Shown here: positions 1 through 38,431 of the stretch, piece by piece
Layout: every line of letters starts with the position of its first letter
How positions within the stretch are numbered: position 1 is the stretch's first letter
Assembly (NCBI GenBank): GCA_944349805.1
Contig: CALVNP010000034.1
Span: forward strand, 1-38,431
Reading direction: 5' to 3'
Length of the DNA: 38,431 nucleotides
DNA from: an uncultured Clostridia bacterium
GTDB lineage: Bacteria; Bacillota; Clostridia; Christensenellales; UBA1242
Program-made: the position numbers and the translations under genes
The notes under the pieces: model-generated
Databases searched by the model: none
Told to the model about the DNA's origin: nothing
What the model saw: the letters and a program-made list of their open reading frames with translations, nothing else

Positions 1-849
1 GTAATTCCAAGTGAAGAAGAATTTCCATATGCTTTAAGGTTGGTAAGTGAAGTTTTAAGTTCTAATGGTTCTTCATCAATGGCGAGTGTATGTGGTTCAA
101 CTTTGGCACTTATGGACGGTGGTGTTAAAATTAAAGCACCTGTTGCTGGTATTGCTATGGGACTAATTAAAGATGATGAAAGTGGTAAAGTTGCAGTGCT
201 TTCAGATATTCAAGGTCTTGAAGATTTTCTTGGAGATATGGATTTTAAAGTTGCAGGAACAACAAAGGGCATAACAGCAATTCAAATGGATATTAAAATT
301 AAAGGAATTGATGAAAACATTTTAAGGACAGCGCTTGAACAGGCAAGACAGGGAAGACTTTATATTTTGGACAAAATGCTTGCAGTTATAGATAAACCTC
401 GTCCTGAAATTTCTAAATATGCTCCAAAAATTATTTCGTTTACAATCAATCCTGACAAGATTAAAGATGTCATTGGTTCTGGTGGTAAAACTATAAATAA
501 AATTATTGAAGAAACAGGCGTTAAGATTGATATTGATGATGATGGAAAAGTATTTATTGCAACTCCTGATTCTGATATGGCAGAAAGGGCAAAGGAAATT
601 ATTTTAAGCATAGCAGAAGATTTGGAAGTTGGTAAAATATATTCTGGTAAGGTTGCAAGGATAATGAATTTTGGTGCTTTTGTTGATATAGCTCCCGGTA
701 AGGAAGGTATGATTCATATAAGCAAATTATCATCTAAGAGAGTAGAAAAAGTTGAAGACGTTGTTTCAATAGGTGATATAGTTGAAGTTGAAGTTATAAA
801 AATAGATAATAAGGGTAGGGTTGACCTTAAACTTATTGCAAAAAGATAA
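1..849 (+). CDS. pnp: Polynucleotide phosphorylase, C-terminal part (5' end outside window)
   Basis: PNPase is a phosphorolytic 3'-5' exoribonuclease of mRNA decay. The reading frame is open from base 1 and 282 residues are visible. They begin inside the second RNase PH core domain, with the family signature [20 protein letters not shown] at about residues 20-39. A KH domain follows, with its GSGG loop near residues 159-162, and then a C-terminal S1 domain (about residues 212-282, containing NFGAFVDI and EGMIHIS). The S1 domain ends right at the stop codon, with no long acidic tail. An intrinsic terminator follows within 3 nt, so this is the end of its transcription unit. The identification is firm; only the N-terminal part is missing. 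Confidence 0.97.
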
Positions 850-851
850 AT

Positions 852-878
852 AAAAATCACGAGTTATCGTGATTTTTT
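852..878 (+). terminator. Intrinsic terminator after pnp
   Basis: An 11-bp inverted repeat (AAAAATCACGA / TCGTGATTTTT) with a GTTA loop runs into a T-rich tract 2 nt after the pnp stop codon. Confidence 0.9.
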
Positions 879-921
879 AATTATCTGGAATTAATCAAAA
901 AAAACTTTCATATTTTAAAGT

Positions 922-1674
922 ATGAAATTTATTTTTATGCGTCAAAACAATTCTAAGAGTGAAGAAAAAAGAGTTAAAATTTTTAGGAATATATTTGCTA
1001 ATGTTATTATATCTGTTATGCTAGTTGGTGTTTTTGCGTTGACATATGCTGGTGGAGTGTTAAATGTTTTTAGTTCAAACTCCGATAATTTTGCAATTTA
1101 TCACGGAAACAAAGATAACAATAATGTTAGTTTGATGGTGAATGTATATTGGGGTACAGAATACATTGAACCAATGCTGGAAATAATGAAAGAAAAAGAT
1201 GTTAAATGCACTTTTTTTGTTGGTGGTATGTGGGCATCAAATAATGAAAATATTATGAAAAAAATTATTGAAGATGGACACGAGCTTGGTAATCACGGGT
1301 ACTATCATAAAGACCAAGATAAAATATCAAAAGAAAAAAACGAACAAGAAATATATCAAACTCACGAGATTGTTAAAGCTTTAACAGGTGTGGAAATGCA
1401 TTTGTTTGCACCACCTAGTGGAGCATACAATCAAACAACACTCGATGTTGCAAAGTCCTACGGATATCAAACAATAATGTGGACTAAAGATACTATAGAT
1501 TGGCGAGATAAAGATACCAATTTGATATACGAAAGGGCAATTAAAAATGCACAAAATGGTGATTTAATTTTAATGCACCCAACACAAAATACGCTTGAAG
1601 CTTTACCAAACATTATAGACTTTTATCAAACAAATAATTTTAATTTGGTAACAGTTTCTGAAAATATTAAATAA
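922..1674 (+). CDS. ylxY: YlxY-like polysaccharide deacetylase family protein (sporulation-associated)
   Basis: This is a NodB-homology (CE4) protein of 250 aa with an N-terminal membrane anchor or signal (hydrophobic stretch about residues 27-45, VIISVMLVGVFALTYAGGV). In place of the usual TFDDG motif it has MVNVYWG, so the catalytic Asp pair is absent. The metal-binding HxxxH is kept (NHGYYH). The motif-3 Arg is replaced (FAPPSGAYN), while DW and LMHP motifs remain. This pattern matches the YlxY branch, whose gene also follows pnp in Bacillus subtilis; both points are recalled family knowledge. The start is uncertain: neither ATG 922 nor ATG 937 has a convincing RBS. It probably acts outside the cell or at the forespore envelope, and its activity is doubtful given the missing residues. 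Confidence 0.85.
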   Translation: MKFIFMRQNNSKSEEKRVKIFRNIFANVIISVMLVGVFALTYAGGVLNVFSSNSDNFAIYHGNKDNNNVSLMVNVYWGTEYIEPMLEIMKEKDVKCTFFVGGMWASNNENIMKKIIEDGHELGNHGYYHKDQDKISKEKNEQEIYQTHEIVKALTGVEMHLFAPPSGAYNQTTLDVAKSYGYQTIMWTKDTIDWRDKDTNLIYERAIKNAQNGDLILMHPTQNTLEALPNIIDFYQTNNFNLVTVSENIK

Positions 1675-1675
1675 G

Positions 1676-1704
1676 AAAAGACGAAAAATATCTTTCGTCT
1701 TTTT
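1676..1704 (+). terminator. Intrinsic terminator after ylxY-like gene
   Basis: An 11-bp stem (AAAAGACGAAA / TTTCGTCTTTT) is followed by T residues, starting 2 nt after the stop codon. Confidence 0.9.
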
Positions 1705-1735
1705 CAATATGTTGGGTGTGTTTTGTGTAAAATAG

Positions 1736-1749
1736 TACCATATATGGTA
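1736..1749. promoter_or_regulatory. Perfect 14-bp palindrome, operator-like
   Basis: TACCATATATGGTA is self-complementary without a spacer. It lies in the 180-bp gap upstream of the MBL-fold gene and is flanked by two direct copies of TGTAAAAT (1726-1733 and 1760-1767). No transcription-factor family is recognised, so a regulatory role is inferred only from symmetry and position. Confidence 0.35.
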
Positions 1750-1825
1750 GAAGAATTTATGTAAAATTGTATATTTGATGTTAACTATAATTGTTTTTAT
1801 AAATTGTTTGTTTTTTTTAATTAAT

Positions 1826-1834
1826 GTGATAAAA
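1826..1834 (+). promoter_or_regulatory. Extended -10 promoter of MBL-fold gene
   Basis: TG-A-TAAAAT (TG at 1826-1827, hexamer 1829-1834) lies 23 nt before the start codon and just upstream of the GAGGTG Shine-Dalgarno. The -35 region is poor: TTGTTT occurs, but at non-ideal spacing. Confidence 0.5.
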
Positions 1835-1857
1835 TTAAAACGAGGTGAAATAAATTA

Positions 1858-2484
1858 ATGCAAGAACCAAATGTAAAGATAAATTGTCATAGTAGTATTT
1901 GCATTGAAGACAATGTATTTGTCGACCCATTTAACATTATGGAAAGGGGGTCTGCAAAAATAATTTTTATCACACATTCGCATTACGACCATTTAGATGT
2001 AAAGTCGATTAAAAATTTGTTGGATACAGCAACCACTATTGTTTGTACGGAAGATAGTGCAAGGATTTTAAAAAATAATGGAATTGTAAATGAGATTGTT
2101 GTTGTTTCCCCAAATGATGTAGGAAATGTTGCTGATGTTAAATTTGAAACTTTTCCAGCTTACAATGTTGGTCATCATCATCTGAAAGAATATGGATTTG
2201 TTGGTTATACAATAACTATAAAGGGGGTAAGGTATACAATTTGTGGTGATACAGATTTAACACCAGAATTACAATCTATAAAAACTGATGTTCTTTTGTT
2301 GCCAATTGGTGGAACATACACAATGAATGCAGAAGAAGGTGCAAAATTAACCAATATTATTAAACCAAAATTTGTAATACCAACTCATTATAATTTTATT
2401 CAGGGGACTGCAGGTAAAGAAGCAGAAATCTTATTTACAAACCTTGTTGATAAAGATATAAAAGTTTTAATTAAAATAAAATAG
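1858..2484 (+). CDS. MBL-fold metallo-hydrolase (UlaG/UPF0173-like)
   Basis: A 208-aa metallo-beta-lactamase-fold protein. The metal-binding motif HSHYDH is at about residues 40-45, further metal ligands come from the GHHH segment (about 104-107) and the CGDTD motif (about 128-132), and the last His lies in IPTHYNF near residue 175. The compact one-domain form resembles the Lactamase_B_3 group of broad-specificity or uncharacterised hydrolases. ATG 1858 is preceded by GAGGTG at good spacing. A nitroreductase gene follows 9 nt downstream and is probably co-transcribed. The substrate cannot be deduced. Confidence 0.88.
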   Translation: MQEPNVKINCHSSICIEDNVFVDPFNIMERGSAKIIFITHSHYDHLDVKSIKNLLDTATTIVCTEDSARILKNNGIVNEIVVVSPNDVGNVADVKFETFPAYNVGHHHLKEYGFVGYTITIKGVRYTICGDTDLTPELQSIKTDVLLLPIGGTYTMNAEEGAKLTNIIKPKFVIPTHYNFIQGTAGKEAEILFTNLVDKDIKVLIKIK

Positions 2485-2493
2485 GGGTGTAGA

Positions 2494-3015
2494 ATGAATG
2501 AAACATTAAAAACATTAATGACAAGAAGAAGTTGTAAAAAATTTAAACCTGATCAAATAAAAAATGAAGAACTTGACTATATTTTAAAAGCAGGAATGAA
2601 TGCTCCAACGGGACGAGGATTGCAATCTCCTATAATTGTAGTAATTCAAGATAAAAATTTAATAAACAAAATTGCAAAATTAAATTCTAAAATAATGGGT
2701 GTAGATGTTGACCCTTTTTATGGTGCTCCCACACTTATTATTGTTTTTGCTGATAAAAACATTGGAACTTATATTGAAGATGGAAGTTTAGTTCTAGGAA
2801 ATTTAATGAATTCAGCTTATAGTTTAGGTGTAGGTTCTTGTTGGATACACAGGGCAAAAGAAGAGTTTCAGACATCTGAAGGAAAAGAACTTTTAAAAAA
2901 TTGGGGAATTGATGATAACTATGTTGGTATTGGACATTGTGTTTTAGGTTACCCAGCAGAAGAATATAAAATTCCTGCACCTAGGAAAAAAGATTATATT
3001 CGATTTATAAAATAA
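2494..3015 (+). CDS. Nitroreductase family FMN-dependent oxidoreductase
   Basis: A 173-aa protein of the nitroreductase/FRP superfamily, expected to be a homodimeric FMN enzyme using NAD(P)H. The family signature TRRSCKKFKPDQI is at the N-terminus, followed by MNAPTGRGLQSP (flavin-binding SAxN-like segment, about residues 35-46). The central EDGSLVLGNLMNSAYSLGVGSCWI matches the conserved helix and loop before the second FMN contact, and GIGHCVLGYP is the typical late motif. Its RBS is GGGGTG. It follows the MBL-fold gene by 9 nt, and no terminator separates it from rarA, which has its own promoter. The substrate is unknown. Confidence 0.9.
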   Translation: MNETLKTLMTRRSCKKFKPDQIKNEELDYILKAGMNAPTGRGLQSPIIVVIQDKNLINKIAKLNSKIMGVDVDPFYGAPTLIIVFADKNIGTYIEDGSLVLGNLMNSAYSLGVGSCWIHRAKEEFQTSEGKELLKNWGIDDNYVGIGHCVLGYPAEEYKIPAPRKKDYIRFIK

Positions 3016-3036
3016 CTATGCAAAGCTTTTTGTTTG

Positions 3037-3045
3037 TGATATAAT
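3037..3045 (+). promoter_or_regulatory. Extended -10 promoter placing rarA +1 at its ATG
   Basis: TG-A-TATAAT is a perfect extended -10 (hexamer 3040-3045). Only 6 nt separate the hexamer from ATG 3052, so the expected transcription start falls on the start codon. The -35 region is weak. No Shine-Dalgarno is present. Confidence 0.7.
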
Positions 3046-3051
3046 CAACAT

Positions 3052-4317
3052 ATGGAAACAAATAAGAAAATACCATTAGCTGAAAGAATGAGACCAAATT
3101 CATTTGATGATTTTGTTGGTCAAGAACATATTGTTGGTAAGGGTACACTTTTAAGGAGAGCAATAGAAATTGGAGAACTTGGAAGTTGTATTTTTTATGG
3201 TCCACCTGGAACGGGTAAAACAACACTTGCAAACATTGTTGCCAAACAATTGAAGGGAGAATTCCGAAAACTTAATGCAGTTTCTAGTGGTGTTAGTGAG
3301 GCAAAAGAAATTATTAAAGAAGCAGAAAGATTAAAGGAAATGTTTGGTACTCAAACATACCTTTTGTTAGATGAATGTCATAGGTGGAATAAAGCACAAA
3401 GTGATTGTGTTTTGGAAGCGATTGAGAAGGGTAGCATAATTTTTATTGGTTCTACAACAGAAAATCCTTTTACAAGTATGACAAGAGCTATCGTTTCAAG
3501 GTGTAGAGTGTTTGAATTCAAGGCTCTTGAAAATAATGATGTTATAAAGGCGATGAAAAGAGCTCTAAGCAATGATATCATCTTGTCTAAAATGCCCATT
3601 ATTGTTGAAGATGACGCATTAAAACATTTTGCTTGGGCTTGTAGTGGAGATGTAAGAATGGCATTAAATGCATTAGAACTTGCAATTTTAACAACTCCAT
3701 TTAATGACAAAAAAGAAATTTACATAGATAAAACGATTGCTGAACAATCTATTCAAAAGAAAGCACTTTCCATTGATGAAAATCAGTACTATGATATGCT
3801 TAGTGCCTTTTGTAAATCTATTCGTGGCTCTGATACGGAAGCTGGATTGTATTGGGCTCAAAGAATGATTAAAGCAGGGATAGACCCAATGATTATTGCT
3901 AGAAGGCTTGTTGCACATTCAAGCGAAGATATAGGAATGGCAGATAGTAATGCTCTTTTACTTTCTACAAGCGCTATGTATGCCGTAGAAAAGATGGGCG
4001 CACCAGAAGGATTAATTCCACTATTTCACGCTATAATCTATGCTTGTGAAGCTGAAAAATCCAATTCAGTAATTGTTGCAAGAGATTTGGCAGGAGATGA
4101 CGCAGAAAATGTTAGAGATGATAATGTCCCAGATTATTTAAAAAATCATCCTAGTACTAATGATACAAAACATATAAAATATAAATATCCACACGATTAT
4201 GGTGGGTACTGTAAGCAGACTTATATGCCTGAAAAGCTTAAAGATAGGGTATATTATAAACCAAGCAAAAATGGAAAGGAAAAAAACTTAATTAGAAAAA
4301 AATTTAAAAGCAATTAA
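3052..4317 (+). CDS. rarA: Replication-associated recombination protein A (AAA+ ATPase, RarA/MgsA)
   Basis: A 421-aa clamp-loader-like AAA+ ATPase related to DnaX and RuvB, acting at stalled replication forks. It opens with the family start PLAERMRPNSFDDFVGQEHI. Walker A is GPPGTGKTT (about residues 51-59), Walker B is LLLDECHRWNKAQ (family norm DEIHRFNKAQ) and sensor 1 is IGSTTENP. The Arg finger lies in AIVSRCRVF. The C-terminal tetramerisation region includes GLYWAQRMIKAGIDP and YPHDYGGYCKQTYMP. ATG 3052 is the natural family start, yet it has no RBS and sits where transcription should begin, so the mRNA is probably leaderless. A bidirectional terminator follows. Confidence 0.95.
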   Translation: METNKKIPLAERMRPNSFDDFVGQEHIVGKGTLLRRAIEIGELGSCIFYGPPGTGKTTLANIVAKQLKGEFRKLNAVSSGVSEAKEIIKEAERLKEMFGTQTYLLLDECHRWNKAQSDCVLEAIEKGSIIFIGSTTENPFTSMTRAIVSRCRVFEFKALENNDVIKAMKRALSNDIILSKMPIIVEDDALKHFAWACSGDVRMALNALELAILTTPFNDKKEIYIDKTIAEQSIQKKALSIDENQYYDMLSAFCKSIRGSDTEAGLYWAQRMIKAGIDPMIIARRLVAHSSEDIGMADSNALLLSTSAMYAVEKMGAPEGLIPLFHAIIYACEAEKSNSVIVARDLAGDDAENVRDDNVPDYLKNHPSTNDTKHIKYKYPHDYGGYCKQTYMPEKLKDRVYYKPSKNGKEKNLIRKKFKSN

Positions 4318-4346
4318 AAAAATCTTAGCTGAGCTAAGATTTTTTA
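4316..4346. terminator. Bidirectional terminator between rarA and the phosphodiesterase gene
   Basis: An A-tract/T-tract-flanked inverted repeat (AAAAATCTTAGC / GCTAAGATTTTT, loop TGA) sits between two convergent stop codons, so it can end both transcripts. Confidence 0.9.
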
Positions 4347-5072
4347 TAATTTAGGTTCAAAATTTTCAAATATTATGTTATCACAAAATTTAACAACTTT
4401 CATATATTCTTCCTGACTTCTTACAGTCCAAGCAATAAGTGGCAAGGACCTATATTTTCTTACAAATCTATTTGGCAATGCTTTTGCTTCATAAGAAATA
4501 AAATGTGGCTCGCTTACTTTTTTATTTAAAATCATTCTTTTTAGAAAAAGCTTTTTTAAAAATGATAATTTTTCGCCCTTAAAATATCCAGAAAGTTGTC
4601 CTCTTAAAACTTCTGGTGCATTAATTTTAAACCATTCTAAAACATATGGATTGAAGGATTGTATTGCATATTCGCCGTTGTATTGTTTCAATTTAGAATA
4701 TAAGGCACTTTCCAGCTCTCCAACTTTGTTTGTATTTTTTATTTCCAAAAGTATAGGAGTTCTTCCATCAACAAATTTTAAAAATTCATCAAGAGTTGGT
4801 ATTTTTTGATCTGTTCCTGAAAGCTTTATTTTTTCTAAATCTTCTTTTTTCAAATTTTTAACATAACCATCTTGACCTGTCATTCTTTGAAGAGAGTTGT
4901 CGTGAAAAATAATCAAAGTTCCATCTGAAATTTGATGAACATCTGTTTCTATTGGATAACCTTGCTTGATCGCATTTTCAAAAGCGAGTAAAGAATTTTC
5001 AGGAACCTTATCATCGTGAAGTCCTCTATGGGCAATATAATCTTCAACTATCCAGGTTTTAAACAAATCCAT
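4344..5072 (-). CDS. Glycerophosphodiester phosphodiesterase (GDPD family)
   Basis: A 242-aa cytoplasmic GDPD with no signal peptide. It would hydrolyse glycerophosphodiesters to glycerol-3-phosphate and an alcohol. The catalytic signature is complete: HRGLHDDKVPENSLLAF (His and Arg, then the EN pair), ETDVHQISDGTLIIFHD (metal-binding Glu/Asp plus the second catalytic His), and ILLEIKNTN (metal-binding Glu). The late AWTVRSQEEY matches the conserved W-T-V segment. The start at 5072 has AAAAGGA as RBS. It is convergent with rarA and divergent from lepA, so it is a single-gene unit. A ugpQ-like role in phospholipid headgroup salvage is inferred. Confidence 0.92.
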   Translation of the reverse strand: MDLFKTWIVEDYIAHRGLHDDKVPENSLLAFENAIKQGYPIETDVHQISDGTLIIFHDNSLQRMTGQDGYVKNLKKEDLEKIKLSGTDQKIPTLDEFLKFVDGRTPILLEIKNTNKVGELESALYSKLKQYNGEYAIQSFNPYVLEWFKINAPEVLRGQLSGYFKGEKLSFLKKLFLKRMILNKKVSEPHFISYEAKALPNRFVRKYRSLPLIAWTVRSQEEYMKVVKFCDNIIFENFEPKL

Positions 5073-5196
5073 ATATTTTCCTTTTAATAAAGATTATCAT
5101 ATCATAAATTTTATTTATAATAAAACATTTTTTGACAATCTTTTAAAATATTTTATGCAACATTAAAAAAAATAATATACTTTAATGTTTAATTTA

Positions 5197-5204
5197 TGTA
5201 TAAT
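5197..5204 (+). promoter_or_regulatory. Promoter -10 directly before lepA ATG
   Basis: A consensus TATAAT at 5199-5204 is preceded by TG and followed after 7 nt by ATG 5212. There is no Shine-Dalgarno between them. A transcript from this promoter would have a leader of 0-1 nt. Confidence 0.6.
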
Positions 5205-5211
5205 TAGTTCT

Positions 5212-7017
5212 ATGGATAGACAAGAAAGAATAAGAAATTTTTGTATAATAGCACATATTGATCACGGCAAAAGTACACTTGCTGATAGACTTATTGAAAA
5301 AACAGGTACTGTTTCTAAAAGGGAAATGAGTGACCAACTGTTAGATAGTATGGACATTGAAAAAGAAAGGGGAATAACAATAAAACTAACACCAACTAGA
5401 ATGTTTTACAATTATAAAGGTGAAGAGTATATTTTAAATTTAATTGATACTCCTGGACACGTTGATTTCACTTACGAAGTTTCTAGGTCATTAGTTGCTT
5501 GTGAAGGGGCTTTATTAATTGTCGATGCAAGTCAGGGGGTTGAAGCTCAGACATTAGCAAACACATATTTAGCTCTTGATAACAACTTAGAAATTTTACC
5601 TGTTATAAATAAAATTGATTTACCAAGTGCTCGACCAGAAGAAGTGAAAAAGGAAATTGAAGATGTTATTGGACTCCCAGCTGATGATGCTCCACTTATT
5701 TCTGCAAAGGAAGGAATAAATATAGATCAAGTGCTAATGCAAATTATTGAAAAAATTCCACATCCTAAAGGCAGTGAACAAAAACCTTTAAAAGCATTAA
5801 TTTTTGATAGTTTTTATGATAACTTTAAAGGAGCTATTAGTTTAGTAAGAATTTTTGACGGCGAAGTTAAGGTTGGAACAAAAATAAAGATGATGGAAAC
5901 GGGGAAAACATATGAAGTTACGGAAGTTGGAGTTTTTACACCATCAATGAAACCCGTTGAAGTTTTGCAAGCAGGTGATGTTGGATATATTGCTGGAAGC
6001 ATAAAAAATGTTGCTGATACAAAAGTTGGAGATACTATCACTCTTGCTGAAAATGGGGCAAAAGAACCATTGCCGGGTTATAAGTCTGTTCAACCTGTTG
6101 TCTTTTGTGGAATATTTTTAGCAGATGGTTCAAAATTCAATGATTTAAAAGATGCCTTAGAAAAATTAAAGTTAAATGATGCTTCATTAGTTTTCTCACC
6201 AGAAGTGTCTAAGGCTTTGGGTTATGGTTTTAGGTGTGGTTTTTTAGGGCTCTTGCATATGGAGATTATAACTGAAAGGTTAGAAAGAGAATTCAACTTG
6301 GAAATCATAACAACAGCACCTGGCGTAAATTATAATGTCTATAAAACAAATGGAGATATGGTAGAAGTAACAAATCCTGCAAATCTTCCAAAACCTGAAG
6401 AAATAGAAAGGTTTGAAGAACCAATTTGTAAACTGCATATTTACACACCACCAGAATATGTTGGTTCAATAATGGAACTATGCAAGGAAAAGCGTGGTGA
6501 ATTTATTGATATGCAATACTTAGATAAAATGAGAGTAAAAATGGATTATAAAATGCCATTAAATGAAATGATATACGACTTCTTTGATGCACTTAAATCC
6601 AGAACAAGAGGGTATGCTAGTTTGGATTATGAAATTGCTGGATATGAACCAAGTGATTTAATTAAATTAGATATACTTTTAAATGGTGAAATTTGTGATG
6701 CTTTAAGCTTAATTGTGCATAGAGATTTTGCTTATCAAAAGGGTAGGTCAATTGTAGAAAAGTTAAAAAATGTAATACCAAGACAAATGTTTACCATTCC
6801 TATTCAAGCGTCAATTGGTAATAAGATTATAGCAAGGGAAACAATTAGTGCATTAAGAAAAGATGTGCTTGCGAAGTGCTATGGTGGTGATATAACAAGA
6901 AAGAGAAAACTTTTAGAAAAACAAAAGGAAGGAAAAAAGAGAATGCGACAAATTGGAAGTGTTGAACTTCCAAGTGAAGCTTTTATGAGCATTTTAAAAA
7001 TTGATTATGATAACTAA
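5212..7017 (+). CDS. lepA: Elongation factor 4 (LepA)
   Basis: A 601-aa ribosome-dependent translational GTPase that back-translocates or remodels stalled ribosomes. The G1 motif is AHIDHGKST (about residues 13-21), G3 is DTPGH, G4 is NKID and G5 is ISAKEG. The EF-G-like domains II, III and V follow, and the LepA-specific C-terminal domain carries [19 protein letters not shown] near the end. ATG 5212 ([17 protein letters not shown]) matches the family N-terminus; an upstream in-frame ATG at 5185 would lie upstream of the predicted transcription start. No RBS is present. The 3' end overlaps hemW by 11 nt, so the pair is co-transcribed. Confidence 0.97.
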
Positions 7018-8104
7018 AACAGGCATTTATGTGCATATTCCGTTTTGTGAAAGCAAATGCTTTTATTGTAATTTTGTTTCAGGAAATTATTCAGATAAAA
7101 TCAAGGAAAAATATATTCAAACTCTCTTTAATGAAATTGAAACAATAAAAGATAAAAGGACAATTTATTCAATTTTTATTGGTGGTGGCACGCCATCAGT
7201 TTTGAATAGTAGGTTAATAGTAAATTTGCTTGAAAAAATAAGAAGCAATTTTAATATAAGCAAAAATGCAGAAATCACAATTGAATGCAATCCAAATTCT
7301 TTGAACTATCAAAAATTAAAAGCTTACAAAAAGGCTGGTATAAATAGGATAAGCATAGGCATTCAAAGTTTAGATGATGGTGTGTTAAAGCTCATTGGGA
7401 GAAGACATAATAAAAGTCGGGCAATACAAGCAATAAAGATGGCAAAAGATGTTGGTTTTAATAATATTAATGTTGACCTATTAATTGGGATTACAAAAAA
7501 TAAAACCATTGATGGTGATGTGTTATTTTTAAAAAAATTAGGAGTAACACATATATCTGCATATATGCTCATTCTTGAAAAGGACACTGCTTTATTTGAA
7601 AAAGTAAAAAATGGAACCGTTAAACTTTTAAGTGAAGATGAAAGTATAGAGCAATATAACGAGTATTTGAAAACATTAAGAAAATATGGTTTTAAAAGGT
7701 ATGAAATTTCTAATTTTTGCTTAAAAGGCTGTGAATGTAAACATAATATTAACTATTGGGAGTGTGGAGAATATTATGGATTTGGTGTTTCTGCACACTC
7801 TTATATTGACGGCGTAAGATACTTCAATTCTAATAATATTTTAGAATATATAGAAAATTTTAATAATAAAACTTATGAAAAATTGACAGATAAAGAAAAA
7901 ATTGAAGAACTATTAATGCTTGGACTAAGAATGACAAAGGGTGTAAAATTAACTTCATTAAATCAACTCGGATACAGGATTTTAGAAAATAAAAATGCTT
8001 TAAAGATGCTTTCATTAAATCTTATAAAAACGAACACACAAAGATTATATATAACATACAAAAATTTTGGAATTGAAAATCAAATTATTTTAAAATTAAT
8101 TTAA
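7007..8104 (+). CDS. hemW: Radical SAM heme chaperone HemW (HemN-like)
   Basis: A 365-aa radical SAM protein. The cluster motif CESKCFYC (CX3CX2C) is at about residues 15-22, followed by FIGGGTPS, the glycine-rich SAM-binding segment, and [10 protein letters not shown]. The HemW-type continuation ([41 protein letters not shown]) separates it from true coproporphyrinogen dehydrogenase HemN. ATG 7007 overlaps the lepA stop, and an earlier TTG at 7001 is less likely. The lepA-hemW order is conserved in Firmicutes. No other heme genes are in the window. A strong terminator follows. Confidence 0.93.
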
Positions 8105-8129
8105 AATCACCACTAGTGGTGATTTTTTT
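8103..8129 (+). terminator. Intrinsic terminator after hemW
   Basis: AAAATCACCAC / GTGGTGATTTT with a minimal loop and a T7 tail starts at the hemW stop codon. Confidence 0.92.
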
Positions 8130-8244
8130 ATTTATAATATACTGCACTTTTTTGTTTTTTTACATTTTGTATGGTTCATTCTTATTTTAATAATAATATT
8201 TTTAGTTATATTCAAATATAAACAAACAAATTTTTAAAAAATAC
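8130..8244. other. Intergenic A+T-rich stretch with no recognisable feature
   Basis: Between the hemW terminator and the ylxM promoter I see no open frame with an RBS, no strong hairpin and no repeat. Confidence 0.5.
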
Positions 8245-8273
8245 TTTACAAATTTATATCGTTGTGCTATAAC
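8245..8273 (+). promoter_or_regulatory. Promoter of the ylxM-ffh operon
   Basis: TTTACA (8245-8250), a 17-nt spacer and TATAAC (8268-8273), with an extended -10 TG at 8265-8266. The predicted +1 is about 8280. Confidence 0.75.
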
Positions 8274-8279
8274 ATTGTT

Positions 8280-8299
8280 GTTAAACAATTTTGTTTAAC
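8280..8299 (+). promoter_or_regulatory. 5'-terminal hairpin abutting the ylxM RBS
   Basis: GTTAAACA / TGTTTAAC with an ATTT loop is a perfect 8-bp inverted repeat that starts at the predicted +1 and ends immediately before the GGGAG Shine-Dalgarno. It could stabilise the 5' end of the mRNA, tune translation, or act in DNA form as an operator. Confidence 0.5.
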
Positions 8300-8311
8300 G
8301 GGAGAATTAAA

Positions 8312-8632
8312 TTGAACTTAGAAGAAGTTGTAAAATTAAATGAACTTTTTGATGCTTATGGAGAACTTTTAACTCCTTATCAAAAGGATATTCTATCTGA
8401 CTTTTTAAAGTTTAATTTGTCTTTTAGTGAAATTGCAGAAAATAGAAATGTAAGCAGGCAAGCAGTATTTATTGTTTTAAATAAGTGTATAAAAAAACTT
8501 GAAGAATACGAGAAAAAAGTAAGAGCAGTAAAAATTAGAAATGATTTTAATAATAAAATTTCTGGCACTATAAAACTTTTAGAAATTGGAGAAGTAGGAA
8601 AGGCTCTTGATAAGTTAAAAGAGGAGGTTTAA
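8312..8632 (+). CDS. ylxM: YlxM/p13-like SRP-associated helix-turn-helix protein
   Basis: A 106-aa UPF0122 protein. The sigma-70 region-4-like fold is visible as LTPYQKDILSDFL followed by SFSEIAENRNVSRQAVFIVL (about residues 20-55), and the C-terminal half is a charged helix. In streptococci YlxM stimulates Ffh/SRP GTPase activity (family knowledge), which fits the one-base overlap with ffh. TTG 8312 is chosen as start because GGGAG lies 7-8 nt upstream; an in-frame TTG at 8291 is inside the 5' hairpin. It heads the long ffh-rpsP-trmD operon. Confidence 0.9.
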   Translation: MNLEEVVKLNELFDAYGELLTPYQKDILSDFLKFNLSFSEIAENRNVSRQAVFIVLNKCIKKLEEYEKKVRAVKIRNDFNNKISGTIKLLEIGEVGKALDKLKEEV

Positions 8633-9948
8633 TGGCACTTTTTTCAGGGTTAAGCGAAAGATTATCTCATATTTTTAGCAAGATAACAAAAAGAGGAAAA
8701 CTTACTGAACTTGAAATAAAAGAAGCAATGAGAGAAGTAAGAATTGCTCTTTTAGAAGCTGATGTTAATTATGTTGTTGTAAAAAACTTTATTAAAAATG
8801 TTTCTGAAAAAGCTGTTGGTGAAGAAGTTTTAAAAAGTTTAACTCCTGCTCAACAAGTAATAAAGATAGTAAATGAAGAACTAACTGCGTTAATGGGAAG
8901 TACAAATTCTAAGCTTGCAGTAAGTTCTAAACCACCAACAATAATTATGATGTGTGGGTTGCAAGGCGCTGGTAAAACAACGATGTGTGCTAAACTTGGC
9001 TATTATTTGAAAAAAAGTGGCAAAAAACCATTGCTTGTTGCTTGCGATATTTACAGACCAGCTGCAATAGATCAATTAAAAGTTGTTGGAAAACAAGCTG
9101 GATGCGAAGTTTTTGAAAAGGGTATGCAAAATCCTGTCAAAACTGCAAAGCAAGCTGTTGACCACGCATTGAAGCAAAATTTAGATACGGTTATTATAGA
9201 TACAGCAGGTAGGTTGCATATCAATGAAGAATTGATGAAAGAACTTGCAGACATTAAAAAAGAATTAAACCCAACGGAAATTTTGCTTGTCGTTGACTCA
9301 ATGACGGGACAAGATGCTGTAACGGTTGCACAAACTTTCAATGAAAGATTAGATATTACAGGTGTGATTTTAACAAAATTAGATGGTGATACAAGAGGTG
9401 GTGCGGCATTATCAATTAAGGCAATTACAAACAAACCAATTAAGTTTAGTGGAATTGGTGAAAAGATTGGAGATTTAGAACCTTTTTACCCAGATAGAAT
9501 TGCCAATAGAATTTTAGGTATGGGTGATGTCCTAACATTAATTGAAAAAGCCCAAGAAGCTGTAAGTGAAGAAGAGGCGAAAAAATTAGAGAAGGCATTT
9601 AAGGAAAACTCATTTACTTTTGAAGATTACTTAGCTCAGATTGAAAATATGAAAAAAATGGGAAATCTTAAAGATGTAATTTCAATGATACCAGGACTAA
9701 GCTCTAAACTTAAAAATGTTGATATTGATGAAAATCAGATTAAACGCAATAAAGCAATAATTCAGAGTATGACACCGAAAGAAAGAAGAAATCCAGAGTT
9801 AATTAAGTCTAGTCAACGAAAGAGAATTGCAGAAGGAAGTGGAACGACAATTCAAGATGTAAATACTCTTCTCCGTCAGTTTGAACAAACAAAAGAAATG
9901 ATGAAAATGATGAAAAACAAAAAGGGAATAAGGGGATTGCTTGGTTGA
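8632..9948 (+). CDS. ffh: Signal recognition particle protein Ffh
   Basis: A 438-aa SRP54 GTPase that binds signal peptides and 4.5S/6S RNA for co-translational membrane targeting. The N-domain helical bundle covers about residues 1-95. The G domain has GLQGAGKTTMCAKL (G1), DIYRPAAIDQL, DTAGRL (G3) and TKLDGDTRGGAALS (G4 region). The M domain begins near FTFEDYLAQIENMKKMG and includes SMIPG and the helix RRNPELIKSSQRKRIAEGSG, which contacts RNA. The C-terminus is Met/Lys-rich. GAGGAGG is a very strong RBS, and the ATG overlaps the ylxM stop (TAATG). Neither ftsY nor the SRP RNA is in the window. Confidence 0.97.
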   Translation: MALFSGLSERLSHIFSKITKRGKLTELEIKEAMREVRIALLEADVNYVVVKNFIKNVSEKAVGEEVLKSLTPAQQVIKIVNEELTALMGSTNSKLAVSSKPPTIIMMCGLQGAGKTTMCAKLGYYLKKSGKKPLLVACDIYRPAAIDQLKVVGKQAGCEVFEKGMQNPVKTAKQAVDHALKQNLDTVIIDTAGRLHINEELMKELADIKKELNPTEILLVVDSMTGQDAVTVAQTFNERLDITGVILTKLDGDTRGGAALSIKAITNKPIKFSGIGEKIGDLEPFYPDRIANRILGMGDVLTLIEKAQEAVSEEEAKKLEKAFKENSFTFEDYLAQIENMKKMGNLKDVISMIPGLSSKLKNVDIDENQIKRNKAIIQSMTPKERRNPELIKSSQRKRIAEGSGTTIQDVNTLLRQFEQTKEMMKMMKNKKGIRGLLG

Positions 9949-9976
9949 TATATTCCTAAGAAATTAGGTTAATATA
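9949..9976 (+). other. Intercistronic GNRA-capped hairpin between ffh and rpsP
   Basis: CCTAA-GAAA-TTAGG, flanked by TATATT and AATATA arms with a TT bulge, starts right at the ffh stop. There is no T-run after it, so it is not a normal terminator. It may be a processing or stability element setting the rpsP level. Confidence 0.5.
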
Positions 9977-10001
9977 TAAAAAATATTTTAAGGAGGATAA
10001 A

Positions 10002-10256
10002 ATGGCAGTAAAAATTAGATTAACAAGACTTGGAGATAAAAAGTCACCTTTTTACAGAGTTGTTGTTGCAGATTCAAGGTCACCAAGAGATGGAAAATTT
10101 GTTGATATTGTTGGAACATACAATCCATTAACAAATCCAGCAGAAATTAAAATTGATAATGAAAAAGCAACAAAATGGTTAAATAATGGTGCTATTCCAA
10201 CAGATACTGTAAAAGATTTACTTGTTAAAAGTGGCGTTATTAAAAAGGAGAACTAA
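10002..10256 (+). CDS. rpsP: 30S ribosomal protein S16
   Basis: An 84-aa S16, an early-binding 30S assembly protein. The family opening ([20 protein letters not shown]) and the motifs [20 protein letters not shown] are complete. AAGGAGG is 7-8 nt before the ATG. It sits between ffh and khpA, as in Bacillus, and its stop codon directly abuts the khpA TTG. Confidence 0.98.
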
Positions 10257-10484
10257 TTGGAAAAGCTTGTAGAATACATTGTTAAAAATCTAGTTGACCA
10301 CCCTGAAGATGTTGAAGTTTCTTCAAAGGTTGATAAAGATGCTGTAATTATAAATGTCAAAACAAATGAAGATGACATCGGAAAAGTTATTGGCAAAAAT
10401 GGTAAAATAATAAGCAGTATAAGAACGATTGTTAAAAGTTTAAGTATAAAATCTCATAAAAAATATATTGTAAAAATAGGATAA
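10257..10484 (+). CDS. khpA: KH-domain RNA-binding protein KhpA (YlqC)
   Basis: A 75-aa single KH domain. The GxxG loop lies in GKVIGKNGKIISSIRTIV (about residues 41-58). KhpA partners with KhpB (Jag/EloR) in RNA binding and in control of cell elongation (family knowledge); khpB is not in the window. The TTG start directly follows the rpsP stop, with AAGGAG within the end of rpsP as RBS, so translation is coupled. Its position between rpsP and rimM is the standard one. Confidence 0.94.
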   Translation: MEKLVEYIVKNLVDHPEDVEVSSKVDKDAVIINVKTNEDDIGKVIGKNGKIISSIRTIVKSLSIKSHKKYIVKIG

Positions 10485-10488
10485 TATT

Positions 10489-10980
10489 TTGGAAAAGATT
10501 GTTATAGCTAAAATTTTAAAACCACAAGGCATTAAAGGGGAGCTTAAATGTAAACCTATGTCAGATATGGAAATTTTTTCTAATTTAAAAGAAGTTTTTA
10601 TATCTGAAAAATCGTTTACGGTTTTAAGCTCCGTTTATCGTTTTGGTTATGTTTATATAACTTTAAAAGATATAACAAATAGAAATGATGCTGAAAATTA
10701 TAGGAATTTATTGATTTGTGTAGACAAATCAATTTTTTCAAACGATATTTTAATTTCAGATTATATTGATTCAACAATTTATGATGAAGACTCTAATGAA
10801 TTAGGTATTATAAAAAATGTTGAACAATATGGCTCAGCAGATATTTTTAATATCTTATTAAAAAATGGTGGGAGTTGTTCAGTTGCAAATGTGAATGGGC
10901 TTGTTGTTGAATTTAAAAAAAATGATAAAAAGCTTATAGTTAATAAGAACATATTTTTGTCACAAAAAATTGAGGATTAA
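10489..10980 (+). CDS. rimM: Ribosome maturation factor RimM
   Basis: A 163-aa 16S rRNA-processing factor that binds S19 during maturation of the 30S head. The N-terminal beta-barrel has AKILKPQGIKGELKCKP (about residues 7-23) and the PRC-barrel-like C-terminal half has YIDSTIYDEDSNELGIIKNV. The start is TTG 10489. Its RBS is modest (AGGAT), 4 nt after khpA. The TAA is immediately followed by the trmD ATG, giving tight translational coupling in the conserved rimM-trmD order. Confidence 0.94.
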   Translation: MEKIVIAKILKPQGIKGELKCKPMSDMEIFSNLKEVFISEKSFTVLSSVYRFGYVYITLKDITNRNDAENYRNLLICVDKSIFSNDILISDYIDSTIYDEDSNELGIIKNVEQYGSADIFNILLKNGGSCSVANVNGLVVEFKKNDKKLIVNKNIFLSQKIED

Positions 10981-11664
10981 ATGAAAATTGATGTTTTAAC
11001 ATTATTTCCTGAGATGTTTGCTCCACTATCTCAAAGTATTATTGGAAGAGCAAGGCAGAAAGGAATAATCGAGATTAATATACACAACATAAGGGATTTT
11101 TCCAAAGACAAGCATAAAAAATGTGATGATGAACCTTTTGGTGGTGGGGCTGGAATGGTTATGACACCACAACCACTTTATGATGCTATTATGTCTTTAA
11201 AAAGGGATAATAGTTATGTTGTATTAACTTCTCCAAGGGGGAAAACATTTAATCAGAAAATTTGTAAGGAATATTCTAAACTTGAACATATAATTTTTGT
11301 TTGTGGACATTATGAAGGTATAGATGAGAGAGTTATAGAACTTTGCATTGATGAAGAAATGTCAATTGGTGATTTTGTACTAACAGGTGGAGAAATTCCT
11401 GCGATGGCAATGATTGATTCAATTTCTAGATATGTTGAAGGTGTATTAGGGAATTTAGAATCACTACAAGAAGAAAGTTTTTCGTCGGGTCTTTTAGAAT
11501 ATCCGCAGTACACAAGACCAGCAGAATTTATGGGACTAAAAGTTCCAAATGTCTTATTATCTGGGAATCACGCTGAAATAAAAAAGTATAGAACTGAAAT
11601 GGCAAAGGAAATAACAAAAATAAGACGTCCAGATTTAAAGTTGGGAGATAAATTTGAAAATTAA
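10981..11664 (+). CDS. trmD: tRNA (guanine-N1)-methyltransferase TrmD
   Basis: A 227-aa SPOUT-fold methyltransferase that makes m1G37 in tRNAs and so prevents +1 frameshifting. Clear motifs are IDVLTLFPEMF at the N-terminus, CDDEPFGGGAGMVM, CGHYEGIDERV (start of the trefoil knot) and IGDFVLTGGEIPAMAMIDS (SAM site). It abuts rimM without a gap and its 3' end overlaps the TTG start of rbgA. In Bacillus rplS follows here; in this genome rplS has been moved behind yraN. Confidence 0.97.
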   Translation: MKIDVLTLFPEMFAPLSQSIIGRARQKGIIEINIHNIRDFSKDKHKKCDDEPFGGGAGMVMTPQPLYDAIMSLKRDNSYVVLTSPRGKTFNQKICKEYSKLEHIIFVCGHYEGIDERVIELCIDEEMSIGDFVLTGGEIPAMAMIDSISRYVEGVLGNLESLQEESFSSGLLEYPQYTRPAEFMGLKVPNVLLSGNHAEIKKYRTEMAKEITKIRRPDLKLGDKFEN

Positions 11665-12493
11665 TTGGTTTCCTGGTCATATGACCAAGGCATTAAGAGA
11701 ATTAAAGGTTGAAGTAAAAAATGTAGATGTTATCATCTATGTTCTAGATGCACGCGCTCCATTAGCTTCTTTAAATCCTGAGCTGGATAAAATTGCCGAT
11801 AAAAAACCAATTTTGTTTGTTTTAAACAAAGTTGATCTTGCTGATAGTGTAAAAATTGAAAATTTAATAAAGGGTAATGTTTTAAAAGAAAAATATTCAA
11901 ATTCTTCTGTTATTAAACTTAATGCAACATCATCGGGAGCAATAAATATTGTCTTTAATGAAATAAAAAAATTATGTAAAGAAAAGATTGATAAAAATAA
12001 TTCAAAAGGTATTAATTTCTTTTTAAGAGCAATGGTTGTTGGTATTCCAAATTCTGGTAAAAGCACACTAGTTAATAATTTGTGTGGAAAAGCTAAGGCA
12101 TTAACAGGAAATAAAGCTGGTGTAACCAGAGGAAAACAATGGGTTACTGTTGGACAGAATTTTCAAATTTTAGATACTCCTGGGACATTATATCCCAATT
12201 TGGAAAATCAATCTGTTGCTAAAAAACTTGCCTACATAGGAAGCATTAGAGATGAGATTTTAGACAAAAATGAACTAGCTTGTGATTTTATTTCCGATAT
12301 AAGAAAGCAATATCCACAAGCAATTGCTAAAAGGTATAATATTGATGAAGAGGGTTTGCCATATGAGGTTTTGGAAAAAATTGCTATGTCAAGGAAGCTT
12401 CTTTTGAAAGGTGGGGACATCGATTATGATAGGGCTTCTGTCGCTTTAATAGATGATTTTAGAAAAGGCAAATTGGGGAACATAACATTATGA
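11654..12493 (+). CDS. rbgA: Ribosome biogenesis GTPase RbgA (YlqF)
   Basis: A 279-aa circularly permuted GTPase required for a late step of 50S assembly. It opens with INWFPGHMTKALRELK, typical for RbgA. The motif order is permuted: G4 (VLNKVDLAD, about residues 57-65) and G5-like NATSSG come before G1 (GIPNSGKST, about residues 130-138) and G3 (DTPG, about 174-177). The C-terminal helical region follows. TTG 11654 lies inside the end of trmD, and the 3' end overlaps yraN (ATGA). The usual neighbour rnhB is absent. Confidence 0.95.
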   Translation: MKINWFPGHMTKALRELKVEVKNVDVIIYVLDARAPLASLNPELDKIADKKPILFVLNKVDLADSVKIENLIKGNVLKEKYSNSSVIKLNATSSGAINIVFNEIKKLCKEKIDKNNSKGINFFLRAMVVGIPNSGKSTLVNNLCGKAKALTGNKAGVTRGKQWVTVGQNFQILDTPGTLYPNLENQSVAKKLAYIGSIRDEILDKNELACDFISDIRKQYPQAIAKRYNIDEEGLPYEVLEKIAMSRKLLLKGGDIDYDRASVALIDDFRKGKLGNITL

Positions 12494-12834
12494 TAAAAGC
12501 TAAAACATTAGGTAATATTGGTGAAGCAACAGCTGAAAGTTATTTGAGAAATAATGAATATAAAATATTGGAAAGAAATTATAAAAACAAATTTGGTGAA
12601 ATTGACTTAATAGCAGAAAAAGACGGTGAAATTGTTTTTATTGAAGTTAAGGCGAGAACATCAGCTAAGTTTGGTTTACCAAGAGAGGCTGTAAATTACC
12701 ATAAGCAATTAAAAATCAGAAAAGTTGCAGAATTTTATTTACTGGTGAATAAGAAAAACAATAATAAAGTAAGGTTTGATGTTATTGAATTTATTCCACA
12801 AAATGAAATTATTCATATAAAAAATTGTTTTTAA
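12490..12834 (+). CDS. YraN family putative nuclease (UPF0102)
   Basis: A 114-aa protein of the restriction-endonuclease-like fold. The core motif is FGEIDLIAEKDGEIVFIEVK (Glu-x-Asp ... Glu-x-Lys, about residues 35-54), preceded by GEATAESYLRNNEYKILERN. The fold and catalytic pattern suggest a Holliday-junction-resolvase-like nuclease, but the family has no settled function. It overlaps rbgA by 4 nt and is the last gene of the ylxM operon. No clear terminator follows; the rplS promoter starts within 17 nt. Confidence 0.92.
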   Translation: MIKAKTLGNIGEATAESYLRNNEYKILERNYKNKFGEIDLIAEKDGEIVFIEVKARTSAKFGLPREAVNYHKQLKIRKVAEFYLLVNKKNNNKVRFDVIEFIPQNEIIHIKNCF

Positions 12835-12850
12835 AAATATAAAAAAGTAC

Positions 12851-12879
12851 TTGCTTATTTTATAATAATATGTTATCTT
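12851..12879 (+). promoter_or_regulatory. Promoter of rplS
   Basis: TTGCTT (12851-12856), 17-nt spacer, extended -10 TG-T-TATCTT (hexamer 12874-12879). The predicted +1 near 12886 coincides with the start of the L19 leader. Confidence 0.65.
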
Positions 12880-12885
12880 ATTATG

Positions 12886-12950
12886 GACTTCGGGTGGTCC
12901 GCTGTTATTTTTTTTGACAAGAACACCTTGTATTAATAGGAGGAAAAGTC
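12886..12950 (+). ncRNA. L19 (rplS) mRNA leader
   Basis: The leader contains GGACTTCGGGTGGTCCGCTG followed by a T-rich stretch, then TTGACAAGAACACCTTG and the AGGAGG RBS. GGAC/GTCC form a hairpin. This matches my memory of the Bacillota L19 leader motif, through which L19 is thought to autoregulate its synthesis. A covariance-model search was not possible here. Confidence 0.65.
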
Positions 12951-12952
12951 GT

Positions 12953-13300
12953 ATGAATATTGTTGACATCATTGAAAAAGAAAACTTAAAAGAAAATGCA
13001 CCACAAATTAATGTTGGTGATACAGTTAAAGTTTTTTATAAAATCAAAGAAGGCGACAAGGAAAGAATTCAGGGTTACGAAGGCGTCGTAATTGCAAAAA
13101 AGAACGGTAGCGTTCGTGAAACATTTACTGTAAGAAGAATATCTTATGGTGTTGGCGTTGAAAGAACATTCCCTGTACATTCACCACTTATCGACCACGT
13201 TGATGTAATTAGAAAGGGTAATCCTCGTAGAGCTAAATTGTACTATGTTAGAGAGCTCACAGGGAAAGCTGCTAAAATTAAATCAGATGAAAATAAATAA
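12953..13300 (+). CDS. rplS: 50S ribosomal protein L19
   Basis: A 115-aa L19, at the 30S-50S interface. Typical segments are [40 protein letters not shown] and [23 protein letters not shown] 12953 has AGGAGG at good spacing; an upstream extension to 12914 would run through the leader and is rejected. It is normally the fourth gene after rpsP, but here it forms its own unit after yraN, with its own promoter, leader and terminator. Confidence 0.97.
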
Positions 13301-13301
13301 G

Positions 13302-13325
13302 CAATGGAAGCCCCATTGTTTTTTT
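13302..13325 (+). terminator. Intrinsic terminator after rplS
   Basis: CAATGG / CCATTG stem followed by a T7 run directly after the stop codon. Confidence 0.85.
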
Positions 13326-13352
13326 ATTTTAAACAATATAAAGTATATTTGT

Positions 13353-13382
13353 TTGCTTTATGTTGTTTTTTTATGTTAATAT
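13353..13382 (+). promoter_or_regulatory. Promoter of the comM-dprA-topA-trmFO-hslVU operon
   Basis: TTGCTT (13353-13358), 18-nt spacer, extended -10 TG-T-TAATAT (hexamer 13377-13382), then a short leader with AAAAGG as RBS. Confidence 0.65.
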
Positions 13383-13401
13383 CACTTAAAAGGTTATAAA
13401 T

Positions 13402-14931
13402 ATGCTTTCAAAAACTTTATCTTATGGTTTATATGGAATTGATGGTTTTCCCGTTTTAGTTGAGGCAGACATTTCTAATGGTTTGCCTGCATTTGATATT
13501 GTTGGGCTAGGTGATACTGCAATCAAGGAAGCAAAGGAAAGAGTTAAGTCTGGCATAAAAAATTCTGGCTTTGAGTATCCAACAAATAAAATTACAATTA
13601 ATTTAGCTCCAGCAGATAGAAAAAAAGAAGGAACTCTTTTTGATTTATCAATAGCAGTTGCAATTTTGTCTGCAAGTGGTCAAGTAAAAATAAATGAAAA
13701 TTATATTTTTATTGGTGAACTCAGCTTAGATGGAACAGTGCGTGGGGTAAATGGAGTTTTACCCATATTAATTTCTGCAAAAAGCAATGGCTACAAAAAA
13801 TTTATAATACCAGAAAAAAATTTAAAGGAAGCTGGTTTTATTTCAGATATAGAAATTTATGCTGTAAAAAATTTAAAACAGGTTATTTCTTTTCTGAATG
13901 GTGAATTTAATATTAGTACAATTGAATGCTCAAATTTTCAAGATGCTTTAAAATCTGATAATAATATTAGTGAGGATTTTGCAAATGTTAAAGGACAGGC
14001 AAGTGCTAAAAGAGCATTGGAAATTGCTGCAGCTGGTGGGCATAATGTTTTAATGATTGGTCCACCAGGAAGTGGAAAAACAATGCTTGCAAAATGTTTT
14101 CCTACAATACTTCCAGATTTGTCATTTGAAGAATCTTTAGAGATAACAAAAATACATAGTGTTGTCGGTCAACTTGATTATAATAAAGGAATTATTACTA
14201 AAAGGCCATTTCGAACCCCACACCATACAGCATCACAAATAAGTATAACGGGTGGTGGGCAAAATGCAAAACCTGGTGAAATTAGCTTAGCACACAACGG
14301 AGTTTTGTTTTTAGACGAAATGCCTGAGTATTCAAGGCAGACATTGGAAACTCTACGTCAGCCACTTGAAGATGGTAAAATTACAGTTTCTAGAGCTAAT
14401 ATGACAGTTACATATCCTGCAAATTTCACTTTAATTGCAAGTATGAATCCTTGTCCCTGTGGTTTTTATGGCTCAAAAAATGGGGAATGTAGATGTACGC
14501 CAGCACAAATTCACAAGTATTTAAGTAAGTTGTCTGGTCCATTAATGGATAGAATAGACTTACACATTGAAGTGGACAGTGTAAGCTTTTCTGACTTAAA
14601 TGATAAGACGGTGGAAGAAAGTTCATCTGTTATAAAAGAAAGAGTAAATAAAGCAAGAGACATTCAATTAAAAAGATTTTTTTCATCAAACATATATTCA
14701 AATGCACAGATGAATCACGCACAAACAAAAAAGTTTTGTGCTTTAAGCAAGGATTCTGAAGAACTTTTAGAAACAGCTTTTAATAATTTAAAATTGAGTG
14801 CAAGAGCTTACGATAGAATTTTAAAAGTTGCAAGAACAATAGCAGATTTAGATGGTGAGTTATGCATACTACCACAACATATAGCTGAGGCAATACAATA
14901 CAGGTCATTAGATAGAAAATATTGGGTATAG
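13402..14931 (+). CDS. comM: YifB/ComM-type Mg-chelatase-like AAA+ ATPase
   Basis: A 509-aa AAA+ protein. The N-terminal ChlI-like domain includes PAFDIVGLGDTAIKEAKERV and INLAPADRKKEG. The ATPase core has Walker A GPPGSGKTM (about residue 219) and Walker B GVLFLDEMPE, and the C-terminal domain carries a Cys cluster, CPCGFYGSKNGECRCTPAQ. ComM is a branch-migration helicase that aids integration of transforming DNA in Gram-negatives (family knowledge). Here it overlaps the dprA region, so a role in DNA uptake or recombination is a reasonable inference. Confidence 0.93.
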   Translation: MLSKTLSYGLYGIDGFPVLVEADISNGLPAFDIVGLGDTAIKEAKERVKSGIKNSGFEYPTNKITINLAPADRKKEGTLFDLSIAVAILSASGQVKINENYIFIGELSLDGTVRGVNGVLPILISAKSNGYKKFIIPEKNLKEAGFISDIEIYAVKNLKQVISFLNGEFNISTIECSNFQDALKSDNNISEDFANVKGQASAKRALEIAAAGGHNVLMIGPPGSGKTMLAKCFPTILPDLSFEESLEITKIHSVVGQLDYNKGIITKRPFRTPHHTASQISITGGGQNAKPGEISLAHNGVLFLDEMPEYSRQTLETLRQPLEDGKITVSRANMTVTYPANFTLIASMNPCPCGFYGSKNGECRCTPAQIHKYLSKLSGPLMDRIDLHIEVDSVSFSDLNDKTVEESSSVIKERVNKARDIQLKRFFSSNIYSNAQMNHAQTKKFCALSKDSEELLETAFNNLKLSARAYDRILKVARTIADLDGELCILPQHIAEAIQYRSLDRKYWV

Positions 14932-14939
14932 GAGAATAT

Positions 14940-16022
14940 ATGTATACTGATAAGGAAAAAGCATTAATATGGTTATCACTTTTTGATTTTTTAAATGCAA
15001 AGAAAATAGAAGATATTTTATCTTTATATACCTTGCCAGAACAAATGCTTATAGAAATAAAGGACCCTATAAAAGATATTGTTGGCGAAGAAAATTTTTC
15101 TAAAATGAAAGACAGTTTTGATATAAATTTACTTAATTCATATATACGTTCACTTGATGAGGGAAATATTAAATGTGTTACTTGTTTTAGTGAAGATTAT
15201 CCCCAAAAGTTATTAGATTTATATCAACCACCACATATTTTGTTTTGTAAAGGAGATGTATCTCTTTTAAAAACTAAGTGTTTCGCTGTTGTTGGAAGTC
15301 GTGTACCTACATCGTACGGTAGAACTGTAACTTCAACTTTTACAAAAGGTCTATCTGAAAATGGTTTTACAATTGTTAGTGGACTTGCAATGGGGGTTGA
15401 TAAAATTGCTCACGAAACTACCTTAGAAAATGGTGGCAAAACAATAGCTGTTTTAGGTGGAGGATTTAACCATATATATCCAGCAATGAATCAAAACTTG
15501 GCTAAGAACATAGAAAACAACGGATTAATCGTTTCGGAATATAGACCAAGTGTAAGACCGTCTGCATATAATTTTCCTGTGAGAAACAGAATTATTGCTG
15601 GTCTTTGTGAAGGTATTTTAATTACAGAAGCTGGTGAAAAAAGTGGAGCATTACACACAAAAGAATATGCATTAGAATGTGGTAGAGATGTTTTCGCTGT
15701 TCCTGGTAATGTTACAAGTCAAAAAAGTATTGGAACAAACAGACTTTTAAAATCTTTACAATCTGCTTTGGTTATGAGTTATAATGATATCCTTGATTAT
15801 TACTCTATTTCACCAATAAAAAACAAAAAATCTGTAAAACAGCTAACGTTTGATGAGCAAATTGTGGTAAATTTGTTAAAACAAGAATCTATGTCTTTAA
15901 ACGACTTACTTATAAAATCTGGAATGGAAATAAAAAATTTAAATAGTTGTTTGACAACTTTACAAATAAATGGTTTAATTAAAAAGTTGCCCGGAAATGA
16001 GTATATGTTTTCAGGACAGTAA
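14940..16022 (+). CDS. dprA: DNA-processing protein DprA
   Basis: A 360-aa protein that loads RecA on incoming single-stranded DNA. An N-terminal helical domain is followed by the Rossmann-like core with VVGSRVPTSYGR, IVSGLAMGVDKIAHE, TIAVLGGG and YPAMNQNL, then VRNRIIAGLCEGILITEAGEKSG. The C-terminal winged helix is about residues 300-360. ATG 14940 has AGGAG overlapping the comM stop codon; TTG 14922 is rejected. The dprA-topA-trmFO order is as in Bacillus. Confidence 0.95.
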   Translation: MYTDKEKALIWLSLFDFLNAKKIEDILSLYTLPEQMLIEIKDPIKDIVGEENFSKMKDSFDINLLNSYIRSLDEGNIKCVTCFSEDYPQKLLDLYQPPHILFCKGDVSLLKTKCFAVVGSRVPTSYGRTVTSTFTKGLSENGFTIVSGLAMGVDKIAHETTLENGGKTIAVLGGGFNHIYPAMNQNLAKNIENNGLIVSEYRPSVRPSAYNFPVRNRIIAGLCEGILITEAGEKSGALHTKEYALECGRDVFAVPGNVTSQKSIGTNRLLKSLQSALVMSYNDILDYYSISPIKNKKSVKQLTFDEQIVVNLLKQESMSLNDLLIKSGMEIKNLNSCLTTLQINGLIKKLPGNEYMFSGQ

Positions 16023-16032
16023 GGAGATTATT

Positions 16033-18084
16033 TTGAAATTAGTAGTTATTGAAGGACCAGGAAAAAGAGAAACATTAAAAAAATATCTTGGTTCTGATTA
16101 TGAGGTTTTAGCAACTAAGGGACATATCAGAGATTTACCAGCAAATGGATTGGCTGTTGATATTAACAATAATTTTGAACCAAGTTATCAGGATATGCCA
16201 GATAAAAAAGATATAATATTAGAACTAAAAAAGAAGGCCTCTAAAGCTGAAAAAGTTTATTTGGCGACCGACCCAGATAGAGAAGGTGAAGCAATTTCTT
16301 GGCATATTGCACATATTTTGGGAATAAAACCAGATGAAAAATGTAGAATAAAATACAATGAAATTTCAAAAAATGCCGTTCAAGAATCTTTAAAACACCC
16401 AGACATTATTGATCAAAATATGGTAGATGCTCAGCAGGCAAGAAGAATTTTGGATAGATTAGTGGGTTACAAACTTTCTCCAATAATTTGTAAAGCTATA
16501 AAACCAAATTTAAGTGCAGGCAGAGTTCAAAGCATTGCTTTAAAGCTTGTTGTTGATAGAGAAAAAGAAATAAGAGATTTTAAACCAGAAGAGTTTTGGT
16601 CTTTAACTGCTGAACTTCTTAAAAGTAAGCAGTCCTTCAAAGCATCTCTGACTCATTTTAATAACAAAAAAATAAAACCCAAAAATAAAGAAGAAATTGA
16701 TGAAATTTTAAATAATTTAAAAGATGCAAAATATAAAGTAGTTAACATAAAAAAATCTAAGACAAAATCAAATCCTCTTCCACCTTTTACAACAAGTACT
16801 ATGCAACAAGATGCTTTAAATAAGCTTGGAATGAGCTTGAAAAAAACTTCATCTTGTGCTCAAAATTTGTATGAAGGTGTAGAAATTGCAGGTGAAGGCA
16901 AAGTAGCTTTAATTACATATATAAGAACAGATTCAACGAGAGTTTCAGATGAGGCAATGGCATCTGCTAGAAGTTTTGTAGAAAACAAATTTGGAAAGGA
17001 TTTTATTCCTTTAAAACCAAATATATATGCTAGCAAAAAGAATGCACAAGACGCTCACGAAGCAATAAGACCAATTAGCTTAGAAAAAACACCAGAGAGT
17101 GTTAAATCTAGCTTAAATCCAGATAATTACAAACTTTATAAACTTATTTATGAAAGATTTTTAGCAAGCCAAATGTCGCCAGCAATTTATGATAGTGTTG
17201 CTATTGACATAGACGCAAATAATTATACATTCCATTCAACTGGTAGAACAGTAGATTTTGAAGGTTACACTATAATTTATAAAGAGTATACAGACAGTGA
17301 AAAGGAAGAAAATAGTAAAATTCCTAAACTAGAAGAAGGTGAATTTGTAGATTTAAAAGAATTAAAACCAGAGCAAAAATTTACTAAACCACCTGCAAGA
17401 TATACGGAGGCAAGTCTTGTTAAGGCAATGGAAGAAAAAGGGATTGGAAGACCTGCAACTTATGCTCCAACAATTACTATATTAGCATCAAGAGGATACA
17501 CAGAAAAAGAAGGAAAAAGTTTAAAACCAACAGATTTGGGAGAAACTGTTTCAGATTATCTAGATAAGTATTTTAAAGGTGTTATAAATGTTAAATTTAC
17601 TGCAAATATGGAAAATAGGTTAGATGATATAGCTGAAAAAGGTGAAAAGTGGCAAGATGTTGTTGGTAGTTTTTGGAATGGATTTAAAAATTTACTATTA
17701 AGTGCTGACAAGCGCTCAATAGGTTATAAAAAACCTGCTATAGAAACTGATGAAATTTGCGAAAAGTGTGGGGCAAAAATGCTAATTAGGGAAGGTAAGT
17801 ATGGAAAATTTTTAGGTTGTTCAAATTTCCCTAATTGTAGAAATATAAGAAGTTTAGAACCAGAAATAAAACCTGTTGGAATTTGCCCAGAGTGTGGTAG
17901 AGATGTCGTTCCAAGAAAAAGTAAAAGGGGAAAGATTTTTTATTCTTGCACAGGATATCCCGATTGTAAATTTATGAGCTGGGATATTCCTACTCAGGAA
18001 AAATGTCCAAAATGTGGAAAATTTTTATACAAAAAGGGAGAGCATTATAAATGCTCAAATACGGAGTGTGATTTTAAAAAATAG
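16033..18084 (+). CDS. topA: DNA topoisomerase I (type IA)
   Basis: A 683-aa type IA topoisomerase relaxing negative supercoils. The Toprim domain begins LVVIEGPGKRETLKKYLG; the usual family text is VESPAKAKT, so the segment after the catalytic Glu is divergent. ATDPDREGEAISWHI carries the acidic triad. The active-site Tyr is in ITYIRTDSTRVS (about residue 296), and KGIGRPATYAPTI follows. Three C-terminal four-Cys zinc ribbons start near residues 576, 618 and 658. TTG 16033 is preceded by AAGGAG, which overlaps the dprA stop. Confidence 0.96.
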   Translation: MKLVVIEGPGKRETLKKYLGSDYEVLATKGHIRDLPANGLAVDINNNFEPSYQDMPDKKDIILELKKKASKAEKVYLATDPDREGEAISWHIAHILGIKPDEKCRIKYNEISKNAVQESLKHPDIIDQNMVDAQQARRILDRLVGYKLSPIICKAIKPNLSAGRVQSIALKLVVDREKEIRDFKPEEFWSLTAELLKSKQSFKASLTHFNNKKIKPKNKEEIDEILNNLKDAKYKVVNIKKSKTKSNPLPPFTTSTMQQDALNKLGMSLKKTSSCAQNLYEGVEIAGEGKVALITYIRTDSTRVSDEAMASARSFVENKFGKDFIPLKPNIYASKKNAQDAHEAIRPISLEKTPESVKSSLNPDNYKLYKLIYERFLASQMSPAIYDSVAIDIDANNYTFHSTGRTVDFEGYTIIYKEYTDSEKEENSKIPKLEEGEFVDLKELKPEQKFTKPPARYTEASLVKAMEEKGIGRPATYAPTITILASRGYTEKEGKSLKPTDLGETVSDYLDKYFKGVINVKFTANMENRLDDIAEKGEKWQDVVGSFWNGFKNLLLSADKRSIGYKKPAIETDEICEKCGAKMLIREGKYGKFLGCSNFPNCRNIRSLEPEIKPVGICPECGRDVVPRKSKRGKIFYSCTGYPDCKFMSWDIPTQEKCPKCGKFLYKKGEHYKCSNTECDFKK

Positions 18085-18087
18085 CCT

Positions 18088-19437
18088 ATGAAGAATGATG
18101 TCGTCAATGTGATAGGGGCAGGACTAGCTGGTTGTGAATCAGCATTATTTCTTGCTAATATGGGTATTAAAGTAAATTTGTTTGAAATGAAACCAAAAGT
18201 CAAGACAAGCGCTCATAAACTTGATAGCTTTTGCGAACTTGTATGTTCAAATTCATTAAAAAGCGAAGACATTGAAACAGCAAGTGGACTTTTAAAAGTT
18301 GAGTTGTTAAAATTGGGTTCAAGAGTTTTGAAAGTTGCGAAATTGTGTAGTGTGCCAGCTGGTAATTCTCTTTCCGTTGATAGAAATATGTTTTCAGAAC
18401 AAGTTACTAAGTTAATTAAAGAGAATAAAAACATAAATATTTGTGAATGTTTGATAGAAGAAATTAATTTGACTGAACCTACTATTATTGCGACAGGACC
18501 TTTAACTGATGATAAGTTGATGAACAATCTAAAAAAATACATTGGGGGTTCTAATTGTTATTTTTATGATGCTGTTGCACCAATTGTAACATTTGATAGC
18601 ATTGATATGAATTGTGCCTTTTGGGGCAATAGGTATGATAAAGGTGGGGAACAAGGTGACTACTTGAATTTACCTTTAAGCAAAGATGAATATACAAAAT
18701 TTTACAATGAATTAATCAATGCTGAAACGGTAGAGTTAAAAGATTTTGAAAAGGTGTTTGAAGGGTGTATGCCAATTGAGGTTATGGCAAAAAGGGGTTA
18801 CGAAGTGATGAGATTCGGTCCATTAAAACCTGTTGGACTTTTTGATAAAAGATTAACCGAAAGACCTTATGCAGTTGTACAGTTAAGAAAAGAAAATGAA
18901 AACGGAACATTGTTAAATTTAGTGGGTTTTCAAACAAATTTAACATTTAAAGAACAGAAAAGAGTGTTTAGTTTGATTCCAGCTCTTAAAAATGCTGAAT
19001 TTATACGATATGGGGTAATGCATAGAAATTCTTTCATTAATGCACCATTATGTCTTAACAGTTGTAGTCAATTAAAAGAGTATCCAAACATTTTTATAGC
19101 AGGTCAATTATCTGGGGTGGAAGGATATGTTGAAAGTATTGGAAGTGGTTTGATTAGTGCTATAAATATGTATAGATACATAAATAAAAGAAATTTAATG
19201 CCATTACCTTCCACAACTTGTATAGGGGCAATTTTGAACTACATTTCAAACACTGCTTCACCTTTTAATTTTCAACCAATGAATGCAAATTATGGAATTA
19301 TTGATTGCAATGTTCAATTCCAAGATAAAAAAGAGAAAAAAAGATATATTTATGAAAATTCTATGAAAGAAATTGATAAATATCTAACTAAATGTTTTTT
19401 GATAGAAACTAATAAAGATAAGAAGAATATTGATTGA
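18088..19437 (+). CDS. trmFO: Methylenetetrahydrofolate-tRNA-(uracil-54-C5)-methyltransferase TrmFO
   Basis: A 449-aa flavoprotein that makes m5U54 in tRNA using methylene-THF as carbon donor. The FAD-binding motif [16 protein letters not shown] is at the N-terminus, followed by [14 protein letters not shown] with the conserved Cys and SNSLKS segment. [12 protein letters not shown] and [12 protein letters not shown] are family signatures, and the second dinucleotide-binding part includes [15 protein letters not shown]. It starts 3 nt after topA with no RBS, suggesting translational coupling. In Bacillus xerC lies between trmFO and hslV; here it is missing. Confidence 0.96.
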
Positions 19438-19484
19438 CTTTTAATTTTAAAAGTTTTAAAATTTTTCCTAAAAGGAGAGTAAGA

Positions 19485-20021
19485 ATGGAGGATATGAGAG
19501 GTACGACCATTTGTGCCGTTAAGCGTGATGGTAAAACTGCAATAGCAGGGGACGGACAAGTTACAGTTGGTCAAAGTGTTATATTTAAAAATAATGCTGT
19601 TAAAGTTAGAAGAATTTACAATGGAAAGGTTATTGTTGGATTTGCTGGTAGTGTTGCTGATGCGTTTAGTTTATCAGAAAGATTTGAAGATATGTTAAAC
19701 AAGTTTTCTGGTAATTTAATGAGAAGTGCTGTTGAGCTTGCACAAACTTGGAGAAGTGATAAAGTTTTGAGAAAATTGGAAGCAATGCTTATTGTTGCTG
19801 ATTCTGAAAAAATTTTAATAATATCAGGAAATGGCGATGTAATTGAACCACAAGATGATATTTGTGCAATTGGTTCTGGTGGAAATTATGCACTTGCGTC
19901 TGCAAAGGCTTTAAAAGAAAATACGGACTTATCAGCAAAAGAAATAGCAAAAAAATCTCTTTTGATTGCAAGTCAGATTTGTGTTTTTACAAATGATCAT
20001 ATAACTGTGGAGGAGATATAA
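19485..20021 (+). CDS. hslV: ATP-dependent protease peptidase subunit HslV (ClpQ)
   Basis: A 178-aa proteasome-beta-like peptidase that forms dodecamers capped by HslU. The N-terminus is [16 protein letters not shown], so the nucleophilic Thr lies a few residues in, followed by [10 protein letters not shown] and [17 protein letters not shown]. The C-terminal [15 protein letters not shown] and [10 protein letters not shown] are typical. ATG 19485 has AAAGGAG 7 nt upstream; the longer frame from 19434 overlaps trmFO and lacks an RBS. Exposure of the catalytic Thr would require removal of 4-5 residues, as known for some Gram-positive ClpQ. It overlaps hslU by 1 nt. Confidence 0.95.
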
Positions 20022-21325
20022 TGGATTTAACACCAAAGGAAATAGTAAACGAACTTGATAAGTATATTATAGGTCAAAAGGAAGCAAAAAGAGCTGTTGC
20101 AATAGCATTAAGAAATCGTTATAGAAGAAGCAAACTTCCAAAAGAACTTCGTGAAGAAATCACACCAAAAAATATAATTATGAAAGGCCCTACAGGTGTT
20201 GGTAAAACAGAGATTGCAAGAAGATTGGCTAAATTAGTTAAAGCTCCATTTATTAAAATTGAAGCAACAAAATACACAGAAGTTGGTTATGTTGGAAGAG
20301 ATGTTGAAAGTATGGTTCGTGATTTAGTCGAGGTTTCTGTAAGAATGGTTAAAGATGAAAAACATCACGAAGTTGAAGAAAAGGTTAAACCACTTGTTGA
20401 AAATAAAATTTTAGAAGCACTTTATAGGTCTATAGAAAAAACAGAGAATCAAAGTGAAGAGGAACACAGAGAAAAAATAAAGAACGATTATTTGCAGGGA
20501 AAACTTGAAGATAATCTCATTGAAGTTGAAGTCTCAGAATCTCCAAAGGCTTTTGGAATGGTTGGGGGAATGGGAGAAATTAATTTAACAGATATGTTAG
20601 GTGGACTTTTCCCATCACAGAAAAAAAGAAAGAAAATGAAGGTTAAAATAGCTAGAGATTTAATCTTTAATGATGAATGTGACAAGCAGATTGATGATGA
20701 CGCACTAAATCAAGAAGCAATTAGAAGGGCTGAAGAAGATGGAATTATTTTTATTGATGAAATGGATAAAATTGTAGGTAAAGAAAGTGGGAAAGGTCCT
20801 GATGTTTCTAGAGAGGGTGTACAAAGAGATATCTTACCAATTGTTGAAGGCTCTACTGTTGCAACAAAGTATGGAAACATAAAAACAGATTTCATTCTTT
20901 TTATTGCTGCTGGAGCTTTTCACGTTTCCAAAATAGAAGATATGATACCAGAATTACAGGGAAGATTTCCAATTAGAGTGGACTTAAACAATTTGACTAG
21001 AAAAGATTTTAAGGAAATTTTAACCGTAACTAAAAATTCTATTATTTTGCAATATTCAAGTCTTTTAAAGATTGATAATATAGATTTGGAATTTACTGAT
21101 GAGGCTTTAGATGAGATTGCAGAGATTGCAGAACAAGAAAATGAAACAAGCGAAAATATAGGTGCCAGAAGACTTCATACTATTATGGAGCAATTAATTG
21201 AAGATATTTCATTTAATGCAACAGGCAAGCATCCAATGGCAAAAGTGGTTATTGATAAAGATTATGTTTTAAAATCATTTAGTGACACAAAGAAAAAATA
21301 TGATTTGAAAAAATATGTGTTATGA
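20021..21325 (+). CDS. hslU: ATP-dependent protease ATPase subunit HslU (ClpY)
   Basis: A 434-aa AAA+ unfoldase partner of HslV. It starts with [17 protein letters not shown], then Walker [16 protein letters not shown] (about residues 54-68), the pore loop [14 protein letters not shown], and an acidic, Lys-rich I-domain (about residues 110-230) of reduced length. Walker B is [11 protein letters not shown]. Sensor and Arg-finger segments are [10 protein letters not shown] and [13 protein letters not shown]. The C-terminal tail that activates HslV ends in [10 protein letters not shown]. It is coupled to hslV by TAATG. Confidence 0.96.
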
Positions 21326-21336
21326 TAGGATCAACT

Positions 21337-22011
21337 ATGGAAACATCTAGAACAGAAATGTTGATTGGTAAAAAAAATTTAAAAAAGCTAAAAGAAAAAA
21401 ATATAACTATTGTTGGTGTTGGTGGTGTTGGTGGAATTGTTGCAGAAATGCTTGTAAGAACGGGCATTGGTAAGATATCAATAATTGACTATGATATCAT
21501 AGAACCAAGCAATATTAACAGACAAATTATTTCTCTTCAATCGACAGTTGGAAAGTTAAAAGTTGAAGCTTTAATGGAAAGGTTAAAGGACATAAATCCT
21601 GATGTTGGTGTTAATGCTATCAACTCAAAACTTTCATCTAATAATGTAGATAAGCTAATTGATGAACAATGTAACTATGTTATAGACGCAATTGACAATG
21701 TTAAGGATAAAGTTTGCTTAATTGAATATTGCAAAAATAAAAATATAAAAATAATTTCTGCTATGGGAACGGCAAAAAAAATTGTTGCACCTATATATGA
21801 AATTAGTGATATTTATAAAACAGAAAATGATCCACTTTCAAAAGTTATAAGGAAGCTTTTAAAAGAAAAGGGAATAAAAAAACACAAAGTTTGTTATTCT
21901 AAACAGGGTAGTTTACAATGTGAAGGTTTAGGGAGTGTTATGTGGCACCCAACAGCTTGTGCTTGTGTTTTAACAAGTGAAGTTATTATGGATTTATTAA
22001 AGGAGAATTAA
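21337..22011 (+). CDS. tcdA: TcdA/CsdL-type ThiF-family tRNA cyclic-t6A dehydratase
   Basis: A 224-aa E1-like enzyme. The N-terminal TSRTEMLIG is typical for TcdA, followed by the ATP-binding Rossmann motif VGVGGVGGIVAEML, IIDYDIIEPSNINRQI and YVIDAIDNVKDKVCLI. A Cys-containing C-terminal part (CYSKQGSL, TACACVLTSE) follows. It activates t6A37 of tRNAs to the cyclic form with ATP. ATG 21337 is favoured because AGGA lies upstream; ATG 21322 overlaps the hslU stop (ATGA) but lacks an RBS. A general ThiF/MoeB role cannot be excluded from sequence alone. Confidence 0.85.
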   Translation: METSRTEMLIGKKNLKKLKEKNITIVGVGGVGGIVAEMLVRTGIGKISIIDYDIIEPSNINRQIISLQSTVGKLKVEALMERLKDINPDVGVNAINSKLSSNNVDKLIDEQCNYVIDAIDNVKDKVCLIEYCKNKNIKIISAMGTAKKIVAPIYEISDIYKTENDPLSKVIRKLLKEKGIKKHKVCYSKQGSLQCEGLGSVMWHPTACACVLTSEVIMDLLKEN

Positions 22012-22013
22012 AA

Positions 22014-22316
22014 ATGGAAATAATAAAATCAGAAGATTTTGAAAACAGAGTTTTAAAAAATGAAAAAATAATACTTGTTGACTTTTTTGCAACTTGGTGT
22101 GGACCTTGTAAGATGTTATCGCCAATTTTAGAGCAAGTTGCACAAGAAACAGATGCAGAAATAGTAAAGGTTGATATTGATGAAAGTATGGATCTTGCTA
22201 GAAAATTTGGAATTATGAGTGTTCCAACAATGATTTTGTTTAAAAATGGTGAGGAAATAGACAGAGCAACGGGGCTTCGTCAAAAAAGTCAAATTCTTTC
22301 TATGATTAATCAATAA
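22014..22316 (+). CDS. trxA: Thioredoxin
   Basis: A 100-aa thioredoxin with the WCGPC active site at about residues 28-32, the buried Asp of the VDFFATW strand, and the cis-Pro segment SVPTMILFKNG. AAGGAG precedes the ATG. It lies 2 nt after tcdA, so it is the last gene of the comM operon, and just upstream of the iscS promoter. It supplies thiol-disulfide reduction in the cytoplasm. No thioredoxin reductase is in the window. Confidence 0.94.
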   Translation: MEIIKSEDFENRVLKNEKIILVDFFATWCGPCKMLSPILEQVAQETDAEIVKVDIDESMDLARKFGIMSVPTMILFKNGEEIDRATGLRQKSQILSMINQ

Positions 22317-22330
22317 TAAAAAATATGTGT

Positions 22331-22347
22331 ATTGACATATTGTCAAT
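22331..22347. promoter_or_regulatory. Operator-like inverted repeat over the iscS -35 box
   Basis: ATTGACA-TAT-TGTCAAT is a perfect 7-bp inverted repeat. The left arm contains the -35 hexamer, so a dimeric repressor bound here would block RNA polymerase. It could be an Fe-S-responsive site, but no regulator gene is adjacent. Confidence 0.45.
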
Positions 22348-22360
22348 CGAGTGATAAAAT
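22332..22360 (+). promoter_or_regulatory. Promoter of iscS-iscU
   Basis: A perfect -35 TTGACA (22332-22337), 17-nt spacer, extended -10 TG-A-TAAAAT (hexamer 22355-22360), then AGAGG before ATG 22377. Confidence 0.85.
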
Positions 22361-22376
22361 ATAGGCAGAGGTTAAG

Positions 22377-23564
22377 ATGGAAAGAAGAGTATATTTGGAT
22401 AACGCTGCCACAACTTATGTATCTGGGGAGGTCTTAAATGAGATGCTTCCTTGTTTTAATGCTGTTTTTGGAAATTCAAGCAGTTTACATAGTTTTGGTA
22501 GAGAAGCTCAATCTATTGTAGATAGGGCAAGGGATAGAATTGCAAAGGCTATAAACGCTGAAAAATCTAATGAAATATATTTCACTGGAAGTGGTTCAGA
22601 AGCAAACAATTGGGCAATTAAAGGTTTGGCAAGAGCTAATAAATCTAAGGGGAATCATATCATTGTTAGTGCGATAGAGCACGATTCAATTATAGAATCT
22701 TGTAAAGAATTGGAACAAGAAGGCTTTGAAATAACATATCTTTCTGTTGATCAAACAGGAATAGTAAGTTTAGCTGAGCTTTTACATTATATTAAACCTG
22801 AAACAATTTTAATATCTGTTATGTCAGTCAATAATGAAGTGGGAACAATCCAAAATATTAAGGCATTTGCTAAAACAGCACACGAAAATGGCATAATTTT
22901 TCACACCGATGCTGTGCAGGCAATTGGTGCTTTAAAGATGGATGTTCAAGATATGGAAATTGATGCAATGACAATGAGTGCACACAAAATTTATGGACCT
23001 AAAGGCGTCGGCGCGTTGTATTTAAAAAATGGCATAAGAATAGAAAATTTAATAAGTGGTGGAAATCAAGAAAGAGGTAAAAGAGGTGGTACAGTCAATG
23101 TACCAGCTGTTGCAGGTTTTGGAAAAGCAATTGAAATTGCTGTCAGGGATTTAACAGTAAATCAACAAAAACTGAAAGCAATAAGGACTTATTTCTTAGA
23201 AAAAGTGCAGGAAAAAATACCATATATTTATTTAAATGGTCATCCACAACAAAAAATTCAGAGCATAGTTAATTTAAGTTTTGAACTTATAGAGGGGGAA
23301 AGCATTTTGATGTTGCTTGACCTTGAAGGTATAGCTGTTTCAACAGGTTCTGCTTGTACATCTGGTTCTTTGGAACCATCACACGTGTTAAAAGCAATGG
23401 GAATTTCAAATGAATTAGCTCAAGGTTCAATAAGATTTTCATTTGGTAAATCAATTACAAAATCTGATATAGATTATGTTGTAGAAAAATTGGTTAGTGT
23501 TGTGGAAAAATTAAGGTCAATCTCTCCTCTTACTAAGGCTGGAAGAGGCAAAAAGGGGGAATGA
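22377..23564 (+). CDS. iscS: Cysteine desulfurase (IscS/NifS family)
   Basis: A 395-aa PLP enzyme that takes sulfur from cysteine for Fe-S clusters and tRNA thiolation. The N-terminus VYLDNAATTYVS is typical, SGSEANNWAIKG follows, and the PLP Lys lies in MSAHKIYGPKGVGALYL (about residue 204). The catalytic Cys is in STGSACTSGSLEPSHVLKAMG (about residue 325), with the longer loop of group I enzymes. It has its own promoter and is followed after 3 nt by the scaffold gene iscU. Confidence 0.95.
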   Translation: MERRVYLDNAATTYVSGEVLNEMLPCFNAVFGNSSSLHSFGREAQSIVDRARDRIAKAINAEKSNEIYFTGSGSEANNWAIKGLARANKSKGNHIIVSAIEHDSIIESCKELEQEGFEITYLSVDQTGIVSLAELLHYIKPETILISVMSVNNEVGTIQNIKAFAKTAHENGIIFHTDAVQAIGALKMDVQDMEIDAMTMSAHKIYGPKGVGALYLKNGIRIENLISGGNQERGKRGGTVNVPAVAGFGKAIEIAVRDLTVNQQKLKAIRTYFLEKVQEKIPYIYLNGHPQQKIQSIVNLSFELIEGESILMLLDLEGIAVSTGSACTSGSLEPSHVLKAMGISNELAQGSIRFSFGKSITKSDIDYVVEKLVSVVEKLRSISPLTKAGRGKKGE

Positions 23565-23567
23565 TAA

Positions 23568-23957
23568 ATGTATACTCAAAAAATAATTAACATATTTAAA
23601 AATTCAAAAAATGCTGGTGGTCTACACGGAGCAAATGGTGTTGCAAAGGCAACAGACAATTCTTGTGGAGATATTATCAAATTGTATTTGAAAATCAACG
23701 ATGAAGGTATAATTGAAGATGCAAAATTCAAAACTTTTGGGTGTACTGCTTCAATTGCCTCTTCTTCTGTTGTGTGTGATATGATAAAGGGGTTGTCGGT
23801 TGATGAAGCAAAAGATATAACTACTACTGACATTTTAGATGAATTAGGTAGTCTTCCAGCAGAAAAAATACATTGTGCAGGGTTGGCTGAAGAAGTTTTA
23901 CATCTTGCTATAGAAGATTATTATAAAAGATTAGAAAAAGAAAAAATGGATTTGTAA
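23568..23957 (+). CDS. iscU: Fe-S cluster scaffold protein (IscU/NifU N-terminal family)
   Basis: A 129-aa scaffold that assembles Fe-S clusters with sulfur from IscS. Three cluster Cys are visible: NSCGDI (about residue 33), FKTFGCTASIASSS (about 58) and KIHCAGLAEE (about 104). The Asp two residues after the first Cys is kept. The usual GCGSAIA or GCGAAIA text reads GCTASIA here. It ends with a Lys/Glu-rich tail. It is co-transcribed with iscS and followed by a strong terminator. No hscA, hscB or iscA neighbours exist, as in the minimal NifS-NifU pairs of Clostridia. Confidence 0.93.
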   Translation: MYTQKIINIFKNSKNAGGLHGANGVAKATDNSCGDIIKLYLKINDEGIIEDAKFKTFGCTASIASSSVVCDMIKGLSVDEAKDITTTDILDELGSLPAEKIHCAGLAEEVLHLAIEDYYKRLEKEKMDL

Positions 23958-23963
23958 ATTAAT

Positions 23964-23998
23964 ATTATACTATCATTCTGATAGTATAATTTTTTTTA
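23964..23998 (+). terminator. Intrinsic terminator after iscU
   Basis: A 12-bp perfect stem (ATTATACTATCA / TGATAGTATAAT) with loop TTC and a T8 tail. Confidence 0.93.
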
Positions 23999-24026
23999 TA
24001 CTACACAAAATATATGTGGAGGTAGT

Positions 24027-24176
24027 ATGAAAGAAATTTTGTTTGGTATGGCAGTTGGAGTTGTTGTTGGAGCTTTATTATACAAGAATAACGATACTGC
24101 AAAGGAAATGGTAAAAAAAGAGCAAAAAATGATTGAAAAAGAAATGAAAGATATGAAAAAAGAAAAGAAAGATTAA
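24027..24176 (+). CDS. Small membrane-anchored protein, 49 aa, unknown function
   Basis: A short ORF with a strong RBS (GGAGGT, 3-4 nt before ATG 24027). The N-terminal third (ILFGMAVGVVVGALLY) is one glycine-zipper-like membrane segment. The rest is a highly charged Lys/Glu/Met helix, predicted to be cytosolic. This layout resembles YtxH-type small envelope proteins but is too short for assignment. It lies between two terminators, and a weak -10 (TATACT, 23997-24002) could drive it as a single-gene unit. Confidence 0.7.
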   Translation: MKEILFGMAVGVVVGALLYKNNDTAKEMVKKEQKMIEKEMKDMKKEKKD

Positions 24177-24184
24177 TTATACAT

Positions 24185-24221
24185 AAGGAAAAGAAAGAGA
24201 TTTTCTTTTTCTTTTTTTTGT
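24185..24221 (+). terminator. Probable terminator after the 49-aa gene
   Basis: AAAAGAAA / TTTCTTTT stem with a GAGAT loop and a long T-rich tail. The stem is purely A/G over T/C and thus weaker than the other terminators here. Confidence 0.6.
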
Positions 24222-24251
24222 TTGACAAAACACTGAATAATTATGTATTAT
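24222..24251 (+). promoter_or_regulatory. Promoter of ruvX with +1 at its start codon
   Basis: TTGACA (24222-24227), 18-nt spacer, TATTAT (24246-24251) with TG directly before it. ATG 24258 is 6 nt after the -10 hexamer, so it is the expected +1. No Shine-Dalgarno is present. Confidence 0.65.
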
Positions 24252-24257
24252 AAAAAT

Positions 24258-24680
24258 ATGCAATATGGTCGCATAATGGGAATAGATTATGGGAAAGTAA
24301 GAATAGGCATTGCATTAACAGATTTGTTAAAAACAATTGCATCTCCATATCAGGTTTATAAAAGTGTTTCAAGAAATGCAGACATTGAATACTTTAAAAA
24401 GCTAATTTCGGATCAACAAGTTGAAAAAGTTGTAATTGGCCTACCATTAAATATGGACGGTTCGGAAGGAGAAAGAGCAATTAAAACACGAATCTTTGGT
24501 GATATGCTAGAAAAGGCAACAAATGTTCCGGTTGTATATCAAGATGAAAGGTTATCTTCTGTGGAAGCTGAAAATTATTTATTAGATGCTGATGTTAGAA
24601 GAGAAAAAAGAAAAAATTTAATAGATAAAGTTTCTGCTTGCATAATTTTAGAAGATTATCTTAGAACATATTGTAAATAG
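24258..24680 (+). CDS. ruvX: Holliday junction resolvase-like protein RuvX (YqgF)
   Basis: A 140-aa RNase H-fold nuclease; the family processes pre-16S rRNA 5' ends and may also resolve Holliday junctions. The first acidic residue is in IMGIDYGKVRIGIALTD. VVIGLPLNMDGSEGERA and VVYQDERLSSVEAENYL carry the next conserved residues, and DKVSACIILEDYL the last Asp. ATG 24258 coincides with the predicted transcription start, while the internal ATG 24276 and upstream ATG 24243 also lack an RBS. It is followed after 9 nt by a DUF1292 gene, the typical ruvX-yrzB order. Confidence 0.93.
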   Translation: MQYGRIMGIDYGKVRIGIALTDLLKTIASPYQVYKSVSRNADIEYFKKLISDQQVEKVVIGLPLNMDGSEGERAIKTRIFGDMLEKATNVPVVYQDERLSSVEAENYLLDADVRREKRKNLIDKVSACIILEDYLRTYCK

Positions 24681-24689
24681 GGAGTAGTT

Positions 24690-25028
24690 ATGAAAGAAAA
24701 AGAAAATAAACAGGAAGAAATTAAAGACGTTAACATTTTAGATATTTTATTGGACGAAGATAATGATGATCCAATAACTTTGTTTGACGAAAATGATAAA
24801 GCTGTAAAATTTGATCAAGTTGCAATCATACCATTTAAAGAAAAGTTGTATGCAATTTTAAAACCAATTGACGATATGGAAGGTGTTGAGGATGATGAAG
24901 CAATTGTTTTTTTAATTGAAGAAACAGAAGATGGAGATGCTGAATTAGTTATAGAAACTGATGAGCCAACTGCAATAAAAGTTTTTGATGAATATTATAA
25001 GCTTCTAGATGAAGCAGAAAAGAAGTAA
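24690..25028 (+). CDS. DUF1292 (YrzB-like) protein
   Basis: A 112-aa very acidic protein. The core DPITLFDENDKAVKFDQVAI, the YAILKPIDD strand and EAIVFLIEE match the DUF1292 family, which lies next to ruvX in most Firmicutes. The function is unknown. A Lys/Glu-rich N-terminal extension of about 20 residues precedes the domain. RBS GGGAG. It is probably co-transcribed with ruvX. Confidence 0.9.
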   Translation: MKEKENKQEEIKDVNILDILLDEDNDDPITLFDENDKAVKFDQVAIIPFKEKLYAILKPIDDMEGVEDDEAIVFLIEETEDGDAELVIETDEPTAIKVFDEYYKLLDEAEKK

Positions 25029-25085
25029 AATTAAATTTTTGTTATTCTATGTATTTTTTTAATATTTTTGCCAACACTAAAAGTA

Positions 25086-25099
25086 CAAGGGAAACCTTG
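25086..25099 (+). other. GNRA-capped hairpin before the small Ser-rich gene
   Basis: CAAGG-GAAA-CCTTG lies 9 nt upstream of the GGAGGTG RBS. It is too short and lacks the T-tract needed for termination. It is similar in form to the ffh-rpsP intercistronic hairpin. Confidence 0.45.
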
Positions 25100-25123
25100 A
25101 ATTTAAGTGGAGGTGAAAAAGAA

Positions 25124-25255
25124 ATGTTTGGAAAAAACAAAAAGAATTCTAAAAGAGCAAATTCTAATGCAGAATCTGGTGCTGATATGAGTTCAAAAAA
25201 CTCTACAAGAAATTGTGGAAGCTCAAGCTCTAAGAAAAACAATTCTTCTAAGTAA
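25124..25255 (+). CDS. Small Ser/Asn/Lys-rich protein, 43 aa, unknown function
   Basis: MFGKNKKNSKRANSNAESG is the start of a 43-residue, basic, low-complexity protein with one Cys (NCGSSSSKK) and no membrane segment. A strong RBS (GGAGGTG, 25109-25115) with 8-nt spacing supports translation from ATG 25124, and a good terminator follows. The composition suggests a small spore-associated or disordered nucleic-acid-binding protein, but no family is recognised. A longer in-frame extension from 25049 is less likely because of the RBS position. Confidence 0.6.
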   Translation: MFGKNKKNSKRANSNAESGADMSSKNSTRNCGSSSSKKNNSSK

Positions 25256-25270
25256 TCCACTTAGGAAAAG

Positions 25271-25301
25271 AGATAAAGCTATTAGGCTTTATCTTTTTTT
25301 G
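25271..25301 (+). terminator. Intrinsic terminator after the 43-aa gene
   Basis: AGATAAAGC / GCTTTATCT stem with a T7 tail. Confidence 0.9.
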
Positions 25302-25328
25302 TAAAAATATAATATTTGCCTATAAAAA

Positions 25329-25414
25329 TTGACACAGTTTTTGACACGGTTTTTTGATTTTTTAGTGGTAAAATATACATTACTTAATAAACTAGTCCTA
25401 AAAAACTGTGTCAA
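25329..25414. repeat. Tandem and inverted TTGACAC repeats near the tRNA-Leu 3' end
   Basis: TTGACACAGTTT and TTGACACGGTTT stand in tandem (25329-25352, 12-bp period). AAAAACTGTGTCAA (25401-25414) is the exact inverted repeat of TTGACACAGTTTTT (25329-25342). They lie 50-135 bp beyond the 3' end of tRNA-Leu with no gene between. The layout resembles arm-type integrase-binding repeats near a tRNA attachment site, but no integrase gene is present. Confidence 0.5.
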
Positions 25415-25416
25415 AC

Positions 25417-25459
25417 AAAAAAATGCTATAAACCGTTTGAATAAAGGTTTATAGCATAA
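25417..25459 (-). terminator. Intrinsic terminator of the tRNA-Cys/tRNA-Leu unit
   Basis: On the minus strand ATGCTATAAACC / GGTTTATAGCAT (12-bp perfect stem, 11-nt loop) is followed by T7. It starts a few nt after the CCA of tRNA-Leu. Confidence 0.9.
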
Positions 25460-25465
25460 TTCGTT

Positions 25466-25552
25466 TGGTGCGGGTGGTGGGACTTGAACCCACACGAAGT
25501 TGCCCTCTCAGGATTTTAAGTCCTGTGCGTCTGCCATTCCGCCACACCCGCA
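25466..25552 (-). tRNA. tRNA-Leu (UAA)
   Basis: The minus strand folds into an 87-nt class II tRNA with the acceptor pair TGCGGGT / ACCCGCA, encoded CCA, D-loop GGCGGAATGGCAGACGC, anticodon loop CTTAAAA (anticodon TAA), an extended variable arm, and T-loop GGTTCAAGTCC. Confidence 0.95.
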
Positions 25553-25556
25553 TAAT

Positions 25557-25631
<75 letters not shown>

Positions 25632-25657
25632 AGGCTAACTTCAAGCCTGCGAGAGAG

Positions 25658-25686
25658 ATTATATCATACAATTATTATATATGCAA
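25658..25686 (-). promoter_or_regulatory. Promoter of the tRNA-Cys/tRNA-Leu unit
   Basis: On the minus strand TTGCAT (25686-25681), 17-nt spacer, extended -10 TG-A-TATAAT (hexamer 25663-25658). Confidence 0.85.
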
Positions 25687-25742
25687 GAAAATTTTAAAAT
25701 TTTTAAAAATTTTTATTTTTTTATAAATTATCAAAAAAATGC

Positions 25743-25771
25743 TTGCAATCATAAATAATATATGATAGACT
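25743..25771 (+). promoter_or_regulatory. Promoter of tRNA-Gly
   Basis: TTGCAA (25743-25748), 17-nt spacer, extended -10 TG-A-TAGACT (hexamer 25766-25771), 14 nt before the tRNA 5' end. The divergent tRNA-Cys promoter lies 57 bp away. Confidence 0.8.
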
Positions 25772-25785
25772 TACTCAGTACTTAT

Positions 25786-25860
<75 letters not shown>

Positions 25861-25889
25861 AAACTTGTTAGAGATAACAAGTTTTTTTA
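25861..25889 (+). terminator. Intrinsic terminator after tRNA-Gly
   Basis: AAACTTGTTA / TAACAAGTTT stem with a GAGA loop and a T7 tail directly after the CCA. Confidence 0.9.
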
Positions 25890-25900
25890 TTTCAAAAGAA

Positions 25901-26031
25901 AGAACAAGCGACCCCTGCCGAAAAGATGGGGGACCCCAAAAACTTGAAACGATGTGAAAAGTTTTAGGGGAGCGAAGAAAACATCGGAGCGAATAAATTT
26001 CACGAAGTGAAACGAAAGCGAAGATTGTTCT
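25901..26031. ncRNA. Candidate structured non-coding element (131 nt), unclassified
   Basis: No ORF with an RBS is present. AGAACAA (25901-25907) pairs with TTGTTCT (26025-26031) and closes the element. CCCC (25912-25915) can pair with GGGG (25928-25931). CCCCAAAAACTT (25934-25945) pairs with AAGTTTTAGGGG (25959-25970) with one mismatch. In its loop CGATGT (25950-25955) is complementary to ACATCG (25981-25986), giving a possible pseudoknot. TTTCAC-GAA-GTGAAA (25998-26012) is a further hairpin. GCGAA recurs four times. GCGACCCCTGCC (25908-25919) is the reverse complement of 12 nt of tRNA-Gly (25823-25834). No promoter is seen between the tRNA terminator and the element. It could be an RNA, a MITE-like intergenic repeat, or a relic. 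Confidence 0.45.
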
Positions 26032-26089
26032 GTCATATTTTGTAAATTTGTTTCATTTTAGATATCTATTAAACTGATTTATTTTAGAA
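26032..26089. other. A+T-rich spacer, nothing recognised
   Basis: I see no gene, repeat or clear promoter between the structured element and the terminator of the collagen-like gene. Confidence 0.5.
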
Positions 26090-26129
26090 GAAAAAAGAAC
26101 TAAACAATGTATGTTTAGTTCTCTTTTTT
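26090..26129. terminator. Terminator of the collagen-like gene (possibly bidirectional)
   Basis: GAACTAAACA / TGTTTAGTTC stem with A-tract on the left and T-tract on the right. It ends the minus-strand gene and could also stop plus-strand transcription from the tRNA side. Confidence 0.85.
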
Positions 26130-26144
26130 CAAATGTTATTTCCA

Positions 26145-27395
26145 CTACATTAATTTTTTAACAATTAAGCTGACATTTTCAAATGTGTGGTCTTGGTCAC
26201 TTTTGTTTACAATTTTTAAAACTGAATAATTAGATTGAGTTTGATATATGAATGATTTTTGTAACATATAATTATTTGATTCTATTGGTGATATTATTGC
26301 ACTTTCGCTTTGTGGTATTTCTTCACCATTAGCTTCAGCAATTAATATAATTGGCTTGTTGGAAGGGGCTGAAACTGTGGTATTATATGTTATTTCATAT
26401 AATCCCTTTCGCAATATTATATCTGTTTCATTATCATTTGATATATCATTGCCTGAACTTATTGTATTTAATGTGTAGGGGATTGCAGATTTATTACTTA
26501 AAGAAGGTGTTGCTGTTGTAGTAAACGCTGCTGCTTGCAATGTTGTTAAGGTTGAACCACTAGGACCTGTAGGGCCCGTTGGACCTGTAGGACCTGTAGG
26601 ACCTTCTTCTCCCGTTGGACCGGCGGGACCCTCTGCACCTGTGGCACCGTCTGGACCTGTAGGACCCGTTCGTCCTGTTGCTCCTTCATCACCTGTAGGA
26701 CCTGTTGGACCTGTAGGACCCTCTGCACCCGTAGGACCTGTTGGACCCTCTGCACCAGTAGCACCATCTGCACCTGTAGCACCATCTGCACCTGTAGGAC
26801 CTGTTGGACCTGTAGCACCCGTTGGGCCTGTAGGACCTTCTGCACCTGTGGCACCCTCTGGACCTGTAGGACCCGTTGGTCCTGTTGGACCTGTTGGACC
26901 TGTAGGACCTTCTGCACCCGTAGGACCTGTTGGACCTGTTGCACCACTTGGACCTGTTATTCCTTCTGGAATTGCAAAATCTAATATTACAGCTTGGTCT
27001 GTACCTGCATTTGTTACAGTGGCATCTTGACCAGCATCAATTGTCCTTGTTGTTCCAACATTAACAGTTACTACACTTGGACCTGTAGGACCTGTAGGAC
27101 CCGTTGGTCCTGTTGGACCTGTAGGACCTGTTGCACCACTTGGACCTGTTGCACCTGTTAAACCTGTAGGACCTGTTGCTCCAATTAAACCTGTTGCGCC
27201 TGTTGGACCTGTTGGACCAGTAGGGCCTGTAGCACCCGTTGGACCTGTAGGACCTGTTGGACCTCCACTAGGGCCTGTTGGTCCTGTTGGACCAGTGGGG
27301 CCTGTTATTGTACCCCCACAGTTTGGGGTTATAATGGGAGATGGAAATATATTACCAGAACAACAATTGTATCTTCGTCTATTTAAAAAGCTCAT
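26145..27395 (-). CDS. Collagen-like repeat surface protein, BclA/exosporium type
   Basis: A 416-aa protein. N-terminal residues 1-31 ([15 protein letters not shown]..., three Cys) precede 25 Gly-X-Y triplets (about 32-107, with one extra Gly). A 37-residue non-collagen insert (about 108-144, [19 protein letters not shown]) follows, then 45 more triplets (about 145-279), mostly GPT. The C-terminal domain of about 137 residues looks like the beta-rich BclA/C1q-like trimerisation domain ([12 protein letters not shown]). Such proteins form filaments on clostridial and Bacillus spores. The start at 27395 has AAAGGAG; a GTG at 27413 would lie upstream of that RBS. No signal peptide or LPxTG is present, consistent with mother-cell coat assembly. 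Repeat slippage can change its length. Confidence 0.9.
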
Positions 27396-27466
27396 ATTTT
27401 TCTCCTTTATCACTTCATTTTATGTCATAATCCTTTATTATGTTAATTTGAAGGTAAAAGGGAAAT

Positions 27467-27490
27467 AAAAAAATAAGCCATAAGGCTTAT
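27467..27490 (-). terminator. Intrinsic terminator after tRNA-Val
   Basis: On the minus strand ATAAGCC / GGCTTAT with a TTAT loop and a T-tract, 1 nt after the tRNA CCA. Confidence 0.88.
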
Positions 27491-27491
27491 C

Positions 27492-27567
27492 TGGTGGGAG
27501 TTATAGGACTCGAACCTATGACCCTCTGCTTGTAAGGCAGGTACTCTACCAACTGAGCTAAACTCCC
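27492..27567 (-). tRNA. tRNA-Val (UAC)
   Basis: Minus-strand 76-nt cloverleaf: acceptor GGGAGTT / AACTCCC, encoded CCA, D-arm AGCTCAGTTGGTAGAGT, anticodon loop CTTACAA (anticodon TAC), T-loop GGTTCGAGTCC. Confidence 0.96.
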
Positions 27568-27579
27568 GAATACTTTATG

Positions 27580-27609
27580 ATGATATCATATAGGTGATTA
27601 ATATGTCAA
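27580..27609 (-). promoter_or_regulatory. Promoter of tRNA-Val
   Basis: On the minus strand TTGACA (27609-27604), 18-nt spacer, extended -10 TG-A-TATCAT (hexamer 27585-27580). Confidence 0.8.
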
Positions 27610-27668
27610 TAAAAATTACAAAATTTTTTGAAAAATTTTATTTTTTATTTATCAATATATGATTTTTA

Positions 27669-27677
27669 TGCTATAAG
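27669..27677 (+). promoter_or_regulatory. Extended -10 promoter placing comF +1 at its ATG
   Basis: TG-C-TATAAG (hexamer 27672-27677) is followed after 6 nt by ATG 27684. No RBS is present and the -35 region is poor. Confidence 0.6.
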
Positions 27678-27683
27678 TATCTT

Positions 27684-28394
27684 ATGAAACTTTTTAATTT
27701 TTTAGAAAACATTTCTGAAATGGTATTTCCAAGTAACTTTAAATGTCTTGGTTGTGATAGAGATATTTTGAAAGGGATGGAATTTTGTGACAAATGTGAG
27801 AAAAATTTACCATATAACAATAAAAATATTTGTGAAGTTTGTGGCGCAAAAATTGATGGTGTAGGTAAATGTGTTATATGTGGTTCTAAAAAATCTTATG
27901 AAATAGCAAGAGCTCCGTTTTTATATGAGGGAATTATTAAAAAGTTGATTTACGATTTTAAATATAACAATGCCAAGTATTTATTTAAACCTTTATCTAA
28001 ATATATGATAAATTGTTATTTGCAAAACAATATGCGTGCTGATCTTATTGTTCCTATTCCATTATTTTTCAAAAGATTTAAACAAAGAGGTTATAATCAG
28101 TCTGAACTATTGGGCGTTGAAATTGGTAAAGCTTTGAACATTCCTGTTTTAAATGCTCTTTCAAGAATTAAAGATACATCAACTCAAACAAATTTAAATT
28201 TTAAAGAAAGAAAAGAGAATATAAAAAGAGCTTTTAAGTTAGTTGATAAATCTGTAAAAGGTAAAAATATACTTTTGATAGATGATGTTTACACAAGTGG
28301 GGCAACAATAAAAGAAGCTTGCAGTGTTTTAAATTCTGCAAGCGTAAACAAAATTTATGTTTTAACTTTAGCTCATACCGACTTTAACAAATGA
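27684..28394 (+). CDS. comF: ComF family phosphoribosyltransferase-like competence protein
   Basis: A 236-aa protein. The N-terminal zinc-finger part has paired Cys motifs (CLGCDRD, CDKCEKN, CEVCGAK, CVICGSK, about residues 20-72). The PRTase domain has DLIVPIPLFFKRFKQRGYNQ and the PRPP motif ILLIDDVYTSGATI (about residues 195-208). ComF aids uptake of transforming DNA in competent bacteria. With comM and dprA in the same window a transformation machinery is plausible, but comE/comFA genes are not seen. The mRNA is probably leaderless. The stop is 3 nt from the convergent lipoprotein stop. Confidence 0.93.
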   Translation: MKLFNFLENISEMVFPSNFKCLGCDRDILKGMEFCDKCEKNLPYNNKNICEVCGAKIDGVGKCVICGSKKSYEIARAPFLYEGIIKKLIYDFKYNNAKYLFKPLSKYMINCYLQNNMRADLIVPIPLFFKRFKQRGYNQSELLGVEIGKALNIPVLNALSRIKDTSTQTNLNFKERKENIKRAFKLVDKSVKGKNILLIDDVYTSGATIKEACSVLNSASVNKIYVLTLAHTDFNK

Positions 28395-28397
28395 GTG

Positions 28398-29219
28398 CTA
28401 TTCTTCTACCATTTCTAAATTAAGCTTTGAAAATGTTAATACACAAACTGGAGTTGTTGTATCTGTTATTAAACTATTGTCATAGGTTAAATTTTCTCTA
28501 GTTACAACATAGCTTCCGTTTTCCGATGGCTGCGAAACTGTTAAATTCCCATTTTGAGAATTTCCCGACTGATTAAAATTAACTTTGATTGTTGTAGGAA
28601 ATTTTTTTGTTTCTGTTGTGTTGCTAAGTGTGTCTGTATATTCTATTGTAACTGAAATTGTAAAATAATACTCTTTATTTGTAAAAAACACATAGGGTAA
28701 AATGTCGAATTTATTGTTGTATAATACGGGTGGAGTGGGGTCTATATTTTTTGAAGATGCTAAGTTATTTAAAACATCGGAGTATTCGCCAACTTGAATT
28801 GAAAAGTCTGTAAATTTTGAAACTATTTTTTCTGAAACAGAGCTATCATTTAAACCAACAGGAACACTAAAACTTACATCTTGCAGTTTTAATAAATTTA
28901 ATGATGGAGAGTTAAAAATTGCAGTATATTTTCCTTCAGTTTCCTTGCTAGCTGTAAATGTGTACGGATTTTCTTGTGAAACAATATATCCATCTTTTAT
29001 CCAAGCTAAAAAGTTATTTTCATTTGTTTTAGGAGTTGCTTGTATTGTTACTTCATAGCCCGTTTTGTATGTTCCTCTTCCTGTTGTAGTTCCTGTTGAT
29101 ATATCTAACGAAGTTACTTCAATTTTGTGATCAACAATTTGCTCACAGCCTGAAAATATTACTGTAAAGCATATTACAGATAAAAATATACTTAAAATTT
29201 TCAAACTCAATTTTTTCAT
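28398..29219 (-). CDS. Putative lipoprotein with InlB B-repeat-like domain
   Basis: A 273-aa exported protein. The signal peptide is MKKLSLKILSIFLSVICF..., with a lipobox-like FSGC around residue 25 that predicts a lipidated N-terminal Cys. Residues about 30-105 resemble a divergent InlB B-repeat/Flg_new domain (VTIQATPKTNENNFLAWIKDG, NPYTFTAS, YTAIF). The remainder is Ser/Thr/Asn-rich and unassigned. GAGGT is the RBS. It stands alone, convergent with comF and with no terminator between the two. A surface or adhesion role is inferred from the domain type only. Confidence 0.75.
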   Translation of the reverse strand: MKKLSLKILSIFLSVICFTVIFSGCEQIVDHKIEVTSLDISTGTTTGRGTYKTGYEVTIQATPKTNENNFLAWIKDGYIVSQENPYTFTASKETEGKYTAIFNSPSLNLLKLQDVSFSVPVGLNDSSVSEKIVSKFTDFSIQVGEYSDVLNNLASSKNIDPTPPVLYNNKFDILPYVFFTNKEYYFTISVTIEYTDTLSNTTETKKFPTTIKVNFNQSGNSQNGNLTVSQPSENGSYVVTRENLTYDNSLITDTTTPVCVLTFSKLNLEMVEE

Positions 29220-29337
29220 ACTAACCTCGTATTTTTTTTACCATTATATTATTCAATTTGTCAAATAATCTTATACAAATTTTAGAAATTGAAGAGTATT
29301 TTTTTATTCCTTGCATAAAATACCTAAGGAGTCAGTT

Positions 29338-30108
29338 ATGTGGGAATTTTCTATAATGTTGCAAAGTTGTCATTCTAATATTGCAAAGTTTTTATATAAT
29401 GGTATAAAGAAAAATGTCGACGAGGTTGATGGTGTGATAACAACATTTGAACAAAATGATATTATACATATTGTTATAGCTTGTAGGGAAGAAGAAAAAA
29501 CTAGACTATTTTTTTATGTTAAATCATTTATAACGGAAGCAATATGTTCCTTTTTTAAAACTGCTTTTTTAAAAAATAATTTAAAGATAAATTTAAAAAA
29601 CAAAATTAGTATTGTTGCATTTGAAAGGGCATTAGAGTATTTTGACAAAGAAACGGATAGGTATTTGGTTGAAAAAAATTTGATTTTTGATAAAAATATA
29701 AATTTAGAATCATTTTTTGATTTTAAGCTTAAAGTTTTGAAAAATAAATGGTTAGAACTTACAAAAATTGCAAATGAAAATTCTTCTTATTTATTAACAG
29801 ATGACACTTTTTATGAATTATTAAAATTTTTAATAGAGAATATAGAAATAGGTTTTGACACTGTAAACATCATATTAAATTCCAAAGTTTATACTATTTT
29901 AGATGAAAATTTTAAAGCTATTGAAAATTTTAGAGAAAGTGGAGATGGCATTTGGTTAATAGAGAATATTATTGCCTTATCTCCTAGAAAAATTAATGTT
30001 TATTCAGATACTGAAACTGATGAAATATGTTTAATTAATAATATTTTTGGAAATAGGACAAATATTTTACCAAAAGAAAGTGTTAAAATTGTTGACAAAA
30101 TGTTTTAA
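29338..30108 (+). CDS. ytxC: YtxC-like putative sporulation protein
   Basis: A 256-aa protein without signal peptide. The segment YFDKETDRYLVEKNLIFDKN and the late EIGFDTVNIILNSKVYTILDE fit my memory of the YtxC family, and the gene lies directly upstream of thrS as in Bacillus subtilis. Sequence similarity alone would leave it as hypothetical; synteny carries most of the call. ATG 29338 has TAAGGAG at good spacing, so a longer form from 29311 is rejected. The thrS promoter overlaps its 3' end. The molecular function is unknown. Confidence 0.7.
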   Translation: MWEFSIMLQSCHSNIAKFLYNGIKKNVDEVDGVITTFEQNDIIHIVIACREEEKTRLFFYVKSFITEAICSFFKTAFLKNNLKINLKNKISIVAFERALEYFDKETDRYLVEKNLIFDKNINLESFFDFKLKVLKNKWLELTKIANENSSYLLTDDTFYELLKFLIENIEIGFDTVNIILNSKVYTILDENFKAIENFRESGDGIWLIENIIALSPRKINVYSDTETDEICLINNIFGNRTNILPKESVKIVDKMF

Positions 30109-30120
30109 TGGTGATAAACT
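30092..30120 (+). promoter_or_regulatory. Promoter of the thrS T-box transcript
   Basis: TTGACA (30092-30097), 17-nt spacer, extended -10 TG-A-TAAACT (30115-30120). The -35 lies inside the end of ytxC. The predicted +1 is about 30127, just before T-box stem I. Confidence 0.8.
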
Positions 30121-30126
30121 GATTTC

Positions 30127-30340
30127 GTCAGAGAATGGTAAAAGACAAGTAGGATTTTCGGTGTGGAATTTAAGAGAATCACGGTCGTGGCTGTAAGCCG
30201 TGTAATTTCAGGAAAATTTGAAACCACTTTTAACCACTGAATAAGAATAATTTAAAGTGGCAAGAAATTGCAATTAAGGTGGAACCGCGGAAAGTAATTT
30301 TCGTCCTTAAAACTATTTAGTTTTAGGGGCTTTTTTGTTT
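30127..30340 (+). ncRNA. T-box leader of thrS, specifier ACC (Thr)
   Basis: The T-box signature AAGGTGGAACCGCG is present near 30277-30290. Stem I base: TGGT and AAAAG (about 30135-30144) pair with CTTTT and ACCA (about 30227-30236). In the specifier loop TTGAAACCA the triplet ACC at 30223-30225 is a Thr codon followed by the conserved A and the closing helix. The terminator is CCTTAAAACTA / TAGTTTTAGGG (30305-30328) plus T6. Uncharged tRNA-Thr should stabilise the antiterminator and raise thrS expression. Confidence 0.92.
30305..30336 (+). terminator. T-box attenuator terminator
   Basis: Stem CCTTAAAACTA / TAGTTTTAGGG, T6 tail. The right arm overlaps the GGGCTTTTT / AAAAAGCCC hairpin at 30327-30350, which ends at the thrS RBS. 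Confidence 0.85.
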
Positions 30341-30362
30341 TAAAAAGCCCAAAGGAGATATT

Positions 30363-32123
30363 ATGGAAAAAGAACAAATAATGATTGGTAGACATAGTTT
30401 ATCACACATACTTGCAAAAGCTATTAAAAATTTATATGGACAGGAAGTAAAGCTTGCAATAGGTCCTGCAATTGAAGATGGATTTTATTACGATTTTGAT
30501 TCTCCTGTTAATTTTAGTGATTCTGATATACCTAAAATTGAAAAAGAAATGCAAAAAATAATAAATAGTTCAGAAAAATTTGAAAGGCAAGTTGTATCAA
30601 GAGATGAAGCAAATAAAATTTTCAAAAATGAACCATACAAGTTGGAATTAATATCAGAATTAGAAGATGGCAGTGAAATAAGTGTATATAAGCTTGGGAA
30701 TGATTTTGTTGATCTCTGTCGTGGACCACATATGGATAATTCTTCAAAGCTTCAAAATTGGGGATTTAAAATTTCTAGAATCAATGGAGGATATTGGAAG
30801 GGAATCGAAAAAAATAAAATGTTACAGAGAATTTATGCTTATGCTTTTCCTGACAAAAAACAATTGAGTGAATACATTTTAAAATTAGAGGAAGCACAAA
30901 AGAGAGATCACAATAAGCTTGGTAGAGAATTAGAAATTTTTACAACTGTTGACTATATTGGTCAAGGATTGCCAATTCTTTTACCTAACGGAGCTAGAAT
31001 TATTCAATTACTTCAAAGATTTGTTGAAGATGAAGAACAGAAAAGAGGGTGGCAGTTAACAAAAACACCTTTTATGGCAAAAAGCGATTTGTATAAAATT
31101 TCAGGGCATTGGGACCATTACAGAGATGGTATGTTTGTTTTAGGTGACCCAGAAAAAGATAAGGAAGTTTATGCGCTTCGTCCAATGACTTGTCCTTTTC
31201 AATATCAAGCATTTTTGAATAAAGCAAGAAGCTATAAGGACCTACCTTTAAGATATAATGAAACTTCTACACTTTTTAGAAATGAAGCAAGTGGGGAAAT
31301 GCACGGGCTTATTAGGGTAAGGCAGTTTACAATTTCAGAAGGACATTTAATGTGTACACCCGAACAATTGGAAGATGAATTTAGAGGTTGCTTAGAACTT
31401 GCTAATTATATGCTTAAAACTCTTGGTCTTTATGAAGATGCGTCTTATCGTTTTTCTCAATGGGACCCAAATAACAGAGAAAAATATATTGGAACGGAAG
31501 AGCAATGGAACGAAGCTCAAAGTACTATGGAAAAAATATTAAAAGACCTTGGAATTAATTATCAAATTGGTGTAGGCGAAGCTGCTTTTTACGGGCCCAA
31601 ATTAGATATTCAAATTAAAAATGTTTGGGGAAAAGAAGACACATTAATTACTATACAAATAGACCAAATGTTAGCAGAAAAATTTGGTATGGAATATACA
31701 GATAAAGATGGTGTTAAAAAGAATCCTTACATTATTCATAGGACATCAATAGGCTGTTATGAAAGAACGCTTGCTTATCTAATTGAAAAATATGCAGGAG
31801 CATTTCCTGTTTGGCTTGCACCTATTCAAGTTAAAGTGCTTCCAATAAGTGAAAAATTTATAGATAGGTGTAATGAAATTTTATCTGAGCTTAAAAAATA
31901 TGGAATAAGAGCTGAAATAGATGATAGAAACGAAAAAATTGGTTATAAAATTAGAAGTGCATCATCAATGAAAATTCCTTATATGATTATTATTGGCGAA
32001 GAAGAAGTAAATTCAAATACCATTTCGTTTAGAGCTAGAAAAAATGAAAGTGCAAGTGGTGTTGAACTTAGAGATTTTATTGATAGAATAATGGAAGAAA
32101 TTTCAACTAAAAAATTGAATTAA
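30363..32123 (+). CDS. thrS: Threonyl-tRNA synthetase, form without N-terminal TGS domain
   Basis: A 586-aa class II synthetase. It begins directly at the editing domain (HSLSHILAKA with HxxxH, then DLCRGPHMDN), so the N-terminal TGS domain of typical ThrRS (about 640 aa) is absent. The catalytic core has MTCPFQYQAF (zinc Cys), LRYNETSTLFRNEASGEMHG, RVRQFTISEGHLMCT (zinc His) and IHRTSIGCYERT (third zinc ligand His). The anticodon-binding domain is about residues 485-586. AAAGGAG is the RBS. The core wording differs from the E. coli/Bacillus type and fits a separate ThrRS branch. Control is by the T-box. Confidence 0.96.
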   Translation: MEKEQIMIGRHSLSHILAKAIKNLYGQEVKLAIGPAIEDGFYYDFDSPVNFSDSDIPKIEKEMQKIINSSEKFERQVVSRDEANKIFKNEPYKLELISELEDGSEISVYKLGNDFVDLCRGPHMDNSSKLQNWGFKISRINGGYWKGIEKNKMLQRIYAYAFPDKKQLSEYILKLEEAQKRDHNKLGRELEIFTTVDYIGQGLPILLPNGARIIQLLQRFVEDEEQKRGWQLTKTPFMAKSDLYKISGHWDHYRDGMFVLGDPEKDKEVYALRPMTCPFQYQAFLNKARSYKDLPLRYNETSTLFRNEASGEMHGLIRVRQFTISEGHLMCTPEQLEDEFRGCLELANYMLKTLGLYEDASYRFSQWDPNNREKYIGTEEQWNEAQSTMEKILKDLGINYQIGVGEAAFYGPKLDIQIKNVWGKEDTLITIQIDQMLAEKFGMEYTDKDGVKKNPYIIHRTSIGCYERTLAYLIEKYAGAFPVWLAPIQVKVLPISEKFIDRCNEILSELKKYGIRAEIDDRNEKIGYKIRSASSMKIPYMIIIGEEEVNSNTISFRARKNESASGVELRDFIDRIMEEISTKKLN

Positions 32124-32125
32124 CC

Positions 32126-32154
32126 TTGAAATTTATTATTATATATGTTAATAT
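32126..32154 (+). promoter_or_regulatory. Promoter of the DUF2188-like gene
   Basis: TTGAAA (32126-32131), 17-nt spacer, extended -10 TG-T-TAATAT (32149-32154). It starts 2 nt after the thrS stop. Confidence 0.75.
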
Positions 32155-32176
32155 GACAGTGTAGAGGAGATTTATT

Positions 32177-32629
32177 ATGTGGTTTTTCAAACGCAAGAAA
32201 AAAGAAAACAAAATTCAAGAAGATTTAAATGAAAAAGAAAAACAAGAAAATTTAAATGATAGCGAAAATAAACAAAAAGAAAGTACTAAGATGACAGAAA
32301 AGAGTAAATCAAAAGGAACTCGAATATCGGCAAGAGAAGATGTTAAGGCAACAAATGCTAAAAAAAGCTCTACAAAGGCAAAGAAAGATTCAGAAGAAAC
32401 AGTTGAAAATGATGAAAATAAACAATCTCAATCAGAGAAAAAAGCTGTTTATAGAGTTATTTATAACAAGGAAACAAAAGTTTGGAACATAAAAAAAGAC
32501 GGTGCTAAAAGAATTATAGACAGTAAGGCAACGAAAGAAGAAGCACTTAAAAGAGTTAAAGAGTTAAGTGAAAATAAAGAGGCAAATTTTGTTGTTTATA
32601 AAAAAGACGGAAAATTTCAAAAAAAATAA
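32177..32629 (+). CDS. DUF2188-like protein with charged disordered N-terminus
   Basis: A 150-aa protein. Residues 1-90 are a Lys/Glu/Ser-rich, probably disordered segment opening with MWFFKRKKK. The C-terminal 60 residues (YRVIYNKETKVWNIKKDGA, SKATKEEALKRVKELSE, FVVYKKDG) match the small DUF2188 fold, whose function is unknown. GAGGAG is the RBS and it has its own promoter. It is not clearly linked to thrS or infC. Confidence 0.75.
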   Translation: MWFFKRKKKENKIQEDLNEKEKQENLNDSENKQKESTKMTEKSKSKGTRISAREDVKATNAKKSSTKAKKDSEETVENDENKQSQSEKKAVYRVIYNKETKVWNIKKDGAKRIIDSKATKEEALKRVKELSENKEANFVVYKKDGKFQKK

Positions 32630-32648
32630 TTAAATTTGTTATAAATGC

Positions 32649-32677
32649 TTGACAATGGTTGTATTGTGTGATAATAT
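32649..32677 (+). promoter_or_regulatory. Promoter of infC-rpmI-rplT
   Basis: Perfect TTGACA (32649-32654), 17-nt spacer, extended -10 TG-A-TAATAT (hexamer 32672-32677). Confidence 0.87.
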
Positions 32678-32683
32678 TTCACT

Positions 32684-32805
32684 CGTTAAAGCAGAAGACC
32701 ACTTCTCACCAGTCGAGCAGAGCTTAGATTAGGTTAAAAGAATTTTGTTATCAAAATTTGGTGGGGCTTTATGCTTTCACCAATTTTTTTATAGTAAGGG
32801 GGATA
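32684..32805 (+). ncRNA. L20 leader region of infC-rpmI-rplT with attenuator
   Basis: The 130-nt leader has CCACTTCTCACCAGTCGAG and, further on, a stem AAAATTTGGTG / CACCAATTTTT (about 32754-32789, one mismatch) followed by T-rich sequence. That is a terminator before the infC RBS. In Firmicutes L20 binds such leaders and causes premature termination (family knowledge). I could not test the covariance model, so the exact fold is inferred. Confidence 0.7.
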
Positions 32806-32810
32806 AAAAC

Positions 32811-33320
32811 ATTTTTAAGGAATTACCTATAAACGAACAAATTCGAGCTGAGAGTGTAAGACTTGTTGATGAAACAGGTCAACAATTAGGAATTGTTAGC
32901 TTGTCAGAAGCATTACAGCAGGCTGAAAACAAAGGGTTGGATTTAGTTCTATTAAATTCAGGAAATCCATCTGTTTGCAAATTGATGGATTATGGTAAGT
33001 ATAAGTTTGATGCCATAAAAAAAGAAAAAGAACTTAGAAAAAATCAAAAAGTTTCAGAGATTAAGGAAATTCAGCTTTCAATGACCATAGATACTCACGA
33101 TATGGAAGTTAAAGCTAAACACGGAAATCGTTTTTTGCTAGAAGGGAATAAGGTTAAAATTGTTTTAAGAATGAAAGGCAGACAACAATCTTATAAATCT
33201 ACTGCTGTTGATGTTGTCAAAAAATTTTATTCTATGTTAGAAGCAAATGGAACTTATGATAAAGAACCCGAAGTTGTGGGAAGAAATGTTATTTTAATCG
33301 TAAACCCAAAAAAGAATTAA
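32811..33320 (+). CDS. infC: Translation initiation factor IF-3, ATT start
   Basis: A 169-aa IF-3 that prevents premature 50S joining and discriminates start codons. The N-domain has PINEQIRAESVRLVDETGQQLG and the C-domain has KEIQLSMTIDTHDMEVKAKH and KVKIVLRMKGRQQ. The family N-terminus (FKELPINEQIR) follows the codon ATT at 32811, which has AAGGGGG at 7-8 nt. An ATT start is the known autoregulatory feature of infC. The ATG at 32772 has no RBS and would add residues from the attenuator. The gene is co-transcribed with rpmI and rplT. Confidence 0.9.
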   Translation: MFKELPINEQIRAESVRLVDETGQQLGIVSLSEALQQAENKGLDLVLLNSGNPSVCKLMDYGKYKFDAIKKEKELRKNQKVSEIKEIQLSMTIDTHDMEVKAKHGNRFLLEGNKVKIVLRMKGRQQSYKSTAVDVVKKFYSMLEANGTYDKEPEVVGRNVILIVNPKKN

Positions 33321-33332
33321 AGGAGAAAGAAT

Positions 33333-33527
33333 ATGCCAAAACTAAAATCACATAGTGGAGCTAAGAAGCGTTTTAAAATCAATTCAAATGGTAAAGTTAA
33401 AATTGCAAAAACAGATCGTGGGCACTTTTTAACAGAAAAAAGTCCATCAAGAAAAAGAAAATTAAGAAAGGGCGCTTACCTTTCAGGAAAACAAGCAAAG
33501 AACATCAAAAAGATGGTTCAAGGTTAA
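33333..33527 (+). CDS. rpmI: 50S ribosomal protein L35
   Basis: A 64-aa very basic L35. The opening PKLKSHSGAKKRFKINSNGK and the internal SPSRKRKLRKGAYLS are characteristic. AAAGGAG is the RBS, 12 nt after infC. Standard order infC-rpmI-rplT. Confidence 0.97.
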   Translation: MPKLKSHSGAKKRFKINSNGKVKIAKTDRGHFLTEKSPSRKRKLRKGAYLSGKQAKNIKKMVQG

Positions 33528-33542
33528 TAAGGGAGATAGAGT

Positions 33543-33896
33543 ATGAGAATTAAAAGATCAGTTACAGCACTTAAAAAACGCAGAGCCATTTTAAAACAAG
33601 CAAAGGGCTATCGCGGAGCTAAAAGTAAACTTTATAGAGTTGCTCGTCAACAAGTTATGAAAAGTGGACAATATGCTTATATTGGTAGAAAACAAAGGAA
33701 GAGAAATTTTAGAAGTCTTTGGATTACAAGAATTTCAGCTGCTTGCAAATTGAATGGAATTTCTTATAGTAAGTTTATGTATGGTTTGAAAAAATCTAAC
33801 ATCAATTTAAATAGAAAAGTATTAGCAGAACTTGCAGCTCGTGATGAAAAAGCTTTTGCTGAACTTGTAGAAACAGCTAAAAAAACAATTGCATAG
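33543..33896 (+). CDS. rplT: 50S ribosomal protein L20
   Basis: A 117-aa L20, an early 50S assembly protein and probable autorepressor of this operon through the leader. Typical segments are LKQAKGYRGAKSKLYRVARQ, YAYIGRKQRKRNFRSLWI and GISYSKFMYGLKKSNINLNR. GGGAG serves as RBS. A terminator follows the stop codon. Confidence 0.98.
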   Translation: MRIKRSVTALKKRRAILKQAKGYRGAKSKLYRVARQQVMKSGQYAYIGRKQRKRNFRSLWITRISAACKLNGISYSKFMYGLKKSNINLNRKVLAELAARDEKAFAELVETAKKTIA

Positions 33897-33897
33897 T

Positions 33898-33927
33898 AAA
33901 AAACTTATCTTAGGATAAGTTTTTTAT
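33898..33927 (+). terminator. Intrinsic terminator after rplT
   Basis: AAAAACTTATC / GATAAGTTTTT stem with a TTAG loop and T-tail. Confidence 0.9.
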
Positions 33928-33937
33928 TGCTTTATGC

Positions 33938-33966
33938 TTGCTAAAAAACTATTAAACCATTATAAT
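33938..33966 (+). promoter_or_regulatory. Promoter of the TrmH-family gene with +1 at a GTG start codon
   Basis: TTGCTA (33938-33943), exactly 17 nt, consensus TATAAT (33961-33966). GTG 33973 is 6 nt after the -10 hexamer, so the start codon is the expected +1. No RBS precedes it. Confidence 0.8.
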
Positions 33967-33972
33967 TTAGTT

Positions 33973-34686
33973 GTGATTACATCAACTCAAAATGAAAGAA
34001 TTAAAAATATTAAAAAATTATTAAAAGATAGAGAATATCTTTTTTTAGATAATCCAAAACTTATATATGAAGCAATAAACTCTGGTAGAAATTTGGAGTA
34101 CTTAATTGTAAAAGAAAGCTATTCAGGTAAAACGGATTATGGAGGAGAAGTAATAATTGTTTCAGAGAATGTGTTTAATATCTTTTCTCAAACAGTCAAT
34201 TCTCAGGGAATTATAGGTGTTTTAAAACTTTGTAAAAAGACAATAGACATTCCCAGTGGCAATTTTTTAATTTTAGATGAAGTTCAAGACCCTGGAAATG
34301 TTGGAACACTTATTCGATCAGCTTTAGGAGCTAATTTTAAAGATGTTTATTTAATAAATTGTGCTAGAATTAGTGATAAAGTTATAAGAAGCTCAATGGG
34401 AGCAATTTTCAAGGTTAATGTTTATGAATGCTCAAAAAATGAATTTATAAACATATGTAAAGATAAAAATATGTTTTACGCTGATATGAATGGCGAAAAT
34501 GTATACAATAAAAAATTTATTAAAAATATTGGAATAGTTATAGGAAATGAAGGAAATGGAGTTAGTGATGAAATTAAAAGTATATGTAAGGGCTCAATTT
34601 CAATTCCTATGGCTAATCGTTTAGAAAGTTTAAATGCTTCTGTTGCAGGAAGCATAATAATGTATCAAATATATTTAAGGAGTTAG
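33973..34686 (+). CDS. TrmH/SpoU-family RNA 2'-O-methyltransferase, GTG start
   Basis: A 237-aa SPOUT methyltransferase. The N-terminal substrate-binding part opens ITSTQNERIKNIKKLLKDRE, the family start. The three knot motifs are LDEVQDPGNVGTLIRSA, IVIGNEGNGVS and IPMANRLESLNASVAGSIIM. It would methylate rRNA or tRNA ribose with SAM; the site cannot be read from sequence. GTG 33973 is preferred because the upstream ATG 33934 lies before the -10 box of the only good promoter. YebC starts 4 nt downstream, so this gene heads the yebC-ruvCAB-queA run. Confidence 0.9.
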   Translation: MITSTQNERIKNIKKLLKDREYLFLDNPKLIYEAINSGRNLEYLIVKESYSGKTDYGGEVIIVSENVFNIFSQTVNSQGIIGVLKLCKKTIDIPSGNFLILDEVQDPGNVGTLIRSALGANFKDVYLINCARISDKVIRSSMGAIFKVNVYECSKNEFINICKDKNMFYADMNGENVYNKKFIKNIGIVIGNEGNGVSDEIKSICKGSISIPMANRLESLNASVAGSIIMYQIYLRS

Positions 34687-34690
34687 ATTT

Positions 34691-35410
34691 ATGTCAGGAC
34701 ATAGTAAGTGGCACAATATTCAAGCTAGAAAGGGTAAAAGTGATGCACAAAGGGGTAAAATTTTTACAAAAATTGGTAGAGAAATTGCAGTAATAGTTAA
34801 AAATGGTGGTGCAGACCCTGTTTCAAATTCAAAATTAAGAGATGTTATAGCAAAAGCTAAACAAAATAATATGCCCAACGATTCAATTCAAAGAGCAATA
34901 AAAAAAGCAACGGGAGAACTTGCAGGTGTAAATTATGAAGAAACAACTTATGAAGGATATGGAATTGGTGGTTCTGCAGTTATTGTTGAATGTTTAACTG
35001 ATAATAAAAATAGAACGGCAGGTGATGTTCGTCATAGTTTTGACAAACACGGTGGAAGTTTGGGTGCATCGGGTTGTGTTTCATATTTGTTTAAGAGAAA
35101 GGGAATAATTCTGTTAGAAAAACAAGATGGTGTTGATAGTGATGACATCTTAATGAAAGCACTTGAAGCAGGTGCTAAAGATGTTGTGGAAGAAGATGAT
35201 ACTTTTGTTATTGAAACATTACCAGATGAAATCAACAATGTTGTTGATTCATTAAAAAGCTTTGGAATTGTTGTAAATGAGTTTGATGTTGAACTTGTTC
35301 CAGATATGTATGTAGAACTTGATGAAGAAAAACAAGCAAAATTTGAAAAAATGATTGATGCATTGGAAGATTTAGATGATGTTCAAAATGTTTATCATAA
35401 TGTTAAGTAG
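34691..35410 (+). CDS. YebC/PmpR family protein
   Basis: A 239-aa protein of the YebC family. The opening MSGHSKWHNIQARKGKSDAQ and IFTKIGREIAVIVKNGG, then NNMPNDSIQRAIKKATGE and the DKHGGSLGASGCVSYLF motif, are unmistakable. YebC is annotated as a transcriptional regulator and, in more recent work, as a translation factor helping ribosomes on proline stretches (family knowledge). AAGGAG lies at the end of the methyltransferase gene. The yebC-ruvC neighbourhood is widely conserved. Confidence 0.96.
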   Translation: MSGHSKWHNIQARKGKSDAQRGKIFTKIGREIAVIVKNGGADPVSNSKLRDVIAKAKQNNMPNDSIQRAIKKATGELAGVNYEETTYEGYGIGGSAVIVECLTDNKNRTAGDVRHSFDKHGGSLGASGCVSYLFKRKGIILLEKQDGVDSDDILMKALEAGAKDVVEEDDTFVIETLPDEINNVVDSLKSFGIVVNEFDVELVPDMYVELDEEKQAKFEKMIDALEDLDDVQNVYHNVK

Positions 35411-35419
35411 GAAGTAAAG

Positions 35420-35911
35420 TTGAGAATTTTAGGTATTGATCCAGGTTATGGAATTGTGGGTTATGGAATAATAGATACAGATGGTTATAATCTTAGTGTT
35501 GTTGATTATGGTGTTATTTCTACACCTAAGGAAGAAACATTGCCTGTAAGATTAAATATAATAGCAGATTGCTTAACAGAAATTATAAATACTTTTAGAC
35601 CTGATGAAATTGCAATTGAAGAATTGTTTTATTTTAAAAACCAGAAGACAATTATTCCTGTTGCAGAAGCTAGAGGTATTATTGTTTATTTGTGTGGTAA
35701 ATTATGTGGAAAGGTTTTTGAATATACCCCACTTCAAGTAAAACAAGCTTTAACAGGTATTGGAAGAGCTGAAAAATATCAAATTCAATATATGGTAAAA
35801 ACTTTATTGGGTCTTGAAAAAATACCAAAGCCAGATGATGCAGCTGATGCCCTTGCCTTAGCAATCTGCCATAGTCAAATTAACTCTGCTTTGAATGTAA
35901 ATCAAATTTAG
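35420..35911 (+). CDS. ruvC: Holliday junction endonuclease RuvC
   Basis: A 163-aa RNase H-fold resolvase. The catalytic acids are in RILGIDPGYGIVGYG (first Asp), IAIEELFYFKNQKT (Glu) and KPDDAADALALAICH (last two Asp). TTG 35420 is the start, with AGGAAG overlapping the yebC stop. It is 9 nt upstream of ruvA, so the full ruvC-ruvA-ruvB resolvasome is in one operon. Many Firmicutes lack RuvC and use RecU; Clostridia commonly keep RuvC. Confidence 0.96.
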   Translation: MRILGIDPGYGIVGYGIIDTDGYNLSVVDYGVISTPKEETLPVRLNIIADCLTEIINTFRPDEIAIEELFYFKNQKTIIPVAEARGIIVYLCGKLCGKVFEYTPLQVKQALTGIGRAEKYQIQYMVKTLLGLEKIPKPDDAADALALAICHSQINSALNVNQI

Positions 35912-35920
35912 GAGAAAATT

Positions 35921-36511
35921 ATGATATCTTTTCTAATTGGAAGTATTGAAGAAAAGTCAGAACAAAGTGTTGTTTTAAATTGTAATAACATAGGTTATGA
36001 AATTTTTTGTTCTACAAATACAATAAACACGCTACCACTTATTAATGAAGAATGTAAAATATATACATACTTGCAAGTTAAGGAAGATGGAATCTCTCTT
36101 TTTGGTTTTTCCACCGTTGATGAAAAAGAGTTGTTTAATAAACTAATAACTGTAAATGGTGTTGGTCCCAAAATGGCCATTTCTATCTTATCTGGTATGA
36201 ATATTTCTGATTTGATAATTGCTATTATAAAAGAAGATGTTAATATGCTTTCTAAAATTAAAGGTTTGGGTAAAAAGACGGCAGAAAGAATTTGCCTAGA
36301 ACTTAAAGACAAATTGTCAACAGTAAATGGTGCATTGATAGATGATAATACGATTTCTATTGATGAAAGTATTTTAGATGATGCTTGCGAAGCATTAATT
36401 TCTTTAGGTGTATCTAAAAATGAAGCTTTGAGATTGGTTAAACAAAATGCAAATGAAAATAGCTCTGTGGAGGACATAATTTCAAATGCTTTGAGAAATA
36501 TGGGTAGGTGA
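35921..36511 (+). CDS. ruvA: Holliday junction branch migration protein RuvA
   Basis: A 196-aa RuvA tetramer subunit. The OB-fold N-terminal domain has [19 protein letters not shown], the two helix-hairpin-helix motifs are [17 protein letters not shown] and [15 protein letters not shown], and the C-terminal RuvB-contacting domain is [19 protein letters not shown]. The RBS is AGGAG before ATG 35921. The stop overlaps or nearly touches ruvB, giving translational coupling. Confidence 0.96.
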
Positions 36512-36513
36512 AT

Positions 36514-37563
36514 ATGGAAAATAATAGGTTTATATCTAGTTCTAAATCACTAACAGATGCAGAAATTGAAAATTCTTTGCGTCCAACTTCTATGAATGAA
36601 TATGTTGGTCAAAATAAAATTAAAGAAAAGTTAAGCATTTATATTCAAGCTGCAAAAAAAAGAAAAGAAGCTCTTGACCACGTTCTATTATATGGACCTC
36701 CAGGACTTGGAAAAACAACACTATCTCATATAATAGCTAACGAATTGGGGAGTCAAATAAAAATAACATCGGGGCCAGCAATTGAACACGCTGCCGATTT
36801 AGCTGCTATTTTAACCAATTTACAAAGAAATGATGTCCTATTTATTGATGAAATTCATAGGTTAAATAAGTCGGTTGAAGAAATTTTATATCCTGCTATG
36901 GAAGATTTTGCCCTAGATTTTATTGTTGGTAAAGGACCTTCAGCTAAGAATATGCGTTTAAAAATTCAACCCTTTACATTAATTGGTGCAACAACAAGAG
37001 CTGGTATGTTGACAGGACCCCTTCGTGATCGTTTTGGTGTCCTGTGTAGATTAGAACTTTATAATGAAAATGAATTAATGGAAATTATCAATCGCTCTGC
37101 AAGTGTTTTAAATATTAAAATTGATTCAGATGCTTGTTTAGAAATTGCTCGCAGAAGTAGGGGTACGCCTCGTCTTGCAAACAGAATATTAAAAAGAGTT
37201 AGAGATTATGCTGAAGTTTATGGTGACGGAGTTGTGACAAAACCTTTAACTGATAAAGCATTGGAACTTTTGGAAATAGATAAACTTGGATTAGACAATA
37301 TAGATAGAAGAATTTTATTAAACATAATAAATAAATTTGGTGGTGGACCTGTTGGATTAGATACTTTATCATCGGCAACAGGTGAAGATGCAACAACAAT
37401 TGAAGATGTTTATGAACCATTTTTAATTCAACTTGGTTTTATTGCAAGAACTCCAAGGGGAAGAATAGCACTTAAAGGGGCATACGATCACTTAAATCTT
37501 CCTTTGTCTACTGCACAAATTAATGCACTTGCAGTTTATGAGGTAAATGGAGATTTAGAATGA
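36514..37563 (+). CDS. ruvB: Holliday junction branch migration helicase RuvB
   Basis: A 349-aa AAA+ motor. Segments are [20 protein letters not shown], Walker [10 protein letters not shown] (about residues 60-68), Walker [12 protein letters not shown], sensor 1 and Arg finger in [18 protein letters not shown], and the winged helix [20 protein letters not shown] 36514 is favoured with GGTAGGTG as RBS; GTG 36508 overlapping the ruvA stop is an alternative that adds two residues. The 3' end overlaps queA (ATGA). Confidence 0.96.
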
Positions 37564-38431
37564 TTGATTATACAAAAAAAAGTACATATTATTATAATCT
37601 TCCACAGGAACTGATTGCTCAAACACCAATTGAACCAAGAGATGAATCCAGACTTTTAGTTTTTAATAGAGATAATAAAACCATTTCACACAAGAAGTTT
37701 TATGATGTAATAGATTTTTTAAATCCTGGTGATGCGTTGGTTATAAACAATTCAAAGGTTTTACCAGCAAGATTATTTGGTAAAAAGGAAGATACATCTG
37801 CGAATATAGAAATTTTGTTACAAAAAAGAATAGATTTAAAAACTTGGAGTGTTATAGCTAGACCTTTTAAAAGGTTAAAAGTTGGAAATATTGTTGTTTT
37901 TTCTGAAAAATTAAAGTGTGTAATTAAAGAAAAATTTGATTATGGTGAATGCAAGATTGAATTTATATATTCTGGCCATTTTGAAGAAATATTGTCAGAA
38001 ATAGGTGAGATGCCACTTCCACCATATATTAAAGAAAAATTAAAAAATAAAGATAGATATCAAACTTTTTATGCCAAAGTTGATTATTCAAATGCAGCTC
38101 CAACTGCTGATTTGCATTTTACCCCTGCATTATTAGAAAGAATACAGAACAAGGGAATAAAGATAGTTGAAGTTTTGTTACACGTTGGCTTGGGTACATT
38201 CAGACCTGTTAAAGAAGACAATATCTTAAATCACGATATGCATTCTGAATATTATAAATTAACAGAAGAAAATGCAAAAATTTTAAACGATGTAAGAAAA
38301 AATGGTGGGAAAATTGTTGCTGTTGGAACAACATCTGTTAGAGTTTTGGAAACTTGTTCCAACAATGACGGGGAGCTTATTGCAGGTTTTGGTGAAACAA
38401 AAATATTTATTTATCCTCCATATAAATTTAA
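37560..38431 (+). CDS. queA: S-adenosylmethionine:tRNA ribosyltransferase-isomerase QueA (3' end outside window)
   Basis: 290 residues are visible of an enzyme of usually about 340 residues, which transfers the SAM ribosyl moiety to preQ1 in tRNA on the path to queuosine. Landmarks are [57 protein letters not shown] and [13 protein letters not shown]. The near-invariant PTAGLHF segment reads PTADLHF here (about residue 183), a Gly to Asp change. ATG 37560 overlaps the ruvB stop. The frame stays open to the window edge. The ruvB-queA order is common in Clostridia. Confidence 0.95.

Follow-up and report, generated by a model that had tools for sequence, protein, structure and literature searches.

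The structured sequence downstream of the tRNA-Gly gene, at 25908-26031 of the window, belongs to what we consider, with a probability of about one half, to be a new class of mobile element: a gene-less RNA whose internal, target-complementary guide programs its insertion site. Such an element would occupy tRNA genes of Clostridia, keep its target by duplication, have core relatives in Bacteroidales and in phages, and be moved by a new enzyme or ribozyme. The window is the whole 38,431-nucleotide stretch of DNA that was analysed (contig C34 of a 0.93-Mb genome, completeness 98.7%). Within it the element consists of two parts, a 12-nt guide (g) and a core (S) (Table 1). A preliminary description of this DNA had recognized a real element but bounded and explained it wrongly; two of its alternatives, an undescribed structured RNA and a dispersed repeat, hold together.

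Table 1. Parts of the window copy and of its target gene. G and T are the 5′ and 3′ flanks of the insertion point; d is the segment that follows T.
Feature	Position	Strand	Basis or remark
tRNA-Gly (GCC), intact target gene	25786..25860	+	ARAGORN and Rfam RF00005
Target segment, G plus first bases of T, GGCAGGGGTCGC	25823..25834	+	Exact reverse complement of 25908-25919
Insertion point	before GTCGC at 25830	+	Inferred from relatives; junction defined in G002, G004 and G006
T + d: tRNA 3′ half, terminator-like hairpin (AACTTGTTAGAGATAACAAGTT and T run), spacer	25830..25907	+	Direct-repeat comparison with related copies
Guide g, GCGACCCCTGCC	25908..25919	+	Antisense to tRNA-Gly anticodon stem 3′ strand, variable loop and start of T-stem
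Variable linker, g to S	25920..25927	+	0-12 nt among copies
Core S, structured RNA, ~105 nt	25928..26031	+	Covariance models R1/R2
S hairpin I (CCCC.AAAACTT ... AAGTTTT.GGGG)	25934..25970	+	Fold and covariation
S hairpin II, imperfect long stem	25971..26031	+	Cap TTTCAC/GTGAAA (25998-26003/26007-26012)

The core is a conserved structured RNA

Sequence comparison shows S to be a structured RNA that is conserved among copies. A first covariance model of the core was built from four congeners. Over 94 distinct S sequences the 27 pairs were formed in 93.0% of cases, compared with 69.1 ± 0.6% after shuffling, and double changes were present at 24 of the 27. The covariation score of 0.478 fell to 0.124 in shuffled controls and to at most 0.062 with partners slid; the alignment was fitted to the model and thus favours the structure, yet the contrast is very large. 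Unsupervised mutual information returned as its top pairs the same nested Watson-Crick pairs, and phage copies analysed independently gave the same structure (0.531 versus 0.169). The covarying structure comprises two hairpin domains only. A tandem G.A/A.G mismatch lies at the base of hairpin II (67/79 and 51/80 sequences), a base that is weaker in the window copy than in the family, and a GGG run preceding hairpin I could pair alternatively with CCC.

The copy search, covariation test and Rfam comparison proposed in the preliminary description yielded dispersed homologues in this genome and its relatives, very strong base-pair covariation in S and no match to any Rfam 15 family at the gathering cut-off; permissive Rfam scans returned chance-level matches only. 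The proposal of an undescribed structured RNA is thereby upheld. Much of what had been read from the window copy is also borne out: the element is G/C-rich relative to its surroundings (G+C 44%, against 31% for the window), lacks an ORF, and has a stable fold (−34.7 kcal/mol, z −2.8; equally good in 1 of 200 shuffles) with both the main stem CCCC-AAAACTT/AAGTTTT-GGGG, carrying one A.A mismatch (25934-25945 with 25959-25970), and the small hairpin TTTCAC/GTGAAA.

Other details have to be revised. The motif GCGAA, said to recur four times, occurs three times in the region. The two halves of a suggested loop pseudoknot exist (CGATGT at 25950, ACATCG at 25981), but 9% of shuffles contain one by chance and four related species do not conserve it. 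A 7-bp closing helix (AGAACAA/TTGTTCT) is unlikely to have arisen by chance (P 0.003) but is private to this genome; in relatives, and according to family-wide covariation, the partner of its 3′ strand is AGAAAACATC inside the core. For the MITE-like repeat with AGAACAA ends, the dispersal was correct and the motifs are in place (AGAACAA at 25901, TTGTTCT at 26025), but they are unsupported as ends.

Copies are dispersed and often lie by tRNA genes

In covariance-model searches, 87 of the 309 family genomes were found to carry the core. With 7 genomes matched in a spread sample of 398, it is patchy in the phylum; carriers are draft MAGs throughout, copies are non-independent and E-values are rough. 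Plain blastn matches below ~35 bits in family genomes were discarded as unrelated (L009 checked). Copies occupy several unrelated loci, and empty sites are seen in relatives of a phage, the behaviour of a dispersed mobile repeat.

A tRNA gene ends at most 160 nt upstream in 42 of 91 distinct copies, 38 of them sense and 4 antisense. The neighbouring genes encode tRNA-Gly, -Leu, -Lys, -Arg, -Thr, -Ser, -Asp and -Phe. Further contexts are the start of 16S rRNA (L056, L111), the 3′ end of a protein gene (L123) and a site resembling the 3′ end of 5S rRNA by the look of its sequence alone (L121). As some copies are antisense to a tRNA gene or not beside any tRNA, processing from a tRNA transcript, which had been offered as an explanation, is unsupported in general. 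This genome holds four copies: the one in the window at tRNA-Gly(GCC), one each at tRNA-Leu(CAG) and tRNA-Leu(CAA), and a fourth that is antisense to tRNA-Arg(ACG). All four have an antisense segment that matches their target. A Bacteroidales genome (G718) contains 18 core copies, several directly abutting tRNA gene edges, and one from other Clostridia (G721) contains 16, with clean duplications. Among the congeners, G002 (its contig C17 matches DVOJ01000007.1 in length) is a Clostridia MAG from chicken gut, Candidatus Caccopulliclostridium gallistercoris (genus described in PMC8035907).

Several neighbours of the copies deserve mention. In genus g47 (L073, L074, L075, L089, L119) a second dispersed repeat, ACAGTCATTT...AAACTCCTGCG...CGAGCCT, adjoins many core copies, and at L093, L120 and L126 the core adjoins a common ATTCTGAGCGTTAGCGAAGAATCTC-type repeat. 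The window copy adjoins a gene for a collagen-like GPTGPTG repeat protein (26145-27413, minus strand); a similar protein is encoded near the same tRNA cluster in congeners (L046 9539-11041, L047 10106-11410). Short ORFs ending in KPEGFVGRGGTTD or reading ERKTRFELATLALARQ (L204; L046 5558-6534) correspond to translated element RNA or tRNAs and are likely database mis-annotations.

Insertion usually duplicates the target and follows a guide rule

Comparison of copies defines a target G|T-d that, once occupied, reads G T d [g S] T d′. The right flank T, starting at the end of S, was found duplicated within 200 nt upstream in 41 copies; about half of all copies have no detectable duplication. In 32 of these 41, g is complementary over 11-19 nt to G and T together, with G contributing 7-14 nt and T its first 4-9 nt. 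Exchanging guides among unrelated targets produced a match in 1 of 1,406 combinations, and the rule holds over 23 target groups. It extends to other Clostridia, at tRNA-Leu (L317), tRNA-Lys (L325) and antisense to tRNA-Ser (L334).

The duplicated T-d measures 60-120 bp. In the young copies L092, L059, L068, L137 and L117 its left and right versions are almost identical and their homology ends at the start of g or a few nucleotides from there, which identifies g-S as the inserted unit and T-d as a long duplication of target sequence. Because this piece is duplicated, the target gene remains intact. Copies are insertions of g-S that leave the target available. The window copy has lost the right-hand T-d that lies to the right of S in relatives; its guide equals the reverse complement of the tRNA-Gly segment at all 12 nt, a length reached in 0 of 2,000 shuffles and a feature that the preliminary description had overlooked.

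Tandem units occur at L004, L105, L132 and L134, and we infer that they are why several assemblies break inside S. In the right flanks at L054, L080 and L047 another g, this one without S, comes after the duplicated T-d; this arrangement suggests that S may have been lost from earlier tandem units.

These features bear on the idea that the element is a degraded integrase-type element at a tRNA attachment site, in which the tRNA 3′ repeat would represent attL/attR and g a coincidence or an arm site. A direct repeat of the tRNA 3′ end does flank the element in relatives, but targets lie at many positions within the tRNA and on both strands, there is no integrase gene between the repeats, and conservation of S spans phyla. 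In addition, g fits each different target, and the guide-swap test strongly disfavours this explanation, which we regard as highly improbable.

The guide changes together with its target

The tRNA-Gly target exists as the variants GGCAAATGTCGC, GGCAAGGGTCGC, GGCAGAGGTCGC and GGCAGGGGTCGC, and g matches each at 12 of 12 positions. Where relatives pair tRNA GGCAAGGGTCGC with the guide segment GCGACCCTTGCC, both sides have changed together in this genome. At tRNA-Leu(CAG) the arrangement tRNA-d-g-S-T has been kept in five congeneric species; T is the same as the tRNA within each species and differs between species, and over the five g tracks its tRNA (GCGAAATT/AATTTCGC versus GCGGAATT/AATTCCGC). 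Such upkeep would fit selection for the guide-target match (homing), continual re-insertion, or correction by gene conversion. In G002, ~2.2 kb with a serine-recombinase-like fragment lies between tRNA-Leu(CAG) and the element (L157 4700-7000, on G002:C9). This fragment was rejected as a partner, being a separate degraded insertion.

The compensatory change that keeps complementarity at tRNA-Gly and tRNA-Leu could also be expected of a host regulatory RNA, whose g, stabilized by S, would be antisense to the neighbouring tRNA and tune its level or protect it. However, copies are found on the antisense strand, by rRNA and mRNA ends and in phage operons, are often absent in sister genomes, and come with tandem insertions and target duplications, which makes a host function of this kind very unlikely.

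The maintained match at the right-hand T, identical to the tRNA within each species, has a further possible reading. In a very small splicing ribozyme g would be an internal guide sequence (IGS), forming P1 with G and P10 with T; the ribozyme would excise [T-d-g-S], joining G to the right-hand T, and spread by reverse splicing. The order of guide (3′ exon part), guide (5′ exon part), core and 3′ exon is indeed that of a group I IGS, and removal would restore the tRNA. But S, at ~105 nt, lacks every core helix of group I, Rfam intron families gave no match, and antisense copies could not splice the tRNA transcript. Since the left T already keeps the gene intact, splicing is also unnecessary. 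We judge this explanation unlikely.

Reverse transcriptase, Y1 transposase and TnpB are missing from most carriers

Reverse transcriptase (RT; PF00078) was found neither in this genome nor in most carriers, including G721 with its 16 copies. It occurs in a minority of carriers and is not linked to S, and it was rejected as the mover; by length and neighbours, the RTs present appear to be of Abi/DGR-like type. Of the features of a target-primed (TPRT) retroelement, the long, variable target duplication (60-120 bp) is present and an RT in the carrier is lacking. Y1 transposase exceeded its curated cut-off in 3 of 27 carriers; with Y1 mostly absent and target duplications present, a non-autonomous element derived from IS200/IS605 was rejected. 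The TnpB zinc ribbon, the domain searched for as the sign of an OMEGA nuclease, was absent from 17 of 18 genomes and sub-threshold in one.

The lack of RT in most carriers, this genome among them, favours mobility as DNA only. S would then be a hairpin-forming single-stranded DNA, inserted at replication forks by template switching or by a novel ssDNA transposase, and g an inverted target copy made at insertion that serves as a DNA guide or is a scar. The product can be expressed as three template switches, and targets lie on both strands of tRNA genes (38 sense, 4 antisense). Against this stand the RNA-like tandem G.A/A.G motifs of S and the precise endpoints recurring over 23 target groups, which are hard to obtain by unguided template switching. 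Moreover, g still matches the tRNA long after insertion though S diverges; unless it undergoes continual correction, g must therefore be more than a scar. Mobility as DNA is a possible but rather doubtful explanation.

A proposed mechanism

In its anatomy the element is like a product of insertion directed by a guide, with staggered breaks. We favour a model of RNA guide and template with a polymerase acting in trans over the DNA-hairpin and small-ribozyme models. That the element is a guide-directed, non-coding mobile element whose g-S transcript carries its own guide is a tentative reading, to which we give slightly less than even odds. The guide would hybridize to the target strand where a gene, mostly one for a tRNA, is transcribed and opened. 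A bound protein or a host nuclease would make a nick close to the G|T junction, and S would then be joined by its 3′ end to T, or copied beside it, by a polymerase supplied in trans; host DNA polymerase I and a transient reverse transcriptase are possible candidates. Copying would run as far as the 5′ edge of the hybrid formed by the guide, and T-d would be filled in when the staggered breaks are repaired. With g copied along with S, every insertion would keep the address of its own site; insertions could re-home or form tandems, with a rare move to a new site when g changes. Against this mechanism stand the enzyme searches, which turned up no mover, the roughly half of copies that show no duplication and the phage copies that mostly have no guide. 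In addition, cores in genus g47 are near-identical and carry different guides, so some route to gaining new guides is required. As guide and target can be read from the sequence, the mechanism is directly testable.

If correct, the mechanism would represent a new way of rewriting genomes at chosen sites without a protein gene, and possibly a natural precedent for programmable insertion. It would also add a new, abundant class of structured RNA in gut bacteria and phages.

Phage copies

In phages, core copies are located at gene junctions. One such junction is filled in L236 and empty in ~50 relatives, making S an insertion polymorphism in phages. The 12-nt guide is missing from most phage copies, small hairpins in L219 and L228 being the exception, and the guide may therefore be particular to the branch that targets tRNA genes. 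When a phage collection was searched, the window copy had no match and the phage-type core one weak match; the genus-level core motif was in none of the viral contigs.

Phage L204 has at least four core copies between late genes (2756-2877, 3182-3307, 3606-3744, 8380-8505). There S begins at the upstream gene's stop codon, and its 3′ end provides GGAG before the next ATG; with this placement S may also act in translation.

Comparison with known systems

No similar element was found in the open-access literature searched. In working principle the element resembles group I introns, in which a short guide by the core likewise pairs across the junction, with the 5′ flank on one side and the initial bases of the 3′ flank on the other, and for which tRNA and phage genes are also favoured hosts. 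This comparison with group I reverse splicing (PMC3984707) concerns the P1/P10 logic and not membership: the core is ~105 nt with another secondary structure, lacks P3-P8 and does not match RF00028, and the target gene is kept intact by duplication instead of splicing.

MITEs, PATEs and REP/BIME sequences share with the element that they are short, non-coding, dispersed and structured. In contrast to them, it has a target-specific guide of 11-19 nt, a 60-120 bp duplication and strong RNA covariation, and no matching transposase ends. Eukaryotic SINEs and target-primed retroelements (LINE, R2, group II retrotransposition) likewise give non-coding, RNA-like insertions with long, variable target duplications, whereas the present element is bacterial, has a built-in antisense guide and resides mostly in carriers without RT. 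Finally, the OMEGA (IscB/TnpB) and HEARO RNAs also combine a guide and a structured scaffold tied to a mobile element. Here, however, the zinc-ribbon search showed no TnpB partner and HEARO gave no match, and the guide repeats the target in inverted orientation rather than being native flank.
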